DNA from: Phytoactinopolyspora halotolerans
GTDB lineage: Bacteria > Actinomycetota > Actinomycetes > Jiangellales > Jiangellaceae
NCBI RefSeq assembly: GCF_010550675.1
Contig: NZ_JAAGOA010000001.1
Location: forward strand, 1-64,000
Direction: 5' to 3'
Length of the DNA: 64,000 nucleotides
Part shown: positions 1 through 64,000 of the stretch, piece after piece
Position numbering within the stretch: the stretch's first letter is position 1
How the letters are laid out: each line of letters opens with the position of its first letter
Program-made: the position numbers and the translations under genes
The notes under the pieces: model-generated
The model's input: the letters and a program-made list of their open reading frames with translations, nothing else
What the model was told of the DNA's origin: nothing
Database searches by the model: none

Positions 1-167
1 CCCACGCTCTGGGCGATGTGCTCGTTAGCTTCCCCGCGCGCAGCCGCCAGCACAATCCGCGCGCGCAGAGCCAGCCCAGCACGCACCGCCGTCGAGCGAG
101 TCAACCGGACCAACTCATCACGATCACTATCTCGCAGCGCCAATGCAGGAGCAGGACGATTCGCCAT
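1..167 (-). CDS. IS630-type transposase, N-terminal fragment (runs off the left edge)
   Basis: Fifty-five codons are visible, read leftward from an ATG at 167. The peptide begins MANRPAPALALRDSDRDEL and continues through an RSTAVRAGLALRARIVLAAA segment into ANEHIAQSVG. That pattern (a basic stretch, LRARIVLAAA, then an N-x-x-IA helix) is the N-terminal helix-turn-helix of IS630/Tc1-like transposases, which bind element ends and move by DDE chemistry at TA targets. The catalytic domain lies outside the window, so intactness cannot be judged. Nothing homologous appears elsewhere in the window. The gap 168-277 probably contains the element end and the promoter of the next gene, but I could not fix the terminal repeat. 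Confidence 0.7.
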   Translation of the reverse strand, partial: MANRPAPALALRDSDRDELVRLTRSTAVRAGLALRARIVLAAARGEANEHIAQSV

Positions 168-277
168 ACGACATGGTCCCAGAAACCAACCATTCAGTAA
201 CTAACGACACGCCACACTAGGCCCACCGCAGTCGGGCGCTATAGGTTCGAGGTGTTGCCGACCGTCGAGGAGCCATC

Positions 278-1219
278 GTGTCGCAGACCCGTATCGCAGC
301 GCTGGGCCACTATCAGCCCGAGCACGTCCTGACCAATGACGATCTCGCGACCATGGTGGACACCAATGACGCCTGGATACGTCAACGCACCGGCATCGCC
401 ACTCGGCACATCGCTCGCGATCAGACGGTCGCCGACATGGCGTCCGCTGCGGCGGAGAAGGCGCTGTCCTCGGCCGGCCTGCAGCCGGACGAGATCGGCA
501 TGGTGGTCGTCGCCACCTGCTCGGCCATGGACCGGTGTCCGAGCAACGCGGCCCAGGTCGCCGGCACGCTCGGCATTCCGGCGGCGGTGTGTTTCGACCT
601 CAACAACGGGTGTGCCGGGTTCTGCACGGCGCTGGCAACGGCCGACCATTCGGTCCGGGCCGGCGCGGCACAACATGCCCTGGTGATCGGCGCGGAGAAG
701 ATGAGCGACGTGACGGACTGGACCGACCGGTCGACGTGCGTCCTGCTCGGCGACGGCGCCGGTGCGGCGATCATCTCCCTGGCGTCGGACGAGGGTGGAA
801 TCGGCCCAGTGGTCTGGGGATCTGATCCCACCCGCGCGCAGACGGTCCGCATCAACGACGACTGGCGTCCCCGCTTCCAGCAGGAGGGACAGTCGGTCTA
901 CCGGTGGGCGACCACCGAGCTGGCGCCCATCGCCCGCGAGGCCTGTGCGCGCGCCGGGATCACGCCGGCGGATCTGGGCGGCATCGTCACCCACCAGGCG
1001 AACCTGCGCATCATCGAAGCGCTGGTCCGGCAGCTCGACGCCGACCAGGCCGTCGTCGCACGCGACGTCGTGGATTCCGGCAACACATCGGCGGCATCCG
1101 TCCCGCTGGCGCTGGCCAAGCTGGTGGAGCGCGGCGACCTTCCCAGCGGGTCGCCGGTGCTGCTGTTCAGCTTCGGCGGCGGACTCTCCTGGGCCGGACA
1201 GGTGGTCACCACGCCGTGA
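278..1219 (+). CDS. fabH: 3-oxoacyl-ACP synthase III (FabH-like ketosynthase)
   Basis: A 313-residue KASIII-fold enzyme of normal family length. The family condenses an acyl-CoA with malonyl-ACP to start fatty acid or polyketide chains in the cytosol. The catalytic triad is visible: Cys112 in GCAGF, His239 in THQAN and Asn269 in DSGNTSA. The start is the GTG at 278, which has GAGGAG five bases upstream. No acyl carrier protein, malonyl transferase or other fabH partner is adjacent, so this is a stand-alone copy; it may serve a specialised acyl product rather than bulk fatty acid synthesis, but that is inference. It converges on the SDR gene with a 16-base gap. Confidence 0.88.
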   Translation: MSQTRIAALGHYQPEHVLTNDDLATMVDTNDAWIRQRTGIATRHIARDQTVADMASAAAEKALSSAGLQPDEIGMVVVATCSAMDRCPSNAAQVAGTLGIPAAVCFDLNNGCAGFCTALATADHSVRAGAAQHALVIGAEKMSDVTDWTDRSTCVLLGDGAGAAIISLASDEGGIGPVVWGSDPTRAQTVRINDDWRPRFQQEGQSVYRWATTELAPIAREACARAGITPADLGGIVTHQANLRIIEALVRQLDADQAVVARDVVDSGNTSAASVPLALAKLVERGDLPSGSPVLLFSFGGGLSWAGQVVTTP

Positions 1220-1235
1220 ACAGTCGCGGCCCGGG

Positions 1236-2081
1236 TCATGGCTGCGGAATCGCACGTTCAGCGGCCCGGCTGACCTGCTCCCACCGCGCCCAGGTCGCCA
1301 TGCGCTGCTTCGTCACGTCGAACGCGACGTCGTAGACCATGCTGCCCAGCAGCAGGCGCAGCGGAGGATCGTCACTGTCGACCAGCGTCATGATCGCCCG
1401 CGCCGCCAACTCGGGCGGGCTGTCCACGCTACCTTCGCTGAACTGCTGTTCAAGCTCTTTCCGCATCTCGGAGTAGGCGGCGTTCGGGGAGGTGGTCTGC
1501 ATCGACGTGTACAGATCGGTCCAGTAGCCGCCGGGTTGGACGATCGTCAGCGAAATACCGAACCGCTTCACTTCCGCGGCGAGCGCTTCACTCATGCCTT
1601 CGAGGGCGAACTTGCTGGCGCTGTACATCCCAGTGGTCGAGAAGCCGCCCAGGCCGGCGATGCTGGAGACCTGGATGATGTGGCCGGAGCCTTGACGCCT
1701 GAGCTGCGGCACCACCGCCTGACTGACCCAGAGCGCCCCGAACAGGTTCACTTCCATCTGTGCTCGGGCCTCGGTCTCGGTGAATTCCTCGATCGCGCCG
1801 AGCCACATGTTTCCGGCGTTGTTGACCACCACATCGAGCCGGCCGAACTGAGCGACGGCTTTGTCCACCGCGGTGAACACCGCTGCCCGGTCGGTGACGT
1901 CGACGGCGAGCGGGAGAACGCGGTCCTGCGAGCCGGGGAACAGCTCCGACGCCTCGTCCATGGTTCGCGAGACGGCGACCACGCGGTCACCGGCGTCGAG
2001 CGCGGCCTGCGCGAACGCCAAGCCGAGGCCATGACTGGCACCGGTGATGAGCCATACCCGCGGTCCGGATGCGATGATCAT
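1236..2081 (-). CDS. Short-chain dehydrogenase/reductase (classical SDR)
   Basis: A 281-residue NAD(P)-dependent oxidoreductase with a complete classical SDR signature: cofactor loop TGASHGLG at residues 13-20, NNAG at 87-90, catalytic Ser140, Tyr153 and Lys157 (YSASK). The start is the ATG at 2081, preceded by GGAGGA; an upstream in-frame TTG would place the Shine-Dalgarno inside the gene. The substrate cannot be read from the sequence; the family reduces ketones or oxidises alcohols. It is divergent from a TetR gene, and two copies of one operator lie between them, so it is very likely the repressor's target. Confidence 0.9.
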   Translation of the reverse strand: MIIASGPRVWLITGASHGLGLAFAQAALDAGDRVVAVSRTMDEASELFPGSQDRVLPLAVDVTDRAAVFTAVDKAVAQFGRLDVVVNNAGNMWLGAIEEFTETEARAQMEVNLFGALWVSQAVVPQLRRQGSGHIIQVSSIAGLGGFSTTGMYSASKFALEGMSEALAAEVKRFGISLTIVQPGGYWTDLYTSMQTTSPNAAYSEMRKELEQQFSEGSVDSPPELAARAIMTLVDSDDPPLRLLLGSMVYDVAFDVTKQRMATWARWEQVSRAAERAIPQP

Positions 2082-2100
2082 GAGCGATTCCTCCAAATCG

Positions 2101-2179
2101 TGAGACGAGACGGTCCGTCTCGCATGAGTCGACTATCCATGATGGGAGCCGCATAGTCAAGACGAACCGTCTCGTCTCA
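2101..2179. promoter_or_regulatory. Two inverted copies of a TetR operator
   Basis: The 22-base site at 2101-2122 contains a perfect inverted repeat, CGAGACGG-t-CCGTCTCG (2106-2122). The reverse complement of 2158-2179 matches it at 20 of 22 positions. Both lie between the divergent SDR and TetR starts, one near each gene. This is the usual arrangement for a TetR protein that represses both its own gene and its neighbour. Confidence 0.8.
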
Positions 2180-2197
2180 GACGGCTACGATGTCCCC

Positions 2198-2812
2198 ATG
2201 CCCGCCCAGAACTCCTCGCCAAGCCACTCCCAAGGACCTCGCCGGAGTCCCACGTCGCACCAGGCCATCGTGTCCGCTGCCGTCGAACTCGCCGGGGAAC
2301 TCCCGTACTCGCGGCTGAGCATCGAAGCGATCGCCGCGCGCGCCGGCGTCGGAAAACAGACCATCTACCGGTGGTGGCCCTCCAAGGCGGCCGTCGTGCT
2401 GGACGCGGTTCTGACCTGGAGCCAGGGCGACGACGGCGATCTGCAACTCCCAGACACCGGCGACCTCGAGACCGACCTGCGCGCCGTCCTGCACGCCACC
2501 GTCGACGAGCTGAACGACCCTCACTACGACCGCCCGATGCGCTCACTCACGGTTGCGATCGTCGAGGACGCCCAGCTCGCGGCCGAGTACGGCGAGCGCT
2601 TGGAACGGCCACTGCATCAGGCGAAGAAGGCTCGGCTGCACCGAGCCCAGCTCGCCGGAGAGCTGGACCCGGAAGCCGACCTGGACGTGGCGGTGGAAAT
2701 GATCTTCGGTCCGATCATGAACCGATGGATGACGCGGAGTGGACCGCTCACCCACGCCTACGCGGACGCCGTACTGGCGACCGCCCTTGCCGGGTTGCGG
2801 CGGCGCGGATGA
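2198..2812 (+). CDS. TetR/AcrR family repressor of the divergent SDR gene
   Basis: A 204-residue regulator of typical TetR length. The N-terminal helix-turn-helix is clear (residues about 28-58, with LSIEAIAARAGVGKQTIYRW). The C-terminal ligand domain contains ETDLRAVLHATV and MIFGPIMNRW, resembling TetR_C_11-type domains. It reads from an ATG at 2198, and an operator copy ends 18 bases before that start, so autorepression is likely. The inducer is unknown; a substrate of the SDR is the simplest guess. It ends 14 bases from the convergent DUF1330 gene. Confidence 0.9.
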   Translation: MPAQNSSPSHSQGPRRSPTSHQAIVSAAVELAGELPYSRLSIEAIAARAGVGKQTIYRWWPSKAAVVLDAVLTWSQGDDGDLQLPDTGDLETDLRAVLHATVDELNDPHYDRPMRSLTVAIVEDAQLAAEYGERLERPLHQAKKARLHRAQLAGELDPEADLDVAVEMIFGPIMNRWMTRSGPLTHAYADAVLATALAGLRRRG

Positions 2813-2826
2813 TGTCCGCGCCGAGG

Positions 2827-3177
2827 CTAGGACGAGAGGATATCCGTGGCGACGTGATCCGCCCCGACGCCTTCCATCACGATCACCGGCCCGCTCGCAT
2901 TGCGCGTCCGCAGCGGCAGGATCCTCTGGTAAGCCTCCGACTCGTACCAGGCCAGGGCGCTGTCGCGATCCGGGAACTCGATCATGACCAGATCGCCCGA
3001 CCACGTGCCTTCCAGCACCGTCGGCGCACCGCCGTGCACGATGAACCGGCCCCCGAACGGCGCGAGCGTCGCGTCGATGCCGCGCAGATAGGAAACGATC
3101 TCCTCACCCATCCGCACCTCACCGAGGTGCGCGATCGCGTATGCCCGCGCCGGCCGGCCGTCGTTTCGGTTATCCAT
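2827..3177 (-). CDS. DUF1330 domain protein
   Basis: A 116-residue single-domain protein of the DUF1330 family, a ferredoxin-like alpha/beta barrel fold related to stress-responsive dimeric barrel proteins. Recognisable family features are the YAIAHLGEVR first strand, the central FIVHGGAP turn, VMIEFPDRDSALAWYESEAY and the final RNASGPVIVMEG strand. No enzymatic activity is established for the family. It is divergent from the XRE/MmyB regulator across a 101-base gap, which makes it a candidate target of that regulator. Confidence 0.85.
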   Translation of the reverse strand: MDNRNDGRPARAYAIAHLGEVRMGEEIVSYLRGIDATLAPFGGRFIVHGGAPTVLEGTWSGDLVMIEFPDRDSALAWYESEAYQRILPLRTRNASGPVIVMEGVGADHVATDILSS

Positions 3178-3278
3178 GTAGTCGTCCTCTCGATCATTCC
3201 GTGCGCATCGACAGGTCCATCCTCACCGCGGAGTTGCGGCCGGTCGATTACCTCTGACGTCATGCCGGGAGGGACCCG

Positions 3279-4160
3279 ATGACCGTCACACGGTCCACGA
3301 ACCCCACCGCGCACGCGGCCGCCGCCGTCGGCCAGGCGTTGCGTGCGTGGCGCGAACGACGGCGACTCACGCAGCTCGAGCTGTCCGCGCGAGCCGAGGT
3401 GTCCACGCGGCACATCAGCTTCATCGAGACGGGTCGGTCGACTCCGACCGCGTCGATGATCCTGCGGCTCACGGAATGCCTGGACGTCCCTCTTAGGGAC
3501 CGGAACGCCATGTTGCTACGCGCCGGGTTCGCGCCGGCGTATACGCAGCGCCCGCTGACCGAGCCGTCGCTGGCCGTCGTCAACGACGCGATCAACCGCA
3601 TCCTTGACGCGCACACACCGTATCCGGCCGTCGTCGTCGACCGGCAATGGAACCTGGTGGCCGCCAACGACGCGATTGACCTGCTCACTGCCGGATCTGC
3701 GGATTTCCTGCTGGAACCGCCCGTCAACGTGCTGCGGCTGACGCTGCATCCGCAAGGGATGGCGCCGCGCATCGTCAACCTGACGGAGTGGAGCACGCAC
3801 ATCCTGACCCGGCTCCGGCAAGACTGCGACGCAACCGCCGACCCACACCTGGAGCAATTGCTCACCGAACTCCGCGGCTACTCCGCACCCGCACCGTCCG
3901 CACCCGCATCGCAGGTGGGCACCGGTACCGCCACGCCGCCGGCGCTGGTGGTGCCGATGCGTCTGCGCACCGCGGAAGGCGTGATCTCACTGTTCAGTAT
4001 GACCACCGTGTTCGGTACCCCCACCGACGTCACCGTCTCCGAGCTCGCGATCGAATCCTTCTACCCCGAAGACGACATCACCGCCGGCTACTTCCAGCGT
4101 CAGTCCGCGCCATCGCATCGGCGCGGGTGCGATCAGGTAGTACATGGCACGCCCCCCTGA
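3279..4160 (+). CDS. XRE-family transcriptional regulator with MmyB-like ligand-binding domain
   Basis: A 293-residue protein. Residues about 20-75 form a Cro/C1 helix-turn-helix (LTQLELSARAEVSTRHIS followed by FIETGRSTPT). The rest matches the MmyB-like PAS-related domain (VVVDRQWNLVAANDAI, then FSMTTVFGTPTDVTVSELAIE) that binds small ligands, often fatty acids, in actinobacterial regulators. Start ATG 3279 follows GGGAGGG. These regulators usually control an adjacent divergent gene, here DUF1330. The last 10-12 residues do not look like the family end, so the C-terminus may have drifted. Confidence 0.88.
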   Translation: MTVTRSTNPTAHAAAAVGQALRAWRERRRLTQLELSARAEVSTRHISFIETGRSTPTASMILRLTECLDVPLRDRNAMLLRAGFAPAYTQRPLTEPSLAVVNDAINRILDAHTPYPAVVVDRQWNLVAANDAIDLLTAGSADFLLEPPVNVLRLTLHPQGMAPRIVNLTEWSTHILTRLRQDCDATADPHLEQLLTELRGYSAPAPSAPASQVGTGTATPPALVVPMRLRTAEGVISLFSMTTVFGTPTDVTVSELAIESFYPEDDITAGYFQRQSAPSHRRGCDQVVHGTPP

Positions 4161-4333
4161 CGTCGGCCAACCGTTACCTCGACGCTTGCCGAACCTCAAC
4201 AACGCGGTGACGTCTCCTGTTCCACGCGGGCCGCGTTCCCGGGGCTTCGGCGCCCGTCGTCGTATATACGGACACGCGCGCTGGGCGGAAATCATCGCTT
4301 CCCTCAGCAACGGCACGGTCGCGGGACGCCCAT

Positions 4334-4368
4334 ACGGGAGGCGGGGCTCCCGGCGTCCCGCCTCCCGT
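4334..4368. terminator. Bidirectional terminator hairpin between regulator and xylanase
   Basis: A perfect 12-bp inverted repeat (ACGGGAGGCGGG at 4334-4345 and CCCGCCTCCCGT at 4357-4368) encloses an 11-base loop between two convergent genes. There is no long T-run, as is common in high-GC actinobacteria. The rest of 4161-4430 shows nothing I can call a gene. Confidence 0.7.
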
Positions 4369-4430
4369 TGGCCGAGGCAGTGCTGGGCTGGGCAGGTACG
4401 ACGATCCGCCGCCCCAGCGTCCGGTCCCGG

Positions 4431-6104
4431 CTAGCTCACCGAGCACGGCTCGCCGTTGAGCGTGAACTCCGTCGGTTCGGGGTTGCTACCTGAATACGTG
4501 CCGTTGAAGCCGACGGTGGTGGATCCGCCCGGAGCGAGCGCGTCGTTCCAGCCGATGCTCTCGGCCGTCACGTCGGCGCCACTCTGCGACCAGGTCGCCG
4601 ACCAGCCTTCCCGGACACTCTGGTCACCGGGGAAGGTGAACCCGAGCGTCCAGCCGTTGAGCTGGCTGGATCCCGTGTTGGTGATGGTCACCGAGGCGGT
4701 GAAACCCTCGCTGCCGCCCCAGTTGTTGGCCGTGTACTCCACGTCGCACGCGCCACCGCCGCCCGGCCCTTCCTGGGTCGTGAAGCTCGCGGCGGTGGAC
4801 GGGCTGGACGTGTTCCCCGCGCCGTCCCGGGCGACCACATAGACGCTGTACTGGGTCTGCGGGTCCAGGCCGGTCAATGTCACCGAGTTGGTCGAGGGCG
4901 ACGCGAGCAGCTGGTCGTTGCCGGACTGCTCCCGGTACACGGAGTACCCGGCGAGCCCACTTCCCCCGGAGTCGCTCGACGCGGACCAGGTCAGCGAGGC
5001 AGAGTTCGAGGTCACGTCGGATATCTGGGGGGCGCCCGGCTGGGTGGGCGGCGTCGTGTCGTTCGGCGTCCCGCCGTCGAGCGTGTCCAGGATGCCGTAG
5101 TACGCCGGCTTCTTGTTGTAGTTCTCGTCGAACGGCAGCGCCGCACCCTGGCCGCCGAACTGATCCGGAACCCACGAGTGGGCGTCGGTGAAACCCCAGG
5201 TCGTGACGCCGACGCAGCCGTCGACCGACATGCAGGCGTCGACAACGGCGGCGTAGTCCTGGCGTTGCTGTTCCAGCTTGGCCTGGGTCACCGGCAGGTC
5301 CATGCGGATGTCCAGCTCGGTGATGCGGACCTCCAGCCCGAGCTGCGCGAACCGGCGGATGTTGTCCTCCAGTGAGCTGGGTACCTGACCGAGGATCATG
5401 TGTGCTTGCAGGCCGATGCCGTCGATCGGGACGCCCTGGTTGAGCAACCCGGAGACAAGGTCGTAGTAGGCGTTGCTCTTCGCGTTGATGCCGTCGATGT
5501 TGTAGTCGTTGATGTAGAGCTTGGCGTTCGGGTCGGCGGCGTCGGCGTATCGGAAGGCGTCGGCGATGTAGCCCTCGCCAAGTCCCTGCAGCCAGAAGGA
5601 GTTGCGCAGGTTGGCGCCGTCGTCGATCACCTCGTTGGCGACGTCCCAGGCCTCCACCTGGCCTTCGTAGTGGTCCAAGACCGTGGTGATGTGCGTCTGC
5701 ATGGCGTCGTCGAGCTGCTGACCCGAGAGGTTCTGCACCCAACTCGGAGTCTGGTTGTGCCAGACCAGTGTGTGTCCGTAGACGGCCTGGTTGTTGGCCT
5801 GTGCGAAGTCGACGATCGCGTCACCCTGGGAGAAGGTGAACTGGCCTTGGCTCGGCTGCAGCGACTCCCATTTCATCGAATTCTCGGCCGTGACCGAGTT
5901 GAACTCGGTTCCGAGAATGTTCCGGTACTGTGCATCGCTGGACAATGGGCCGTTGGCGACTGCGGCTCCCATCCGCAGGCCTTGAGCGTCGGCCGCCCCG
6001 CGCAGTGTGTCCTGCGCCTGGGCCGCGCCGATCGGTACTACGAGTGTGGCTCCCACCAGGGCCATACTAGCCAAGATCGCTTGGCGGCGGTGACGAGTGA
6101 TCAT
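4431..6104 (-). CDS. Secreted endo-1,4-beta-xylanase (GH10) with FN3 and CBM2 modules
   Basis: A 557-residue extracellular enzyme that hydrolyses internal beta-1,4 bonds of xylan. A Sec-type signal peptide (MITRHRRQAILASMALVG onward) appears to be cut after AQA near residue 30. The GH10 catalytic domain spans about 35-340: acid/base Glu158 in WDVANEV, nucleophile Glu263 in ITELDI, and the WHNQTPSW substrate-site motif. A fibronectin type III module follows (about 352-440), then a glycine-rich linker and a CBM2 cellulose/xylan-binding module (about 456-557) with flanking cysteines (CDVEYTANNWGG ... GEPCSVS). The frame stays open upstream to 6344, but that stretch holds the likely xylanase operator and lacks a signal peptide, so I start at ATG 6104; no strong Shine-Dalgarno is visible there. 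Confidence 0.93.
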   Translation of the reverse strand: MITRHRRQAILASMALVGATLVVPIGAAQAQDTLRGAADAQGLRMGAAVANGPLSSDAQYRNILGTEFNSVTAENSMKWESLQPSQGQFTFSQGDAIVDFAQANNQAVYGHTLVWHNQTPSWVQNLSGQQLDDAMQTHITTVLDHYEGQVEAWDVANEVIDDGANLRNSFWLQGLGEGYIADAFRYADAADPNAKLYINDYNIDGINAKSNAYYDLVSGLLNQGVPIDGIGLQAHMILGQVPSSLEDNIRRFAQLGLEVRITELDIRMDLPVTQAKLEQQRQDYAAVVDACMSVDGCVGVTTWGFTDAHSWVPDQFGGQGAALPFDENYNKKPAYYGILDTLDGGTPNDTTPPTQPGAPQISDVTSNSASLTWSASSDSGGSGLAGYSVYREQSGNDQLLASPSTNSVTLTGLDPQTQYSVYVVARDGAGNTSSPSTAASFTTQEGPGGGGACDVEYTANNWGGSEGFTASVTITNTGSSQLNGWTLGFTFPGDQSVREGWSATWSQSGADVTAESIGWNDALAPGGSTTVGFNGTYSGSNPEPTEFTLNGEPCSVS

Positions 6105-6202
6105 GGCCGACACGGTACGGACGACGCCGCTCACCGTCACTACAGCAAGGGTGACGAAACTGTGCGCAACCGTCTGACGTGCGCGTTCACATGGAACTAT
6201 CG

Positions 6203-6213
6203 TGAAACTTTCG
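6203..6213. promoter_or_regulatory. Xylanase operator-like site TGAAACTTTCG
   Basis: The site matches 10 of 11 bases of the palindrome CGAAACTTTCG known upstream of Streptomyces xylanase genes and bound by LacI-type repressors. It lies 99 bases before the xylanase start at 6104. The position supports substrate-controlled expression, and no LacI gene is present in the window. Confidence 0.55.
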
Positions 6214-6321
6214 GCTTCCATGCCGGCGCCAGCAAGGTGCGGCCGCACTGAACGGCCTCCCACCCGACCCTCACTCCACGGCCCCGATCGAGGCGTATTC
6301 GCCGTGAACCTCCCACCCTCG

Positions 6322-6407
6322 ACCCGCCTTTGCAATGCACACATATACGCGTGCAGCGGGCTCCACGCTCGACATGATGCGTATATGTGTGCATTGCAAA
6401 GGCGGGT
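6322..6407. repeat. Perfect 29-bp inverted repeat (cruciform-scale palindrome)
   Basis: The arms are 6322-6350 and 6379-6407, identical in inverse orientation over all 29 bases, with a 28-base loop. Each arm carries TTTGCAATGCACACATATAC, much more AT-rich than the surroundings. It lies between the divergent promoters of the xylanase and the nuclease-helicase, so it is not a simple terminator at gene ends. Function is unknown. Confidence 0.9.
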
Positions 6408-6479
6408 TGAGCCGTGTGCCGACGGCGAGTTGTGTCAGTGGCATGATGCATGCTTGACCTCGTCAAGGGGGTGGTAGCC

Positions 6480-9400
6480 ATGTACCTCGCCGGCACGGAG
6501 CATCTCGTGCTCAGCCCGACGGACCTCGTGGCGCACCTCGAGTGCCCGCATCTCACCACGCTCAACCGCGATGTCGCCGAGGGCCGACGGCCACGCCCCC
6601 ACAATGACGACGCCAGTGCGCAGGTGGTTCGCACCCGCGGCGACGCACACGAGGCGGCCGTGCTGGCGGAGATGTCGGCGGCGCACCGCGTCGTAGAGAT
6701 TCCCCGCGGGTCAGGTCCGGCCGAGGCCGAGGAGCTCACCGTCGCCGCGATGAAGGACGGCGCCGACCGCATCTTCCAGGCCACTTTCTACGACGGACGC
6801 TGGCGCGGCCACGCCGACTTCCTGATCCGCAACGACGCCCGCCCGAGTCACCTCGGCGCATGGTCCTATGACATCGCCGACACCAAACTCGCCAAGCACG
6901 TCAAGGCGTCCGCTCTGCTGCAGATGGCCGTCTACGCCCAGCGGCTGGAACAGCTGCAGGGCGTCCCGCCCGAAACGCTCACTGTCATCCTGGGCACCTC
7001 GGAAAGCGTCAGCGTCCCGTACGTCGACGTCGCCGCATACACCCGCCACGCGATGCGCGAGTTCGAGACGTGGCTGGCGGACCCGCCGGACACGTACCCG
7101 GTCCGGATCGCGCATTGTGCCATCTGTCCGTGGGCGGATACCTGCGAGGAGCAGTGGCGCGCCGACGACGACCTCGTCCTCGTTCCGTTCCTCCGCCGCG
7201 ACCAGCGCGACGCCTTCCACGACGCCGGCGTCACCACAGTGGAAGAGCTCGCCGCCACCGACGACGACGCGCTGGCGGCCATCACCGGCATCGGGGCCGC
7301 CACCAGACGCAGGCTGGCGGCGCAGGCCCGGTTGCAGGTCGGTGCGCGCGCCCAGCAGGTGCCGCCATACGACCTGATCACCCCTCCGGAGCCGGGACGC
7401 GGCCTGGCCATGCTGCCGGAGCCGGACGACGGCGACCTGTTCCTGGACCTGGAGGGCGACCCCTTCTTCGGCGATCACGGCATCGAATACCTGTGGGGCA
7501 TCTCGGACGCCCGGGACGCCTTCACCGCCTGGTGGGCTCACGATGCCGACGCCGAGCGACGCGCGTTCGAACACGTCGTCGACCACATCATGCAGACCTG
7601 GGAGCAGCACCCGGGTATGCACGTGTACCACTACGCCCCGTACGAGCCGAGCCGACTGAAGACGCTCTCTCAGCGTTACTCCACCCGGGTGGACGAGGTG
7701 GACGCGTTGCTCCGCGGCGAGCGTCTCGTCGACCTGTACGCCGTCGTCCGGCAGGGCCTGCGCATCGGGACCGAGTCCTATTCGATCAAGGCGCTGGAGC
7801 AGTTCTACGATCCCGACGCGCGCACCGGCGCGTCGGTCAAGGACGCCGGGTCCAGCATCGTCGAATACGAGCGGTGGCTCATTGAGCGAGACCAATCCAT
7901 CCTCGACGCCATCGAGGCCTACAACCGGGACGACTGCGTCAGCACGCGACGGCTGCGGGACTGGCTGGAGCAGCGTCGAGACGAGCTGATCGCCGTCACC
8001 GGTCCCATGCTCCGGCCAGGGGACCTGGGCACCGGGCCGGAACAGCACCTCGCCGAGCGCGACCCCGAGCTGGAGGCGATCGAGGCCCGGTTGCTCGACG
8101 GTGTGCCGGACGATCCCGACGCCCGCACGGCGACCCAGCAGGCCAGCGTTCTGCTGGTCAACCTCCTCGAATGGCACCGGCGGGAGAATCGCGCCGAGTG
8201 GTGGGAGTACTTCCGGACCCGCATGCTCAGCTTGGACGAGCTGGTGGAGGACCCGGCTACCATCGGCGGCCTGCACTCGCCGGAGCTCGTCCGCACCGAG
8301 AAGCGCTCCGGGGTGTGGCGCTACCAGATGCCACCGCAGGAATGCCGGATGCGCATCGGCGAACAGGTGGAGCATGCCGACGCCGACGGCGGGACCAGCA
8401 CCGTCGTACGGCTCGACCCCGACCTCGGACAGATCGAACTCAAGCGCTCGCTCGATCGGAAAGACGCACATCCGGACGGGTTGCTGCCGTCCGGCCCGGT
8501 GCCGACGAAGACGCTGGAGAAGGCGTTGCGCAGGGTCGGCATCTGGGTGGCGGAGCAAGGCATCGAAGCCGACGGACCGTATCGCGGTATCCGTGATCTT
8601 CTCCTCGGCCTGCCGCCACGACTCCCCGACGACGTGCCGCTACGCCTCGTCTCCGCCACCGCCACCGCTGCCACCACCACTGGCACTGCCGTCGCCACTG
8701 CCACCGGCAGCCGTCCGGGGCCGGGACCAGAGCCTGGAGCGGACGCGCTGTGCCGGGCGGCGCCGGCGCTGACCGGAGCGTTGCCCGTGCAGGGGCCGCC
8801 CGGAGCGGGGAAGACGTACGCCGGGTCGCATGCGATCATCCAGCTCCTGCGGTCCGGCAAGACCGTGGGGATCACGGCGCTGAGCCACCGCGCGATCACC
8901 AATCTCCTGGACGCGGTCATGGCCGCCGACAGCACCGCACGCCCCGTCGTACGTGCCGCCCAGAAGGCCGACGAGAGCAACGGCAGCAGGCACGATCGCG
9001 TCACCGTGGTGGCCTCGAACGACGAGATCGAAGCGTCGCTCGCCGACGGCTCGATCAATCTCGTGGCCGGAACCGCGTGGCTGTTCGCACGCGAGAAGGT
9101 GCGTGTGGACGCCCTCGTCGTCGACGAAGCCGGACAGTTCTCGCTGGCCAACACCGTCGCCGCCGCAGCCGCCGCGGACTCGCTCATCCTGCTCGGTGAC
9201 CCACGTCAGCTCGCCCAGCCCAGCAAGGGCATCCATCCGGAAGGCGCGGGCGTGTCCGCACTCGAGCACGTGCTGGGCGAGCACGACACGGTGCCGCCGG
9301 ACCGCGGCCTGTTCCTGGATGTCACGTGGCGGATGCATCCCGCCGTCTGTGCGCCGATCTCCGAGCTCTCCTACGACGGCCTCTTGCACGCCCGCGGCGG

Positions 9401-10124
9401 CCTGGAGAACCAGGTGGTGGGCGTCGACGTCGCGTCGCCGGAGGAGCCGGTCCAGCCACATCCGGCACGGCCAGATCCGGCGCATCCGGCTCCCGCTCCG
9501 GCGCGCGACACGTCGGCAGACACCGCTCAGCTATCCCTCTTCGATGTGGGCGAGTCCCCGGACGGGTTCCTGGAACCGGCGGCCATGGCGGCCACGGCGG
9601 CCGACGATCCGCTCACTGGTGCCGGCATCAGGTGGTATCCGGTCCAGCACACCGGTTGTTCCGTCCGCAGCGATGCGGAGGTGGACGTCGTCGAGGGTCT
9701 CGTCGACCGGCTGGTCGGGCGCCCCTGGATCGACGCGGACGGTCAGACGTCGCCGCTGGGGCCGGACGATATCCTCGTCGTCGCCCCGTACAACGCCCAG
9801 GTGGGTCAGCTGATCAACCGGCTCGACGGCCGCGCCCGGGTCGGAACCGTGGACAAGTTCCAGGGCCAGGAAGCGCCGGTCGTCATCGTCTCGCTGACCA
9901 CATCCTCAGCCGAGGAGGCGCCGCGCGGCATCGACTTCGTGGCGAACCGGAACCGGTTGAACGTGGCGGTCTCCCGTGCCCGTTCGCTGGCGATCCTGGT
10001 GGGAAGCCCGGCCCTGCTCACGGCACCGGCCGCCGGCGTCGGCCAACTGCAGGGCATCAACACGCTCTGCCGCCTCGTCGAGCACGCTCCGTCCTCAATG
10101 AGATACGAGTTTGGTGCGTCATAG
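6480..10124 (+). CDS. TM0106-family RecB-like nuclease / DEDD exonuclease / SF1 helicase fusion
   Basis: A 1214-residue multidomain nucleic-acid enzyme. The N-terminal part resembles RecB/Cas4 nucleases: Asp in HADF (about 113), D-x-K in ADTKL (about 132-135), then QMAVYAQ. An early Cys22 plus CAICPWADTC (about 213-222) give four cysteines in the Cas4/AddB iron-sulfur layout. Residues about 318-490 carry RNase H-fold 3'-5' exonuclease motifs FLDLEGDPF, HYAPYEPSRL and YNRDDC. The C-terminal half is a superfamily 1 (DNA2/NAM7-like) helicase: Walker A GPPGAGKT (about 772), VVDEAGQF (about 880), DKFQGQE (about 1124) and NVAVSRARS. Start ATG 6480 is chosen because AAGGGGGTGG precedes it; an in-frame ATG at 6450 has no such site. 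The stop lies inside a hairpin. A repair or processing role is inferred. Confidence 0.88.
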   Translation: MYLAGTEHLVLSPTDLVAHLECPHLTTLNRDVAEGRRPRPHNDDASAQVVRTRGDAHEAAVLAEMSAAHRVVEIPRGSGPAEAEELTVAAMKDGADRIFQATFYDGRWRGHADFLIRNDARPSHLGAWSYDIADTKLAKHVKASALLQMAVYAQRLEQLQGVPPETLTVILGTSESVSVPYVDVAAYTRHAMREFETWLADPPDTYPVRIAHCAICPWADTCEEQWRADDDLVLVPFLRRDQRDAFHDAGVTTVEELAATDDDALAAITGIGAATRRRLAAQARLQVGARAQQVPPYDLITPPEPGRGLAMLPEPDDGDLFLDLEGDPFFGDHGIEYLWGISDARDAFTAWWAHDADAERRAFEHVVDHIMQTWEQHPGMHVYHYAPYEPSRLKTLSQRYSTRVDEVDALLRGERLVDLYAVVRQGLRIGTESYSIKALEQFYDPDARTGASVKDAGSSIVEYERWLIERDQSILDAIEAYNRDDCVSTRRLRDWLEQRRDELIAVTGPMLRPGDLGTGPEQHLAERDPELEAIEARLLDGVPDDPDARTATQQASVLLVNLLEWHRRENRAEWWEYFRTRMLSLDELVEDPATIGGLHSPELVRTEKRSGVWRYQMPPQECRMRIGEQVEHADADGGTSTVVRLDPDLGQIELKRSLDRKDAHPDGLLPSGPVPTKTLEKALRRVGIWVAEQGIEADGPYRGIRDLLLGLPPRLPDDVPLRLVSATATAATTTGTAVATATGSRPGPGPEPGADALCRAAPALTGALPVQGPPGAGKTYAGSHAIIQLLRSGKTVGITALSHRAITNLLDAVMAADSTARPVVRAAQKADESNGSRHDRVTVVASNDEIEASLADGSINLVAGTAWLFAREKVRVDALVVDEAGQFSLANTVAAAAAADSLILLGDPRQLAQPSKGIHPEGAGVSALEHVLGEHDTVPPDRGLFLDVTWRMHPAVCAPISELSYDGLLHARGGLENQVVGVDVASPEEPVQPHPARPDPAHPAPAPARDTSADTAQLSLFDVGESPDGFLEPAAMAATAADDPLTGAGIRWYPVQHTGCSVRSDAEVDVVEGLVDRLVGRPWIDADGQTSPLGPDDILVVAPYNAQVGQLINRLDGRARVGTVDKFQGQEAPVVIVSLTTSSAEEAPRGIDFVANRNRLNVAVSRARSLAILVGSPALLTAPAAGVGQLQGINTLCRLVEHAPSSMRYEFGAS

Positions 10125-10145
10125 CGCCCTAAACACGCATCTCAT
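10098..10145. terminator. Hairpin, copy 1 of a gene-end palindrome family
   Basis: Arms 10098-10118 and 10125-10145 pair at 17 of 21 positions around a 6-base loop. The stop codon of the upstream CDS (10122-10124) sits in the loop, so the palindrome also encodes the last protein residues. The sequence is closely related to the perfect hairpin at 11384-11433. Confidence 0.75.
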
Positions 10146-10156
10146 CTGCGGCGTGT

Positions 10157-10254
10157 CCGGGCACATAGGCGAACCCGGGCGAGCCCCGTGCCCGGTTATC
10201 CACAACGTATCTCAATGAGTGAGACTTGCCGCCAGTTCTGCTGAGTTATCCACA
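10157..10254. promoter_or_regulatory. Leader of the AbiEi/DUF559-like gene: hairpin plus two DnaA-box-like 9-mers
   Basis: An 8-bp hairpin (CCGGGCAC at 10157-10164, GTGCCCGG at 10188-10195) is followed by two direct copies of TTATCCACA at 10196-10204 and 10246-10254, exactly 50 bases apart. TTATCCACA is the high-affinity DnaA box in many bacteria. Two boxes are too few for an origin; they could be DnaA-responsive promoter sites or chance. Confidence 0.35.
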
Positions 10255-10306
10255 CCGACGCACTCAGCCTGGCGGAGCGAGGCAGCGATGAGCACACTGT
10301 TCGACC

Positions 10307-11380
10307 ATGGTTCCGGAGCTGCTCCTGCACGTCATCCGCCGCCAGGATGGGCTCGTCACCCGGCAGCAGGCGCTCGCGGCCGGCATGTCCCTCGACGCGT
10401 GGAAACACGCCACCCGGCCGGGCGGTCGATGGCGACGCGTCGTACGTGCCGTGTATGCGACGTTCACCGGGCCGCTGGGTGACATCCACCGGCTACGAGC
10501 CGCCATCCTGCACGCGGGTCCCGATGCCGCTATCACGGGAGCATGGGCATGCTGGATGCACGGGCTGCGGTATGGGCCGGCTCGGAGCGAGCTCATCCTG
10601 GTCTCGGTGCCACAGCGCCGCCGCGTCGGCTCGAACGGCTTCGTCGTCGTGACACGGCATGCTCGCGCGGACCTCGACCACGATTCCTGGATCGATACCG
10701 AGGCAGCCGGCGACCTGGGGGTCTCCATAGCGATGTCGTACCAGGCGCCCGATGGACTCGCGGGGACGGCACGCCCTGGGGTGATCCCGATGCTGCCGAC
10801 CGCCCTCGCCGTTGTCGACACGATCACCAGGCCCCGCCTGCTACCGGCCGGCTGGTCTGCGACGTGCGCCCACGACGACGGGTGTCCAGCCTGCCGTGGC
10901 GGCCGTTCCCACGCCGCCGATGCTCTGCGGAACGTCCGCGCCTTGATGTGCGAGGCGGTGCAGCGCGACGCCTGCACCGTGGACGGGCTACGTCGTGCGC
11001 TCGATCAAGCCGGGCGTCGACACACCGCGCTTGCGCGCCGCGTTCTCGACGACCTGGACATCGGGTGCCGATCTGCTCCGGAGTGCGAGCTGCGAGATCT
11101 CATCCGGACCAGCTCCATCCTCCCGGAGCCGCTGTGGAATCGTCCGTTGCCCGGTGCGCGCGGCATCTACCCGGACGCATGCTGGCCCGAGGCGAGGTTG
11201 GTGATCGAGGTCGACTCGCGATCGTTCCACGGGTTCGGGGACGCGCCCGGCAGGACGGAACGCCGGCGCGCCGAGTATGCGAGGCTCGGCTGGCGGGTGC
11301 TGCCGGTGACGCCGCAGCGGATCCGTCAAGATCCTGCCGGTTTGCTCGCGGAGATCGAGGCGGCCTACCAGGCCGCATAG
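10307..11380 (+). CDS. AbiEi-like N-terminal domain with C-terminal DUF559/Vsr-like nuclease domain
   Basis: A 357-residue protein. The first 100 residues resemble the winged-helix of AbiEi-type antitoxins (VIRRQDGLVTRQQALAAG, then WRRVVRAVYATF). The last 110 resemble DUF559, a Vsr-like PD-(D/E)xK fold, with ECELRDLIR, CWPEARLVIEVDSRSFHG, RTERRRAEYARLGWRV and LPVTPQRI. Between them is an unusual insert, CAHDDGCPACRGGRSH, with three cysteines and two histidines that could bind metal. Such proteins are multicopy in actinobacteria and of unknown function; no AbiEii toxin is next door. The gene is bracketed by two related hairpins. The start at ATG 10307 lacks a strong ribosome site. Confidence 0.75.
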   Translation: MVPELLLHVIRRQDGLVTRQQALAAGMSLDAWKHATRPGGRWRRVVRAVYATFTGPLGDIHRLRAAILHAGPDAAITGAWACWMHGLRYGPARSELILVSVPQRRRVGSNGFVVVTRHARADLDHDSWIDTEAAGDLGVSIAMSYQAPDGLAGTARPGVIPMLPTALAVVDTITRPRLLPAGWSATCAHDDGCPACRGGRSHAADALRNVRALMCEAVQRDACTVDGLRRALDQAGRRHTALARRVLDDLDIGCRSAPECELRDLIRTSSILPEPLWNRPLPGARGIYPDACWPEARLVIEVDSRSFHGFGDAPGRTERRRAEYARLGWRVLPVTPQRIRQDPAGLLAEIEAAYQAA

Positions 11381-11383
11381 ACG

Positions 11384-11433
11384 GATGGGATGCGAGTTCA
11401 GGGCGTTATAGCGCCCTGAACTCGCATCCCATC
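11384..11433. terminator. Hairpin, copy 2: perfect 22-bp palindrome at convergent gene ends
   Basis: The arms 11384-11405 and 11412-11433 are perfect inverse complements over 22 bases with a 6-base loop TTATAG. The structure begins 4 bases after the forward stop (11378-11380) and overlaps the reverse-strand stop (11432-11434). It should terminate transcription from both sides. Confidence 0.85.
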
Positions 11434-12052
11434 ACCGTGTCTGTCCCGGTTTGGGGAGCAGCGTGTCGCTCATCTCCTCGATGTGGAGGCGCCACTCGTC
11501 CGGGTCGGTCGGCAACGTGTCCGGTGCGGCGTGGGCGAACTGTATGTGGCCCAGATAGACGCTGACCGCCAGCAGCGCGCGGCGACGGGCCTCGGCAGGC
11601 GGAACGGCCAGTTCCTCGAAGAGGGACGCGACGTAGCTCACCCGGCGCTCGGTTACTCGTCGCATCACCGGGGCAACGAGCGGATGGTCGGCTGTAGCCA
11701 GCAGCGCCACCTCGATGCTGTCGTTACGGCTGTAGCCGACGACCAGGGCAAACAGCTGACGCAGCCGTGCTGAAGGATCGGAGTCCGCCTCGATGCGGCT
11801 GATCAGTGACTCGGTGTGCTCGTGTTCCCAGAGCTTCAGCGCCGCCTCGATCAGCGCCTCCCGGTTGGCGAAATGCCAGTAGAAGCTGCCCTTGGTGGTG
11901 CCCAACCGGGCTGCGAGCGGCTCCACCGCGACCGCGCCCAGGCCGCCTTCGCCGATCGCCGTGAGCGCCGCGCGTGCCCAGTCATCCCCCGACAATCGCC
12001 GACGAGTCCCCCCTCGTCCTGCTGCGCCGGCCCTCGTCGATTCCGTATTCAC
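11432..12052 (-). CDS. TetR family regulator
   Basis: A 206-residue TetR protein. The helix-turn-helix is at about 25-65 (VAVEPLAARLGTTKGSFYWH then FANREALIEAAL). The C-terminal domain contains LRQLFALVVGYSR and a late VSVYLGHIQF helix. It starts at GTG 12052, and a pair of palindromic operator copies begins three bases upstream and extends toward the divergent SRPBCC-DUF2867 gene, so it probably represses both. The ligand is unknown. Its stop lies in the convergent hairpin with the AbiEi/DUF559-like gene. Confidence 0.9.
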   Translation of the reverse strand: MNTESTRAGAAGRGGTRRRLSGDDWARAALTAIGEGGLGAVAVEPLAARLGTTKGSFYWHFANREALIEAALKLWEHEHTESLISRIEADSDPSARLRQLFALVVGYSRNDSIEVALLATADHPLVAPVMRRVTERRVSYVASLFEELAVPPAEARRRALLAVSVYLGHIQFAHAAPDTLPTDPDEWRLHIEEMSDTLLPKPGQTR

Positions 12053-12054
12053 TC

Positions 12055-12098
12055 ACCGTACGGTACCGTATGGAGCAGCACCATACGCCACCGTACGG
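12055..12098. promoter_or_regulatory. TetR operator pair (inverted 18-mers)
   Basis: CCGTACGGTACCGTATGG at 12056-12073 is matched at 16 of 18 positions by the reverse complement of 12081-12098, seven bases away, making one large palindrome. The half-site CCGTAYGG occurs repeatedly. It lies between the divergent TetR (12052) and SRPBCC-DUF2867 (12148) genes. Confidence 0.75.
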
Positions 12099-12147
12099 AG
12101 TCGTAGAGCAGGTCAGACCTTCGGCAGTCACGCGGGAGAGGATCACG

Positions 12148-13143
12148 ATGCGGAACATCCACGTGCGCACCATCGACGCCCCGGCCGCGGTGGTCGGTCC
12201 GTTCCTCGACGGGATCGGCCAGGACGGCGATCGCCTCTGGCCATCGCCCGCGTGGGTGCCGATGCGGCTGGACCGGCCGGTTCAAGTCGGTGCGGACGGC
12301 GGTCACGGCCCGATCCGTTACTGGGTCACCGAGTACGAACCCGGCCGGCGGGTACGCTTCGCATTCCACCCGGAGGGCGGCATCGAGGGTTACCACGAGT
12401 TGTCCGTCGAACCTCTCGACGATCAACGCTGCACCGTGCGTCACGTCCTCGACGCGCAGCCGCGCGGTGCGATGCGCGTCTTGGTCCCGCTGGCCGTTCG
12501 CTGGGCACACGACGCCGTCCTGGAAGACCTGCTGGACAACGCAGAGCGCGCCGCCACCGGCACTGTACGGCAGCCGGCGCGCTGGTCGCCCTGGGTCAGG
12601 TTCCTGCGCCGGTTTCTCGAGTTCCCGAAGCCGACGGCCGTTCCGATCCCCGCCGACGCCCGTCTCGCTCGCGCGGCACTGGCCGAGGTCATGCTCGAAG
12701 ATGCGTGGCAGCTGCCGATGCTCCCGGGCATGCCCCGCGATCCTGCCGTCTGGGCGGATGCGATCTTCCGGGATCCGCCGCGTTGGGTGGGTGCGGCACT
12801 GCTGCTCCGCAACCAGCTGGTCCGACTCGTGGGCATCGAGCAGGGCGATCGGACCGCCTTCGACACGGTGGACCGCGACGGCGACGAGATCCTGCTCGGA
12901 ACCGACGCCGGTCATCTCGACTTCCGCGCATCGATCCTGACCGAGGACCACGCCGTGACGCTCTCCACCGTGGTCACCGTGCACAATCGCCGCGGCCGCC
13001 TCTACATGGCGCTGGTGTGGCGGCTCCACCCGCTCGTGGTCAGGAGCATGTTCAAGCGCGCTTTCCGCACGCTCGCGGCCGACCCGGAACGCGGCGCCGC
13101 ACCTCAGCCGCCTTGGGCCTCGGCCACCCGGCGCATCCAGTAG
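12148..13143 (+). CDS. SRPBCC-like / DUF2867 two-domain protein
   Basis: A 331-residue protein starting at ATG 12148 behind GGGAGAGG. The N-terminal about 150 residues look like a SRPBCC (START-like) lipid/aromatic-binding domain (RTIDAPAAVVGPFLDGIGQ, YEPGRRVRFAF, HELSVEPLDD, CTVRHVLDA). The C-terminal half matches DUF2867 (LLLRNQLVRLVGI, LDFRASILTEDHAVTLST, MALVWRLHPLVVRSMFKRA). The function is unproven; the fold suggests binding a hydrophobic small molecule. Its 3' end overlaps the convergent proline dehydrogenase gene by 40 bases, so the two transcripts are antisense there. It is probably controlled by the divergent TetR. Confidence 0.8.
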   Translation: MRNIHVRTIDAPAAVVGPFLDGIGQDGDRLWPSPAWVPMRLDRPVQVGADGGHGPIRYWVTEYEPGRRVRFAFHPEGGIEGYHELSVEPLDDQRCTVRHVLDAQPRGAMRVLVPLAVRWAHDAVLEDLLDNAERAATGTVRQPARWSPWVRFLRRFLEFPKPTAVPIPADARLARAALAEVMLEDAWQLPMLPGMPRDPAVWADAIFRDPPRWVGAALLLRNQLVRLVGIEQGDRTAFDTVDRDGDEILLGTDAGHLDFRASILTEDHAVTLSTVVTVHNRRGRLYMALVWRLHPLVVRSMFKRAFRTLAADPERGAAPQPPWASATRRIQ

Positions 13144-14006
13144 CGGAACCACTGCTCACCGTACGGCGCGTAGATGCGCACCGGAACGCCGCGGCCGATC
13201 AGGGCGCGCGCGTCGTCCTCCCGGACGCCGAGCAGCATCTCCACGGAGGCGCTGGGGAGGGCGGCCAGCAGCGCCTCCCGGATGACCGGGTCATGGGTGG
13301 CCACGACCACGTCGCCGCCCGCTGCGCCGGCTTGGTGAGCCAGCCGTATGTAGGCGGTGTCGGTCTGCTCTCCCCACGGGTAGGCGACGTCGGTCTGCTC
13401 CAGGTATGCGCCCTTCACCAGACGGATCGGCACCTGTGCCGCCAGGAGCCGATCGACGTCGCCGGAGCTGCGGCGCAGGTTGGCCTGTACCGTCGCCAGA
13501 ACCGGTGCACCCGCCTCGGCGAGGGCCAGAGTCAGGTCCATGATGGCGGGCGTGCGCCAGTGCTCCTCGGCACTGATCTCCAGCCGTGACCCGGCGGGCA
13601 GCACTTCCAGCAGCTGCTCGACGTGCCGGCGGCAGGAGTCCACGCCAAGGTCAAGGCCGAGGTTGGACGGAACGATCTCCAGGCATACGTCCCCGCTCAC
13701 CGCTTGAAGCGCCGCAGCGGCGTCGCGGTATCCGGCGACGACGCGCTGCACGCCGTCCTCGTCATTGGCCTCGCCGAACAGGTCGAGGCTGACGCTGAAG
13801 CCGGCGTCGACGAGCCGCTGGACGGTCTTCAGCGCCTCGTCGAGGGTGCGACCGGCCACGTATCGACGTGCCGCCGTGTACGCGAGGTCTTCGGTGACCC
13901 GGTTCGACCGGACCGCCGACTCGAATCGTGCATTCGTGGCGAGCGCGTACAGCGCTCGGCGGGACAGCGCAGGCATCACGTTGATCAACGTAGCAGGCGC
14001 ACGCAC
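13104..14006 (-). CDS. Proline dehydrogenase
   Basis: A 300-residue FAD-dependent TIM-barrel enzyme of the monofunctional PRODH type, which oxidises L-proline to pyrroline-5-carboxylate at the membrane. Family motifs are present: VSLDLFGEAN, LEIVPSNLGLD, RLEISAEEHWRT, IRLVKGAYLE, VVATHDP and the C-terminal YGEQWFRYWMRR. The GTG start at 14006 lies two bases after the TetR stop, implying translational coupling; an ATG at 13976 is an alternative, and neither has a clear Shine-Dalgarno. No P5C dehydrogenase is nearby, so the second proline-degradation step must be encoded elsewhere. Confidence 0.88.
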   Translation of the reverse strand: MRAPATLINVMPALSRRALYALATNARFESAVRSNRVTEDLAYTAARRYVAGRTLDEALKTVQRLVDAGFSVSLDLFGEANDEDGVQRVVAGYRDAAAALQAVSGDVCLEIVPSNLGLDLGVDSCRRHVEQLLEVLPAGSRLEISAEEHWRTPAIMDLTLALAEAGAPVLATVQANLRRSSGDVDRLLAAQVPIRLVKGAYLEQTDVAYPWGEQTDTAYIRLAHQAGAAGGDVVVATHDPVIREALLAALPSASVEMLLGVREDDARALIGRGVPVRIYAPYGEQWFRYWMRRVAEAQGG

Positions 14007-14008
14007 CG

Positions 14009-14599
14009 TCAGTGTGGTAACGCTCCCGCGAGTACGGTGGCGACCACGTTCCGCACCGCCTCGGTGTCCGGCGGGCCGCTCTCCCGGTCGGCGAACTGGA
14101 GGTGCACTGCCCCGATCAGCGTCGGCGCCAGCGTGTCGACGTCGGCGTCCGCCGCCACGCGTCCCTGATCCTGCTCGGCCCTCAGGTACATGGCGATCAT
14201 GTCCGTGGCTTCGGCGAGCACCGGTACACCGGTCGGCCGAACCTGACGCAGCCGAGCGCGCAGCCCGTCCCGGAAGGTGACCAGGCCGACGATCGACACC
14301 GCGACCGAGTCGAAGAGAACGACGAGCGCATCGGCAAGGTTGCCGGCGACGGTGCCGGCCCCGGAGGCGTCGTGCAGCGCCTCGGACTGGCGCTCGATGC
14401 AGGTGACGCGGTCCAGCACCATCGCGGCGAGGAAATCGTCGAAGTCGCTGAAGTGCCGGTGCAGCACACCTTTGGCGCAGCCCGCTTCGGTGGTGACCGC
14501 TCGGCTGGTCAACGCGGTGGGACCGTCTCGGAGCAGAACGCGCTCCGCGGCATCGAACAGCTGCCGGCGGGCGTCGCGCATGGCTACCCCCGTCGGCAC
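14009..14599 (-). CDS. TetR family regulator coupled to proline dehydrogenase
   Basis: A 196-residue TetR protein. The helix-turn-helix spans about 28-62 (LTSRAVTTEAGCAKGVLHRH, FSDFDDFLAAM). It starts at GTG 14599 behind AGGAGG. It is the first gene of an apparent two-gene operon with proline dehydrogenase (2-base gap) and is divergent from a methyltransferase. Two palindromic operator copies lie in the divergent gap, one overlapping the methyltransferase start, so repression of both directions is likely. Confidence 0.88.
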   Translation of the reverse strand: MPTGVAMRDARRQLFDAAERVLLRDGPTALTSRAVTTEAGCAKGVLHRHFSDFDDFLAAMVLDRVTCIERQSEALHDASGAGTVAGNLADALVVLFDSVAVSIVGLVTFRDGLRARLRQVRPTGVPVLAEATDMIAMYLRAEQDQGRVAADADVDTLAPTLIGAVHLQFADRESGPPDTEAVRNVVATVLAGALPH

Positions 14600-14646
14600 G
14601 TGGCCTCCTCTCGCGTCATCTGCGCATCGTACCGCCGCGCTTGACG

Positions 14647-14685
14647 AGTGGGCATACGCCCACTCATAGTGGGCACATGCCCACT
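14647..14685. promoter_or_regulatory. Two tandem TetR operators 21 bp apart
   Basis: AGTGGGCATACGCCCACT (14647-14664) and AGTGGGCACATGCCCACT (14668-14685) are both perfect palindromes over their outer halves. Their starts are 21 bases apart, two helical turns, placing repressor dimers on the same DNA face. The second contains the ATG (14677) of the methyltransferase. Confidence 0.8.
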
Positions 14686-15534
14686 AGCCCGGAACAGCGG
14701 GAGCAAGCCTCCCGGCCCGCACCTGATCCTCAGCCCCATCAAGCACGGCAGATAGCCGAGTCGTTCGGCGTGGACGTCGAACGCTATGACCGCGCCCGGC
14801 CCCGCTATCCGGACGCCATGGTCACGCGGATCGTCGCCGCCAGTCCCGGTTCGGACGTGCTCGACGTCGGATCCGGCACCGGCATCGAGGCCCGCCAATT
14901 CCAGGCAGCCGGTTGCCGCGTGCTCGGCATCGAACCCGACGCGCGGATGGCTGACTTCGCCCGGCGCGGCGGCGTGCAGACCGAGGTGGCCACGTTCGAG
15001 GCCTGGGAAACCGCCGGCAGGACGTTCGACGTGGTCATCTCCGGGACCGCATGGCACTGGGTGGATCCGGTATCGGGCGCGCGCAAGGCGGCGGACGTAC
15101 TCCGGCCGGGCGGCCGGATCGCGGCGTTCTGGCACGTCGCCCAACCGCCCACCGACGTGGTCGCGGCCTTCGCCACGGCGTACCGGCAGGCAGCGCCGGA
15201 CGCACCGTTCACCCTCGATGCCGGGTCGAACGCACTGGACGGTTACCAGGCGCTGTTCACCACCGCAGCCGACGGCATCCGCGAGGCAGGATCATTCGAC
15301 GAGCCTGAGCAATGGCGGTTCGACCAGGAACGGGTCTACACCCGGGAGCAGTGGCTGGACGCGCTTCCCACGTCCGGCGCATTGACCCGGCTCCCCGCGG
15401 ACGCGGTCACGGCCGTGCTCGCCTCCGTGGGCGCGGCCGTCGACAGGAGAGGCGGGAGCTTCACGGTGCACGAGACGGTCGTCGTGGTCACTGCCGTACG
15501 CAGCGGCGGCGCGCCCCAGGCCGGCCGGCGCTAG
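14677..15534 (+). CDS. Class I SAM-dependent methyltransferase
   Basis: A 285-residue protein with a Methyltransf_11/25-type domain. SAM-binding motif I is VLDVGSGTGIEARQF, followed by the acidic end of strand 2 in VLGIEPDARM, then FDVVISGTAWHWVDP and LRPGGRIAAFW. The acceptor is unknown. The proposed ATG at 14677 sits inside the operator with no Shine-Dalgarno, so the mRNA may be leaderless; upstream in-frame codons back to 14641 are possible but would place coding sequence through both operators. Its stop overlaps that of the convergent PPOX gene. Confidence 0.85.
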   Translation: MPTSPEQREQASRPAPDPQPHQARQIAESFGVDVERYDRARPRYPDAMVTRIVAASPGSDVLDVGSGTGIEARQFQAAGCRVLGIEPDARMADFARRGGVQTEVATFEAWETAGRTFDVVISGTAWHWVDPVSGARKAADVLRPGGRIAAFWHVAQPPTDVVAAFATAYRQAAPDAPFTLDAGSNALDGYQALFTTAADGIREAGSFDEPEQWRFDQERVYTREQWLDALPTSGALTRLPADAVTAVLASVGAAVDRRGGSFTVHETVVVVTAVRSGGAPQAGRR

Positions 15535-15956
15535 GCCGCATACGCCCAGCCGGACCAGCGTTCGACGTCGACGACGATCACCGGGCCGCGCGGCGCGGCG
15601 TCGTCGGAGTACTGCGGGTACTTGGCGACGAGCAGCTGTATGGCGTGCTCGCGCACCGGCCCGTCCTCGACGACTGCGGCGCGCCCGTCCATCCGGACCC
15701 ACCACAACTGTGTCCAGTCCTCGTCGTACTCATCACAGAGGACGGCGACCTGCGGATTCTCCGCGATGTTGCGCAGCCGTCGCAGCTTCATCGTGGACTT
15801 CGGCTTCTGGTCGATCCCGACGACGAGCCGCTCCTCGTCGAGCGCGAAGGTCACCGGCACCAGGTGCGGACGCTGGTCGGCTCCGGTGGTGGCCAGGCGC
15901 GCCACTCGGCTCGTCGTCACCCGCCGACGGCACTCCGCGATATCGAGTCGCCCCAC
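15531..15956 (-). CDS. PPOX-class, probably F420-dependent oxidoreductase
   Basis: A 141-residue split-barrel flavin/deazaflavin-binding protein resembling the TIGR03668 group of PPOX-class F420-dependent enzymes. Recognisable segments are VARLATTGADQRPHLVPVTF, the KPKSTMKLRRLRNIAENP cofactor-loop stretch, VAVLCDEYDEDWTQLWWVR and a C-terminal WSGWAYAA. The physiological substrate is unknown. The start is uncertain: GTG 15956 fits the family N-terminus, but GGAGG lies only one base before it; the open frame continues to 16148 without family similarity. Confidence 0.82.
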   Translation of the reverse strand: MGRLDIAECRRRVTTSRVARLATTGADQRPHLVPVTFALDEERLVVGIDQKPKSTMKLRRLRNIAENPQVAVLCDEYDEDWTQLWWVRMDGRAAVVEDGPVREHAIQLLVAKYPQYSDDAAPRGPVIVVDVERWSGWAYAA

Positions 15957-16059
15957 GCCTCCACTGTAGGACCGCGGGCCGGACACCCCGTTTGGATCGG
16001 CGGCCGATGGCAACAACGGAACGTGTCCCCACCCCACTCCGCCACGGCAGGAGAGAAGC

Positions 16060-16866
16060 ATGGACGTCCGCTCGACCGTCCCGTTGCGTACGGGCAGCCA
16101 GATGCCGGTCATCGGACTGGGCACCTGGCAGCTCACCAAGGACACCACCGGTACCGTCCAGCAGGCGCTGGAGATGGACTATCCGATGATCGACACCGCG
16201 GTGGACTACGGCACCCAACCCGCTATCGGCGAGGCGATGCACCGCAGCGGTACCCGGCCCGAGGACGTGTACATCGTCACCAAGGTCGAGGAGAACGAGG
16301 ATGCGTACGACGGCACCGTCCGCGACCTTGACGAGCTCGACCTCGACTACGTCGATCTCATGCTCATCCACCGGCCGCCGGGGCGCTCGCCGGGCCATGA
16401 GCTCTGGGAAGGCCTCATCCGGGCACGCGAGGACGGGCTGACGCGGGACATCGGTGTGAGCAACTACTCCGTGGACCAGCTCGAAGAGCTCGTCGATGCC
16501 AGCGGCGAGGTCCCGGCCGTGAATCAGATCGAGTGGACACCGTTCGGCTGGAACTCCCACATGCTCGACTATTGCCGCGACCGGGAGATCGTGATCCAGG
16601 CCTACAGCCCGCTCACCCGGACCGAGCGTCTCGACGACCGCCGGCTGAACGAGATCGCGGCGAGCTACGACAAGACCCCGGCACAACTGCTGATCCGCTG
16701 GGACCTGCAGCTCGGCGTGGTGCCGATCCCGAAGGCGAACGACCCGGCGCACCTGGCCGAGAACCTGGACGTCTTCGACTTCGAGATCAGCGACGAGCAC
16801 ATGGAGGAGCTGAACCGGCTCAACGAGCACTGGTCGTCACTCGGCCAGTCCCCGATGTACGAGTAA
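16060..16866 (+). CDS. Aldo/keto reductase
   Basis: A 268-residue NADPH-dependent TIM-barrel reductase of the 2,5-diketo-D-gluconate reductase-like branch. The catalytic tetrad is intact: Asp45, Tyr50 (DTAVDYGTQ), Lys75 (VTKVE) and His104 (LIHRPP). Cofactor-site segments IGVSNYSVDQLEEL and VPIPKAND are also present. Start ATG 16060 follows GGAGAGAAGC. The substrate, an aldehyde or ketose, cannot be assigned. It ends 6 bases before a perfect 21-bp hairpin that separates it from the convergent FAH-family gene. Confidence 0.9.
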   Translation: MDVRSTVPLRTGSQMPVIGLGTWQLTKDTTGTVQQALEMDYPMIDTAVDYGTQPAIGEAMHRSGTRPEDVYIVTKVEENEDAYDGTVRDLDELDLDYVDLMLIHRPPGRSPGHELWEGLIRAREDGLTRDIGVSNYSVDQLEELVDASGEVPAVNQIEWTPFGWNSHMLDYCRDREIVIQAYSPLTRTERLDDRRLNEIAASYDKTPAQLLIRWDLQLGVVPIPKANDPAHLAENLDVFDFEISDEHMEELNRLNEHWSSLGQSPMYE

Positions 16867-16872
16867 ACCCCC

Positions 16873-16923
16873 ATGATCATGAACAGTAACCGTGCACATA
16901 GGACGGTTACTGTTCATGATCAT
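16873..16923. terminator. Perfect 21-bp palindrome with CATGATCAT core
   Basis: The arms 16873-16893 and 16903-16923 (left arm ATGATCATGAACAGTAACC plus GT) are exact inverse complements with a 9-base loop GCACATAGG. It lies between two convergent stops and overlaps the reverse-strand stop at 16920-16922, so it should terminate both transcripts. A relative occurs at 24730-24789. Confidence 0.85.
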
Positions 16924-17762
16924 CGGGTGCCGACGACGGTGACGGGGTTGGTCAGGGTGCCGACGCCGGCGATGTCGATCGTGACGACGTCGCCCTCGGC
17001 CAGGGTGAAGTCCCGTTCCGGCACGATGCCCGTACCGGTGAGCAGGACGGCGCCGACGGGATGCTCCAGCGCCCGGAACAGCCAGCCGGCCAGCTCGGGT
17101 AGCTGCCGGCGCATCTGGTCCGTCGAGGTCTTGCCGCTGAACACGACCTCCCCGCCGCGCTCGATCCGCAGCGAGATGTCGAACGGGCCGTCCCCGGCCT
17201 CCCACACCGGCACGATCTCCGTGCCGAGCGCGCAGGCACGCTCGTACACCTTGGCCTGCGGCAGGTACAGCGGGTTGTCGCCCTCGATAGACCGGCTGCT
17301 CATGTCGTTGCCGACGACGTAGCCGAAGATCTCACCCGAGCTGTTCAGCACCAAGCCCAGCTCGGCCTCGGGGGCGTCCCAGCCCGAGTCGGCGCGGATC
17401 CCGACCGCCTCGCCATCGGTGACGACGCGCTCGGGCGTGGACTTGAGGAACAGCTCCGGCCGGTCCGCGTCGTACACCCGGTCGTAGACGTCCGCGTGGC
17501 CGGATTCCTCGACCCTTCCCTGGCGGCTGCGCAGGTACGTCACCCCGGACGCCCAGACCTCCTGCCGGTCCACCGGGGGCAACCGGCGGGCCCCGTCGAG
17601 CGCGTCGCTGGCCTCCGTCGCGTCCTCGCACCGACGACGGGCATCGTCGAACGGCAGCGCGAGTAGCTCCGCAAGCGACACGCCCAGCCGGGAGAGCCGA
17701 CCGTCACGCTGGACCGCCCACACCCGTTCACCATCAAGTTCGACCTGTACCAGCGAGCTCAT
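16920..17762 (-). CDS. Fumarylacetoacetate hydrolase (FAH) family enzyme
   Basis: A 280-residue metal-dependent FAH-fold enzyme. Family features: an ASGVTYLRSR loop, PELFLKSTP, the metal-ligand region APEAELGLVL and GYVVGNDMSSRSIEGDNP. The family includes C-C bond hydrolases, decarboxylases and sugar-acid dehydratases; the NPLYLPQAKVY stretch resembles 2-keto-3-deoxy-sugar-acid dehydratase-like members, but the reaction is not proven. Start ATG 17762 has GGAG upstream and lies 25 bases after the dehydrogenase stop, so both belong to the left arm of the GntR-centred catabolic island. Confidence 0.87.
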   Translation of the reverse strand: MSSLVQVELDGERVWAVQRDGRLSRLGVSLAELLALPFDDARRRCEDATEASDALDGARRLPPVDRQEVWASGVTYLRSRQGRVEESGHADVYDRVYDADRPELFLKSTPERVVTDGEAVGIRADSGWDAPEAELGLVLNSSGEIFGYVVGNDMSSRSIEGDNPLYLPQAKVYERACALGTEIVPVWEAGDGPFDISLRIERGGEVVFSGKTSTDQMRRQLPELAGWLFRALEHPVGAVLLTGTGIVPERDFTLAEGDVVTIDIAGVGTLTNPVTVVGTR

Positions 17763-17787
17763 CGCGTCCGTCTCCGTTCCGTGAAGA

Positions 17788-18780
17788 TCAACCTGCCACC
17801 GTGTTGTGCCCCGCATTGTGAGCGTTCCCACGCTCCTTCTGCAGGACGTTACGCGCGATCTGTGCTGCCGCCGTCCGTAGCCGCTGCACTGAACCGGGCG
17901 AGATCCACGCTACGTGAGGCGTCGTCAGCACGCGCGGGTCGGCCAGCAGCGGATCATCCGGGTGCGCCGGTTCCTCCCACCACACGTCCAGCCCGACCCC
18001 GGTCACGTCACCCGCATCCAGCGCACGTTCGAGCGACGGGCGGTCGACCAGCCCCGCGCGCGCCGTGTTGACCAGGATCCCGTCCGGTCCGAGCGATGCG
18101 AGGACACGCCGGTCGACCGTCCCCCGCGTCTTCTCGGTCAGCGGGGCGTGCACGCTGACCGCGTCACTGCGTTCCCACAGATCGTCCCAGCTCACCATCT
18201 CGACACCGGCCTCCCCGGCTGCCGACCCGTCGACATACGGATCGTGCGCGACCACGGTCATGCCGAAGGCCTTCGCCCGGGCCGCCACCGCCTGGGCGAC
18301 GGCGCCGAATCCGAATAGCCCAAGTGCGCACGTCAGCAGCTCGCGCGGGTCGGGCACGTCGCCGCGGACCGGCCATTCACCCGCACGCACCGGCTGCGAC
18401 CAGGCCGGCACCCGGCGGAGCAGCGGCAACAGCAACGCCATCGCCTGGTCAGCGACTTCGGCCGAACCGTACCCGCGCACATTGCGGGCTTCGACGCCGA
18501 GCTCGGCCGCTGCGTCGACGTCGACGTTGTCCATGCCCACGCCGTACCGCGCCACCACCCGCACGTCGGGGCAGGATTCCAGAACGCCACGGGTGATCGG
18601 ACCGTACTGCACCAAGAGGGCGCACGCGCCGGTGGCTCGGGCCGCGTCGATGATCTCGTCCTCGGTCCGGCACCTCTCGTGCACCACGTCGAAGCCCGCC
18701 GGTTCGAGCACGGCGCGCTCGAATGTCGCTTCCCCCATGTCGCAGTCGGTGATCAGGACCGTTCGGGCACGTTCGCTCAT
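17788..18780 (-). CDS. D-2-hydroxyacid dehydrogenase (CtBP/SerA-like)
   Basis: A 330-residue NAD-dependent dehydrogenase of the D-isomer-specific 2-hydroxyacid family. The Rossmann motif is GLFGFGAVAQAVA, and the catalytic Arg (VNTARAGLVD), Glu (WWEEPAHP) and His (TTPHVAW) are all present. RYGVGMDNVDVDAA is the conserved substrate-loop motif. Start ATG 18780 has GGAGATT upstream. It is co-directional with the upstream GntR gene (23-base gap) and the downstream FAH-fold gene. In this setting it probably oxidises a 2-hydroxy acid intermediate or reduces a 2-keto acid. Confidence 0.9.
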   Translation of the reverse strand: MSERARTVLITDCDMGEATFERAVLEPAGFDVVHERCRTEDEIIDAARATGACALLVQYGPITRGVLESCPDVRVVARYGVGMDNVDVDAAAELGVEARNVRGYGSAEVADQAMALLLPLLRRVPAWSQPVRAGEWPVRGDVPDPRELLTCALGLFGFGAVAQAVAARAKAFGMTVVAHDPYVDGSAAGEAGVEMVSWDDLWERSDAVSVHAPLTEKTRGTVDRRVLASLGPDGILVNTARAGLVDRPSLERALDAGDVTGVGLDVWWEEPAHPDDPLLADPRVLTTPHVAWISPGSVQRLRTAAAQIARNVLQKERGNAHNAGHNTVAG

Positions 18781-18803
18781 TGGCCGAATCTCCGGGCAGC
18801 CGG

Positions 18804-19487
18804 TCACATGGACGAGAAGGAACGCTCGCCGTGTGCGGCCAGCGCCTCGAGCACCGCTTTCGGGTCGCCCCTCTCCACGACGTCGAGAAGCTCCTGGTGA
18901 CGGTCGACGTGCGTCTCCAGGTCCTCGTAGAACCGTTCCCGGACGTAGAGATTGCGGGCCATGCAAAGGAGGAGTTGCTGGTACAGCGAGTTGTACATGG
19001 CGCTCAGGCGACCGTGACCGGCCAGCGCGACGATCGACGCGTGGAAGGCATAGCCCGCCTCCACCAGGCCACCGCGATCCTCTGCCTGTGCGCACGCCCG
19101 CATCCGTGCCAGTGCCTGCCGGCACACTTCCAGCCGTGCCGGGTCTTGAACCGGCACGCCGAGTTCCACCGCCATCCGTTCCAGCCCGGACCGCAGAGTC
19201 AGGATCTCGTACACGTCTTCGCTGGTCAGCTCCACCACGGTGGAACCGCGCCGCGGTTGGTTGACGACGAGCCCTTCCTGCTGCAGCAGGCGCAGCGCTT
19301 CCCGCAACGGGGGCCGGCTGATGCCGAGTTCCTTCGTCAGCCGCTCCTCGATCAGCCGTTCGCCCGGCTCGAGGTCGCCCGCGAGAATCTTCTTCCGCAC
19401 GGCGTCCGCGGCGAGTTGCACCAGACTCTTCGGCTCCAACCGGCCCAAACCGGTTGCATCATCCACCTGACTCATCCCCGACACCAT
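18804..19487 (-). CDS. GntR family regulator, FCD (FadR/VanR-type)
   Basis: A 227-residue repressor. The N-terminal winged helix spans about 22-85 (VRKKILAGDLEPGERLIEER, LTKELGISRPPLREALRLL). The C-terminal all-helical FCD domain contains LRSGLERMAVELGV and HRQELLDVVERGD with the expected metal-binding His pattern. Start ATG 19487 follows AAAGGTGG. It heads the left arm of the island and faces the right arm across 252 bases containing an 18-bp palindrome of the GntR type. The effector is probably a carboxylate of the pathway. Confidence 0.92.
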   Translation of the reverse strand: MVSGMSQVDDATGLGRLEPKSLVQLAADAVRKKILAGDLEPGERLIEERLTKELGISRPPLREALRLLQQEGLVVNQPRRGSTVVELTSEDVYEILTLRSGLERMAVELGVPVQDPARLEVCRQALARMRACAQAEDRGGLVEAGYAFHASIVALAGHGRLSAMYNSLYQQLLLCMARNLYVRERFYEDLETHVDRHQELLDVVERGDPKAVLEALAAHGERSFSSM

Positions 19488-19598
19488 GGTCCACCTTTCT
19501 CATCCATGCCCACGCCTCATATGAGCCGCGCGTCCCTGGCTGTCGCCGCGGACCATCCCGCACGATCCGGTCGGCCCATTCCCGCACGACCGGCCCTA

Positions 19599-19612
19599 GG
19601 GATGATCATCCC
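19599..19612. repeat. 14-bp palindrome GGGATGATCATCCC
   Basis: A self-complementary site in the GntR/RraA intergenic region, 112 bases upstream of the GntR start. It shares the ATGATCAT core with the gene-end hairpins at 16873 and 24730, but here there is no loop. It may be a protein-binding site; no function can be assigned. Confidence 0.5.
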
Positions 19613-19651
19613 GCAGATCGTTTTCAGATCAACCCTTGCCACAGCATACAA

Positions 19652-19669
19652 ACTATTGTAGACAATAGT
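19652..19669. promoter_or_regulatory. GntR (FadR/VanR-type) operator ACTATTGT-AG-ACAATAGT
   Basis: A perfect 18-bp palindrome containing TTGT-N2-ACAA, the form recognised by FCD-type GntR repressors. It lies 71 bases before the RraA-like start and 165 before the GntR start, overlapping the region where the right-arm promoter should be. This is the strongest evidence for how the island is controlled. Confidence 0.8.
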
Positions 19670-19739
19670 CCAACACCACGCCTAACGGCACCGAAACACG
19701 CCGTGGGTTTCGGCGATCCCAGCCAGGAAGGGGCTGCAC

Positions 19740-20432
19740 ATGACGACGAAGGAACTGGTCGCGCTGTTCGAAGGGCTGCGCGTCGCGGACGTACGCGACG
19801 GCATGGACTGGGTGGGCCTGCACCACAAAGGCACGGTCTCACCCGACATCGCGCCGCTCTTCCAGGGCGCGTACGCGGTCGGAGTCGCACACACCGTCCG
19901 GATGAAGCCCTCCGAGAAGTCGGTGCCGTCGATGCCACCCGAGGATTACACCGACTGGGCCTACAACTACTGGTACCGCGAGCTCTACAGCTCCCGGCCG
20001 CTGACCGACAACCTCCAGGCAGGCGAGATGGTCGTCATCGAGTCCGCCGGCCTGGACGTCGGCGAGGTCGGATCGAACAACTCGCTGGAGTGGTACGCGG
20101 CCGGCGCCACCGGTGTCGTCACCAGTGGCGGTGTCCGCGACCGGGACGAGTGTGTTCACCAGCGCGTCCCCACGTTCTGCCGGTTGCGAGTGCAGAAGAT
20201 GGTGCAAGGCCGCGTCGAGTTCGACACCACGCAGGTTCCGGTGAATATCGGCGGCGTGCTGATCCGTCCGGGCGACGTCGTGGTCGCCGACGGGGACGGC
20301 GTCATCGCGGTGCCCGTCGAGCACGCCGAGACCGTCGCCCGCTACGCCCGCCAAGAGCTGGAGAACGACAAGGCCGGTCGGCGCAAGCTCTACGAGAAGC
20401 TCGGCTGGCCGCTCGACGACACGGTCCGCTGA
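19740..20432 (+). CDS. RraA-like protein (4-hydroxy-4-methyl-2-oxoglutarate aldolase family)
   Basis: A 230-residue protein of the RraA/HMG aldolase fold. The family includes divalent-metal class II pyruvate aldolases and the RNase E inhibitor RraA. The conserved substrate/metal loop AGATGVVTSGGVRDRDE is present, as is VVVADGDGVIAVP. In a catabolic operon the aldolase role, releasing pyruvate or oxaloacetate from a 4-hydroxy-2-oxo acid, is more likely than RNase control. Start ATG 19740 follows AGGAAGGGG. It is the first gene of the right arm, downstream of the GntR operator. Confidence 0.87.
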   Translation: MTTKELVALFEGLRVADVRDGMDWVGLHHKGTVSPDIAPLFQGAYAVGVAHTVRMKPSEKSVPSMPPEDYTDWAYNYWYRELYSSRPLTDNLQAGEMVVIESAGLDVGEVGSNNSLEWYAAGATGVVTSGGVRDRDECVHQRVPTFCRLRVQKMVQGRVEFDTTQVPVNIGGVLIRPGDVVVADGDGVIAVPVEHAETVARYARQELENDKAGRRKLYEKLGWPLDDTVR

Positions 20433-20434
20433 CC

Positions 20435-21355
20435 ATGACGTCGGTGCTCGATCCGGGCCGCGCGCACATCGGGTTCGTCGGTCTCGGCAATCTCGGCCAG
20501 CCGATGGCGCGCGCGCTGTGTGCCGGCGGCTGGTCGGTCACCGTACTCGACGCTGTGCCGTCGAAGGTCGAGCCGGTGCTCGCCGACGGGGCCACGGCGG
20601 CCTCCGGCCCGCTCGACCTGCACGGCTGCGACGCGGTGTCGATCGCCGTCTCCCACGACGCGGCCGTCGAGAGTGTGCTCGTAGACGGTGGACTCCTGAC
20701 AGGCCTGGCACCCGGCTCGTCCGTCATCGTGCACAGTACGGTGCTACCGTCCAGCGCCCGACGACTGGCCGGACTCGCCGCCGAGCGCGAGATCGCGTTC
20801 CTCGACGCACCGGTCAGCGGCGGCGACGAGCGCGCGCTCCGCGGCGAGCTCACGCTGATGGCGGGCGCCGAACTCGAACACCTCGCGCGAGCCCGGCCGT
20901 TGCTGGACACCGTCGCCTCGGAGATCCACCACCTCGGTCCTCCAGGCGCCGGCGCCGCGACCAAACTCGCCAACCAGCTGATGATGTTCGCCTCGCTGCT
21001 CGGTGTACACGAAGCGCTGGACCTTGCCACCGCCTACGGCGTCGGGGAACGGGCGATCCTCGACGCCACAGCGACCAGCACGGGAGACTCCTGGGCGGCA
21101 CGCAGCTGGGGATTCTTCGACCGCGTCGCCGCGGCCTATGACCGTGGCGGAACCCGGGTCGAGGACCGGCCATGGCGCAAGGACCTGGTGGAAATTCTGC
21201 AGGCGGCACGAGGGGCAGGGCTGGACCTGCCCCTTGCCACCCTCCTCTCCGACGTGATGGCGGATCGCGTCGAAGTGCACGCGCGCTCGTCGGCGCAACC
21301 GCGCGGCCCGACGATCGCCGGGAGCGACGGCCCGGACAGATACCGAAAGGAGTAG
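20435..21355 (+). CDS. NAD(P)-dependent beta-hydroxyacid dehydrogenase (HIBADH-like)
   Basis: A 306-residue protein of the 3-hydroxyisobutyrate/6-phosphogluconate dehydrogenase superfamily. The N-terminal Rossmann motif is IGFVGLGNLGQPMARAL. The substrate-binding signature FLDAPVSGGDERA and the GAGAATKLANQLMM segment with the catalytic Lys are present. The family oxidises beta-hydroxy acids such as 3-hydroxyisobutyrate, tartronate semialdehyde and related sugar acids. Its ATG at 20435 lies two bases after the RraA stop, and three bases separate its stop from the ABC permease, so all are co-transcribed. Confidence 0.9.
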   Translation: MTSVLDPGRAHIGFVGLGNLGQPMARALCAGGWSVTVLDAVPSKVEPVLADGATAASGPLDLHGCDAVSIAVSHDAAVESVLVDGGLLTGLAPGSSVIVHSTVLPSSARRLAGLAAEREIAFLDAPVSGGDERALRGELTLMAGAELEHLARARPLLDTVASEIHHLGPPGAGAATKLANQLMMFASLLGVHEALDLATAYGVGERAILDATATSTGDSWAARSWGFFDRVAAAYDRGGTRVEDRPWRKDLVEILQAARGAGLDLPLATLLSDVMADRVEVHARSSAQPRGPTIAGSDGPDRYRKE

Positions 21356-21357
21356 GC

Positions 21358-22326
21358 ATGTCGATCACGGACTCAACCCGTGCCCGGGCCAGCACGTCGG
21401 ACCAGGCCACGCCGTCGCTGAGTCACCGACGGCGACAGCGACGGCGAGCGCCCGGCGAGGCCGTCGCCGGCTACCTGTTCCTCTCACCTTGGCTGGCCGG
21501 CCTGCTGTTCCTCACCATCGGCCCAATGGTGGCGTCGCTCTACCTGTCCTTTACCGATTACGACCTGCTGACCGCGCCACGATGGGTCGGGTTCGACAAC
21601 TTCGCCCAGCTGTTCAGTGACCCACGCTGGATCGCCTCCGTTGGCGTCACGCTGACATATGTCCTGTTCAGCGTCCCTGGCGTGCTGATCGTCTCACTGG
21701 CCGTCGCGCTCGCGCTGAACAAAGGCTTCCGCCTGCTCTCCGCCTATCGTGCGGCGTACTACCTGCCGTCACTGCTCGGCTCCAGCGTCGCGATCGCGAT
21801 CCTGTGGCGGCAGGTATTCGGGGATCAGGGCGCCGTCAACGCGGTGCTGGACCGGATCGGTATCCACATGGGCAGCTGGATCGGCAGCCCGGACACCGCG
21901 CTGTACACGCTGATCGTCCTCAACATCTGGACGTTCGGCGCGACGATGATCATCTTCCTGGCGGGCTTGAGACAGATCCCCACGGAGTATTACCAGGCGG
22001 CCGCCGTGGACGGAGCCGGGAAGATCCGCCAGTTCCGGAGCATCACGCTGCCGATGCTCACTCCGCTGATCTTTTTCAACATACTCCTGACCACGGTTAA
22101 CGCGTTCCAGGCGTTCACTCCCGCGTATGTGATCAGCGAGGGCACGGGCGGCCCCGCCAACTCGACGCTCTTCTACACGCTCTATCTGTACGAGCAGGGC
22201 TTCACCCGGCTGGAGATGGGCTACGCCTCGGCGATGGCGTGGGTATTGGTGGTCGCACTCGGAATCGGAACCGCCCTGCTGTTCGCGTCCGCCCGCTACT
22301 GGGTTTTCTACGGAGACGAACGATGA
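21358..22326 (+). CDS. Sugar-type ABC transporter permease (MalF/UgpA-like)
   Basis: A 322-residue inner-membrane permease with six predicted membrane segments starting near residue 38 (AVAGYLFLSPWLAGLLFL). The EAA loop that contacts the ATPase is visible (EYYQAAAVDGAGKIRQF, then RSITLPMLTP). Start ATG 21358 follows AAAGGAG. It pairs with the next permease and the lipoprotein to form an importer of the carbohydrate-uptake (CUT1) class. No ATPase gene is in the operon; in actinobacteria these importers often borrow a shared MsiK-type ATPase. Confidence 0.92.
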   Translation: MSITDSTRARASTSDQATPSLSHRRRQRRRAPGEAVAGYLFLSPWLAGLLFLTIGPMVASLYLSFTDYDLLTAPRWVGFDNFAQLFSDPRWIASVGVTLTYVLFSVPGVLIVSLAVALALNKGFRLLSAYRAAYYLPSLLGSSVAIAILWRQVFGDQGAVNAVLDRIGIHMGSWIGSPDTALYTLIVLNIWTFGATMIIFLAGLRQIPTEYYQAAAVDGAGKIRQFRSITLPMLTPLIFFNILLTTVNAFQAFTPAYVISEGTGGPANSTLFYTLYLYEQGFTRLEMGYASAMAWVLVVALGIGTALLFASARYWVFYGDER

Positions 22327-23231
22327 GCCGTGCCACGTACACCCCCGCCACCCGCACACCGCCACGGGCCCCCCGGCTGCGTTTCGGCCGCACGCCGGTC
22401 CGGAGCCCGCTCGGCCGCGCGGTCGTCCGTCACGCGATGTTGCTGACCGTAATCGCGATCATGCTGTACCCGCTGTTCTGGATGGTCGGTGCGTCCTTCC
22501 GGCCGAACAACGAGGTCTTCACCACGCTGGGGATCTGGCCGTCGAACTTCACCCTGGACAACTACACCGAGGGATGGACCAGCGGACAGTTCAGTTTCTC
22601 CCGGTACTTCCTCAACTCGCTGGTGATCACCGGGCTGTCCGTCGTCGGGAACGTGGTGGCCTGCATGCTCGCCGCATACGCCTTCGCACGACTGGATTTC
22701 CCGTTCAAACGGGTCCTGTTCGCGATCATGCTGGGGACCCTGCTGCTCCCGTACCACGTCACGCTCGTGCCGCAGTACATCATGTTCAGTGAGCTGCAGT
22801 GGATCAACACCATCCTGCCGCTCGTCATACCGAAGTTCCTCGCCACGGATGCGTTCTTCATTTTCCTGATGGTGCAGTTCATCCGGGTATTACCGCGCGA
22901 AATGGATGACGCCGCGCGGATCGACGGATGCGGGTACTGGGGCATCTTCCGCCGCATCATCGTGCCGCTGTCATTGCCGGCGATGGGCACCGTGGCGATG
23001 TTCACCTTCATTTTCACCTGGAACGACTTCCTCGGGCCGCTGCTGTATCTGAGCCGCCCGGACATGTGGACGGTCGCCCAGGGCTTGAACAACTTCGTCG
23101 ACGCCACGGGCCAGTCGGCATTCGGTCCCCTGCTGGCGATGGCGACGCTGTCCATCGCGCCGATCGTCGGCTTCTTCCTGGTCACACAACGCCTGCTCGT
23201 CGAGGGCATCGCGACCAGCGGCCTGAAGTGA
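22323..23231 (+). CDS. Sugar-type ABC transporter permease (MalG/UgpE-like)
   Basis: A 302-residue permease, partner of the preceding gene; its ATG overlaps the upstream stop (ATGA at 22323). Membrane segments begin at MLLTVIAIMLYPLFWMVGAS. The EAA motif is in REMDDAARIDGCGYWGIF and RRIIVPLSLPAM. The protein ends VEGIATSGLK, the standard terminus of CUT1 MalG-type subunits. The 132-base gap to the binding-protein gene contains only short imperfect repeats. Confidence 0.92.
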   Translation: MSRATYTPATRTPPRAPRLRFGRTPVRSPLGRAVVRHAMLLTVIAIMLYPLFWMVGASFRPNNEVFTTLGIWPSNFTLDNYTEGWTSGQFSFSRYFLNSLVITGLSVVGNVVACMLAAYAFARLDFPFKRVLFAIMLGTLLLPYHVTLVPQYIMFSELQWINTILPLVIPKFLATDAFFIFLMVQFIRVLPREMDDAARIDGCGYWGIFRRIIVPLSLPAMGTVAMFTFIFTWNDFLGPLLYLSRPDMWTVAQGLNNFVDATGQSAFGPLLAMATLSIAPIVGFFLVTQRLLVEGIATSGLK

Positions 23232-23363
23232 CGCCGATGCGACGCCTCAGCACGCGAACGAGGAGGCGATGCCACACCCATGACGACGTGACGCGTCATC
23301 CCAAGACGTGACACCGCACCCCACAGCCATGCAATGACGCAACCACTGCAGGAGGAATGCACG

Positions 23364-24713
23364 ATGACCAGATACATCGGGCGCCGGCGGTTCCTGGCGG
23401 GCGCGAGCATCACCGCAGCCGCCGTCCTGGTCACAGCCGGGTGCGGCGGCACCTCGGCCACCGGCGAGACCGGCGACGGTCAGGACACCCACGACGGCAC
23501 CGGCGAGGTTCAAGGCGACATCGTCTTCGCCTGGTGGGGCGGCGGCGCCCGCAACGAGGTGACCAACGCCGTCGCCGACCTGTTCGAGGAGGCCAACCCG
23601 GATGTCTCGGTCAGCCGCGAATCGGCGGACTGGGGTGACTACTGGGACCGGCTCAACGTCCAAGCGTCGGGGGGAAACATGCCGTGTGTCACGCAGACGC
23701 AGGCTCGCCAGCTGAATGACTTCGCCTCGCGCAACCTGCTGCTCCCCCTCGATCCGATGGTCGAGTCCGGCGCGATCGACGTCAGTACCATCCCGGACGA
23801 CGTTCTCGACAGTGGACGCGGCCCGGACGGCGAGCTGTACATGGTGCCCTACGGCGCGGCGTATGACGCACTGATGGTGAACCAGACGCTAGCCGAGGAG
23901 ACCGGGGCCGGCGTGCCGCCGGACGGCTATGACTGGGAGTACTTCTTCGACTGGCTGGCCGAGGCCCAGGATGACCTACCGGACGACGTCGCCGCGGCGA
24001 ACGTCGGCGGCGGACGACCGAACTACCTCATCGCCTATGTGCAGGCACACGGTGAGGAGATGTTCGCCGATGGTCAGATCGGCTTTCCGCGCGAGCTACT
24101 GGTCGACTTCTGGACCGAATGGGAGGAGTTACGTGAATCCGGCGTGACCAATACTGCCGACCAATGGGCGGAGGAGCCGTCCGCGTCCGAACAGAGCTAC
24201 GTCGCGCAAGGTGCGGTCATGGCGGACGTCCAACCGGGGAACTACCTGACACCGGCGCAAGACACGATGGACGGGCAGGACACGGGCCAGCAGCTGGTGA
24301 CCGTACCCCTGCCGTCCGGGCCGGCCGGATCCGGCAACGTGCTGATCACCTCCGGCTTCTCCATCCCGGCCAGCTGCGACAACGTCTCCACGGCGGCCGC
24401 GTTCGTGGACTTCTGGATCAACGACGACGAAGGTGCGGAGGTGTTCTCGTCCTCGAACGGTGCCGTCACCAACGCCGACCACCTACAGCAGCAGATCGAC
24501 AACCCCGAGCTGCCGGAACTGAAACGCCACGAACTCGAGGTCTACGAGCAGATCGTCGGCATGTCGCCGCCGGTGATCATCTACCCGCCCGGATACCAGG
24601 CCACGTTCGAGGCGGCGTTCACCCGCGCGTACGAGGAGATCGCGTTCGGCCGCAAGAGCATCGAGCAAGCCGTGGACGACTTCTTCGCCGAGGCCAACGC
24701 CGGCCTGGGCTGA
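23364..24713 (+). CDS. ABC transporter substrate-binding lipoprotein (carbohydrate family)
   Basis: A 449-residue extracellular binding protein of cluster B family 1. The N-terminus RRRFLAGASITAAAVL has a twin-arginine flavour and leads to a lipobox VTAGC, so it should be lipid-anchored outside the membrane at that Cys. The mature part starts with a Gly/Thr/Asp-rich linker, then IVFAWWGGGARNEVTNAV, typical of sugar-binding proteins. Start ATG 23364 follows GGAGGA. It delivers the island's substrate to the two permeases. The ligand cannot be predicted from sequence. A hairpin follows 16 bases after the stop. Confidence 0.92.
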   Translation: MTRYIGRRRFLAGASITAAAVLVTAGCGGTSATGETGDGQDTHDGTGEVQGDIVFAWWGGGARNEVTNAVADLFEEANPDVSVSRESADWGDYWDRLNVQASGGNMPCVTQTQARQLNDFASRNLLLPLDPMVESGAIDVSTIPDDVLDSGRGPDGELYMVPYGAAYDALMVNQTLAEETGAGVPPDGYDWEYFFDWLAEAQDDLPDDVAAANVGGGRPNYLIAYVQAHGEEMFADGQIGFPRELLVDFWTEWEELRESGVTNTADQWAEEPSASEQSYVAQGAVMADVQPGNYLTPAQDTMDGQDTGQQLVTVPLPSGPAGSGNVLITSGFSIPASCDNVSTAAAFVDFWINDDEGAEVFSSSNGAVTNADHLQQQIDNPELPELKRHELEVYEQIVGMSPPVIIYPPGYQATFEAAFTRAYEEIAFGRKSIEQAVDDFFAEANAGLG

Positions 24714-24729
24714 CCCACCCACCCACCAC

Positions 24730-24789
24730 GCCCATGATCATCAACCGTTGAACCGGCGCGGATACGGCCAACCGTTGATGATCATGGGC
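24730..24789. terminator. 21-bp hairpin with CATGATCAT core, second copy
   Basis: Arms 24730-24750 and 24769-24789 pair at 20 of 21 positions, with an 18-base loop. The outer GCCCATGATCATCAAC is perfect on both sides. It lies between the binding-protein gene and the CoA-transferase gene and probably lowers read-through from the importer to the CoA genes. Confidence 0.75.
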
Positions 24790-24815
24790 TTCCGAGGAAC
24801 TTGGAGGCCGATGAC

Positions 24816-26120
24816 GTGACCGAACAGACAGCCGCCGGTGACGCCGAGGGCACGCAGGCTGCGTCCACTGCCCTGGGCGGGATGCGTGTCCTGGATCTGA
24901 CACAGGTCATGGCGGGACCGTTCTGCACCATGCTCCTCGCCGACCTCGGCGCCGACGTGGTGAAGATCGAACACCCCGATGCAGGCGACCAGACCCGCCG
25001 CTCGTGGGGGTACCCGGTGAACGGAGAGGACAGCCGGGCGTTCTTGGCGCTCAACCGGAACAAGCGCAGTGTCTGCCTGGACCTGAAGAATCCGGCGGAT
25101 CGGGAGTCGTTCTACCGGCTGGCCGCAGCGGCCGACGTCGTCGTGGAGAACTTCCGGCCCGGCGTCGCCGACCGGCTCGGCGTCGGCTACGAGACACTCG
25201 CCGAGCACAATCCCGGACTGATCTACGCGAGCATCTCCGGGTTCGGACAGACCGGCCCCTACGCCGACCGCCCCGGCTACGACCTCATCGCCCAGGCCAT
25301 GTCCGGCGTCATGAGCATCACCGGGGAGCCCGGCGGCACGCCCATCAAATGCGGCCTGCCGATCGGTGACCTGGGCGCCGGACTGTTCTGCGCGTACGCG
25401 ATCACCGCCGCCTACAGCGCCCGGCTGGTGACGGGGATCGGACAGCGAGTCGAGACCAGCCTGTTCGAGGCGGCGATCGCGATGTCCGTGTGGGAGTCCA
25501 CCGAGTGGTGGGCCACCGGACGGGTGCCGCAACCGCTCGGATCGGCGAACCGGATGTCCGCGCCGTACCAGGCACTACGCACCCGGGACGGCTACATCAC
25601 CGTGGGTGCCAACAACCAGCGGCTGTGGGAGCGGCTGTGCCGGGCGCTCGATCTAGAGGATCTCATCGACGACGCGCGATTCGCCGAGAACACTGGTCGC
25701 ATGGAGAACCGGGACATACTGGCCGCCGTGCTCGAGGCGCGGCTCACCGACCGGGACGCCGACGAATGGGTGGAGATCCTGCTCGACGCGAGCGTGCCGG
25801 CCGGGCCGATCCACGACTACCGGTACGTCCTCGACGAAGACCCGCACGTGCAGGCGCGTGGCCTGGTCCAAGAGGTCGAGCATCCGGTCGAGGGGCGAGT
25901 GAAGGTACTCGGCTCCCCGGTCCGGATGGGCGCGACGCCGGCCACCATCCGCCGGCCACCGCCACTGCTCGGCGAGCATGCCGACGAGGTGTTCGCCGAA
26001 TGGACGGACGAACCCGGACCGCAGAGCCGTCGGCCATCGAGTCACGGCCACGGGATGGACGCCGGCGCGCAGGGCAGCGCAGGCCGCGCGCATAGCGCAG
26101 CGGGAGACGTCGATGGCTGA
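24816..26120 (+). CDS. Class III CoA-transferase (CaiB/BaiF family)
   Basis: A 434-residue enzyme moving CoA between acyl groups. Family motifs: MRVLDLTQVMAGPFCTMLLA, LGADVVKIEHPDAGD, NRNKRSVCLDLKNP, VVENFRPGVADRLG (with the region of the catalytic Asp downstream at GDLGAGLFCAYA) and APYQALRTRDG. The start is the GTG at 24816, eight bases after GGAGG. The C-terminal about 40 residues (rich in Ser, Gly and His) extend past the usual family end and overlap the next gene by 8 bases. It probably activates a carboxylic acid intermediate to its CoA thioester for the hydratase that follows. Confidence 0.9.
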   Translation: MTEQTAAGDAEGTQAASTALGGMRVLDLTQVMAGPFCTMLLADLGADVVKIEHPDAGDQTRRSWGYPVNGEDSRAFLALNRNKRSVCLDLKNPADRESFYRLAAAADVVVENFRPGVADRLGVGYETLAEHNPGLIYASISGFGQTGPYADRPGYDLIAQAMSGVMSITGEPGGTPIKCGLPIGDLGAGLFCAYAITAAYSARLVTGIGQRVETSLFEAAIAMSVWESTEWWATGRVPQPLGSANRMSAPYQALRTRDGYITVGANNQRLWERLCRALDLEDLIDDARFAENTGRMENRDILAAVLEARLTDRDADEWVEILLDASVPAGPIHDYRYVLDEDPHVQARGLVQEVEHPVEGRVKVLGSPVRMGATPATIRRPPPLLGEHADEVFAEWTDEPGPQSRRPSSHGHGMDAGAQGSAGRAHSAAGDVDG

Positions 26121-26886
26121 GGTGATCGCGGACCGGGACGGCCACGCGGTACACGTCGTCCTCTCCAACCCGGGGCGGCGCAACGCCCTCACGTGGCGTA
26201 TGTACGAATCGCTCGACGAGATCTTGCGTTCGGTGAATGACGACGGCACGGTCCGCGTCGTGACGGTGCGCGGCGCGTCCGGCGACGGGTTCGCCGCCGG
26301 CACCGACGTGCAGCAGTTCGCCGACTTCACCTCGGGGGACGACGGGGTCGCGTACGAGCGCCGGGTCGGGGCGGTCCTGCACACGTTGATGTCGGTCCGC
26401 GTACCCGTCGTGGCCGTGGTCGACGGGCCGGCCGTCGGCGCCGGGCTGGCGATCGCGGCGAGCTGCGACGTCGTGCTGGCCTCCGACGACGCCACCTTCG
26501 GTGTGCCGATCGGCCGCACTTTAGGCAACTGTCTGACCGGCGAGGTCATGGCACAGCTCCAATCTCGGCTGGGCCGTTCCACCACCATGGCGATGTTACT
26601 GACCGCCACCCTGCTGAGCGCCGCCGACGCGGCCGCCGCCGGCCTGGTGCACCAGGTGATCGCGCCTGCCGAATTAGACACCGTAGTCGCGGATACCGTC
26701 CAGCGGATCGCCGGCTGCGCACCGATGACGCTCGCGGCCCTGAAGGAGGTCGATCGTCGGCTGCACGCGCCCATTTCCCAGGTCGGCACCGACGACGTCG
26801 TGCGCGAGGTCTATGCCAGCGCCGACTTCACCGAGGGGGTACAGGCATTTCTCGAGCGTCGCCGGCCCACATGGCGGGGCAGGTGA
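26113..26886 (+). CDS. Enoyl-CoA hydratase/isomerase family protein
   Basis: A 257-residue crotonase-fold protein. The CoA-site motif is RRNALTWRMYESLDEI, and the first oxyanion-hole stretch is GDGFAAGTDVQQFADF. The second oxyanion-hole loop VVDGPAVGAGLAIAASCDVV is present. The position usually holding catalytic Glu144 falls in GRTLGNCLTGEVMAQL, and whether a Glu is correctly placed needs alignment. It overlaps the CoA-transferase stop by 8 bases (ATG 26113). Together the two resemble CaiB-CaiD of carnitine metabolism: activation, then (de)hydration. Confidence 0.9.
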   Translation: MAEVIADRDGHAVHVVLSNPGRRNALTWRMYESLDEILRSVNDDGTVRVVTVRGASGDGFAAGTDVQQFADFTSGDDGVAYERRVGAVLHTLMSVRVPVVAVVDGPAVGAGLAIAASCDVVLASDDATFGVPIGRTLGNCLTGEVMAQLQSRLGRSTTMAMLLTATLLSAADAAAAGLVHQVIAPAELDTVVADTVQRIAGCAPMTLAALKEVDRRLHAPISQVGTDDVVREVYASADFTEGVQAFLERRRPTWRGR

Positions 26887-27833
26887 AGGTGGTGCGGGAC
26901 GACGACGTCACCACGCCGTTGACCGGTGGCGCACCGCCGGTCATCGACGCACACCAGCACTTCTGGCGCCTTCAGTTACAGGAGCAGACCTGGCGGACCG
27001 CCGACCATGGCGCGATCGCCGCCGACTACGAGCCGTCGGACTTGGCCGGTCCGATGTCGGAGGCCGGCGTGGACGCGACCATCCTCATCCAGAGCGTCGA
27101 CTCCGCGGAGGAGAACGATCGGCTAGCGGCGTACGCAGCCACCACCTCGTTCATCGCCGGCGTCGTCGGCTGGGCCCCGCTGCGGGACCCGCGGGCAGCC
27201 GCGGCCGAGATCGACCGGATGGTCAGGATCGTCCCGCGGCTCCGCGGCGTACGTTGCCTGGTAGGTCGCGAGCGCCTGGACTGGCTGACCGAACCGCCAG
27301 CGCTGCAGGCTCTGCGGATGCTGGCCGACCTTGGGCTGAGTTGGGATGTCGTCCCCGTGACCGCCGCGCAGTCGGCCGTCGTAGTGGCCGCGGCGCGGCA
27401 GGTTCCGCAGCTGCGGGTCGTCGTCGATCATCTGGGACGGCCGCCGGTGGAGGCGGGCGGGTGGGAACCGTGGGCGTCGTCGGTGCGGGCACTTGCGTCC
27501 TGTCCGAACGTCGCCATGAAGGTCTCCGTCGGCATCGACGTGCTGACCGCATGGGGCGGCTGGAACCCGCACGCGCTCGCCCCCTATGTCCAGTGCGCGG
27601 TCGAGCAGTTCGGACCGTCCCGGCTCATGCTCGCCAGCAACTGGCCGGTGGTGCTGCTCCGACAGAACTACGCGGACGCGTGGAACGGCCTGATCGAGAC
27701 ATTGGCCCGGATCGGGCTCAGCCGCTCCGAGATCGCGGATATACGGGGCGGAACGGCGCGGCGCTGGTATCGCACGGTTCTCGGGTCCGCGCCGAGCTAC
27801 GGAACGCATCGAAGAGAGGAGTCTGCAACGTGA
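26871..27833 (+). CDS. Amidohydrolase-2 family (sugar lactonase-like) protein
   Basis: A 320-residue TIM-barrel hydrolase of COG3618, which includes L-fucono-1,5-lactonase and 2-pyrone-4,6-dicarboxylate lactonase. Visible are the metal-site motif VIDAHQHFW, ILIQSVDSAEENDRL, GVRCLVGRERLDWL, VVVDHLGRPP and RLMLASNWPV. The last motif has Asn where many members have Asp (SDWP); SNWP also occurs in the family, so this is not clearly inactivating. It starts at ATG 26871, overlapping the hydratase gene by 16 bases. The likely role is opening a lactone in the pathway. Confidence 0.87.
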   Translation: MAGQVKVVRDDDVTTPLTGGAPPVIDAHQHFWRLQLQEQTWRTADHGAIAADYEPSDLAGPMSEAGVDATILIQSVDSAEENDRLAAYAATTSFIAGVVGWAPLRDPRAAAAEIDRMVRIVPRLRGVRCLVGRERLDWLTEPPALQALRMLADLGLSWDVVPVTAAQSAVVVAAARQVPQLRVVVDHLGRPPVEAGGWEPWASSVRALASCPNVAMKVSVGIDVLTAWGGWNPHALAPYVQCAVEQFGPSRLMLASNWPVVLLRQNYADAWNGLIETLARIGLSRSEIADIRGGTARRWYRTVLGSAPSYGTHRREESAT

Positions 27834-28387
27834 GCATCATCGAGTTCGACGGCATCGCGCCGACCGTCGCGGACGGCTGCTGGGTGACCGACAACGCGAC
27901 GCTCGTCGGCGACGTGACACTGGCCGAGGATGTCAGCGTTTGGTACGGCGCGGTGCTGCGCGGCGACGGGGACTCGATGACGATTGGGCCGCAAAGCAAC
28001 ATCCAAGACGGATGCGTGCTGCACACCGATCCAGGCGTCGGGCTGACACTCGGCCGCGGAGTGTCCGTCGGGCATCGGGCCGTACTGCACGGCTGCGCTA
28101 TCGGCGACGACGTGCTGGTGGGGATGGGTGCCACCGTGATGAACCACGCCCGGATCGGATCCGGTTCGCTGATCGCGGCAGGAGCGGTGGTGCTGGAGGG
28201 AACCGAGATACCGGAGGGGTCGCTCGTCGCCGGCGTGCCCGCCAAGATCCGCCGCGAGCTCAACGAGAACGAGCTGGACGGCATACGCGCCAACGCGCGC
28301 GCCTACGTCGACCTGGCACAGCGCTACGCACGCGGCGCGACGTCGTACAGCGGAACACGGCGTCCGGGGGATGCCACGCCTCGGTAG
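27830..28387 (+). CDS. Gamma-carbonic-anhydrase-like hexapeptide protein (PaaY/CaiE type)
   Basis: A 185-residue left-handed beta-helix protein. Hexapeptide turns run through residues about 15-140 (TDNATLVGDVTLAEDVSVW, YGAVLRGDGDSMTIGP). Three histidines match the zinc ligands (VLHTD, VGHRAV, LHGC). In carnitine and phenylacetate operons the equivalents CaiE and PaaY accompany CoA-transferases and hydratases, PaaY acting as a thioesterase, so a thioester housekeeping role is plausible here. GTG 27830 overlaps the preceding stop (GTGA) and has AGAGGAG upstream. It is the last gene of the island. Confidence 0.88.
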   Translation: MSIIEFDGIAPTVADGCWVTDNATLVGDVTLAEDVSVWYGAVLRGDGDSMTIGPQSNIQDGCVLHTDPGVGLTLGRGVSVGHRAVLHGCAIGDDVLVGMGATVMNHARIGSGSLIAAGAVVLEGTEIPEGSLVAGVPAKIRRELNENELDGIRANARAYVDLAQRYARGATSYSGTRRPGDATPR

Positions 28388-28472
28388 GGTTGCTGGCGAC
28401 CGAACCGAAAGGTCCGACGGCGCGACTGCGACGGCAGCGTGCCAGGCAGATCGCGGGTGGAGGGCTCGTCGC

Positions 28473-31400
28473 ATGTTTGCTGTACACGGCTTCTGGTCGA
28501 GCCGTCGGCGCGCCATGTGCCTGTGGGCGGAGGACTCCGAGCTCAAGGTCACCAGTCGAAGTCAGGCGGTTCGCCGGGCGCGGCCCCATCCCTTCGCGGT
28601 GCCGGCAGACCAGCTCGCCGACCTCCATCCGGGCAAGCCCAGCAGCGCCATACTCTTACTGCCGTCCCTGTCGACGTCGCCGCTGGACTCCCCGGAACTG
28701 GTCCGGGTGGCGCCGCGCCCGGAGCCCCGACATGATCCAGCACTCGCGGCATGGACGGTGCCGATCCTGGAGGTCGATCCCGCGGCCGCGTTCGATGTCG
28801 TCGACGAGCCGGCCGAGACTGCCCGCTACGGCGCGTCCGTGCGGTTCCTCTCCGAGCTGGCGGCGTTCGCACGCGAGCTGACCGATCGAGGCCAGCTGCT
28901 TCCGACGTTCGACGCCGGACATCAGGAACGTCCCGGCGCGGAACCCGCACAGCACGTGGCACGGTGGCGCGCCGTTCTGCAGGGCCCAGACGCCGCCGCC
29001 GTGCACGACCTCGTCGCCGCGATGCCGCCGGTCTGCCGGGCTGAGACCGACCACGCGGCGGACACCCGCGGTCAGAAACCGACGGACCTCGCCACGGATG
29101 CGCTGCATGCCCTGGTCGACGCCGCGGTGCGGCGACGTCTGTCATCCCAGCGAATGTCTCCGATCGATCTGGTCCCGGCCCGACGAGGACGTCGCCCGAA
29201 ACGCGCCCCGGTGGTGGAATCCTGGCTGACCGCCCTGACCACTCCGGATGGACGGTTCGATGCCGATACCGACCAGATCGCCGAGCTCGAGCGGCTGCTG
29301 GCGCCATGGGCAGGCTTCGGCAGCGGGCAGCTCGGGCCCGCCCGGGCGGCTTTCCGGCTGGCTGAGGTCGACGACGACGGCCGATGGCGGCTGGAGTTTC
29401 TGCTGCAGTCGGTGGAGGATCCCAGCCTCCTGGTTCCGGCCGAGCAGGTGTGGACATCCGGTGGGGAGCTTCGCCGGTGGCTGAACCGCCCGGACGAACT
29501 GCTTCTGGCCGAACTCGGGCGCGCCAGCGCGATCTATCCGGCGATCGGCGACGCACTGCGGCAGGCCAGGCCGACCGCACTCGAACTGGACACCGAGGGC
29601 ACCCATGATTTCCTCGCCACCAAGGCCGGCCTCCTTGACCAGGCAGGCTTCGGTGTTCAGCTGCCGTCGTGGTGGAACCCCCGCCGCAAGCTCGGGCTCG
29701 TCGGAAGAGCCGGCACTCGTCCGACCGGCACGGCCTCCGACCAGGCCGAACGTGCCGGCGGGATGAGCCGGGAGGCGCTGTGCCAATTCGAATGGAAGCT
29801 GGCCATCGGCGACGAGGAACTCACCGAGGACGAGCTCGCCGCACTCGCCGCTACCAAGGCGCCCTTGGTCCGGCTTCGCGGCACGTGGGTGACCGTCGAC
29901 CATGAGCAGCTCAGGCGCGGGCTGGAGTTCCTGCGGCGCGAATCCGGCGACGAGAAGACCGCCGGCGACGTCATCGCGCTGGCCACCACGGACGCAACCG
30001 GCCTCGACACGCCGCTGCCGGTCACCTCTATCCAGGCGGACGGCACGCTCGGTGAGCTGCTGACGGGGAGGGCTGACCAGACGCTGGAGCCGGCGCCGCC
30101 ACCCGGCGGTCTACATGCGACGCTGCGCGACTACCAGCGGCGCGGGTTGTCCTGGCTGGCGTTCCTCTCCGATCTCGGCCTCGGCGCCTGCCTCGCCGAC
30201 GACATGGGGCTGGGCAAGACGATCCAGTTGCTCTCGCTGGAGCTGTCGCGGCGCTCTGCATCAACCGACGACGTCCGGCCCACACTGCTGGTCTGCACGA
30301 TGTCGCTGGTAGGCAACTGGCAGCGAGAGGCAGCCAAGTTCGCGCCCGCGCTGCGCCTGTACGCGCACCACGGACGTGAGCGTCTCCGGGGAGCCGACCT
30401 CGATGTCCGCCTCGCCGACACGGACATCGTCATCACGACGTACACCACCGTCGCCCGGGACCTCGACGAGCTGGCCGAGCACCGGTGGGACCGGGTCGTC
30501 GTGGACGAGGCACAGGCGATCAAGAACCGCCACTCGCAGGCCGCCCGCGCGGTCCGGCGGCTCGACGCACGGCACCGGGTGGCCCTGACCGGCACGCCGA
30601 TGGAGAACCGGCTCAGCGAACTGTGGTCGATCATGGACTTCCTGAATCCAGGCATGCTGGGCAGCAGCGAGGAGTTCCGTGCCCGGTATGCGATTCCGGT
30701 TGAGCGGTACGGCCAGACCGAACCCGCGGAGCGGCTGCGCACCATCACCCGCCCATACATCCTGCGCCGGCTGAAGACCGACAAGCGGATCATCCAGGAC
30801 CTGCCGGAGAAGATCGAGATCAAACAGTACTGTCGGCTGACCACCGAGCAGGGTTCGCTATATCAGTCGGTGGTCGACGACATGATGGAGAAGATCGAGA
30901 ACTCCGAGGGCATCGAGCGCCGCGGCAACGTGCTGGCGACCATGGCCAAGCTCAAGCAGGTCTGCAACCACCCGGCGCAGCTGCTGCACGATCGGTCGCC
31001 GATGGGTAAGCGGTCCGGCAAGGTGTTGCGGCTGGAGGAGATCCTCGACGAGATCCTCGCCGAAGGCGACAAGGTGCTGTGCTTCACCCAATTCACCGAG
31101 TTCGCCGAGATGCTCATGCCGCACCTCGCCGCCCGGTTCAACCAGGACCTGCTCTACCTGCACGGTGGTACGCCCAGGAAGCGCCGCGACGAGATGGTCG
31201 CCAGGTTCCAGTCCGACGACGGCCCGTCGGTCTTCCTGCTGTCCTTGAAGGCCGGCGGCACCGGGCTGAACCTCACCGCGGCCAGCCACGTGATCCATCT
31301 GGACCGCTGGTGGAACCCAGCCGTGGAGGACCAGGCCACCGACCGGGCGTTCCGGATCGGGCAGAGGCGCAACGTCGAGGTGCACAAGTTCATCTGCACC

Positions 31401-31553
31401 GGCACCCTCGAAGAGAAGATCGACGACATGATCGAGCAGAAGAAGGCCCTCACCGACCTGGTGATCAGCGACGGCGAGCGCTGGCTGACCGAGTTGTCCA
31501 CCGGCGCGCTGCGTGAGGTGTTCGCGCTGTCCGAGGAGGCCGTCGGTGAGTAG
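28473..31553 (+). CDS. SNF2-family DEAD/DEAH-box helicase
   Basis: A 1026-residue Swi2/Snf2-type ATPase. The N-terminal half (about 1-520) is the bacterial SNF2-associated region (DUF3670-like), with acidic and Leu-rich segments. The motor follows: motif I DMGLGKTIQLL near 577, motif II VVVDEAQAIKN near 678, motif III ALTGTPMENRLSELW, then the C-terminal RecA lobe with VLCFTQFTEFAEML, SLKAGGTGLNLTAAS and DRAFRIGQRRNVEVHK. It probably translocates on DNA and remodels protein-DNA complexes. Start ATG 28473 has GGTGGAGGG upstream. It overlaps the SWIM-protein gene by 8 bases, indicating a functional pair. Confidence 0.92.
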   Translation: MFAVHGFWSSRRRAMCLWAEDSELKVTSRSQAVRRARPHPFAVPADQLADLHPGKPSSAILLLPSLSTSPLDSPELVRVAPRPEPRHDPALAAWTVPILEVDPAAAFDVVDEPAETARYGASVRFLSELAAFARELTDRGQLLPTFDAGHQERPGAEPAQHVARWRAVLQGPDAAAVHDLVAAMPPVCRAETDHAADTRGQKPTDLATDALHALVDAAVRRRLSSQRMSPIDLVPARRGRRPKRAPVVESWLTALTTPDGRFDADTDQIAELERLLAPWAGFGSGQLGPARAAFRLAEVDDDGRWRLEFLLQSVEDPSLLVPAEQVWTSGGELRRWLNRPDELLLAELGRASAIYPAIGDALRQARPTALELDTEGTHDFLATKAGLLDQAGFGVQLPSWWNPRRKLGLVGRAGTRPTGTASDQAERAGGMSREALCQFEWKLAIGDEELTEDELAALAATKAPLVRLRGTWVTVDHEQLRRGLEFLRRESGDEKTAGDVIALATTDATGLDTPLPVTSIQADGTLGELLTGRADQTLEPAPPPGGLHATLRDYQRRGLSWLAFLSDLGLGACLADDMGLGKTIQLLSLELSRRSASTDDVRPTLLVCTMSLVGNWQREAAKFAPALRLYAHHGRERLRGADLDVRLADTDIVITTYTTVARDLDELAEHRWDRVVVDEAQAIKNRHSQAARAVRRLDARHRVALTGTPMENRLSELWSIMDFLNPGMLGSSEEFRARYAIPVERYGQTEPAERLRTITRPYILRRLKTDKRIIQDLPEKIEIKQYCRLTTEQGSLYQSVVDDMMEKIENSEGIERRGNVLATMAKLKQVCNHPAQLLHDRSPMGKRSGKVLRLEEILDEILAEGDKVLCFTQFTEFAEMLMPHLAARFNQDLLYLHGGTPRKRRDEMVARFQSDDGPSVFLLSLKAGGTGLNLTAASHVIHLDRWWNPAVEDQATDRAFRIGQRRNVEVHKFICTGTLEEKIDDMIEQKKALTDLVISDGERWLTELSTGALREVFALSEEAVGE

Positions 31554-32367
31554 CTGGTTCCCGCCGTCCAAGCCCTTACCGGTTAAGGATGGCCTCAAGG
31601 CGCGCAGCAAGCGTGGCGCCATCGCCCAGAAGTGGTGGTCGGAGCGGTTCATCGAGGTGCTGCAGACGATCGTCGTCGGTGGCAGGCTGCAGCGCGGACG
31701 GACCTACGCCCGCAACGGCCAGGTGATCGAGATGGAGCTCGGAGCGGGCACGGTCACCGCATCCGTCCAGGGCAGCCGGGTTCGGCCGTACCGCGTCCGG
31801 ATCGGGTTGACGCCGTTCGACGATGCCGACTGGGGCCAGGTGGCGGGCGCGCTCGTCGACAACGCCTGGTACACGGCGAAGCTGCTGGCCGGTGAGATGC
31901 CGGACGACATCGAGGACGTGTTCACCGCTGTCGGGCTGTCGCTCTTCCCGGCCGGCTCAAGCGATCTGAGCATGGACTGCACGTGCCCTGATCCCGACGG
32001 GCCCTGCAAGCACATCGCCGCGGTGTTCTACCTGCTCGCGGAGTCTTTCGACGACGATCCGTTCACCATCCTCGCGTGGCGCGGCCGGAACCGTGACGAA
32101 CTCCTGGGCACGCTCAGCGATCTCCGTTCGGGCGGCGCATCCGTGGCCGGCGACGACAGCACCGACGGCGCCGCCTCACTGGCGGACTGCCTCGGTTCGT
32201 TTTTCTCCTACCAAGCTGCGGTCCCACACCGGACCGCCACGTCCACACCGCCCGATGCCGTACTCCACCAAGCACCGGCCGTCGACGTCAGCGTCCGCGG
32301 CACACGGCTGGCCGATCTGCTCCGCCCCGCTTACCATGCGATAGCGCGGACCGGCGAAACGCCGTGA
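31546..32367 (+). CDS. SWIM zinc-finger protein, partner of the SNF2 helicase
   Basis: A 273-residue protein starting at GTG 31546 behind GAGGAGG. The SWIM finger is exact: Cys145-x-Cys147-x6-Cys154-x-His156 (DCTCPDPDGPCKHIAAVFY). The N-terminal conserved core is KRGAIAQKWWSERFIEVLQ and YARNGQVIEMELGAGTVTA, shared by bacterial SWIM proteins found beside SNF2 helicases. The finger probably binds DNA or the helicase. The final 60 residues are low-complexity and poorly conserved in appearance. Confidence 0.9.
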   Translation: MSSWFPPSKPLPVKDGLKARSKRGAIAQKWWSERFIEVLQTIVVGGRLQRGRTYARNGQVIEMELGAGTVTASVQGSRVRPYRVRIGLTPFDDADWGQVAGALVDNAWYTAKLLAGEMPDDIEDVFTAVGLSLFPAGSSDLSMDCTCPDPDGPCKHIAAVFYLLAESFDDDPFTILAWRGRNRDELLGTLSDLRSGGASVAGDDSTDGAASLADCLGSFFSYQAAVPHRTATSTPPDAVLHQAPAVDVSVRGTRLADLLRPAYHAIARTGETP

Positions 32368-32456
32368 TCAGTTGAGGCTGGCTGCGGTCATCGCAGGCTG
32401 ACCGCTCCTTACCGCACGACAGACTGCACGGTCGGGCCGTGAGGCGGCTATTTCTC

Positions 32457-32730
32457 ACACGACGCGGAACACAACCGTCTCGTGCGGGTTGTCGTGTGCG
32501 TCTAGGCCGGTTCAGGCACGGTCGTGTGCCCGGCCGTGTGAACTTGCGCCGCCTTTGGGCAGGTTCTGTCAGCCGTGCGACCGGTCGTGTGCCACGTGAC
32601 CGCTGAGATCGGCCAGAACTCCCACGGCCGGGCACACGACCCCCGCCGGACCGACCAAACTCCCACGGCCGGGCACACGACCCCCATCTGACCGGCCAGA
32701 ACTTCCACGGCCGGGCTCACAATCCCCGCC
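32457..32730. repeat. Cluster of CACACGAC/GTCGTGTG repeats in a 576-base intergenic stretch
   Basis: The 8-mer CACACGAC (or its complement) occurs about six times between 32457 and 32680. It lies within a longer element, ACTCCCACGGCCGGGCACAC followed by GACC, repeated directly at about 32615, 32656 and 32697 with 41-base spacing (the third copy degenerate), plus one inverted copy at 32520-32545. I see no convincing gene in 32368-32943. Confidence 0.7.
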
Positions 32731-32824
32731 AGACGGATCGCGCGGCAGGAATACGTTTGGGCTTCGCCGCCCCAGACGCCGAGGAATCGTCAGGCCCGGT
32801 CGAGGAAGGCAGCGATCTCCTGTC

Positions 32825-32930
32825 CGGTCGCCCGCTGCACCCGCACGGTCGCCCGCTGCACCCGCACGGTCGCCCGCTCCACCCGCACGGTCGCCCGCTC
32901 CACCCGTACGGTCAGCCCGCTCCACCCGCA
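32825..32930. repeat. Five-copy 21-bp tandem repeat
   Basis: The unit, starting CGGTCGCCCGCTGCACCCG plus CA, is repeated at 32825, 32846, 32867, 32888 and 32909. Copies 1 and 2 are identical, copies 3-5 share a G-to-C change, and the last has one inserted base. The tract begins 14 bases beyond the threonine dehydratase stop on the reverse strand. It is a minisatellite, likely variable between strains. Confidence 0.9.
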
Positions 32931-32943
32931 CGGAACGTCCGCG

Positions 32944-33918
32944 TCAGGCTGCCTGCGCTGCCGGGAGCCTGGTGACCGCGCGAAGTTCCGATTCACTGGC
33001 GTTCGCGCCGGTGCACATGACGGCGACGCGCTTGCCGGCGAACCGCTCCGGATGGGCCAGCAGCGCCGCCACGGACGCCGCGCCCGCGCCCTCGGTGAGG
33101 GTGTGCGCGTCGCGCAGCATGATCCACTGCGCCTCGGCGATGGTGTCGTCGTCGACGAGCAGGAAATCGCTGAGATGATCCCGCATCAGGCCCTGCGTCA
33201 GCTCGAACCCGGTCCCCGTCGCCAGCCCTTCGGCCACACTCCGGTTCGGCCGCGTGACCACCTTCCCGCTGCGCCACGAGTCATGCGCGGCCGGCGACGC
33301 CGCCGCCTGCACGGCCACGATCTCGCACCCCGGAGCGACCGCGGCCGCGACGACGCAGGCGGCCGCCGCGCCACTGCCGCCGCCGACCGGCACGACCACC
33401 ACGTCCACGTCCGGTGCCTGCTCGAACAGTTCCAGGTAGGCGGTGCCCACACCGGCGACGAGCGCGGGCTCGTCGCCGGCACTGACCAGACGGGCCCCGC
33501 TCTCCGCCGCGAGCTTGGCGGCGAACTCGCAGGCGCCGTCCAGGTTCTGCCCGTGCTCGACCACCTCGGCGCCGCGAGCACGCACCGCCGCCGCCTTCAC
33601 CGGGTTGGGATTCTCCGGCATCACGATGGTGCAGGAGACGCCGGTGTGCCCGGCCGCGTAGGCGAGCGACTGGGCATGGTTGCCGGTGGAGTACCCGACG
33701 ATCCCCCGCTGTCGATCTTCGAGCGACATCCCAGCCAGCAGATTGAGCCCGCCCCGCACCTTGAATGCGCCGGTGGGCTGCACGTTCTCGTGCTTCACCA
33801 GCACATCGGCGCCAAGCGTGGCGCTCAGCGCCGAATAGCTCCACGTCGGCGTCGGCGGCAGCAGGCCGCCGAGCACACGACGGGCCCGGAACACATCACC
33901 GATGGAAGGAGCAGACAT
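32944..33918 (-). CDS. Threonine/serine dehydratase-like PLP enzyme
   Basis: A 324-residue fold-type II PLP enzyme. The Lys that binds PLP is in VQPTGAFKVRGGLNLL, the phosphate loop is VPVGGGSGAAAAC, and TGNHAQSLAYAA contacts the substrate. It deaminates L-threonine and/or L-serine (or a related hydroxyamino acid); there is no ACT regulatory domain, so it is of the catabolic rather than IlvA type. ATG 33918 is the likely start; GGAGA is only one base before it, so a leaderless mRNA is possible. The divergent LysR gene 80 bases away is its likely activator. Confidence 0.88.
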   Translation of the reverse strand: MSAPSIGDVFRARRVLGGLLPPTPTWSYSALSATLGADVLVKHENVQPTGAFKVRGGLNLLAGMSLEDRQRGIVGYSTGNHAQSLAYAAGHTGVSCTIVMPENPNPVKAAAVRARGAEVVEHGQNLDGACEFAAKLAAESGARLVSAGDEPALVAGVGTAYLELFEQAPDVDVVVVPVGGGSGAAAACVVAAAVAPGCEIVAVQAAASPAAHDSWRSGKVVTRPNRSVAEGLATGTGFELTQGLMRDHLSDFLLVDDDTIAEAQWIMLRDAHTLTEGAGAASVAALLAHPERFAGKRVAVMCTGANASESELRAVTRLPAAQAA

Positions 33919-33998
33919 GTCTCCATGCTGGCAGCCAGAGATAGATAGGTCTAATACAGCTTTTCTCACTAACCATCGATGTTGTCTATGATTCGGTT

Positions 33999-34898
33999 GT
34001 GGATCTCAACCGGCTCCGAGTGCTCGTCACGGTCGCACGTGAGGGCTCGGTCACCGCCGCCGCGGACGCGCTCCACTACGCACAGCCGTCGGTCAGCCAC
34101 CACCTGGCCAGGTTGGAGGCGGAGGCCGGGGTTCCGCTGGTACAGCGCGTCGGACGCGGGATACGGCTCACGGAGGCCGGCCGGATGCTCGTCGCCCGCG
34201 CGGAGGAGATCCTCGGGCGGGTCGAGTCCGCCCGCGCCGAACTGGCCGCTCACGCCGGGTTGCAGACCGGACGCGTCCGGCTCGCCGCTTTCCCCTCGGC
34301 GCTCGCCACGCTGGTACCGCCGGCAGCGGCGGAGTTCGCCCGGAACCACCCACAGCTGGAGCTGGCGCTCACCGAGAGCGAACCGCCTGAGTCCCTAGCC
34401 GCACTCCGCAACGGCGACGTCGACGTGGCGCTCGTCTTCGAACACCCCGACCCCGACGTGCCGGCGGCGTCCGCCACCACCGCGACCGTGCTGCTGGACG
34501 AGCCGCTCTACATCGTGACGCCGGCCGGCCGACGTTGGTCCGGGCCGTCGTGGACGCTGGCGACCTACGCCGACGAGCGCTGGATCGCCGGGTGCGAGCG
34601 CTGCCGCGCCCACCTCCTCCGCGCCTGTGAGCACTCCGGATTCACGCCGACCATCGAGTTCGAGACCGATGACTACGTCGCGGCGCAGGCGCTGGTCGCC
34701 GCCGGCATCGGCGTCACCACGCTGCCCGGTCTGGCCCTGCTGGCCAACCGTCACCCGGACGTGCGGATCGACCGTATCCCGGACGACCGACGACGGGTAC
34801 TGGCCCTCACCTACGGCAAGCCGCCCCCGCCGCTCCCCGTCCAGGCGTTCCTCGACGCTCTCACGGCCACGGTCACCGCCCCCGCCTGGCCACAGTAG
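33999..34898 (+). CDS. LysR family regulator
   Basis: A 299-residue LysR protein. The N-terminal winged helix spans residues 1-60 (LNRLRVLVTVAREGSVTAAA, LHYAQPSVSHHLARLE). The C-terminal periplasmic-binding-like effector domain follows (RVRLAAFPSALATLVPPA, LIVTPAGRRW-type segment, LVAAGIGVTTLPGLALL). GTG 33999 is the start. It is divergent from the threonine dehydratase gene, the classical layout for a LysR activator and its target; a threonine- or serine-derived effector would be expected. Confidence 0.9.
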   Translation: MDLNRLRVLVTVAREGSVTAAADALHYAQPSVSHHLARLEAEAGVPLVQRVGRGIRLTEAGRMLVARAEEILGRVESARAELAAHAGLQTGRVRLAAFPSALATLVPPAAAEFARNHPQLELALTESEPPESLAALRNGDVDVALVFEHPDPDVPAASATTATVLLDEPLYIVTPAGRRWSGPSWTLATYADERWIAGCERCRAHLLRACEHSGFTPTIEFETDDYVAAQALVAAGIGVTTLPGLALLANRHPDVRIDRIPDDRRRVLALTYGKPPPPLPVQAFLDALTATVTAPAWPQ

Positions 34899-35072
34899 AA
34901 CGCAAGCAAGCAGAGATATCGGCCACTATACACCGCGTCATCACGCACACGAGAGCAGTGAGCAGCGTACTGGCGCTACCACATCTTCACGGATGAAAAC
35001 CCGTTTGATCTCATGGTTCTGCCCATGCAAGGGTGAATCCAGTCGGCAAGCAAGGAAGGGAGGTGAAGGAAG

Positions 35073-35531
35073 ATGAAGCTTGCTGAGGCGCTCGCGCGGC
35101 GGGCCGAACTGACCACGAGGTTCAACGAGTTGCAGAAGCGAGCGACGCAGTCCGCCCGCTTCCAGGAGGGCGAAGAGCCGGCCGAGGACGCTCGCGAGTT
35201 GCTCGCTGAGTCCGATCGCGTAGCAGACGAACTCGAGAAGCTGATCCGGCAGATCAATGCCACGAACCTGGTCACTGAGGTCGAGCCCGGAATCACCATG
35301 ACGGACGCTCTGGCCAAGCGGGACGTGCTGCGCAAGCGCCGTGCCTTCCGTTCGGAGCTCGCCGATTCCGGCGTCGCGCGTGTCGACCGTTGGATGCGTT
35401 CCGAGATCAAAATGGTGTCCGCGGTTGATGTCCGGGAACTGCGTCATGAGGCGGACAGAGTGGCCGCAGAGTTGCGCGCCCTTGATACGCGGATGCAGGA
35501 GGTGAACTGGAACGCGGATCTGGTCGAGTAG
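35073..35531 (+). CDS. DIP1984-family protein
   Basis: A 152-residue, almost entirely helical protein of the DIP1984 family, named for a corynebacterial protein and sometimes labelled septicolysin-like. Segments KLAEALARRAELTTRFNEL, RVADELEKLIRQINATN, DALAKRDVLRKRRAFRSEL and RELRHEADRVAAELRALDT form long coiled-coil heptads. The function is unknown. A very strong ribosome site (GGGAGGTGA) precedes ATG 35073. It is monocistronic; the upstream gap 34899-35072 probably holds its promoter. Confidence 0.85.
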   Translation: MKLAEALARRAELTTRFNELQKRATQSARFQEGEEPAEDARELLAESDRVADELEKLIRQINATNLVTEVEPGITMTDALAKRDVLRKRRAFRSELADSGVARVDRWMRSEIKMVSAVDVRELRHEADRVAAELRALDTRMQEVNWNADLVE

Positions 35532-35970
35532 CACAGCACGCTGAAGGTGGATAAGTCGGTAACCGAAGGTCACCACGGAGCGGACACAACCCATCCACCG
35601 CTGCCATCAACAGCATCCTTAGCAGGAGGTCGGACGGGCCGGCGCCGTGCATTGTGCAGCCCGCGCATCGCGCACATGTGGACCGCGCACTGATGATCGA
35701 TCACTACCACGTGTCGACCTGGTGAACTACGGTGAGGGCGGGTAAGGGGACCCACCTTCTATTGGGACAAGGCGGGCCGCCGTTGACGGAGATCGTCGAC
35801 GACGGCCCGCTCCGACATCCGCTGTTCGATCGGCTGGCCGCCGTCGTTCGTCGCTCGTCACCGAGCCCATGTCGTCTGACTCGGTCATGCCGCATTTTCT
35901 CGTTGAACCCAGGACCGTTCCAGAGGTCTACTGGCAGGAGAGCGACCATTCTTGGCGTAGAGGGGCGATC
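35532..35970. other. Intergenic region with one terminator-like hairpin
   Basis: Arms 35772-35783 (GCGGGCCGCCGT) and 35799-35810 pair at 11 of 12 positions around a 15-base loop. It may end transcripts from the DIP1984 gene. The remainder has open frames in several registers but none with family similarity that I recognise, so I call no gene here. Confidence 0.45.
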
Positions 35971-36567
35971 ATGACCGATGCGATGACCTATGACTCGCAA
36001 ACCGCGTTAGTCGTCGTCGATGTGCAGAACGACTTCGCCGATCCGGACGGCAACCTGTACGTCTCCGGCGGCGACGAAGCCATCGAGGCGATCAATCGGG
36101 AGATCGACGCCGCCACGCAGGCGGGCGCACTCGTCGTCTACACCCAGGACTGGCATCCGCCGTCCACGCCGCATTTCGAGAAGGACGGCGGGACCTGGCC
36201 GACGCACTGCGTCCGCGACACCTGGGGTGCGCAGCTGCATCCCGCGCTGCGTGTCGTCGACGGCCCGGTGGTTCGCAAGGGCACCGGCGGAGAGGACGGG
36301 TACTCGGGCTTCAGTGTCCGCGACCCGGAGAGCGGCGCCGAAGCGCGCACCGAGCTCGAGGGCATCCTCCATGCCCGGCAGGTGAACCAGGTCGTGGTGG
36401 TGGGATTGGCGCAGGACGTCTGCGTCAAGGAGACGGTGCTGGACGCGCAACGGCTCGGCTTTGCGTCGACGGTCATCGCCGACGCCACCCGCCCGGTCGA
36501 CCTTCAACCCGGCGACGGCGAGCGCGCCCTGTCCCAGATGACGACGGCCGGCGCGGTGGTCCGATGA
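35971..36567 (+). CDS. pncA: Nicotinamidase (PncA-like isochorismatase-fold hydrolase)
   Basis: A 198-residue cysteine hydrolase that converts nicotinamide to nicotinate in NAD salvage. The catalytic triad is Asp17 (VVDVQNDF), Lys103 (VVRKGTG) and Cys151 (AQDVCVKET). Metal ligands are Asp60 and His62 (TQDWHP) and His79 (WPTHCV), which separate nicotinamidases from other isochorismatase-fold enzymes. Start ATG 35971 follows AGAGGGG. Its stop overlaps the macrodomain gene start (ATGA), so the two are translationally coupled. Confidence 0.85.
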   Translation: MTDAMTYDSQTALVVVDVQNDFADPDGNLYVSGGDEAIEAINREIDAATQAGALVVYTQDWHPPSTPHFEKDGGTWPTHCVRDTWGAQLHPALRVVDGPVVRKGTGGEDGYSGFSVRDPESGAEARTELEGILHARQVNQVVVVGLAQDVCVKETVLDAQRLGFASTVIADATRPVDLQPGDGERALSQMTTAGAVVR

Positions 36568-37127
36568 CATCGATGCACGAGTACCGCGTCGGCGGCGTGA
36601 CGATCGAACTGACCCGCGGCGACATCACCAAGCAGACGGACATCGACGCGGTCACCAACGCCGCGAATGCGCAGCTGCTGCCGGGGGGCGGAGTCGCCGG
36701 CGCCATCCACCGCGCCGCCGGCCCCGGCTTGGCGGAGGAGTGCCGGCCGTTCGCCCCGATCCGACCCGGGCAGTGTGTGATCACCGGCGGTCACAATCTC
36801 CCGAACCCGCACGTGCTGCACTGCCTCGGCCCCGTCTACGGCGTCGACGAACCCAGCGACGAGCTGCTGGCCAGCTGTTACCGCGAAGCGCTGCGGATCG
36901 CCGACGAGCACGAGGTGCGGTCCGTGGCGTTCCCGGCCATCTCCACCGGCGCCTTCGGTTATCCGCTGCGCGCGGCGACGGAGATCGCGATGCGAACGGT
37001 ACTGGACGTCGCACCCACCCTCCGATCGGTGGAACGCATCCGGTTCGTGCTGTTCGACGGCGACGCGTTGAGCGTGCACACCGACGTCCTCGCTGAACTC
37101 GGTCCTGGGGCGGACCGGCCGTCGTGA
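36564..37127 (+). CDS. Macrodomain protein (ADP-ribose/O-acetyl-ADP-ribose hydrolase-like)
   Basis: A 187-residue stand-alone macrodomain. It shows the MacroD-type signature: IELTRGDITKQTDIDAVTNA then AANAQLLPGGGVAGAIHRAAG, and a later PAISTGAFGYPLRAATEIA loop that closes over ADP-ribose. MacroD enzymes remove ADP-ribose from acidic residues or nucleic acid and hydrolyse O-acetyl-ADP-ribose. Coupling to nicotinamidase is meaningful, because ADP-ribosylation and sirtuin reactions release exactly nicotinamide plus (O-acetyl-)ADP-ribose. Confidence 0.9.
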   Translation: MTSMHEYRVGGVTIELTRGDITKQTDIDAVTNAANAQLLPGGGVAGAIHRAAGPGLAEECRPFAPIRPGQCVITGGHNLPNPHVLHCLGPVYGVDEPSDELLASCYREALRIADEHEVRSVAFPAISTGAFGYPLRAATEIAMRTVLDVAPTLRSVERIRFVLFDGDALSVHTDVLAELGPGADRPS

Positions 37128-37237
37128 GCCCGTCATTCGGCGAGGATCAGGGACGCCGGACCGCTCGCCGAGTCGGGCGCGATGCTCAGATTCGCATCCG
37201 GTGAGACGCTCTGATCCGCCGGTGAGATGCTCTGGTG

Positions 37238-37936
37238 ATGGAGTTGACCGCACAGGCGTTCCTCGAGACTCTCCGAGGGCTGCAGTCCGACCAAGAACGC
37301 GAGAAGATCCGTCGGCACTACCGCGGCGACGACGGCACCAACGTCATCGGTGTCCGGATGAAGCACACCTTCGACACGGCCGCCCGGTTCACCGCGATGC
37401 CGCTGACCGAGGTCGACAAGCTGCTCGACTCGCCGTACTACGAAGCGCGGATGGGTGCGATGAGCATCCTGGACTTCAAGGCGCGCCGCAAGGGAATCAC
37501 CGACGACGACCGCCGTGCGCTCTACGAGATGTACATGCGCCGGCACGACCGGATCGACAGCTGGGACTTCGTGGACCGCGCCGCCCCACGCGTCGTCGGC
37601 TGGTACCTGCTCGACAAGCCACGCGACCCGTTGTACGTGCTCGCCCGCTCATCCGACGTGTGGGAACGGCGCACCGCCATCACGGCGACGTTCTGGTTCG
37701 TGCGGCACGGCGAGATCGACGACGCCCTGCGCATCGCCGAGATCCTCTTGCAGGACCCGGAGGAGTTGATCCACAAGTCAGTCGGCACCGCCCTACGAGA
37801 GGTCGGCCGGGTCGACCAGGACCGGCTCGTCGACTTCCTGCGTGCACACACGGACGCGGTCAGCCGGGTGACGCTCCGCCACGCGACGGAGAAGCTGCCG
37901 CCCGATCTCCGCACAGAACTGCTGTCGAGAGCCTGA
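37238..37936 (+). CDS. DNA alkylation repair protein (AlkD-like HEAT repeats)
   Basis: A 232-residue helical-repeat protein resembling AlkD glycosylases, which excise alkylated bases by wrapping DNA. Segments YRGDDGTNVIGVRMKHTFD, LLDSPYYEARMGAMSILD, IDSWDFVDRAAPRVVGWYL and VWERRTAITATFWFVRHGE match the family, including the Trp-Asp (SWDFVD) catalytic neighbourhood. The start is ATG 37238 or the GTG immediately before it; the ribosome site is weak. It follows the macrodomain gene by 110 bases and ends 9 bases from the convergent cobS. Confidence 0.82.
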   Translation: MELTAQAFLETLRGLQSDQEREKIRRHYRGDDGTNVIGVRMKHTFDTAARFTAMPLTEVDKLLDSPYYEARMGAMSILDFKARRKGITDDDRRALYEMYMRRHDRIDSWDFVDRAAPRVVGWYLLDKPRDPLYVLARSSDVWERRTAITATFWFVRHGEIDDALRIAEILLQDPEELIHKSVGTALREVGRVDQDRLVDFLRAHTDAVSRVTLRHATEKLPPDLRTELLSRA

Positions 37937-37945
37937 ACCGGCACG

Positions 37946-38776
37946 TCAGGACGCCGCGGCAGCCGCGAACGCGACCAACGCCGCGGCGAGCGACACCTCC
38001 ACGACGGCGCCCAGGACGTCACCGGTCATGCCGCCGATCCGCCGGACACATCGACGCAGGACGACGGCGGTCACCAGCACGGCTGCCGCCACCGCCGACG
38101 GTGCCGACCACCACGGTGCAGCGTCCGGCAGCACGGCCAGCACCCCAGCCAGGACGCCCGCGACAGCCGTGAGCATCACCAGGGCTGCCGCCCACCGCAC
38201 CGACCCGGCCATCGCCGCGCCCAGCCCGTCCGGCCGGGCCGAAGGCACGCCTCGCAGGCATGCCACCGCCAGCATCGCGCGAGAGACGACGACGCCGGCC
38301 ATCACGGTCACCGCGGCGCCGACGGTGCCGCCGTCAAGGGCACCCGCGGCGGCTGCCGGGCCGTCCGCGCCGACGGTCAGCTCGGCCAGCCGGGCAGCGG
38401 CCCCGACCTGCACCAGCAGCGCCAGCACCAGTGCGACCGCTCCGGCCGGCCCCACGTCGCCGGTTCGCATCACCGCGAGCGCACGTTCCCGGTCATACGA
38501 CGCGGCCAAGCCGTCGGCGGTGTCAGCCAGCCCATCCAGGTGCAGGGCGCGGTCGCCGAGCCGTAACGCCGCGACCGCCAGCGCGGCGGCCACCACGGAA
38601 CCGAGACCCAACGCCAGCGCGGCCCACAGGACGACGCCGGCAGGCACCGCCAGCAGCAGCCCGGCCACGGGCGCGAGCAACATCGCCGCCCCCGCCGTCC
38701 GCCGCGTCACCTGGGTCGGTGCTCGCACGGGGACGGTCGTCAAGGTCCCGACCGCCAGTCGCCACGGGTCACTCAT
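37946..38776 (-). CDS. cobS: Adenosylcobinamide-GDP ribazoletransferase (cobalamin synthase)
   Basis: A 276-residue membrane enzyme that joins adenosylcobinamide-GDP and alpha-ribazole to finish adenosylcobalamin. Family hallmarks are LHLDGLADTADGLAASYDRE, with the acidic Mg-binding cluster, MRTGDVGPAGAVAL and the C-terminal GGMTGDVLGAVVEVSLAAAL. Several hydrophobic Ala/Val-rich membrane helices alternate with these. The ATG at 38776 has no strong ribosome site. Its substrates come from the CobU-CobT fusion encoded 3 kb upstream on the same strand, but a LuxR gene and two hairpins separate them, so cobS likely has its own promoter. Confidence 0.92.
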   Translation of the reverse strand: MSDPWRLAVGTLTTVPVRAPTQVTRRTAGAAMLLAPVAGLLLAVPAGVVLWAALALGLGSVVAAALAVAALRLGDRALHLDGLADTADGLAASYDRERALAVMRTGDVGPAGAVALVLALLVQVGAAARLAELTVGADGPAAAAGALDGGTVGAAVTVMAGVVVSRAMLAVACLRGVPSARPDGLGAAMAGSVRWAAALVMLTAVAGVLAGVLAVLPDAAPWWSAPSAVAAAVLVTAVVLRRCVRRIGGMTGDVLGAVVEVSLAAALVAFAAAAAS

Positions 38777-38856
38777 GCCGGAATGCCGTCCATCGCACGG
38801 ACCCACCGTAATCGGGCCGGTGCGGCACCATGCGTGTCGCCATGGTCCTCGCCGAA

Positions 38857-38941
38857 GGCAAGAAGGTGCGCTCCCCCGTGAATGCGCACCCTCTTGCCCC
38901 GGCCACGACCACTCCCACCACGCAGACCATGGTGGGAGTGG
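38857..38941 (-). terminator. Two tandem hairpins between the LuxR gene and cobS
   Basis: In reverse-strand order the first is a perfect 12-bp stem (38909-38920 with 38930-38941, 9-base loop). The second pairs 14 of 15 positions (38857-38871 with 38884-38898, 12-base loop). They lie downstream of the LuxR stop (39047) and upstream of the cobS start (38776), fitting tandem terminators. A regulatory role in the cobS leader is possible. Confidence 0.6.
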
Positions 38942-39046
38942 CCGGATGGTGGCGCGATGGGGCATAGCGCCGGTAACCAGACTGCCGTCGCCACGGTCAG
39001 CGGTCACCACCCGAAAGGGGTGAGAAATGCCGGCCGTGGCGACGCG

Positions 39047-41710
39047 CTACAGCAGTCCCAGCCCTCGCCCGCACTCGACCGCCTCTCGCCGGCTGTTCAC
39101 GCCCAGCTTTCTGTACAGCGCTCGTAGGTGTGACTTCACCGTGTTCACACTGACCACGCGTGCGCTCGCGATCTCCTCCAGCGTCAGCATCGACGGTAGG
39201 TCCCGCAGGAGTTCCAGCTCGCGTGCGGTCAGGGTGTCTCGGGCCGCCCCGCCCGTCGCGTCAGCTCCGCCGACGGCGCGGTGCGTCACGTCGAGAACCT
39301 CCGCGACGAAGCCGTCGTGGCCCCCGAAGCGACCCAGATTGTGGATCAACAGTGCGCGCACCCGATCCGACGCGCTGGCCACGTCGCGGATGGCGCGGCC
39401 CGGCGCGGCCAGGTCGATCGAACGCCGCAAGGCCTCGTAGGCACGCGCGGGCTGGCCGCTCCCATCGGCGATCTGAGCCTCCAAGAGCCAGGCCGCGATC
39501 TCCGAACTGCGTACCTGGCAGGGTGCCTCGCCCGCGAGCACGGATGCGAGCGCCTGCCGGGCCGGCCCTTCCGCACCGTTGTGTGCGTGGATCAACGCGT
39601 CCATCACCAGGACATCGCCCCTCTTCCCGACCAGGCGCCTCGCTCGCGCCGCGGCCTGCGCCGCCCATCCTGAGTCCGCGATCGCCAGCGCCATCTGAAC
39701 CTCGGTCAGGCAGTAGGAACAGACGGCGAACGGGGCGAGCCACGTCGGCTCGGCGTCCGCCCACATCGACCTCAGCCGGGTCAGGACGGCGCGGCGATCC
39801 TGGGACTCCACGAACTCCACGAACGCCCGCAACAGCCTGGTGGCGAACACCACCTCCGGCTCCACGTCGGCGTCGATCGCCGCCGCGAGCGCGAGGTACT
39901 CCGCGGCTGCGGCCATGTCGTGCATCTGCCAGGCCGCCCAGGCTGCCACCAGGTACGCAGGCAACATCCGGCTGGACGAACGCCAGCCACGGTCCGCGGC
40001 GAGCTTCAAGGCCTCAGCCGACCATGCGGATGCGGTCCCGAAGTCCTGTCGGCTCGCGGCGCTCCCGGCCAGATGCGCCAGGCAGTCCAGCGCCAGGAAG
40101 TCGCAGCCGAGCTCACGGGCCAACCCCAGCGCGGCGGAGAGATCGGCCTCCGCCCTATCGACGTCACCCATCGACGTCCGGAGCATGCCGCTATTGGCCA
40201 GCGCGAACAGCTCCAACGGCCGGTCACGCACGCCGTCCATGGGCGCACTGATCGTGTTGAGAGCGTCCATCACCGCGGGTGTGCGCACCCCACGCAGCCG
40301 TGCTTCGCAGAGGACGGCGGCCATGTGAAGTCTGCGCAGCCGCGCGTCGGCGTGCCGGTATGGATCGCGGCCGACCGTGTCGAAGTGATCTCCGGCACGA
40401 GCCAGATCTCCGCTCTGCGCGGCGCAGATCACGGCGAGCAGCCCCACCACAGGCCGAGCCAGCACCTCCGCCGGCAGCATGTCGAGCTTCGATGTCAGGC
40501 TCGCGCCCTCGCCCGCCATCAGCAACCGCAACCCTTCGCGGTCCAGCAGCTCTGCCACCAGATCCCAGTCCTCGGCGTCGACGGCATGGTCGAGCGCCAT
40601 CGACGGCATGTCGTGGTGGGCGAACCAGTCCGCCGCCACCCGGTGCAGCCGGGGCCGCGCCGTCACGTCTCGCCGGTCGAGCTCCGCCAGGAGATAGCTG
40701 CGCAGCAACGCATGGTAGCGGTATGACCTGGCGGCGACGTCTTGCCCGGTCACCAGGATGTTGTCCCGGGTGAGCCGGCGCAGTACGGCGCCCGCATCGG
40801 GACGGCCCGACAGGGCTCCGGCCAGTTCCGGGAGCAACCACTCAGCCACGGCCGTGTCGAGCAGGAACGCCTCGATGTCGGCCGGCTGCTGCGCCAGCAC
40901 CTCGGATACCAGGTAGTCACTGACCGGACGGTCCTCACCGGCGAAGGTCGCGATGTAGCCGCGCTTGTCTTCTCGTTGAGCGAGCGACAGTGTCGCCAGC
41001 CTCAGGCCTGCCGCCCAGCCTTCCGTCCGCTCCAGCAGCATGGCGAGGTCATCGTCGGCCAGCTGGATGCCGTGGCCCTGAAGCAGCTCCCGCGCCTCGT
41101 CATCGGCGAAGGCCAAGTCGGCAGCCCGGATCTCCGTCGCGGATCCATCCAGGATCATCCGCGGGATCGGCAGGGCGGGATCTCGCCGGCAGCCGAGCAT
41201 GACCCTCAGCCCGCGCGGCAACGTCTTGAGCAGCCGCCCGAGTCCGGCCAACGCGGAGTGGGACACCACCTCGTGCAGATCGTCCAGGACCAGCAGCAAC
41301 CCGTCCGGCAGTGGTTCGATCGCCGCATAGAAGGTGCGCAGAAAGCCCTTGTCGACCTCGCCGCCGAGCGGACGCATCGAGGCGAGTGCGCGCTGCACCT
41401 GCCGTTGCCGACTGCCGACCGCCGCCGCGCACGCCGCGAGGACGCCGGACCACAAGGTGTACGGGTCATTGTCCTCGGTATCGAGTGAGAGCCACGCCAC
41501 CGGGATACCGCGAGCATCGAACTCCTGGCAGCGCTGCGTCATCAGCATCGTCTTGCCGGCACCGGGCGGTGCGGAGAGCACGAAGACGGCGGAGCCCTGG
41601 GCCTCTTCGGCCGCCATGGCCCGCAAGAGCCGACTTCGGTGGACAGCCACTCCCGGCGTGCGAGGCACTCGCAGTTTCGAACCAAGGACCGCCGCACGCA
41701 CCCCCTCCAT
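39047..41710 (-). CDS. LuxR family ATP-dependent regulator (MalT-like, STAND)
   Basis: An 887-residue signal-transduction ATPase. The P-loop is near residue 48 (SAPPGAGKTMLM), Walker B is LLLVLDDLHEV, and GLRVMLGCRRDPALPIPRM is a sensor-region match. A long helical-repeat (TPR-like) sensor occupies about 420-800. The C-terminal LuxR helix-turn-helix is LTARELELLRDLPSMLTLEE followed by VSVNTVKSHLRALYRKLGV. By analogy with MalT, an inducer plus ATP would drive oligomerisation and activation. ATG 41710 is chosen (GGTGGG upstream); a GTG at 41725 is an alternative. The target genes are unknown; it interrupts the cobalamin genes without an obvious link to them. Confidence 0.9.
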   Translation of the reverse strand: MEGVRAAVLGSKLRVPRTPGVAVHRSRLLRAMAAEEAQGSAVFVLSAPPGAGKTMLMTQRCQEFDARGIPVAWLSLDTEDNDPYTLWSGVLAACAAAVGSRQRQVQRALASMRPLGGEVDKGFLRTFYAAIEPLPDGLLLVLDDLHEVVSHSALAGLGRLLKTLPRGLRVMLGCRRDPALPIPRMILDGSATEIRAADLAFADDEARELLQGHGIQLADDDLAMLLERTEGWAAGLRLATLSLAQREDKRGYIATFAGEDRPVSDYLVSEVLAQQPADIEAFLLDTAVAEWLLPELAGALSGRPDAGAVLRRLTRDNILVTGQDVAARSYRYHALLRSYLLAELDRRDVTARPRLHRVAADWFAHHDMPSMALDHAVDAEDWDLVAELLDREGLRLLMAGEGASLTSKLDMLPAEVLARPVVGLLAVICAAQSGDLARAGDHFDTVGRDPYRHADARLRRLHMAAVLCEARLRGVRTPAVMDALNTISAPMDGVRDRPLELFALANSGMLRTSMGDVDRAEADLSAALGLARELGCDFLALDCLAHLAGSAASRQDFGTASAWSAEALKLAADRGWRSSSRMLPAYLVAAWAAWQMHDMAAAAEYLALAAAIDADVEPEVVFATRLLRAFVEFVESQDRRAVLTRLRSMWADAEPTWLAPFAVCSYCLTEVQMALAIADSGWAAQAAARARRLVGKRGDVLVMDALIHAHNGAEGPARQALASVLAGEAPCQVRSSEIAAWLLEAQIADGSGQPARAYEALRRSIDLAAPGRAIRDVASASDRVRALLIHNLGRFGGHDGFVAEVLDVTHRAVGGADATGGAARDTLTARELELLRDLPSMLTLEEIASARVVSVNTVKSHLRALYRKLGVNSRREAVECGRGLGLL

Positions 41711-41762
41711 GGGAGCACCCACCACACGCCGATATTTACTGACGTATCAGCACCGCGCAAGC

Positions 41763-41776
41763 CATTACCGGTAATG
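41763..41776. promoter_or_regulatory. Palindrome CATTACCGGTAATG upstream of the LuxR gene
   Basis: A perfect 14-bp palindrome in the short gap between the CobU-CobT stop (41827) and the LuxR start (41710), about 53 bases before the latter. The AT-rich half-sites CATTAC stand out from the GC-rich surroundings, and it may be an operator for the LuxR gene. Confidence 0.45.
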
Positions 41777-41826
41777 TCGGCCGTCTGGCCCGACTCGTTC
41801 GTATGAGCGTCGGCGACCGGCCGGTT

Positions 41827-43590
41827 TCAGCCAAGGTCGAGGTCGTTCAGGGCGGCCATACCGGTGCAGATCGCCACCGCCGACCGCACCGTGGGCAGCG
41901 CCGCCAGCGCGCCCGTGCCTTCGCCCAGCCGCATCCGCAGATCGACGATCGGCTCCAGGCCCAGACGGTCGAGCGCGGCGTCGTGCGCGGGTTCGACGGA
42001 GCGATGCCCGGCCAGCCACCACGCGGCGGCGCCTGGCGTGATCAACTCCGCGACCAGCGCGGCCGCCGTCACGACGACGCCATCCAGCAGCACCGGCACG
42101 CCGTGCTCGGCCGCCGCGGCGAGGAACCCCGCCATCGCGCCGAAGTCCGCACCGCCGACCGTCGCCAGCAGCGCTTCCGGATCGTCGCGGACCGCCGTCG
42201 CCCGCTCGATCGCGGCCGCCACGATCGCCGTCTTGCGTGCCAGGCCGGCGTCATCGACGCCGGTGCCGCGGCCGGTGACCTTCCGCGCGTCCAGGCCGGT
42301 GATCGCACCGATCAACGTCGCGGCGACGGTGGTGTTGCCGATCCCGAGGTCCCCGACGACGAGCAGGTCTGCCGCCGGACGTCCCGGTGCGCGCAGCTCC
42401 TCGGCGGCCCGACCATCCGTGGCCAGCTCCTCGGCGGCCAGCGCACGCCCCGCCGCGATAGCCGCCCGCGCCTGGTCGATCGTCAGCGCGTCCTCGGAGT
42501 CGATCCGCCCGGTTCCGCGGCATACCTTGTGCTCGGTGATCTCGGCCGGGAGATCCTCCAGTTCCGCGTCGACACCCAGGTCGCGGACGCGGACCGTGGC
42601 GCCGTGCGCGGCCGCCAGCGCGCTGATCCCGGCACGTCCGGCGTGCACGGTGCGGACCATCGCCCCGGTCACCGCCGGTGGATATGCCGACGCCTGCGTG
42701 GCCACGCCATGGTCGCCCCCGATGACCGTCACGCCGATGCGGGACGGTGTGCGTGGCGGGTATGTGCCCTGCCGGGCGGCGAGCCAGATGCCGATCTCCT
42801 CCAGCCGGCCCAGCGAGCCGGGCGGTTTGGCCAGGCCATCGACCTTCTCGCGGGCGTGCCGTTCGACGTCTCGATCGATCGGCGCCGGTGTCCCCGGCGT
42901 CGCTTCGGCCCGCCCGGCACCCGTCTGGCCACCGTCCACCACGGTCGCCGCCGCGTGCCCCGACGCCGCGTCCGGCCACGGCGTCCGCCCCGGCAATTCC
43001 AGCGCCCGGCCGGCGACACACAGCACAGCGCGGTCCGCTTCCGCGGCGAATCGCTGGTTGAGCGTGCCGAGCAGGTCTCGGAAGAGCCGGCCGGACGGGG
43101 TCGCGGGGACGACGCTCCAGCCCACCTCGTTGCTCACCGCCACGATCGTCGCCGACGACGAGCGCCACGCGTCCACGAGCTCCGCGACCGCCGCGTCGAC
43201 CGCGACCTCCACCGCCGGATCCAGGGCAGCGGCCGCACCGGCGTCGGCATCGGCCGCACCGGCTGCGGGGCCGGCCACAGCGTCGTCGTCATCCCAGGCA
43301 CCCGCGTCGTCGAGCACCGTGGTCAACCACAGGGTCAGGCAGTCGACGATCACCGTGCCGGTCGCGGCGCGGAGCACGGCGGCGACGTCGGTGGTCTCGC
43401 GCGTCTGCCAGGACGCCGGGCGCCGCTCCCGGTGCCGGCGGATGCGTTCGGCCCATTCCGCGTCGTCGGGGGCCGGCCGGGAGGTCGCGACGTAGGTGAC
43501 CACGCCCGGCTCGGCGAGCGAACGCACCCAGTTCTCGGCGAACGTCGACTTCCCCGAACGCGCGCCGCCCAGCACCAGGACCTTCTCCAT
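41827..43590 (-). CDS. cobU-cobT: CobU-CobT fusion: adenosylcobinamide kinase/guanylyltransferase and DMB phosphoribosyltransferase
   Basis: A 587-residue bifunctional cobalamin enzyme. Residues 1 to about 200 are CobU: P-loop LGGARSGKST, VIVDCLTLWLTTVL, and AVSNEVGWSVVPATPSGRLF. Residues about 235-587 are CobT: KPPGSLGRLEEIGIWLA, VIGGDHGVATQASAYP, VVGDLGIGNTTVAATL and the catalytic Glu in RMRLGEGTGA. The two halves make the two substrates of CobS (Ado-cobinamide-GDP and alpha-ribazole phosphate), joined by an Ala/Pro-rich linker. Start ATG 43590 has GGAAGGGAAG upstream. A cobalamin riboswitch precedes it, so expression should fall when adenosylcobalamin is abundant. Confidence 0.93.
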   Translation of the reverse strand: MEKVLVLGGARSGKSTFAENWVRSLAEPGVVTYVATSRPAPDDAEWAERIRRHRERRPASWQTRETTDVAAVLRAATGTVIVDCLTLWLTTVLDDAGAWDDDDAVAGPAAGAADADAGAAAALDPAVEVAVDAAVAELVDAWRSSSATIVAVSNEVGWSVVPATPSGRLFRDLLGTLNQRFAAEADRAVLCVAGRALELPGRTPWPDAASGHAAATVVDGGQTGAGRAEATPGTPAPIDRDVERHAREKVDGLAKPPGSLGRLEEIGIWLAARQGTYPPRTPSRIGVTVIGGDHGVATQASAYPPAVTGAMVRTVHAGRAGISALAAAHGATVRVRDLGVDAELEDLPAEITEHKVCRGTGRIDSEDALTIDQARAAIAAGRALAAEELATDGRAAEELRAPGRPAADLLVVGDLGIGNTTVAATLIGAITGLDARKVTGRGTGVDDAGLARKTAIVAAAIERATAVRDDPEALLATVGGADFGAMAGFLAAAAEHGVPVLLDGVVVTAAALVAELITPGAAAWWLAGHRSVEPAHDAALDRLGLEPIVDLRMRLGEGTGALAALPTVRSAVAICTGMAALNDLDLG

Positions 43591-43699
43591 CGACACCACT
43601 TCCCTTCCGGCCAGCGGACTTGTGAAGTCAAGACGGAAAGGGGCACCGATGTGCACGTGGTCCCTCCCGGCCCACCCGCAGTCCTCGACGAGCTTCGAG

Positions 43700-43822
43700 C
43701 CGCTTCCACGCCGGGCGTTCCGGCTCACCACCCGCATCGTCGAGCACGCGGGCGGTCTACGGTTGCGGGACAGCGCCGGACTCGGACCGGCTTTCCCCGA
43801 ACGCGGAAGACCTCGGTGAACG
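43700..43822 (-). ncRNA. Cobalamin riboswitch upstream of cobU-cobT
   Basis: Read on the reverse strand, the leader contains GAGGTCTTCCGCGTTCGGGG, then AAAGCCGGTCCGAGTCCGGC and GCTGTCCCGCAACCGTAGAC, followed by GTGAGCCGGAACGCCC. This order (GGGAA, a GCCGG/CCGGC helix, then CTGTCCCGCAACCGT, and an AGCCGGAAYGCC box) is the conserved core of the adenosylcobalamin aptamer. It lies 110 bases before the start codon. The bounds are approximate, and the expression platform could not be fixed. Confidence 0.85.
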
Positions 43823-43935
43823 TGTCCTCGCCGACCCCCGCCGGGCGCCGGCACGACATCGCCCACCAAGATGGAACAATGCCACATCCCACCACCCCAC
43901 CCCAAAACCCCCGGCCTAAATGATCATGTGAAGTA

Positions 43936-43986
43936 GGTTTCTTCGTGCCCCAACAGGCCTGCAGAGGTGGTACGGCACGAGAAACC
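43936..43986 (+). promoter_or_regulatory. Long hairpin in the cobD leader
   Basis: GGTTTCTTCGTGCC (43936-43949) pairs with GGCACGAGAAACC (43974-43986) through 13 base pairs with one bulged T, around a 24-base loop. It lies 55 bases before the cobD start. It lacks the B12 aptamer core, so it is either a regulatory leader hairpin or a terminator guarding cobD-cobQ. Otherwise 43823-44041 shows no gene. Confidence 0.5.
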
Positions 43987-44041
43987 CTGGTGGTGCGCTG
44001 GCGACGGCGACCCCCAACGGACCCGACCCGACAGGAGAACA

Positions 44042-45178
44042 GTGACCTGGGCGACGACGACCGGCCTGGCCGCCGGTGCGATCGCCGACGCGATCGTCGG
44101 AGACCCACGCCGCGGGCATCCCGTGGCCGGCTTCGGACACGTGGCCGACCGCCTTGAACGCCGCTGGTGGACGGACTCGAAGGTACGCGGCGCCCTCTAC
44201 ACGGGTGTCGCAGTCGGTGCGCCGGCGCTCGCGGCCGCACTCCTGGACCGGATGTGCGCCGGCGGCAGCCGCCGACCCGGCTCGGCTCCCGTGCGCCCAC
44301 TGATCCGAACGACGACGGTCGGCGCCGCCACCTGGGCAGTCCTCGGCGGCAAGAGCCTGACCCGGGAGGCCGCGCTCCTCGGCCGATCGCTCGACGACGG
44401 CGACATCGACGCTGCCCGACGCCGGCTGCCGCACCTGTGCGGACGTGACCCGGCGAGCCTCGACGCCGACGGGCTGGCCCGCGCCACGGTGGAATCCGTC
44501 GCCGAGAACACATCCGACGCCGTGGTCGCCCCGCTCGTGTGGGGTGCCGTCGGCGGACTCCCCGGCCTGGTCGCATACCGCGCGGTCAACACGCTGGACG
44601 CGATGGTCGGCCACAAGAGTGCACGTCATCGCAACTTCGGCTGGGCCTCGGCGCGGCTGGACGACGCCGCCAATCTCCTGCCCGCCCGCCTCTCCGGCCT
44701 GCTGACCGCCGCGTCGGCACCGCTCGTCGGCGGCCGTCCCGCCGATGCCCTGCGCGCGTGGCGCGACGACGCCCGTCGGCATCCGAGCCCGAATGCCGGC
44801 GTGGTGGAGGCGGCATTCGCCGGTGCGCTCGGCCGACGGCTCGGTGGACGGACGGTTTACCCGTACGGGGTCGACGAGCGGCCACTGCTCGGCTCCGGCC
44901 CTGAGACCACAGTGGAGGACATCCCACGAGCGGTGCGGCTCTCCCGCGCCGTGCAGGTCGGCACCCTGGCCACGGTCGTCGCGGCCAGGCTTGCGGTCGG
45001 CACGCTCGTTCGCCGTCGAGACCGGCTCGCGCATGGTGCGCTGAGTGACGCCACGATCCAGACAAAACGGACACGCCGACGAGCAACCACCGCACCATGG
45101 GCGAGCACTCAACACACCATGCCGCAGCTTCGCGGGAGGCGTCGGCAGGCAGCCATGAGGAACGGGAGGCGTCGATGA
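44042..45178 (+). CDS. cobD: Adenosylcobinamide-phosphate synthase (CobD/CbiB)
   Basis: A 378-residue membrane protein that attaches aminopropanol (phosphate) to adenosylcobyric acid. Family motifs are DAIVGDPRRGHPVAGFGHVA, DADGLARATVESVAENTSD, WGAVGGLPGLVAYRAVNTLD and FGWASARLDDAANLLPARL, then PYGVDERPLLGSG. The GTG at 44042 follows GGAG. The last about 45 residues are basic, Arg/Thr-rich and hydrophilic, longer than usual, and probably a late extension. Its stop overlaps the cobQ start (ATGA at 45175), so CobQ (making cobyric acid) and CobD (using it) are translationally coupled. Confidence 0.92.
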   Translation: MTWATTTGLAAGAIADAIVGDPRRGHPVAGFGHVADRLERRWWTDSKVRGALYTGVAVGAPALAAALLDRMCAGGSRRPGSAPVRPLIRTTTVGAATWAVLGGKSLTREAALLGRSLDDGDIDAARRRLPHLCGRDPASLDADGLARATVESVAENTSDAVVAPLVWGAVGGLPGLVAYRAVNTLDAMVGHKSARHRNFGWASARLDDAANLLPARLSGLLTAASAPLVGGRPADALRAWRDDARRHPSPNAGVVEAAFAGALGRRLGGRTVYPYGVDERPLLGSGPETTVEDIPRAVRLSRAVQVGTLATVVAARLAVGTLVRRRDRLAHGALSDATIQTKRTRRRATTAPWASTQHTMPQLRGRRRQAAMRNGRRR

Positions 45179-46797
45179 ACGCGCGCCGGGGTGGTCTGCT
45201 GGTGGCCGGGACCACGTCGGACGCCGGGAAGAGCCTGGTGACCGCAGGCATCTGCCGTTGGCTCGCCCGCCAAGGCGTGCGCGTGGCGCCCTACAAGGCG
45301 CAGAACATGTCGAACAACTCGATGGTGTGCCCGGACGGCTCGGAGATCGGCCGGGCGCAGTGGGTGCAGGCGATGGCGGCCGGAGTGGTGCCGGAGGCTG
45401 CGATGAACCCGGTGCTGCTCAAGCCGGGCAGCGACCGCACATCGCACATCGTGCTGCGCGGCCGGCCGTACGGGACGCTCCGTGCCGGCCAGTACGCGGG
45501 CGGCCGGCAGGTGCTCGCCGAGGCCGCGTTCGAGGCGCTGGCCGACCTGCGCAGCCGGTTCGACGCGGTCATCTGTGAGGGCGCGGGCAGCCCGGCGGAG
45601 ATCAACCTCCGCGCGGGCGACTACGTCAACATGGGCCTGGCCAGGCACGCGGACCTGCCCGTGGTGGTCGTCGCCGACGTCGACCGCGGCGGCTCGCTGG
45701 CCGCCATGTACGGCACGCTCGCACTGCTGGAGCCGGCGGACCAACGGCTTCTCGTCGGCTTCGTGGTCAACAAATTCCGCGGCGACGTCGACGTGCTCCG
45801 CCCCGGGCTGGACCGGATCGCGGAGCTGACCGGGCGTCCGGTGCTCGGCGTGCTGCCGTGGCTGGACGGGGTGTGGATCGACTCCGAGGACGCACTCGCC
45901 GTCGGCGGCTGGGCGGCCGGTGCCCACGGCGACGACCCGCAGTGTGCGGGTCACGGCGCACACCCCGCCGGACGCAACGGCTCGAGGCAGACCCTGTCCG
46001 TCGCCGTGGTGCGGTTTCCGCGAGTGTCCAACGCCACCGACGTCGACGCGCTGGCGTGCGAACCCGGCGTGACCGTGACGCTGACGGCCGATCCCGACGT
46101 CGTCGCCGCGGCCGACCTGGTGGTCCTTCCCGGAAGCCGCGCCACCGTGGCCGACCTGGACTGGATGCGACGACGCGGGCTGGACCATGCCGTCGCCGCA
46201 CGTGCGGACGGCGGACGCCCGGTTCTCGGCATCTGCGGCGGCTACCAGATGCTCGCCCAGCGCATCGTCGACCCCATCGAGTCGGGACAGACCGTGGATG
46301 GGCTCGGGCTACTCCCCACCGAGGTGACGTTCGGCGCCGCCAAGATGCTCGGCCGTCCGCTCGGGTCATGGCGCGGCCACGACGTGCACGCCTACGAGAT
46401 CCACCACGGCATCGCCACGCTCCACGACGACCCGGCGCGCATGACACGCGCCGACGCTGATGGCCTCCGTCCACGTGTGGGCGGGAGCGCACACTCCACC
46501 GGATCCTATGAGGAGTTCCTCGACGGCTTCCGGGCCGGCAGTGTGTGGGGAACCACCTGGCACGGTGCGTTCGAGAACGACGGGTTCCGCCGTGCCTGGC
46601 TGACCGAGGTCGCCGAAACGATCGGTCACGGCTGGCGGCCGTCGGCGGCGGCACCCGGATTCGCCGCCCAGCGCGAGCTGATGCTGGACCACCTCGCCGA
46701 CGCCGTCGCGCAGCACCTGGACACGGCCGCCCTGCTCACGCTCATCGAGAGCGGTGTTCCCGACGGCCTTCCGCTCGTCAGGCCCTCCACCGGCTGA
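45175..46797 (+). CDS. cobQ: Adenosylcobyric acid synthase (glutamine-hydrolysing)
   Basis: A 540-residue ATP- and glutamine-dependent amidase that amidates positions b, d, e and g of adenosylcobyrinic acid diamide. The N-terminal dethiobiotin-synthetase-like ATPase shows LLVAGTTSDAGKSLVTAG and APYKAQNMSNNSMV. The C-terminal GATase domain has nucleophile Cys354 in GICGGYQML and catalytic His410 in YEIHHG. Length and motif order are normal for CobQ/CbiP. GGGAGGC precedes ATG 45175. The gap 46798-46938 contains only a start-less remnant frame. Confidence 0.95.
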   Translation: MNARRGGLLVAGTTSDAGKSLVTAGICRWLARQGVRVAPYKAQNMSNNSMVCPDGSEIGRAQWVQAMAAGVVPEAAMNPVLLKPGSDRTSHIVLRGRPYGTLRAGQYAGGRQVLAEAAFEALADLRSRFDAVICEGAGSPAEINLRAGDYVNMGLARHADLPVVVVADVDRGGSLAAMYGTLALLEPADQRLLVGFVVNKFRGDVDVLRPGLDRIAELTGRPVLGVLPWLDGVWIDSEDALAVGGWAAGAHGDDPQCAGHGAHPAGRNGSRQTLSVAVVRFPRVSNATDVDALACEPGVTVTLTADPDVVAAADLVVLPGSRATVADLDWMRRRGLDHAVAARADGGRPVLGICGGYQMLAQRIVDPIESGQTVDGLGLLPTEVTFGAAKMLGRPLGSWRGHDVHAYEIHHGIATLHDDPARMTRADADGLRPRVGGSAHSTGSYEEFLDGFRAGSVWGTTWHGAFENDGFRRAWLTEVAETIGHGWRPSAAAPGFAAQRELMLDHLADAVAQHLDTAALLTLIESGVPDGLPLVRPSTG

Positions 46798-46938
46798 CCG
46801 CTCCCCGACGGCCGACGCGATCGAGCGCGACTGGGCCACCGCGTCCGAAGCCGTGGACTCGGCGCAGCGCGCGCTCGAGGAATCGGGCTACCGCGACCTG
46901 GCCGCGGAGTGTCGCGACGCCTGACAGGCGCCGCCCAG

Positions 46939-48165
46939 TCAGCCGGAGAACCCGAGGTCGCGTGAGCGCTCGCGGCTGACCCGGCTGAGCTCGCCCAGCA
47001 GCACCCCGATATCCACATTGTTGCGTCGCCGCCCATCGCGTAGCCGCAACGCCACCTGGCCGGCGTCGACCTCGCGATCACCCACCACCGCGACGTACGG
47101 CACCCGCCGCTCATGTGCCCGCCGGATCCGCTGCGCAACGGTGGCCTCGGCGCCGACGACGTCAGCCCGCAGCCCCGCCGCCACCGCGTCGTCGTAGATC
47201 TTCCCCGCGACGGCCGCATGCGCCTCTCCGACCGGAAGAATCGCCAGCTGCACCGGCGCCAGCCAGACCGGGAACGCCCCGTCGTACAGCTCGATCAGGT
47301 GCGCGACCAGCCGCTCCATCGCCGACATGACCCCACGATGGATCATCACCGGCTGTCGGCTGCTTCCGTCGGCGGCCACATAGCGTAGATCGAATCGCTC
47401 AGGTTGGTTGAAGTCGAGCTGGACGGTCGACAGCGACTCCTCCCGCCCAGCCGAGTCCCTTACCTCGATGTCGATCTTCGGCCCGTAGAAGGCGGCCTCA
47501 CCCGGGGCTTCGACGTACTCGGCGCCGACGGCCGCCAGCGCGTCCCGCAGCATCTCCTCGCAGCGCTCCCACAGCGCCGCGTCTCCCAGATACTTCCCTG
47601 CCTCGCCGCGGCGCGACAGCCGCAGGTAGGCGACCTCGATGCCGAGCACGTCGTAGACGTGACGGATCTGGCGCAGCGCCGACTCGACTTCGTCGGCGAT
47701 CTGCTCCGGCGCGCAGAAGACGTGGGTGTCGTCCAGGTTGATCTGACGTACCCGGGACAGCCCGCCCAATACCCCGGACAGCTCGCTGCGGAACATCGGG
47801 GCAAGCTCGGACAGGCGTACCGGCAGGTCTCGGTAGCTGCGCTGCTGCGACGCGTAGACCAGGGCATGGTGCGGGCAGTTGGCCGGCCGCAGGACGAATT
47901 CCTCACCGCCGACGCGCATCGGCGGGAACATGTCGTCGGCGAACTTGCCCCAGTGGCCGGAGCGCTCGAACAGCGCACGTTTGGCCAGCACCGGGGTGTA
48001 GACGTGCTGGCTACCGGCACGGGCCGCCTGCTCGGCGGCGAACCTCTCCAGCTCCGCACGGATGACGGCGCCGTCCGGCAGCCACAGTGGCAACCCTGAA
48101 CCGACATCGGGGTGGGTGGCGAACAGGTCAAGCGAGCGGCCCAGCTCGCGGTGGTCGATCGACAT
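46939..48165 (-). CDS. thrS: Minimal threonyl-tRNA synthetase lacking TGS and editing domains
   Basis: A 408-residue class II synthetase that charges tRNA-Thr. Only the catalytic and anticodon-binding domains are present; housekeeping ThrRS is about 640-680 residues because of N-terminal TGS and editing domains. The active-site metal ligands are intact: Cys97 (ANCPHH), His148 (DDTHVFC) and His in VMIHRG near 274. Motif 2 is MFRSELSGVLGGLSRVR, and the anticodon domain begins near VWLAPVQLAILPVG. The absence of editing predicts reliance on another enzyme to clear Ser-tRNA-Thr. It is probably a second copy, used under Thr stress or as a resistant isoform. The start codon follows a sequestered ribosome site (GGAG at 48178-48175). 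Confidence 0.92.
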   Translation of the reverse strand: MSIDHRELGRSLDLFATHPDVGSGLPLWLPDGAVIRAELERFAAEQAARAGSQHVYTPVLAKRALFERSGHWGKFADDMFPPMRVGGEEFVLRPANCPHHALVYASQQRSYRDLPVRLSELAPMFRSELSGVLGGLSRVRQINLDDTHVFCAPEQIADEVESALRQIRHVYDVLGIEVAYLRLSRRGEAGKYLGDAALWERCEEMLRDALAAVGAEYVEAPGEAAFYGPKIDIEVRDSAGREESLSTVQLDFNQPERFDLRYVAADGSSRQPVMIHRGVMSAMERLVAHLIELYDGAFPVWLAPVQLAILPVGEAHAAVAGKIYDDAVAAGLRADVVGAEATVAQRIRRAHERRVPYVAVVGDREVDAGQVALRLRDGRRRNNVDIGVLLGELSRVSRERSRDLGFSG

Positions 48166-48171
48166 GATGGT

Positions 48172-48196
48172 GGGCTCCTTCGCAGGTATGGAGCCC
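48172..48196 (-). promoter_or_regulatory. Ribosome-site-sequestering hairpin of thrS
   Basis: On the reverse strand GGGCTCC (48196-48190) pairs perfectly with GGAGCCC (48178-48172) across an 11-base loop. GGAG in the second arm is the only Shine-Dalgarno for thrS, nine bases before its ATG. Folding would therefore block translation. There is no U-run, so this is not a terminator. Confidence 0.7.
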
Positions 48197-48205
48197 GAAG
48201 ACCAG

Positions 48206-48263
48206 ACCCACGACGGCCCGCCTCAACGGAACCTCGGGACCTCTGGCCCCTGGGCTCGTGGGT
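48206..48263 (-). promoter_or_regulatory. Competing pairing segments of the thrS leader
   Basis: ACCCACGAGCCC (48263-48252) can pair by its first 8 bases with TCGTGGGT (48213-48206), or by GAGCCC with GGGCTC (48196-48191), the strand that otherwise covers the ribosome site. This gives mutually exclusive folds of the type used in attenuators. The assignment is from sequence complementarity only. Confidence 0.55.
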
Positions 48264-48273
48264 GAGAGAAACG

Positions 48274-48342
48274 TCAGGTCACACCGCAGCCACGCCGGGT
48301 CAGAGTGCCCGGCGTCGTCGTCAGATGCTGGTGGTGTGCCAT
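48274..48342 (-). CDS. Threonine-rich leader peptide (22 aa) upstream of thrS
   Basis: The frame ATG...TGA encodes MAHHQHLTTTPGTLTRRGCG followed by VT. Six of 22 residues are Thr, including three consecutive ACG codons. The ACG run enters a perfect 8-bp hairpin inside the leader (ACGCCGGG at 48315-48308 with CCCGGCGT at 48299-48292). A Thr-codon run in a short frame before a threonyl-tRNA synthetase is the signature of ribosome-mediated attenuation: scarce Thr-tRNA would stall the ribosome and change the downstream fold. The ribosome site of the leader itself is weak (GTGGGC), with an alternative GTG two codons upstream. Confidence 0.65.
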   Translation of the reverse strand: MAHHQHLTTTPGTLTRRGCGVT

Positions 48343-48514
48343 GCCCACGACGGTACCCCGGGCCTGGCCCCCGACGCACCTGGTTTACGTGGCTGTCGGC
48401 ATGCTCCGCGTCTTCCGACCCATGACGCATGTCACGGTGCACTCCTGAAGGACCCACGCGATCCGGTGACGTGGTCAACGGTCGAACGCTGGGTCGCCGG
48501 GCGATCGTGGACGT

Positions 48515-49474
48515 ATGACAGAGACCATCATCGACGTCGACGGGTTGCGTCGGCGCTACGGCGGCACCGACGACGGTTTCGAGGCGGTGCGCGGCGTGTC
48601 CTTCACGGTTCACAAGGGCGAGCTGTTCGCACTTCTCGGCACCAACGGGGCCGGCAAGACCTCCACGCTCGAAATGATCGAAGGGCTCGCTCCTGCAGGT
48701 GCGGGCTCGGTGGCCGTGCTCGGCAGGGACCCGTACATCGACCGGGCCGACGTCCGTCCGCGGATCGGGATCATGCTGCAGGAGGGCGGTTTCCCCTCCG
48801 ACCTGACCGTGGCGGAGATGGCCATGATGTGGGCCGGGATGATGGCCGACCACCGCCCGATCTCCGAGGCGCTGGAGGTGGTAGACCTCGGCTCCCGCAC
48901 GGACGTGAAGATCCGTGCCCTCTCCGGAGGCGAACGACGACGCCTGGACCTGGCGTTGGCCCTGATGGGACGCCCGGACGTGCTCTTCCTCGACGAGCCG
49001 ACCACGGGGCTCGATCCGCAGAGCCGGCGGGCCGCCTGGGAGCTCATCCGCGGCCTGCTCGACGACGGCACCACCATCGTGCTGACCACGCACTATCTGG
49101 AGGAGGCCGAGGAACTGGCCGACCGGATCGCCATCATGGACGCGGGCCGGATCGTCACGAGCGGCACCGCCGCCGAGATCGCGGCCGCCCACCCGGCGCG
49201 GATCTCGTTCGAGCTCGACGACGCCCTGCTCCGTGCGGACGACGGCGCCGTCTCCCCGCGCGTGCAGTTGCCGCCGCTGAACGCCCAGTTCCACACCACC
49301 GGCCGGCGCGTCACCGTGCACACGGACGAGGTCCAGCAGACCTTGACCGACCTGCTCGGCTGGGCCAACGAGCGCGGCATCGCACTCACCGGTCTGAACG
49401 TCCGATCCGGATCCCTGGAGCAGGCCTTTCTCGCCGTGGCATCCGGCGAGCACCGCGAGGAGATCACCGCATGA
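48515..49474 (+). CDS. ABC transporter ATP-binding protein (ABC-2 exporter type)
   Basis: A 319-residue ATPase. Walker A is LGTNGAGKTSTLEM, the Q-loop is GIMLQEGGFPSDL, the signature is LSGGERRRLDLAL, Walker B is VLFLDEPTTGLDP, and the switch His is in LTTHYLEEAEEL. A C-terminal extension of about 90 residues is typical of DrrA/CcmA-like exporter subunits. ATG 48515 is the start. It overlaps the permease gene (ATGA), and a histidine kinase and response regulator follow, suggesting an exporter for a drug or envelope-active compound under two-component control. Confidence 0.93.
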   Translation: MTETIIDVDGLRRRYGGTDDGFEAVRGVSFTVHKGELFALLGTNGAGKTSTLEMIEGLAPAGAGSVAVLGRDPYIDRADVRPRIGIMLQEGGFPSDLTVAEMAMMWAGMMADHRPISEALEVVDLGSRTDVKIRALSGGERRRLDLALALMGRPDVLFLDEPTTGLDPQSRRAAWELIRGLLDDGTTIVLTTHYLEEAEELADRIAIMDAGRIVTSGTAAEIAAAHPARISFELDDALLRADDGAVSPRVQLPPLNAQFHTTGRRVTVHTDEVQQTLTDLLGWANERGIALTGLNVRSGSLEQAFLAVASGEHREEITA

Positions 49475-50334
49475 CCACCCCGAACCAGAGCCACACCCCC
49501 ACCTCGACCCCCACTCCCAGCCCCAGCTCCAGCGCCTTCGCCGCCGTCCGCGCCGCCGGCCGGCGGATCCGTGCGATGAGCCGCGCCGAAGTGCGTCTTC
49601 TGACCCGGAACACGATGGCCATGGTGACCGCGTTGGCCATGCCGGCACTCCTCGTGGTCTTCACCTACGCCACCTCCGACGACGCCGTCGGCGAACGGAT
49701 GGAACTCGGCTCGTTCATCACCGTCGCCATGACCGGCTTCGTGCTGCTGTTCGTGGTCTACTACAACCTGGTCTCGTCCTACGTCGCTCGTCGCGAGGAA
49801 CTGGTGCTGAAACGTCTGCGCACGAGCGAGGCGACGGACTTCGAGATCCTCGCCGGAACCGCGGTTCCCGCCCTGTTGATCGGCATGGTTCAGGTGATCT
49901 TGGTGGCCGTGGCGTCCGCCGCGCTGCTGGATCTGGGCGTGCCGGTCAACCCGATCCTCGTCGTGGTGGGCGTTCTCGGTGGGGCTGCCGTCTTCGTCCT
50001 GCTCGCAGCGGCCAGCACCGCATTCACCCGCACCGTCGAGTCGGCGCAGGTGAGCACGCTTCCGCTGGTTCTGGTCTCGATGGTGCTGTCCGGGATGATG
50101 GTTCCGTTGGACACCTACCCGGACATGCTGGGCGACGCCGCTCGGCTGTTGCCGCTGACGCCCGTCGTCGAGTTGATCCAGCTGGGGCTGGAGGGAACGG
50201 ACGGGACCGCTGCTGCTGCCGATTTCACCGGGACGTTCAGTGAGGCCCTGGCCCCATCGGCCGTACTGCTGGTCTGGATCTACCTCGGCGTGTACGCCGT
50301 GCGGCGCTGGTTCCGCTGGGAACCGCGAACCTGA
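49471..50334 (+). CDS. ABC-2 type transporter permease
   Basis: A 287-residue membrane protein with six predicted helices, the first beginning near residue 48 (TMAMVTALAMPALLVVFTYA), then SFITVAMTGFVLLFVVYYN. The ABC-2 motif region LPLTPVVELIQLGLEG is near the C-terminus. The N-terminal 25 residues are a Pro/Ser/Thr-rich cytoplasmic tail (HTPTSTPTPSPSSS). It is the partner of the preceding ATPase and starts inside that gene's stop (ATG 49471). Confidence 0.92.
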   Translation: MTTPNQSHTPTSTPTPSPSSSAFAAVRAAGRRIRAMSRAEVRLLTRNTMAMVTALAMPALLVVFTYATSDDAVGERMELGSFITVAMTGFVLLFVVYYNLVSSYVARREELVLKRLRTSEATDFEILAGTAVPALLIGMVQVILVAVASAALLDLGVPVNPILVVVGVLGGAAVFVLLAAASTAFTRTVESAQVSTLPLVLVSMVLSGMMVPLDTYPDMLGDAARLLPLTPVVELIQLGLEGTDGTAAAADFTGTFSEALAPSAVLLVWIYLGVYAVRRWFRWEPRT

Positions 50335-50421
50335 CCGCCCCGATGCCGGTTCCGCAGGCATCAGGACGGGGCCACAGGCATAATGTCCAGCGCAGTGCAC
50401 AACGGATCGAGGACTGACGGC

Positions 50422-51633
50422 ATGGAGTTCACGCGTAGCGGTCCACGTCGGGTCGATCTGTACAACCGGGTCAGCATGTACGGCTTGATCGTCATCGAGC
50501 CGGTCCTCGCCCTCGCACTCATCGGGCAAGTCTCCGTGGACGCCCCGTCACACGTCTTGATCTCCATGCTCGGACTGAGCGCGCTGCACGCGATCGCCTG
50601 CCTCCTGTTGCTGCGCGCGAGCATGCGGTACCGCCTCGGGGCCGCTCCCCGGCCAGACCTGCTGCGCGTCGTCGCCGGGGTGGTCACGCTCGCCGGAGTG
50701 GCGATGGTCCAGGTGTGGCGGGAGTATCTGGAGCTCTCCGACCCGGACACGCCGGATCTCGGCTATATGGCGCTCGCGGTGCTGTTGGTCTTCTACGGCG
50801 GTCCGCTCGCCGCGGGGATGCCCGCCCGCGACGGCCGGTGGCTGGCTCTCGCGGGTCTCGCCGCTCTGCTCGGCATCGGCTGGACGGGCGGGCACGTGCC
50901 GAGTGGTGGGGCCGCGCCGACCGTCGCCGTCATCTGGGCCTTCGTCGCAGCGTTCTTCGCATCGACCTTTCCGACGTTCGTGTGGATCTCCAAGGTCCTG
51001 TGGGAGCTGGATCGATCACGGGAGACGGAGGCCCGGCTCGCCGTCGCCGAGGAACGGCTGCGTTTCGCCCGGGATCTGCATGACGTGCTCGGCCGCAACC
51101 TGTCCGTGGTAGCCCTGAAGAGCCAGCTCACGGGCAAGCTGATCGAGCGCGACCCGGACGAAGCGGCGCGTCAGGCGGAGGAGGTCCGACGGCTCGCGGA
51201 GAGTTCGCTGAAGGAGGTGCGCGACGTGGTCCGCGGCTATCGCGCCACCGATCTGGACACCGAGTTGGCGGGCTCGCGCGCGGTCCTGGAGGCCGCCGGC
51301 GTGCGGTGCACCATCACGGGTGCCGCCGAGCATCTGCCGCCGGACGTGCAGTCGACGCTGGCCTGGGTGGTGCGCGAGGGCACGACGAACGTCCTCCGGC
51401 ACAGCGACGCCACGCGCTGCGTCATCACGCTCGGCCGCGACGGCGGTACCGTCATGCTCACCATGGAGAACGACCGCGTACGCGACAGCTCCGCCGGCGC
51501 GCCCGGCAACGGCCTCGTCGGCCTGCGCGAACGCGTCCAGGCCGCCGGCGGGACGCTGGGTGCCGGGACCCGGCCGGACGGTACCTACCGGCTGACCACG
51601 ACGCTCCCGGTGGATGAGCAGGAGCAGCCATGA
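50422..51633 (+). CDS. Sensor histidine kinase (HisKA_3, NarL-type)
   Basis: A 403-residue membrane kinase. Several membrane helices occupy residues 18 to about 185 (YGLIVIEPVLALALIG, MALAVLLVFYGGPLAAGMP, AVIWAFVAAFFASTFPTF). The dimerisation/phosphoacceptor helix contains the H-box RFARDLHDVLGRNLSVVAL. The HATPase domain shows STLAWVVREGTTNVLRHS (N-box) and GNGLVGLRERVQAAGGTL (G-box). I start at ATG 50422 (GAGG eight bases upstream); an in-frame ATG at 50383 is an alternative. Its stop overlaps the response-regulator gene. The pair probably controls the preceding ABC exporter, as in LiaRS/DesKR-like systems. Confidence 0.9.
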   Translation: MEFTRSGPRRVDLYNRVSMYGLIVIEPVLALALIGQVSVDAPSHVLISMLGLSALHAIACLLLLRASMRYRLGAAPRPDLLRVVAGVVTLAGVAMVQVWREYLELSDPDTPDLGYMALAVLLVFYGGPLAAGMPARDGRWLALAGLAALLGIGWTGGHVPSGGAAPTVAVIWAFVAAFFASTFPTFVWISKVLWELDRSRETEARLAVAEERLRFARDLHDVLGRNLSVVALKSQLTGKLIERDPDEAARQAEEVRRLAESSLKEVRDVVRGYRATDLDTELAGSRAVLEAAGVRCTITGAAEHLPPDVQSTLAWVVREGTTNVLRHSDATRCVITLGRDGGTVMLTMENDRVRDSSAGAPGNGLVGLRERVQAAGGTLGAGTRPDGTYRLTTTLPVDEQEQP

Positions 51634-52238
51634 CCATCCGGTTCATGCTCGCCGACGACGAGCACCTGATCCGCGGCGCGCTGGCGGCGCTGCTGGCGCT
51701 GGAAGACGACCTGGCGCTGGTCGCAGAGGCGGCATCGGGCGACGAGGCGCTGGCGATGGCACGCAAGCACCGCCCGGACGTCGCCGTTCTCGACCTGCAG
51801 ATGCCGGGGCTGGACGGGATCGCCGTCGCGGAGGCTCTGCGCACCGAGGTGCCGGAGTGCCAGGTGATCATCGTCACCGGCCACGGCCGTCCGGGCCACC
51901 TGCGTCGGGCGTTGAGCACCGGGGTGCGCGGCTTCCTGCCCAAGACGGTGCCGGCGGAGAAGATGGCGGATGTGGTGCGCACCGTACACGGCGGGGGCCG
52001 CTACATCGACCCGGACTTGGCCGCGGATGCGATCAGCGCGGGTGACAGCCCGCTCTCCGCCCGCGAGGCGGACATCCTGGAGGTGGCAGCCGACGGAACC
52101 CCAGTGGAGGAGATCGCCGCCCGGTTGGCGCTCGCTCCGGGCACCGTGCGCAACCATCTTTCCTCCGCCGGCCAGAAGCTGGGTGCAGCGAATCGGCACG
52201 AAGCGGTGCAGATCGCCCGACGCCACGGCTGGATCTAA
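51630..52238 (+). CDS. Response regulator, NarL/LuxR type
   Basis: A 202-residue regulator. The receiver domain has the acidic pair Asp9/Asp10, phosphoacceptor Asp55 (VAVLDLQMPG) and the conserved Lys in FLPKTVP. The C-terminal LuxR helix-turn-helix is LSAREADILEVAADGTPVEE, then LALAPGTVRNHLSSAGQKLG. It starts at ATG 51630 inside the kinase stop (ATGA) and ends the operon. The following 161 bases hold no gene and probably carry the jet operon promoter. Confidence 0.93.
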   Translation: MTIRFMLADDEHLIRGALAALLALEDDLALVAEAASGDEALAMARKHRPDVAVLDLQMPGLDGIAVAEALRTEVPECQVIIVTGHGRPGHLRRALSTGVRGFLPKTVPAEKMADVVRTVHGGGRYIDPDLAADAISAGDSPLSAREADILEVAADGTPVEEIAARLALAPGTVRNHLSSAGQKLGAANRHEAVQIARRHGWI

Positions 52239-52399
52239 CCGGTGTCACCTCTCGCTTCCTGAGCGTACGTGACGCTTGGAGCCCGCTGAAGCACGCCAAA
52301 CGCTACCCAGACTCAAGAAGTCGGCGTGTCCGAGGCCGGACGTCGGGGATGCGCGTTCGAATCGTGTGTGGAGCGGGTGATGGATTATCGTGTCCCAGC

Positions 52400-53974
52400 G
52401 TGAGGGGGACTGACCGGAGCGCCGAGCACCTGTGGCACGAGTTCCGCGCCAACGCCGCCGCCGACGTGACGATGTCCCTGCTGCGCTCGAACGACGCGCT
52501 CCTCCACCTGGCGCTGATGGCGGCGCACCTGGGCGACGGGCAGATCGTCGACGGGGAGACCCTGACCGGAAGGATCGAGGCAGACCTCGCCGGGCCGTTG
52601 CGCAGCTATGTACCTTCCGATGACGATCCCGTCTTCGGGCCCGCGCCGGACGCGGACGCCCTGCTCACGCGGTGGACGAAGAAGGGGTGGGTGCATCGGA
52701 GCATCGACCCGGAGACGCGGCTGGAGCGCTACCAGCTGACCTCCGGCGCCAGCCAGGCGGTCCGGCAGATGCGGAACCTGCGCCGACAGACCTCGCTGGC
52801 CACCGAGTCCGCGCTCTCGATGGTGATGGCCGAGATGCGCCAGATCGCCTCCGATGCCAATCCGGATCCACAGGCCCGCCGGCAGGCGCTGGACGAGCAG
52901 ATCGCCATGTTGGTCGCGCAGCGCGAAGCGCTGGACAGTGGCGAGGCCCCGGCCGTGGACCAGCGCGAACTGGTGGACAAGGTCACCGCCCTGACCCAGC
53001 TGACCGAGAGGATCCCGTCGGACATCGCCCGCTACGGGGAGCAGATGCAGGCCAACACCACCTCACTGATCCGGCAGAGCCTGGCCGACGACCCGGCCGC
53101 GTTCGCCGAGTCGCTGGATCGGATGTTCGAGGGCCATGACGTCATCTCGGAGTCGGCCGAGGGACAGGCGTTCCGCGCGTTCGCCACCCTGATCGCCACA
53201 CCGTCGCAGCGCGCACAGCTGGAGTCCGACATCGCGGAGGTCATCTCGCACGTCCACTCGCTGCCGCCGGACATCGCCGAGTCGCTGTCCGGGTTCATCG
53301 ACGCGATGTGGAACCGGGTGCAGGAGGTCGAGGACGCTCGCGCCGTGGCGTTCCGCCGGATGAACAACTTCGTCCGCGGCGGCGACGCATTGCACTACCG
53401 CAGCATGCGCACGCTGGTCAGCGAGGCACAGGCAGCCGCGGCCGAGGCGTTCCAGCACACGCACGGCGGCCGGGACATCGGCTTCGCCGTCCCGATGAGC
53501 GGTGCGGACACGTCGTCCGTCGGGCGGCTGCGGCTCTCCGAGGGGGCGGGTGACCCGCCCGACTCGCTCGCCGACGGCGCCGATGAGTTCACCGTCGACC
53601 CGGCCTCGCTCGTCGGGCAGGAATCCATCGACTGGGCGGCTCTGCGCTCGGCGGTGAACGCAGCGTTGGACGCGGTCGCCGACGACGCAGGGCGGGCGAC
53701 GCTGCCGCACGTGCTCGAGCGCATCGACCGGCCGCGCACCGGCGACGTGATCGGCCTGTGGTCCCTGGCCACCCGCCATGGCGACGTCGACCCCGAGGTC
53801 CGGGTGACTACGGTCGCCTACACCAGCCATGGCGCCCGGGAGATCACCCTGCCGGCCATCACGTTCGCCGAACCCGTCCCCGACTCGACGATCGCCGTCG
53901 AGCACCACCGCACCCTGAGCAAGCAGCCGCTGTTGCTCGAAGCCAGCCTCGTGGAAGACACCGTCGATGCCTGA
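52400..53974 (+). CDS. jetA: JetA / MksF-like kleisin (DUF3375)
   Basis: A 524-residue DUF3375 protein, the kleisin-like subunit of Wadjet/MksBEF SMC complexes. The N-terminal winged-helix region reads LWHEFRANAAADVTMSLLRS; a long helical middle follows (RQALDEQIAMLVAQREALDS, AFRAFATLIATPSQRAQLE), and the C-terminal half has a second winged helix (LPHVLERIDRPRTGDVIGL). GTG 52400 is the likely start. It has no ribosome site but a TATA-like GATTAT 12-17 bases upstream, so the mRNA may be leaderless; an ATG at 52349 is an alternative. It overlaps jetB by 8 bases. The complex recognises and compacts DNA, restricting plasmids when a nuclease is present. Confidence 0.85.
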   Translation: MRGTDRSAEHLWHEFRANAAADVTMSLLRSNDALLHLALMAAHLGDGQIVDGETLTGRIEADLAGPLRSYVPSDDDPVFGPAPDADALLTRWTKKGWVHRSIDPETRLERYQLTSGASQAVRQMRNLRRQTSLATESALSMVMAEMRQIASDANPDPQARRQALDEQIAMLVAQREALDSGEAPAVDQRELVDKVTALTQLTERIPSDIARYGEQMQANTTSLIRQSLADDPAAFAESLDRMFEGHDVISESAEGQAFRAFATLIATPSQRAQLESDIAEVISHVHSLPPDIAESLSGFIDAMWNRVQEVEDARAVAFRRMNNFVRGGDALHYRSMRTLVSEAQAAAAEAFQHTHGGRDIGFAVPMSGADTSSVGRLRLSEGAGDPPDSLADGADEFTVDPASLVGQESIDWAALRSAVNAALDAVADDAGRATLPHVLERIDRPRTGDVIGLWSLATRHGDVDPEVRVTTVAYTSHGAREITLPAITFAEPVPDSTIAVEHHRTLSKQPLLLEASLVEDTVDA

Positions 53975-54872
53975 GACACCAGACGCCACCGACATCATCC
54001 CCGCCGACGCCGACGGGTTGTTCTCGGAGGAGAGTGCGATCCCGGCGGCCACTCTGGACCCGACGGAGGTCTTCGACGAGAGCGCCGAAGACACCCCCGG
54101 TACGCGCGTCGGCGCCGGCGATCACGAGCCCCGGTTCGACGGCGACACCAGCGAGCTGCCACCCGAGGTGTGCTGGACGCTGCAGGAGCTGGTCGCCGCT
54201 CCGCACATCTCGGGCAGCGGCCGGCACTGGGCGGTGATGCTGCAGCACGAGAAGAAGCTACGCAGCCGTCTGTCCGAGCTGGGTCTGCTGCTCGAGATCA
54301 ACCATGAGCACCGGTACGCCTTCACCCGCCAGGCCGACGACCCGAGCCCGCACAGCCGCACGATTCTGCGCGCCAAGACGCTCAGCCTGGCAGCCAGCAC
54401 CTTGGCGCTCTATCTCTATCAGCAGTATCTGGCGTCGCCGGACAACCCGGTGGTGGAGACGGCGGACATGATCGACCACATGATGGCGTACAAGCGCGCC
54501 GATGACACGGACGAGGCGGCGTTCCAGAAGAAGGTGGTCGCCGCGATCAAATCGCTGGACGACGCCGCCATCATCAAGCCGGTCAAGGGCACCGACCGCT
54601 ACCTTGTCTACGGGGTGATCACGTCGCTGCTGACCGCGGAGCGAGTGGAAGCACTCACCCGGCGCTACCAGGCCATCGCTCGCGGTGAGGCACCGGCCGA
54701 CGACGACGCGCCGATCAGCGACGTCCCGTTCGGTGACGTTGCACCCGACGACGAGCCGGGCTCCGCGACGAACGGCGACGACGGATTCGCTGACGCCGAC
54801 GGACTCACCACCGCCGACGGATTCGCCGACGACGACGAAACCGGCGACGACGAAGGGGGCGACGGGCGATGA
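53967..54872 (+). CDS. jetB: JetB / MksE-like subunit (DUF4194)
   Basis: A 301-residue protein whose core (about 60-245) matches DUF4194, the KITE/MukE-like subunit: VCWTLQELVAAPHISGSG, MLQHEKKLRSRLSELGLLLE, LSLAASTLALYLYQQYLASP and DRYLVYGVITSLLTAERVEA. It is longer than typical family members (around 200 residues) because of an acidic N-terminal tail of about 55 residues and a C-terminal tail dominated by Asp, Gly and Ala (about 245-301). Such tails could mimic DNA or contact JetC. It overlaps its neighbours by 8 and 4 bases. Confidence 0.85.
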   Translation: MPETPDATDIIPADADGLFSEESAIPAATLDPTEVFDESAEDTPGTRVGAGDHEPRFDGDTSELPPEVCWTLQELVAAPHISGSGRHWAVMLQHEKKLRSRLSELGLLLEINHEHRYAFTRQADDPSPHSRTILRAKTLSLAASTLALYLYQQYLASPDNPVVETADMIDHMMAYKRADDTDEAAFQKKVVAAIKSLDDAAIIKPVKGTDRYLVYGVITSLLTAERVEALTRRYQAIARGEAPADDDAPISDVPFGDVAPDDEPGSATNGDDGFADADGLTTADGFADDDETGDDEGGDGR

Positions 54873-57800
54873 CCGGCACCGATGTCGGAGCCCGCACGAT
54901 CTACCTGGGCCAGTTCCGGCTGATCCGGCTGCAGGTGATCAACTGGGGCACGTTCAGCGGCTACAAGGACTTCCCCATCGACGAGCGGGGCGTCCTGTTC
55001 ACCGGGCCGTCGGGCTCGGGCAAGTCATCGCTGATGGACGCCCACTCGGCGGTGCTGCTCCCCACCCATGACCAGCGGTTCAACGCCTCGGCGGACCTGA
55101 ACGTCCGGGGCGCCAAGCAGGCCACCCGCAGCGTCGCCGACTACGTCCGCGGTGCCTGGTCGGAGACGAACGACGAGCACGCGCAGTCTCAGGTGCGTTA
55201 CCTGCGCGGCGGCAAACCCACCTGGTCGGCGATCGCCGCCACCTACGCGGACGGCGTCGACTCGATCACCACGGCCGTCGTCGTGAAGTGGTTCACCGGG
55301 GCGGAGACCGACGGGTCGTCGCTGAAGACCATGCACCAGTTGCACCACGGCCACTTCAACCTCAAACTGATGGAGGAGTGGGCGCAGCGCAACTTCGACA
55401 CCCGCTGGCTGAAGGCCACGTACCCGGCGCACTATCCGGAGAGCCAGACCGCGTACATGCGGGAACTGACCAAACGCATCGGTCTCGGCGGATCCAAGAC
55501 CGCGCTGTCCTTGCTCGGCAAGGCGAAGGCGATGAAGAACGTCGGCGACCTGAACCTGTTCATCCGCGGCAACATGCTGGACGAACCGGAGACGTTCGGC
55601 GCCGCGCAGAAGATGCTCGACGCGTTCACCCCGCTCAACGAGGCGTACGAGACGGCCCGTCGCGCCCACGCACAGGAACGCGTGCTGCGCGACCTGCCGC
55701 CGAACTGGGAGACGTACCGTGTGTCCGGCCGCACCCACAGCCTCGCCGAGACGCTGCTGGGTGAGGCGATGGAGACCTACCTGCGCGGCGCACACGTCCA
55801 TGCCTTGCAGGACGCCCTGGACGAGCTGGAGCGGGAAAAGAAGGCGCTCGACACCGACCTCGGGGAGCGCGATCGGCAGTACGAGGAGGCCAAGGCGGCC
55901 TACGTCTCGCTCGACGAGCAGCTGCGCCGCGAAGGGCAGGCCCTGGAGGACCTGAAACTGCGGCTGGAGGCCGCCAACAGCGAGGCGGCGTCGCGCGAGC
56001 GTACCTACCGCACCTACAGCGCGCTCGTGGATCGGCTCGGCGAGGCCACGCCGGCAACCGAAGAAGAGTTCGCCGCTCTGCGGGAACGGCTGCCTCAGGT
56101 GCTGGAGCAGGCCCGCGCCGACCAGCAGGAGCTGGAGCCGCAGCGGCATGCGATCTTCGCCGCGGCCGGGGACGCGCGCAAGCAGCACCAGGCCAAGGCG
56201 GCCGAGCTGACCACGCTGCGGTCCACCGAGTCGCTGATTCCGAACCATGCGGCGCGGCGGCGGGAGCTGATCGCCGACGGCGCCGGTGTTCCGGTGGCCG
56301 AATTGCCGTATGCCGCCGAGCTGATCGACATCGCCGACGGGGAGGAGCGGTGGCGCCCGGCGGCGGAGAAGGTGCTGCGCTCGTTCGGCCTGCGGCTGCT
56401 GGTGCCGAAGCGGCATCAGAAAGCCGTGCAGGCCTTCATCGACGGCAACGACATGCGCGGCGTCGTCGAGTACAGCGTGGTGACGGCCGTCTCGGGTGCG
56501 CCGGCCACGCCGGGGCGGGAGACGCTGGCCGCCAAGCTGACCGTCGACTGGGATCATCCGTGCGGTCCGTGGCTGGCCGAACAGCTGGCCGACCGGTTCG
56601 ACCACGCCTGCGTGGAGAGCGCCGAGGAGCTGGAGCAGCACCGGATGGCGGTGACCCTGCGCGGGACCGTGAAGCTGCCCGGCAGCCACTACCGCAAGGA
56701 TGACCGGTCGGAGACCGCCAACCCGGCCTCGTTCATTCTGGGCGGCAGCGTCACGGCCAAGCTGGCCGCATTGGAAAGCGAGGTCAGCGCCCTGGCCGCC
56801 GCCGAGGAGCGCACCCGCGCCGACGCGGACGACCTGGATCGCCGCCATCGCGAGCTGGAGGCGGTGGTCGACGCCGCGACACAGCTGGCGAACTACACCG
56901 GCTGGTCGCAACTCGACCATTGGACCAGCGCGGCGGCGGCCGCGTCGTACGCGGAACGTATCGAGCAGCTGAAGGCGGACAACGTCGACCTCCAGCGGAT
57001 CGAGGAAGAGCGCGCCGCGGCCGAGGAACGCTGGCAGTCCGTGTCAGACGCCTGCTCCGAACTGCGCAACAAGCTCAGTGCCAACAGCGTCCGGCAGAAC
57101 ACGCTGGTGGAGACGTACGAGCGGGAGTCCGCCAAACCGCACACGCTGGAGAACGAGGAACACCGAAGCTATCTCGACGAGGTGTTCGCCGGAGTCGAGG
57201 CCCCGGTCACCCCGGAGAACTTCACCCAGCTGCGGGTCGCGTTCCGCAAGGAGCTCGAGCGTCGCCGAGATGCCGCCGAGGCCGAGCGCCGGTACGCCCA
57301 CGCTCGGGTGAAGTCGGCCATCGACCGGTTCATCGAGGAGTGGCCCGATTCGGCGCCGGACGCCACCGGCGACGTCGACCGCTCCGGCGCCGACTTCGCA
57401 GCGCTCCACGCCGACATCGTGCGTCGGCGCCTGCCGCATGCGATGGGCCGCTTCCAGCAGATGATCAGCGAGGACATGGTCCCATCGATCAGCGTGCTGC
57501 AGCGTGCGGTGGAGAACGCGGCCGGGGAGATCGAGAACCGGATCGCCATGGTGAACACCGGGCTGTCCCGGGTCGAGTTCAACCCGGGCACGCACCTGCA
57601 GATCGCCTACAAAGCCAACCCGCCGGCCGAGGTCAAGGAGTTCCGCCGCAAGGTCGATGCGCTGCTCCGCGACGCACCGGCGGCGCGGCGCGATCCGGAG
57701 AAGCTGCTCGCTCAGTTCCGCCGGGTGCGTGAGCTGATGACCCGGTTCACCGGCGACGACGCCGAATCGCGCCGGTGGCGGACCAGCGTGCTGGACGTCC

Positions 57801-58225
57801 GCACCAGCTACTTCTTCTATGGCGTGGAGAGCGACGCGGAGGAGAACGTCGTCGCCACGTACCGGAACACGGCGTCGAATTCGGGCGGCGAGCAGGAGAA
57901 GCTGGTCGCGTTCTGCCTGGCGGCGGCGCTGAGCTATAACCTTGCCGACCCCGACTCGGATGGGCGGCCGCACTTCGCGCCGCTGATGCTCGACGAGGCG
58001 TTCAGCAAGTCCGACGAAGCGTTCAGCCAGCAGGCGCTGGCCGCGTTCGACGAGTTCGGATTCCAGCTGATCATCGCCGCGCCGATCCGCATGTCCGGCA
58101 TCCTGGAGCCGTTCATCGGGCAGGCGGTGCTGGTGGACAAGCGTGTGACGGATGATGGAGCACGCTCGAACGCGACGATGGCCACGTTCGGCGAACTCGC
58201 CGCCCGTAAGGTCACCGACGGCTGA
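54869..58225 (+). CDS. jetC: JetC / MksB-like SMC ATPase
   Basis: A 1118-residue SMC-like motor. Walker A is FTGPSGSGKSSLMDAH near residue 45, and the ABC signature SNSGGEQEKLVAFCLAAAL and Walker B LMLDEAFSKSDEAF lie near 1005-1050. Between them are two long coiled coils (about 290-420 and 640-800) around a central hinge-like section (VLRSFGLRLLVPKRHQKAV, NDMRGVVEYSVV). ATP-driven loop extrusion is the family activity. It starts in the jetB stop (ATGA). A strong hairpin follows within 17 bases of the stop, and the next gene is on the other strand, so no jetD nuclease belongs to this operon. Confidence 0.9.
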   Translation: MTGTDVGARTIYLGQFRLIRLQVINWGTFSGYKDFPIDERGVLFTGPSGSGKSSLMDAHSAVLLPTHDQRFNASADLNVRGAKQATRSVADYVRGAWSETNDEHAQSQVRYLRGGKPTWSAIAATYADGVDSITTAVVVKWFTGAETDGSSLKTMHQLHHGHFNLKLMEEWAQRNFDTRWLKATYPAHYPESQTAYMRELTKRIGLGGSKTALSLLGKAKAMKNVGDLNLFIRGNMLDEPETFGAAQKMLDAFTPLNEAYETARRAHAQERVLRDLPPNWETYRVSGRTHSLAETLLGEAMETYLRGAHVHALQDALDELEREKKALDTDLGERDRQYEEAKAAYVSLDEQLRREGQALEDLKLRLEAANSEAASRERTYRTYSALVDRLGEATPATEEEFAALRERLPQVLEQARADQQELEPQRHAIFAAAGDARKQHQAKAAELTTLRSTESLIPNHAARRRELIADGAGVPVAELPYAAELIDIADGEERWRPAAEKVLRSFGLRLLVPKRHQKAVQAFIDGNDMRGVVEYSVVTAVSGAPATPGRETLAAKLTVDWDHPCGPWLAEQLADRFDHACVESAEELEQHRMAVTLRGTVKLPGSHYRKDDRSETANPASFILGGSVTAKLAALESEVSALAAAEERTRADADDLDRRHRELEAVVDAATQLANYTGWSQLDHWTSAAAAASYAERIEQLKADNVDLQRIEEERAAAEERWQSVSDACSELRNKLSANSVRQNTLVETYERESAKPHTLENEEHRSYLDEVFAGVEAPVTPENFTQLRVAFRKELERRRDAAEAERRYAHARVKSAIDRFIEEWPDSAPDATGDVDRSGADFAALHADIVRRRLPHAMGRFQQMISEDMVPSISVLQRAVENAAGEIENRIAMVNTGLSRVEFNPGTHLQIAYKANPPAEVKEFRRKVDALLRDAPAARRDPEKLLAQFRRVRELMTRFTGDDAESRRWRTSVLDVRTSYFFYGVESDAEENVVATYRNTASNSGGEQEKLVAFCLAAALSYNLADPDSDGRPHFAPLMLDEAFSKSDEAFSQQALAAFDEFGFQLIIAAPIRMSGILEPFIGQAVLVDKRVTDDGARSNATMATFGELAARKVTDG

Positions 58226-58241
58226 TCCGTCCTACACTTTC

Positions 58242-58299
58242 CCGGGAGCGAGCATGCACTCCGGTCACTCCAGCGACCACAATGCATGCTCGTTCCTGG
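58242..58299. terminator. Bidirectional terminator after jetC
   Basis: CCGGGAGCGAGCATGCA (58242-58258) pairs with 58283-58299 through 17 positions, 15 Watson-Crick and two G-U on the forward transcript, with the inner CGAGCATGCA perfect. The loop is 24 bases. It sits between the jetC stop and the convergent hydrolase stop (58303). Confidence 0.75.
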
Positions 58300-58302
58300 T
58301 TC

Positions 58303-59175
58303 TCACCGTCGGTCGAGCACGCCGTGCAGCGCCGCCGCGAAGGCCTCAGCGTGTGCGCCGAAGCCGACGTGGTCGCCGGGAAAGAGCACTGGCTCCCGGT
58401 CGAGTCGCTTGGCCAGCGCGAGCCCCATCTCCTCGATGGGCAGGCCGGCGGACAGCTCACCGATCGCGACCGTGACCCGGGCGTCGTCGCGCAGCGTCCC
58501 GACGTCGGGCTCGTACGTCGACAGCGGAATCATGCCGTGTGCCAGGAAGTACTCGAAGTTGCCGCTGACCCGTTCGAACGTCTCCAGCTCCTCCGGGCTC
58601 GGGGCGGCCGGTTCGGCTGCGACGTCGGGCCGAGCCTCGTCGTCGAAGGCGTCGTCGGGCTGTCCGCCGCCGTCCAACGCGTTGTCGGCGAAGAACTTCT
58701 GCATGGCCGCCTCGACCCCGTCGCGCCGGTAGGTGTCGTAGACGTCGCGTCCGTGCGTCAGCGCCTCCGACGGATCCTCGAGCATCATCACGCAGGGCGG
58801 CTCGTGGGCCACGACCGTCCGCACCTTGTCGGGATAGCGGGCGGACAGGTCGAGCGCTATCTGTGCTCCTCCGCTGGTCCCGAAGACGTGTGCCGGCCCG
58901 GCATCCAGCGCGTCGATCAGCTGTGCGGCGTCGTCGGCATGTTGCTCGACCCGTTGATCCAGCGGTTCTCCGTCGAGCACGCTGCGCGAGTTTCCGCGTG
59001 GGTCATAGGCGACGACGGTGTAGCGGTCGGCGAGATGGCGGGCCAGATCCGCGAAGACCCCGGCATCCTGCGGTCCGCCAGGAATGACCACCAGCAGCGG
59101 CCCCGCACCCCTGACCTCATAGTGAAGGCGGACACCGGGCAGGTGCAGGACGGACGCCTGCGCTGGGAGGGCCAT
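58303..59175 (-). CDS. Alpha/beta hydrolase
   Basis: A 290-residue alpha/beta-fold hydrolase. The nucleophile Ser is in FGTSGGAQIAL, the oxyanion region is VVIPGGPQDAGVF, VAYDPRGNSRSV follows strand 4, and the catalytic His is in PGDHVGFG. An Asp/Glu/Pro-rich insertion in the cap (about 160-185) is unusual. The substrate is unknown; it may be an ester, epoxide or lactone. It is the second gene of a two-gene unit after the VOC gene (45-base gap) with GGAAAGGAAC before its ATG, and probably under the divergent TetR. Confidence 0.88.
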   Translation of the reverse strand: MALPAQASVLHLPGVRLHYEVRGAGPLLVVIPGGPQDAGVFADLARHLADRYTVVAYDPRGNSRSVLDGEPLDQRVEQHADDAAQLIDALDAGPAHVFGTSGGAQIALDLSARYPDKVRTVVAHEPPCVMMLEDPSEALTHGRDVYDTYRRDGVEAAMQKFFADNALDGGGQPDDAFDDEARPDVAAEPAAPSPEELETFERVSGNFEYFLAHGMIPLSTYEPDVGTLRDDARVTVAIGELSAGLPIEEMGLALAKRLDREPVLFPGDHVGFGAHAEAFAAALHGVLDRR

Positions 59176-59220
59176 AGTGTTCCTTTCCGTATGTGTTGGA
59201 CGTTGAGCGGTGACCGACGA

Positions 59221-59586
59221 TCAACCGCTGGTGACGGCGATCTCGTTGCCCTCGCTGTCCCGAAAGGCCGCGCCGACGCGGTTCGGATCCCACGGTGGCC
59301 GGTGCGGCTCCGCGACGATCTCCACGTTCTTGGCCTTCAGCGCTGCTATCGTGCCCTCGACGTCGTCATCGACCAGCGCCAGCACCGGCTCCGGCGATGG
59401 TTTGTCATCCGGACGCGGCACGAAGTGCAGAGTGGTCCGTGCGTCTGCGAAGCCGACCTCGATCCATCGCCATCCGTCGTCACCCATCGGCTCATCGAAG
59501 ACCACACGGCAGCCAAGCTTCTCGGTGTAGAAGCTCTTGGCACGGTCCTGGTCGAAGACCGGAAGCTCGGCGAATTGCAGGTGCAT
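59221..59586 (-). CDS. VOC superfamily (glyoxalase/bleomycin resistance-like) protein
   Basis: A 121-residue vicinal-oxygen-chelate protein with the two beta-alpha-beta-beta-beta halves. It opens MHLQFAELPVFDQDRAKSFY and contains TEKLGCRVVFDEPMGDDG, IEVGFADARTTLHFVP and the C-terminal FRDSEGNEIAVTS metal-site strand. It may be an enzyme or a small-molecule-binding protein. GGAG precedes ATG 59586. The divergent TetR gene and the operator repeats immediately upstream imply inducible control. Confidence 0.88.
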   Translation of the reverse strand: MHLQFAELPVFDQDRAKSFYTEKLGCRVVFDEPMGDDGWRWIEVGFADARTTLHFVPRPDDKPSPEPVLALVDDDVEGTIAALKAKNVEIVAEPHRPPWDPNRVGAAFRDSEGNEIAVTSG

Positions 59587-59607
59587 AGCGGTGCTCCTTG
59601 GAATAGA

Positions 59608-59653
59608 ACTAGACCGTCCAGTACTCGCGTATGAGACTAGACTGTACAGTACT
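59608..59653. promoter_or_regulatory. Two direct copies of an 18-bp TetR operator
   Basis: ACTAGACCGTCCAGTACT (59608-59625) and ACTAGACTGTACAGTACT (59636-59653) match at 16 of 18 positions and are 28 bases apart. The second contains the perfect palindrome ACTGTACAGT. They lie between the divergent VOC gene (59586) and TetR gene (59719). Confidence 0.75.
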
Positions 59654-59718
59654 GAACGTCAATGCTGCGCATGCCGACTCGCGCGGCACATCCGGACGTC
59701 GAAGAGGGATGAAGCACC

Positions 59719-60381
59719 GTGGTCGAACCCCGCACCACAACGGACGCCGATATGCCCGACCGCTCGGCCGGCAAGCGACGAGCGATCCTCGCGGCAGCCG
59801 AGGACGTGTTCCTCACGCGCGGCTACCTCGGCACCAACATGGACGAGATCGCCGCGATGTCCCACGTCTCCAAGCAGACCGTCTACAAGCACTTCGGCAG
59901 CAAAGACGCCCTATTCATCGAGATCGTCACCACGATGACGAACGCGGCCGGCGATACCGTCCACCGCCATGACCAGCCGGAGATCGCCGACATCGACCAA
60001 CTCTCCGATTACCTGGTCGAATACGCGCTCCGGCAACTCACCGTCGTGCTGACACCTCGGATCATGCAACTGCGTCGGCTCGTCATCGGCGAAGTCAGCC
60101 GCTTCCCGGAACTCGCCAAGGCACTGCATGACCATGGGCCTCAACGCGCGATCGCGGCTCTGGCCGCAGCGTTCAAGGAGTTCACCGACCGCGGTCTCCT
60201 TGACACCGAAGATCCGCACCTGGCCGCGACGCAGTTCAATTGGCTCGTCATGTCCGCACCGCTCAACCAGGCGATGCTGCTGGGTGATTCGGCGATACCA
60301 CCAGCTCCGGAACTGCGCCGCCATGCCGAACAGGGCGTCAGCACCTTTCTGGCCGCCTATGCCCGCCGCCCTCGCAGCTAG
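59719..60381 (+). CDS. TetR family regulator of the VOC-hydrolase pair
   Basis: A 220-residue TetR protein of AcrR type. The helix-turn-helix spans about 20-62 (RAILAAAEDVFLTRGYLG, MDEIAAMSHVSKQTVYKHF). The C-terminal domain resembles TetR_C_7/AefR-like domains (LRRLVIGEVSRFPELAKAL, ATQFNWLVMSAPLNQAML). The GTG at 59719 follows GAGGG. The 18-bp direct repeats upstream fit its operator. The ligand is unknown. Confidence 0.9.
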   Translation: MVEPRTTTDADMPDRSAGKRRAILAAAEDVFLTRGYLGTNMDEIAAMSHVSKQTVYKHFGSKDALFIEIVTTMTNAAGDTVHRHDQPEIADIDQLSDYLVEYALRQLTVVLTPRIMQLRRLVIGEVSRFPELAKALHDHGPQRAIAALAAAFKEFTDRGLLDTEDPHLAATQFNWLVMSAPLNQAMLLGDSAIPPAPELRRHAEQGVSTFLAAYARRPRS

Positions 60382-60399
60382 AGCACCGCAGCGTGCTGG

Positions 60400-60930
60400 T
60401 TGGATGGAGGCGTGCTCCCTGAACGACCAGAGGACGAGCTGCTCGACGTCGTCGACGAAGCCGACCGGGTCATCGATCAAGCCCGGCGAGCCGATGTCTA
60501 CGCTCGCCGGCTGCGGCACCGTTCGACGTTCGTCCTGGTACGCGACGGAAACGGCGCCATCTTCGTGCACCGCCGCACGGCCTCCAAGCTCGTCTTCCCG
60601 TCTCACTACGACATGTTCGTCGGCGGCGTCGTGCGCGCCGGCGAGACCTACGACGACGCCGCGCACCGCGAAGCCGAAGAGGAACTCGGTGTGTCCGGAC
60701 TTCCGGCGCCCACGCCGCTGCTCCGGTTCCTGTACGAGGATGCGCAGTACGCCGCCTGGGCGGCGGTCTATGAGGTGCGCTGCATCGGTGCGGTCGATCC
60801 GCAGGCCGAGGAGGTTGCCTGGCACGCGTTCGTGCCGATCGACGAGCTCGAGACCAAGCTGGACGTGTGGCCGTTCACGCCGGACAGCCTGGCGGCCCTC
60901 TCCCGGCTGAGAGCGCGGGGGGTTGTTTGA
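60400..60930 (+). CDS. Nudix hydrolase
   Basis: A 176-residue Nudix protein. The Nudix box is complete (GGVVRAGETYDDAAHREA followed by EEELGV), carrying the Glu residues that bind Mg. The N-terminal region (DVVDEADRVIDQARRADVYA) and VFVHRRT-like segment resemble the isopentenyl-diphosphate isomerase-like/YfcD group, which hydrolyse nucleoside diphosphate derivatives. The start is uncertain: TTG 60400 or GTG 60412, the latter with GGAGG one base before it. It follows the TetR gene by 18 bases and may be co-transcribed. Confidence 0.85.
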   Translation: MDGGVLPERPEDELLDVVDEADRVIDQARRADVYARRLRHRSTFVLVRDGNGAIFVHRRTASKLVFPSHYDMFVGGVVRAGETYDDAAHREAEEELGVSGLPAPTPLLRFLYEDAQYAAWAAVYEVRCIGAVDPQAEEVAWHAFVPIDELETKLDVWPFTPDSLAALSRLRARGVV

Positions 60931-61085
60931 CGCGCTGGACTCCGTACACAGCCTTCAGGTAGCTTCGAAGCTGTCCACGATCACGTGCGCGTCCATGGCC
61001 CTGACAGCGGCGTAGGCGGGTGGAATAAGAGGGGCGCTGTCGAATCATGATGTGACCCTCTCGCTATCGAGCCACCCCAGGCACG

Positions 61086-61439
61086 TCAGCTATTCCGCTG
61101 ACGGATCTGCCAGCAAATCGCGGCTGATGCCATCGTCGCCACGAGCAGGCCGACGCCCAGCCATACCAACGCCTGACCCCAGATCATCATCTGCAAGTCT
61201 GACGCTGAGCCGTCCAAGAATGAGTCCGATTCAGACCCTTGAATCCACAAGACCAAACCGATGATGAACGCTCCGATTCCAACGATGCTCATCGCCGTCA
61301 ACCACGGATTCACGGGCAGCGAGTCAGTGGACCGATTTTCCGGCTGTTCCGGCCATCGCGGCGTACCCATCACGGGCTTGGCCGCTTCGTCACTGACGAA
61401 GCGGTTGTATTTCGGTTCCTCCTGTGGCTGTTCGGTCAT
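61086..61439 (-). CDS. Hypothetical small membrane protein with two membrane helices
   Basis: A 117-residue protein I do not recognise. It has a hydrophilic, Pro/Glu-rich N-terminal half (KYNRFVSDEAAKPVMGTPRW) and two hydrophobic helices (AMSIVGIGAFIIGLVLWI and VWLGVGLLVATMASAAICW) separated by an acidic loop. It reads from an ATG at 61439 behind a Gly/Ala-rich ribosome-site region. The next upstream gene on this strand also encodes a small envelope protein, so they may form a unit. It is noticeably less GC-rich than the surroundings. Confidence 0.65.
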   Translation of the reverse strand: MTEQPQEEPKYNRFVSDEAAKPVMGTPRWPEQPENRSTDSLPVNPWLTAMSIVGIGAFIIGLVLWIQGSESDSFLDGSASDLQMMIWGQALVWLGVGLLVATMASAAICWQIRQRNS

Positions 61440-61478
61440 TGGGTCTTCCCTCCCAGTAGTTGATTACGGACCGGCGAT

Positions 61479-61856
61479 TCAGTAGTCGTATCGTGGATCG
61501 CACTGTGACGCGTAGTCGTGCCACCGTGGAGTGAGAACATCCAGTGATTCGCTGAACCTGTCCAGCTCGTCGTTGAGCCGTTCATTGTTCTGAGCGTCGT
61601 ATGGCTCGTCCAGCACGGGACTAGTGACGCTCCACAGATCACGGAATGCGTCGATCAGCTCAAACGCAGCATCAAGCGCCATCTCACATTCTTGCGGAGT
61701 ATCGTACTCAACAACCGTCTCGGTTTCCGTAACCGTTTCATTGATGATTTCCGGCTCAGGTTCGGGCTGGACGGCCACACCAATGCCGAATCCCGCGAAC
61801 AGCGCGGCAACGATACCTACCACCCACGGCCAACGCTCGTGCATACGTTCGCTCAT
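61479..61856 (-). CDS. Hypothetical membrane-anchored extracytoplasmic protein
   Basis: A 125-residue protein I do not recognise. A basic N-terminus (MSERMHERW) leads into one hydrophobic helix (VVGIVAALFAGFGIGVAV), then a repetitive acidic stretch (PEPEPEIINETVTETETVV) and an extracytoplasmic helical domain with two cysteines (ECEMALDAAFELIDAF ... SQCDPRYDY). It is probably anchored with the domain outside. ATG 61856 has GAGGGG upstream. The AT content is higher than that of neighbouring genes. The gap 61857-62160 on the other side shows no gene. Confidence 0.65.
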   Translation of the reverse strand: MSERMHERWPWVVGIVAALFAGFGIGVAVQPEPEPEIINETVTETETVVEYDTPQECEMALDAAFELIDAFRDLWSVTSPVLDEPYDAQNNERLNDELDRFSESLDVLTPRWHDYASQCDPRYDY

Positions 61857-62160
61857 AGCTGTTCCCCTCAAGCAACTTCGCCAGCCGACGACTGCTGTCG
61901 TTGGCCAGTAGCAGTGTTCCGGAGAAACCGGCAGCCGGCAAGATCAGTTCTGCATGCTTCTCAGCTCGTTTCAGCCACCGTTCGGTAACGAGAAGCTGAC
62001 CGTGCAGAAGTCGGGATCATCGCTCACGATTCGTCACCACCGAGCATCGCGAGACAATCGGCACAGTCCACGGCGTCATAGCCAACGTTCATCGCCTACT
62101 CACCACCACGAGTCGACCGGAGATGTACGGTATGGATCACCACGAAAACGGAGGAGATGC

Positions 62161-62640
62161 ATGGTGGGAACGCACACCTACGAGCTCGTCGTCGAGTGGA
62201 CGGGTAACCAGGGAACGGGCACGTCGAGTTACCGCGCGTACGGCCGGCAGCATGAGATACGCGCCGAGGGCAACGACACCAGCATCGCCGGTTCCGCCGA
62301 CCCGTCGTTCCGCGGCGACCCGGAGCGATGGAATCCGGAGGAGCTGCTGGTCGCGTCGTTGTCGCAGTGCCACATGCTGTGGTACCTCCACCTTGCCTCC
62401 GTCGCGGGCGTCGTCGTCACCGAGTATGTGGACACGCCCATCGGCACCATGGAGCTGGAACGCGACGGCGCCGGTCAGTTCGCCGACGTCACGCTCCGAC
62501 CCGTCGTCACGGTCGCCGACGCGTCCATGGTCGACAAGGCGCAGGCCGTGCATGAGGACGCCAACGCCAAGTGCTTTATCGCCCGGTCGGTCAACTTCCC
62601 CGTCCACCACGCCCCGGAGATCCGCGTCGCGCCTGGCTGA
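62161..62640 (+). CDS. OsmC-family peroxiredoxin-like protein
   Basis: A 159-residue OsmC/YhfA-family protein that reduces organic hydroperoxides using two cysteines. The peroxidatic Cys is in ASLSQCHMLWYLHLA and the resolving Cys in ANAKCFIARSVNFPV; the conserved substrate-site Glu is in NPEELLVAS. The fold-typical swap of N- and C-terminal halves fits the length. ATG 62161 follows GGAGGAG. Monocistronic; it is convergent with the Fic gene. Confidence 0.9.
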   Translation: MVGTHTYELVVEWTGNQGTGTSSYRAYGRQHEIRAEGNDTSIAGSADPSFRGDPERWNPEELLVASLSQCHMLWYLHLASVAGVVVTEYVDTPIGTMELERDGAGQFADVTLRPVVTVADASMVDKAQAVHEDANAKCFIARSVNFPVHHAPEIRVAPG

Positions 62641-62672
62641 CACCGACACCGCCTGCGGCTTTCCACGCCGCA

Positions 62673-63989
62673 CTAATTCTCGGTGCGTGGCAACGACGAC
62701 GGCAGTGTCAGACGGATGCCTTGCTCCGACGCGATCTGCGGGTCGGTGAAGGCATGCGTCCTTTCCAACATCTCGTGCGCCGTGCCGACCGTCGAGAAGT
62801 CGATCTGGTACGTGTACCGCTGAGCGAAGTCAAGCACGCTGATCAGGGCTTGCGGATAGCCGCCATCCGACATCGCGCCCAAAGCTGCCAGATACTCGTA
62901 CCGGAACACGGTGGGTACGATGATCCGACATTCCCCCGCGGCGACCAGTTCGTTGTTCATCATCACGCGCGCCAGCCGGCCGTTTCCGTCATCGAAGGGA
63001 TGGACGATCCCGATGAGATATACGGCGTAGAGCGCCCGAGCGAACGGGTCATCCAGCCGTCCGACGATCTCCCGCCCGGCCGCCAAGGTCCCTGTCACCA
63101 GCGCAGGCTCGACGAACACGGTCGCCCCAGCCTGATTGCGCCGATCTTTCCACTCACCCGGCCGAACATCCGGTCGGCCGCCCATGATCCGGGCGTGACG
63201 TTCCCTCAGCGCGTCAAGATACTCGTCCACCGACCTGAGTTCGCGTGTCATCTCGGCATCGTCGACCACCAGCTCATATGTGCCCCGCATGTCATGAGCG
63301 TCAGCCGGCCGCGACGGAAGATCCTGGCCCTGCAGAGCGATCATGGCGGCCTCGTCGACCGTGAACTCCGTGCCTTCGATGAAGTTCGAGAAGTACGCCT
63401 CGTAGAAGGGCAGAAAGCGCTGGCGGGCCACGTGCTCTCCGGTGACCGGTCGAGGTCGCGGCGGGCGAGAGGTCAGATGGTCGGCCAGCATCTCCAGTTG
63501 GCTGACGCGGACGACGTCGTAGCCGCGACCGGCCTGCGCAGCGCTCAACGCCGGCGATTCCGTAGTCACGGTCGCTCCCCCGTCGGCCGCCGCGATGAGC
63601 TTCCGGACCTCGCCGACGCGGTGAACGCGACCGATCGCGTCGGCAGCTTCCTTTGCCTGCTCGACGATTCTCTCGATCTGCTCGGGACGGCGAGCCGACA
63701 CCAGCCGTGCGATCCAATCATGGAGCTCACGTGTGGACAGCGTCCGTGGGGGTCGTGCTCCTCGGCTCCGCGACGGGCCGAGATTGTCCACCAATGCGCG
63801 GCCCTCCGACGACAGCCACAGTCCGTCGCCGAGCGGCACGTCCGAGGACAACGGCCCAGGACCGCGTCGCGGCACCACCGTGAGGCCGGGCAGCCCGAGC
63901 GGACGCACACGCTCGTGATCGACGAACAACCAACCGTCGCCCGGACCCGCAGCCAGTGCCGATCGGTCCACTATCACCGCCCCAGGCAT
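62673..63989 (-). CDS. Fic family protein (class II AMP-transferase with inhibitory motif)
   Basis: A protein of at least 438 residues; the frame may continue past the right edge. The active-site loop HPFDDGNGRLARVMMNNE (catalytic His330) is a perfect Fic motif, predicting transfer of AMP to a protein hydroxyl. The inhibitory (S/T)xxxE(G/N) motif is also intact, with SNFIEG at 201-206, so the enzyme should be self-restrained (class II). Residues before about 190 form a helical N-terminal domain with REQ/Arg-rich stretches, and the C-terminus is helical. No separate antitoxin is adjacent. ATG 63989 is the best start; a GTG precedes it directly. Confidence 0.88.
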   Translation of the reverse strand: MPGAVIVDRSALAAGPGDGWLFVDHERVRPLGLPGLTVVPRRGPGPLSSDVPLGDGLWLSSEGRALVDNLGPSRSRGARPPRTLSTRELHDWIARLVSARRPEQIERIVEQAKEAADAIGRVHRVGEVRKLIAAADGGATVTTESPALSAAQAGRGYDVVRVSQLEMLADHLTSRPPRPRPVTGEHVARQRFLPFYEAYFSNFIEGTEFTVDEAAMIALQGQDLPSRPADAHDMRGTYELVVDDAEMTRELRSVDEYLDALRERHARIMGGRPDVRPGEWKDRRNQAGATVFVEPALVTGTLAAGREIVGRLDDPFARALYAVYLIGIVHPFDDGNGRLARVMMNNELVAAGECRIIVPTVFRYEYLAALGAMSDGGYPQALISVLDFAQRYTYQIDFSTVGTAHEMLERTHAFTDPQIASEQGIRLTLPSSLPRTEN

Positions 63990-64000
63990 CACACGAGCGA

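Follow-up and report, generated by a model that had tools for sequence, protein, structure and literature searches.

The gene considered here, a short threonyl-tRNA synthetase gene (thrS), lies on the reverse strand of a contig of Phytoactinopolyspora halotolerans, within the 64,000-nucleotide stretch of DNA that was analysed as a whole and is called the window throughout. The gene is preceded by a predicted threonine-rich reading frame and by a series of segments with the potential to pair in alternative ways. The features, with helices and segments as predicted, are:

46939-48165, reverse strand: short thrS, 408 amino acids, catalytic core and anticodon-binding domain; 5 Thr and zero ACG codons
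48172-48178, reverse strand: segment 6, GGAGCCC, which holds the thrS Shine-Dalgarno (SD) sequence
48190-48196, reverse strand: segment 5, GGGCTCC, pairing with segment 3 (GAGCCC; GGGCTC at 48191-48196) or with SD segment 6
48206-48219, reverse strand: segment 4, GGGCCGTCGTGGGT, forming the 3:4 hairpin; then CTGGTCTT, with no three-T run
48252-48263, reverse strand: segment 3, ACCCACGAGCCC, a possible partner of segments 2, 4 and 5
48274-48342, reverse strand: predicted leader frame, MAHHQHLTTTPGTLTRRGCGVT to its stop codon; six Thr codons, T-T(-T)-P kept in 92 of 92 loci
48280-48285, reverse strand: 3' arm of helix P0, GGTGTG, at the frame end
48290-48294, reverse strand: CGTGG, alternative partner of CCACG in segment 3
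48292-48299, reverse strand: 3' arm of helix P1, CCCGGCGT, in an 8-bp hairpin with ACGCCGGG
48308-48315, reverse strand: segment 1, the 5' arm of P1, ACGCCGGG, overlapping the third Thr codon; P1 has 6-9 bp across leaders
48313-48321, reverse strand: regulatory codons ACG ACG ACG, the Thr run of the leader frame
48333-48338, reverse strand: 5' arm of helix P0, CACACC, at the frame start
48350-48355, reverse strand: predicted -10 box TACCGT, 7 nt before the leader ATG, from which a leaderless transcript is expected

The 408-residue threonyl-tRNA synthetase (ThrRS) matches a class II core and an anticodon-binding domain in Pfam, and nothing else. Its match to the NCBIfam thrS profile begins at profile position 172, and the enzyme is therefore taken to be without the N-terminal TGS and editing domains. 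A full-length thrS is found on another contig of the same genome, with 41% identity across the core. A short copy and a full-length match occur together in 14 of the 22 genomes of the window's order: the window's own genome, one of the four other genomes of its genus and 12 of the sister genus. The short gene is accessory, being present in two of the five genomes of the window's genus. Relatives carrying it include Nakamurella, Rhodococcus, Saccharopolyspora, Promicromonospora and Kribbella among the best 80 of 333 relatives; these 80, together with a sample of 393 genomes of the class, supplied the 94 short-thrS loci compared here. All 94 short enzymes keep the three zinc ligands, R363, Y462, G463, Q484 and H309 (E. 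coli numbering, placed by motif). One short thrS match (G162:C6:397975-399168) contains a single in-frame TGA. In the window, cobalamin genes (cbiB/cobD and cobQ; 43967-46797, forward strand) head toward the 3' end of the short thrS, and a divergent ABC transporter ATP-binding gene (48515-49474, forward strand), DrrA-like by NCBIfam at a score below the cut-off, starts 160 bases from the leader -10 box.

A preliminary description of this locus had placed a Thr-rich frame with the run ACG ACG ACG on the reverse strand ahead of thrS. That frame stands, at 48342-48274, with 108 nt between its stop codon and the thrS ATG, and the comparison with relatives that was proposed at the time bears it out. 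An initial scan found a TTP frame upstream in 90 of the 94 short-thrS loci and TTTP in 87, and Markov-shuffled upstream regions gave TTP in 82 and TTTP in 6 of 1880. With wider flanks, the Thr frame is present in all 92 judgeable short-thrS loci, as TTTP in 89 and as TTP only in three, two of the 94 (L147 and L155, at contig ends) being left out. The frames span 15-25 codons and end 65-108 nt before thrS (median 89; n=90, as L012 and L035 are left out of tests that require the thrS start). Proline invariably follows the Thr run, encoded by CCG in 92 of 92, and the residue after it is mostly Asp, Glu or Gly.

In 92 of 92 leaders, a TAnnnT box precedes the chosen start by 6-10 nt, a count biased upward because the start was chosen partly by that box; the background is 56 of 4600 random 20-nt windows. 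The transcripts of short-thrS leaders are thus expected to be leaderless, starting at or next to the leader ATG. A transcription start downstream of 48342, named beforehand as an outcome that would speak against the leader, is not indicated, as the predicted -10 box lies directly upstream of that position. Comparative sequence analysis confirms that the leader unit before short thrS is real and widely conserved.

Alternative helices and folding of the leader

The 8-bp hairpin that the ACG run had been said to enter is found as drawn (48308-48315 with 48292-48299). In the family, this helix P1 reads CGCCGG...CCGGCG, lies inside the frame and begins in the last Thr codon. The end of the leader frame constitutes segment 2, which can pair with segment 3 at the site that segment 5 would also occupy. 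The two exclusive pairings earlier ascribed to 48252-48263 likewise hold, with segment 4 or with segment 5 as the partner. The SD hairpin is GGGCTCC:GGAGCCC in the window (leader L001) and TGGGCTCC:GGAGCCCA in its sister, L084.

Covariation was evaluated by permutation, each 5' segment being scored with its own 3' partner and with partners from other leaders, both for all leaders (92; 90 with segment 5) and for 40 representatives (38 with segment 5). The own-pair mean is reached in 0 of 2000 permutations by each of P0, 2:3, 3:4, 3:5 and 5:6, and by this measure the stems co-vary between species, which the preliminary description had proposed as a check. The 13-14 T-rich representatives alone give 13/2000 for 2:3, 1/2000 for 3:5 and 24/2000 for 5:6, the 25-26 other representatives give 2/2000 for 5:6, and under earlier segment limits 5:6 gave 15/2000 in 35 representatives. 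P1 showed no signal in that earlier run (1907/2000 permutations at or above its own value in all leaders, 204/2000 in representatives), and its covariation is uninformative because its sequence is almost invariant. Seven decoy pairings yield nothing comparable, the highest being A:R4 in the full set (z 2.0, 41/2000) and UP:R5 in a subset (z 2.0, 52/2000), and a helix between segment 2 and the linker has z -0.2 in all leaders and 0.8 in representatives.

A further alignment, A2, comprises 40 leaders hand-picked, for sufficient likeness in alignment, from the 66 with fewer than four T in eight, plus L116, whose row is gaps nearly throughout. On A2, 96.4% of 3:5 cells are paired, with 15 double-change cells, and the paired cells, the double-change cells and the covariation score are each matched in 0 of 500 shuffles; the number of pairs with double changes (67/500) and the number of pair types (354/500) do not exceed the shuffles. 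The SD hairpin as drawn (5:6) has 85.8% of its A2 cells paired, with covariation not above shuffles (178/500). On this comparative evidence, the mutually exclusive helices 1:2, 2:3 and 3:4 are present in the family.

Across 92 leaders, nascent RNA ending in segment 3 was folded with a ribosome placed on Thr codon 2, which leaves 2:3 with a mean of 8.5 pairs; placing it at the stop codon lowers the mean to 0.3, and leaving it out altogether gives 0.7. At least four pairs of 2:3 are reached in 86 of the 92 leaders on Thr codon 2. Controls with segment 2 shuffled still reach a mean of 6.2 pairs, and 353 of 460 have at least four. Much of this folding is therefore attributable to GC content, and covariation is the better evidence for 2:3. 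At equilibrium, 3:4 wins in most whole leaders and ribosome states, and is higher at the stop than on Thr codon 1 in just 13 of 92. Exposure of the SD at equilibrium is flat between states, being higher on Thr codon 1 in 9 of 90 leaders and at the stop in 10 of 90. Subjected to the same kind of folding, the E. coli thr leader (NC_000913) keeps its terminator in every state; because this leader shows no switch either, equilibrium folding is weak evidence in either direction. A 3:4 helix that persists at equilibrium is as expected if the choice is made during transcription.

For the window, the modelled probability of 3:4 in RNA that stops shortly after segment 4 is 0.39 without a ribosome, 0.00-0.03 on the Thr codons and 0.07 at the stop. 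In the full leader it reaches 0.40 with the ribosome at the stop and is never dominant. These modelled values shift weakly in the expected direction. The 3:5 pairing that would free the SD attains at most 0.04 at equilibrium. In the full leader of sister L084, the ribosome state makes no difference to 5:6 (1.0), and 3:4 never drops below 0.83; a shorter RNA gives 3:4 at 0.24 on Thr codon 2 or at 0.49-0.64 across the three Thr codons, according to where the RNA is made to end.

The sequence behind the hairpins bears on the mode of output. Behind the frame, the relatives have a strong 3:4 hairpin. After the best simple hairpin, 26 of 92 leaders have at least four T among the eight bases that follow; after segment 4 the figure is 27 of 92, with a run of three T in 10 of 92 and a run of four in 2 of 92. 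As runs of three T are this few, transcription termination in relatives is suggested, not more. The tail of the window's segment 4 has four T in eight and no run of three, which falls short of a terminator T-tract. This is what would be seen if the attenuator of the window were purely translational, its leader ribosome controlling only the SD hairpin 5:6 and no termination taking place, a reading we consider possible and hold tentatively. It would fit the presence of the SD hairpin in both the window and L084, and the drop of 5:6 in the window to 0.42 on Thr codon 1. However, 5:6 stays at 0.99 on Thr codons 2 and 3 (0.84 at the stop) and does not move at all in L084; SD exposure in the family is flat between states, and T-rich tails are present in some relatives, as counted above. 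The earlier proposal that the final hairpin hides the SD fares accordingly: the hairpin is present, but folding gave no clear release of the SD.

Spread of the leader family

A covariance model, R1, was built from 70 of the 92 leaders (alignment A1), the window's not among them; having only 8 pairs, it relies mostly on sequence. R1 detects the window's leader in the window's genome at E 5e-6, and the window leader and sister L084 score just 38-39 bits with the family model. Over the sample of 393 genomes of the class, R1 gives 58 matches of at least 60 bits, of which 56 lie in genomes known for short thrS, many being leaders on which R1 was trained. One match (G105) precedes a short thrS missed by the protein search, and another (G236; L191, G236:C18:1-600) is a complete leader at a contig end, the sequence after it not being thrS-like.

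Two weaker matches (G242 and G376) precede full-length thrS genes, and in the family of these two genomes, of which 200 genomes were sampled, 117 genomes have a match at E 1e-5. That search yielded 36 matches scoring under 60 bits; 22 of them were inspected and 19 precede a full-length thrS, a class assigned by N-terminal sequence, as most loci stop before the gene end; the 19 include L249, a partial leader match whose frame was not recovered. An example of these leaders is MPHVIETTTPGHSRRARGMS. Because 19 matches precede full-length thrS, the leader element serves two kinds of thrS. The three other inspected loci (L232, L233 and L236) are not full-length thrS. In L236 (G487), the Thr run now reads T-T-M-P, an early break interrupts the thrS-like sequence that follows, and leader and gene seem to decay together. 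Among sampled full-length thrS with enough flank (63 of 64, with approximate starts and many from other phyla), a TTP frame beside a -10 box occurs in 0 of 63 and a TTP frame without the box in 6 of 63.

Below 33 bits R1 has 17 matches, of which 11 were inspected (L195-L205). In eight of these, the script found no short TT-containing frame. The other three (L199, L200 and L201) are leaders rich in aromatic codons, starting MQRNFWRFYGYRP or similar and followed by a strong hairpin; the gene after L200 and L201 is presumably a DAHP synthase, as it reads. These aromatic leaders resemble attenuators described for Corynebacterium aromatic genes. Rfam, T-box included, gives no match in the window at the gathering score, nor in 7 loci up to E 0.5.

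The accessory distribution of short thrS, in two of five genomes of the genus, also invites the reading that the auxiliary ThrRS is an inducible resistance copy: borrelidin or obafluorin would empty tRNA-Thr, the leader would open and a resistant enzyme would take over. The same logic is described, in the accessible text, for TrpRS1, the indolmycin-resistant auxiliary TrpRS of Streptomyces coelicolor (PMC9437257). Nevertheless, the residues that could mark resistance fail to separate the two copies. At the marker site G463, Gly is present in 94 of 94 short and 64 of 64 full-length enzymes, and the L489 position is Gln in 92 of 94 short and 59 of 64 full-length enzymes (the roles of these resistance sites in E. 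coli ThrRS are treated in the available portions of PMC11252418 and PMC4389257). A drug response is unreadable from L489, as both copies differ from E. coli there. By this analogy and these residues, a resistance copy would be an unlikely explanation of the pair.

Codon use in the leader and in the controlled gene

The Thr codons of the leader are nearly all ACG (codon 1 in 78 of the 89 leaders that bear Thr there, codon 2 in 89 of 92 and codon 3 in 92 of 92). The third of them is bound in P1, and the first is unpaired in the single structure inspected by eye, that of L021. The genes behind the leaders use ACG very differently: among Thr codons, it accounts for 2 of 476 in 60 short thrS, 15 of 278 in a further 34 and 9 of 342 in the 19 leader-bearing full-length thrS, against 1208 of 3361 (36%) in background genes from 20 regions, all counts from related and therefore non-independent genes. 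In all 14 paired genomes, the short thrS has fewer Thr and fewer ACG codons than the full-length core. Threonine makes up 2.1% of short ThrRS versus 3.6-4.4% of full-length cores and 6.5% in 124 neighbouring ORFs, and because the enzyme is poor in Thr, it could be built while threonyl-tRNA is scarce. Leader-bearing full-length thrS are not Thr-poor (4.2% vs 4.0%).

Two broader causes of the purge were considered and rejected. High expression does not account for it, as EF-Tu in 14 leader-bearing genomes retains ACG in 132 of 467 Thr codons (28%); nor are all Thr-related genes purged, since in the same genomes ACG makes up 103 of 235 Thr codons in thrC and 99 of 222 in thrB. Among background genes, 1 of 131 has ACG at 3% or below. 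The absence of a purge in thrB and thrC suggests, by inference, that the switch matters most when tRNA-Thr charging fails, not Thr synthesis.

Ordinary codon bias of well-expressed genes, with no bearing on sensing, is a rival account of this pattern. The leader-less full-length cores stand at 25% ACG (63 of 254) vs the 36% background, and TCG is also lower in leader-bearing full-length thrS (0.31 vs 0.465 of TCN codons). However, EF-Tu holds its 28% ACG, the seven other fourfold boxes in the 60 short thrS lie within 0.07 of background, and in a separate comparison full-length thrS are purged only when they carry the leader (ACG in 9 of 314 Thr codons with it vs 114 of 286 without). We regard codon bias as a very improbable account of the purge. 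That the leader is instead a drug-sensing arrest peptide, whose nascent chain stalls the ribosome and which is no Thr-tRNA sensor, is scarcely credible: the invariant Pro and the Asp, Glu or Gly that mostly follows would suit it, but RNA pairing (CGCCGG, CAGCGCG/CGCGCTG) accounts for much of what is conserved outside the Thr codons, this conservation varies from group to group, and the purge of ACG in the gene would be left unexplained.

A scan of 30 of the 46 tRNA loci shows separate UGU, CGU and GGU tRNA-Thr genes in the host, which allows ACG and ACC to be read by different tRNAs. We think it fairly probable that the leader senses one isoacceptor, tRNA-Thr(CGU), and that selection has rewritten the controlled gene to do without it. 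With similar, moderate confidence, ACG may be viewed as an alarm codon barred from the emergency gene, with the same partition imposed on short and full-length thrS. The frame, the helices and the codon partition are established by comparison among relatives.

The proposed switch and related systems

A ribosome-mediated threonine attenuator very probably controls the auxiliary thrS, with sensing specific to ACG and a target that avoids it. In the proposed mechanism, transcription would start at or beside the leader ATG. When Thr-tRNA is plentiful, the ribosome would reach the leader stop and cover segment 2; the long 3:4 hairpin would then form, segment 5 would hold the SD and thrS would be off. 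When ACG is unreadable, the ribosome would stall on the ACG codons and block P0 and P1, and segment 2 would capture segment 3 before segment 4 is made, allowing thrS expression. Release of the SD may be assisted by segment 5, for which covariation with segment 3 is seen in the family. The signal sensed would be the ACG codon specifically (tRNA-Thr CGU), and as the controlled gene avoids ACG, it could be made in the ACG-starved state. The order of folding, the response to Thr-tRNA and the output mode (transcriptional, translational or both) we infer. The preliminary description had proposed ribosome-mediated translational attenuation by Thr-tRNA; conservation, covariation and codon use support the attenuation, but the word 'translational' is unproved.

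The E. coli thr operon is controlled by ribosome-mediated attenuation. Its leader, thrL (NC_000913), resembles the present one in its Thr codons and strong 3:4 hairpin, but controls Thr biosynthesis and has a long T-tract. The accessible text of PMC1183508 gives eight ACC codons for E. coli thrL and sets out the theory of selective charging, by which a leader should carry the codon whose translation starvation reduces most. The ACG leaders described here agree with this theory, worked out there for E. coli leaders; a target synthetase gene purged of the leader codon does not figure in the available part of that account.

Contrary to the earlier statement that no Thr leader for thrS had been described, one is published: the reannotation of Streptomyces lividans TK24 lists, in its accessible text, a leaderless thrL, MKRVRPFLETTPGFVPAR, before thrS, with one hairpin, no U-rich run and termination called unclear (PMC8079986). 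Its leaderless layout and TTP...VPAR ending are common to many of the relatives examined here; the window's frame has TTTP and differs in its ending (GCGVT). The comparison is with the published description only, in which thrL stands before SLIV_19410, a thrS that may be of the short or the full-length kind. The leader is one item of a reannotation table, and the text available around it says nothing of alternative helices, of a family, of an auxiliary-enzyme context or of a codon partition. As listed there, the metL leader of S. lividans, before metNIQ, has ATTTPGA ahead of Met/Cys codons (PMC8079986). That leader may be related to the Thr-leader family.

Auxiliary synthetases under special control are known elsewhere. 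Vecchione and Sello reportedly described an attenuator of the auxiliary tryptophanyl-tRNA synthetase of Streptomyces coelicolor, in which, as here, a leader frame controls a spare synthetase gene; a choice among isoacceptors is impossible there because Trp has one codon. Anabaena likewise has a second ThrRS (thrS1/thrS2), with weak editing and induced by stress, but controlled in the available account by the zinc repressor Zur, with no leader frame (PMC4787780). In the portions available, work on ethanol-stressed S. coelicolor lists a sigma-E site for SCO3778, named there as a threonyl-tRNA synthetase (PMC10771440), and WblC/WhiB7 activates several spare synthetase genes (PMC7157823); SCO3778 was not found in the main text of the latter. 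A 2005 survey of actinobacterial RNA elements reports, in its accessible part, no conserved structures for threonine operons (PMC1262725). No account of the leader family, its helices or the ACG purge was found in the open-licence literature, a weak absence, as subscription journals lie mostly outside that scope. By comparison of these sequences, what is new here is the pairing of leader Thr codons that are nearly all ACG with a controlled gene purged of ACG.

If the attenuator works as proposed, it would provide a natural test of selective tRNA charging in many actinomycetes, in which one switch places opposite synonymous codons in leader and target, and does so for the sensed amino acid only. 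An editing-less ThrRS would be made only when the accurate enzyme cannot keep up. The codon signature itself, enriched in the leader and purged from the target, would be searchable in other attenuators.
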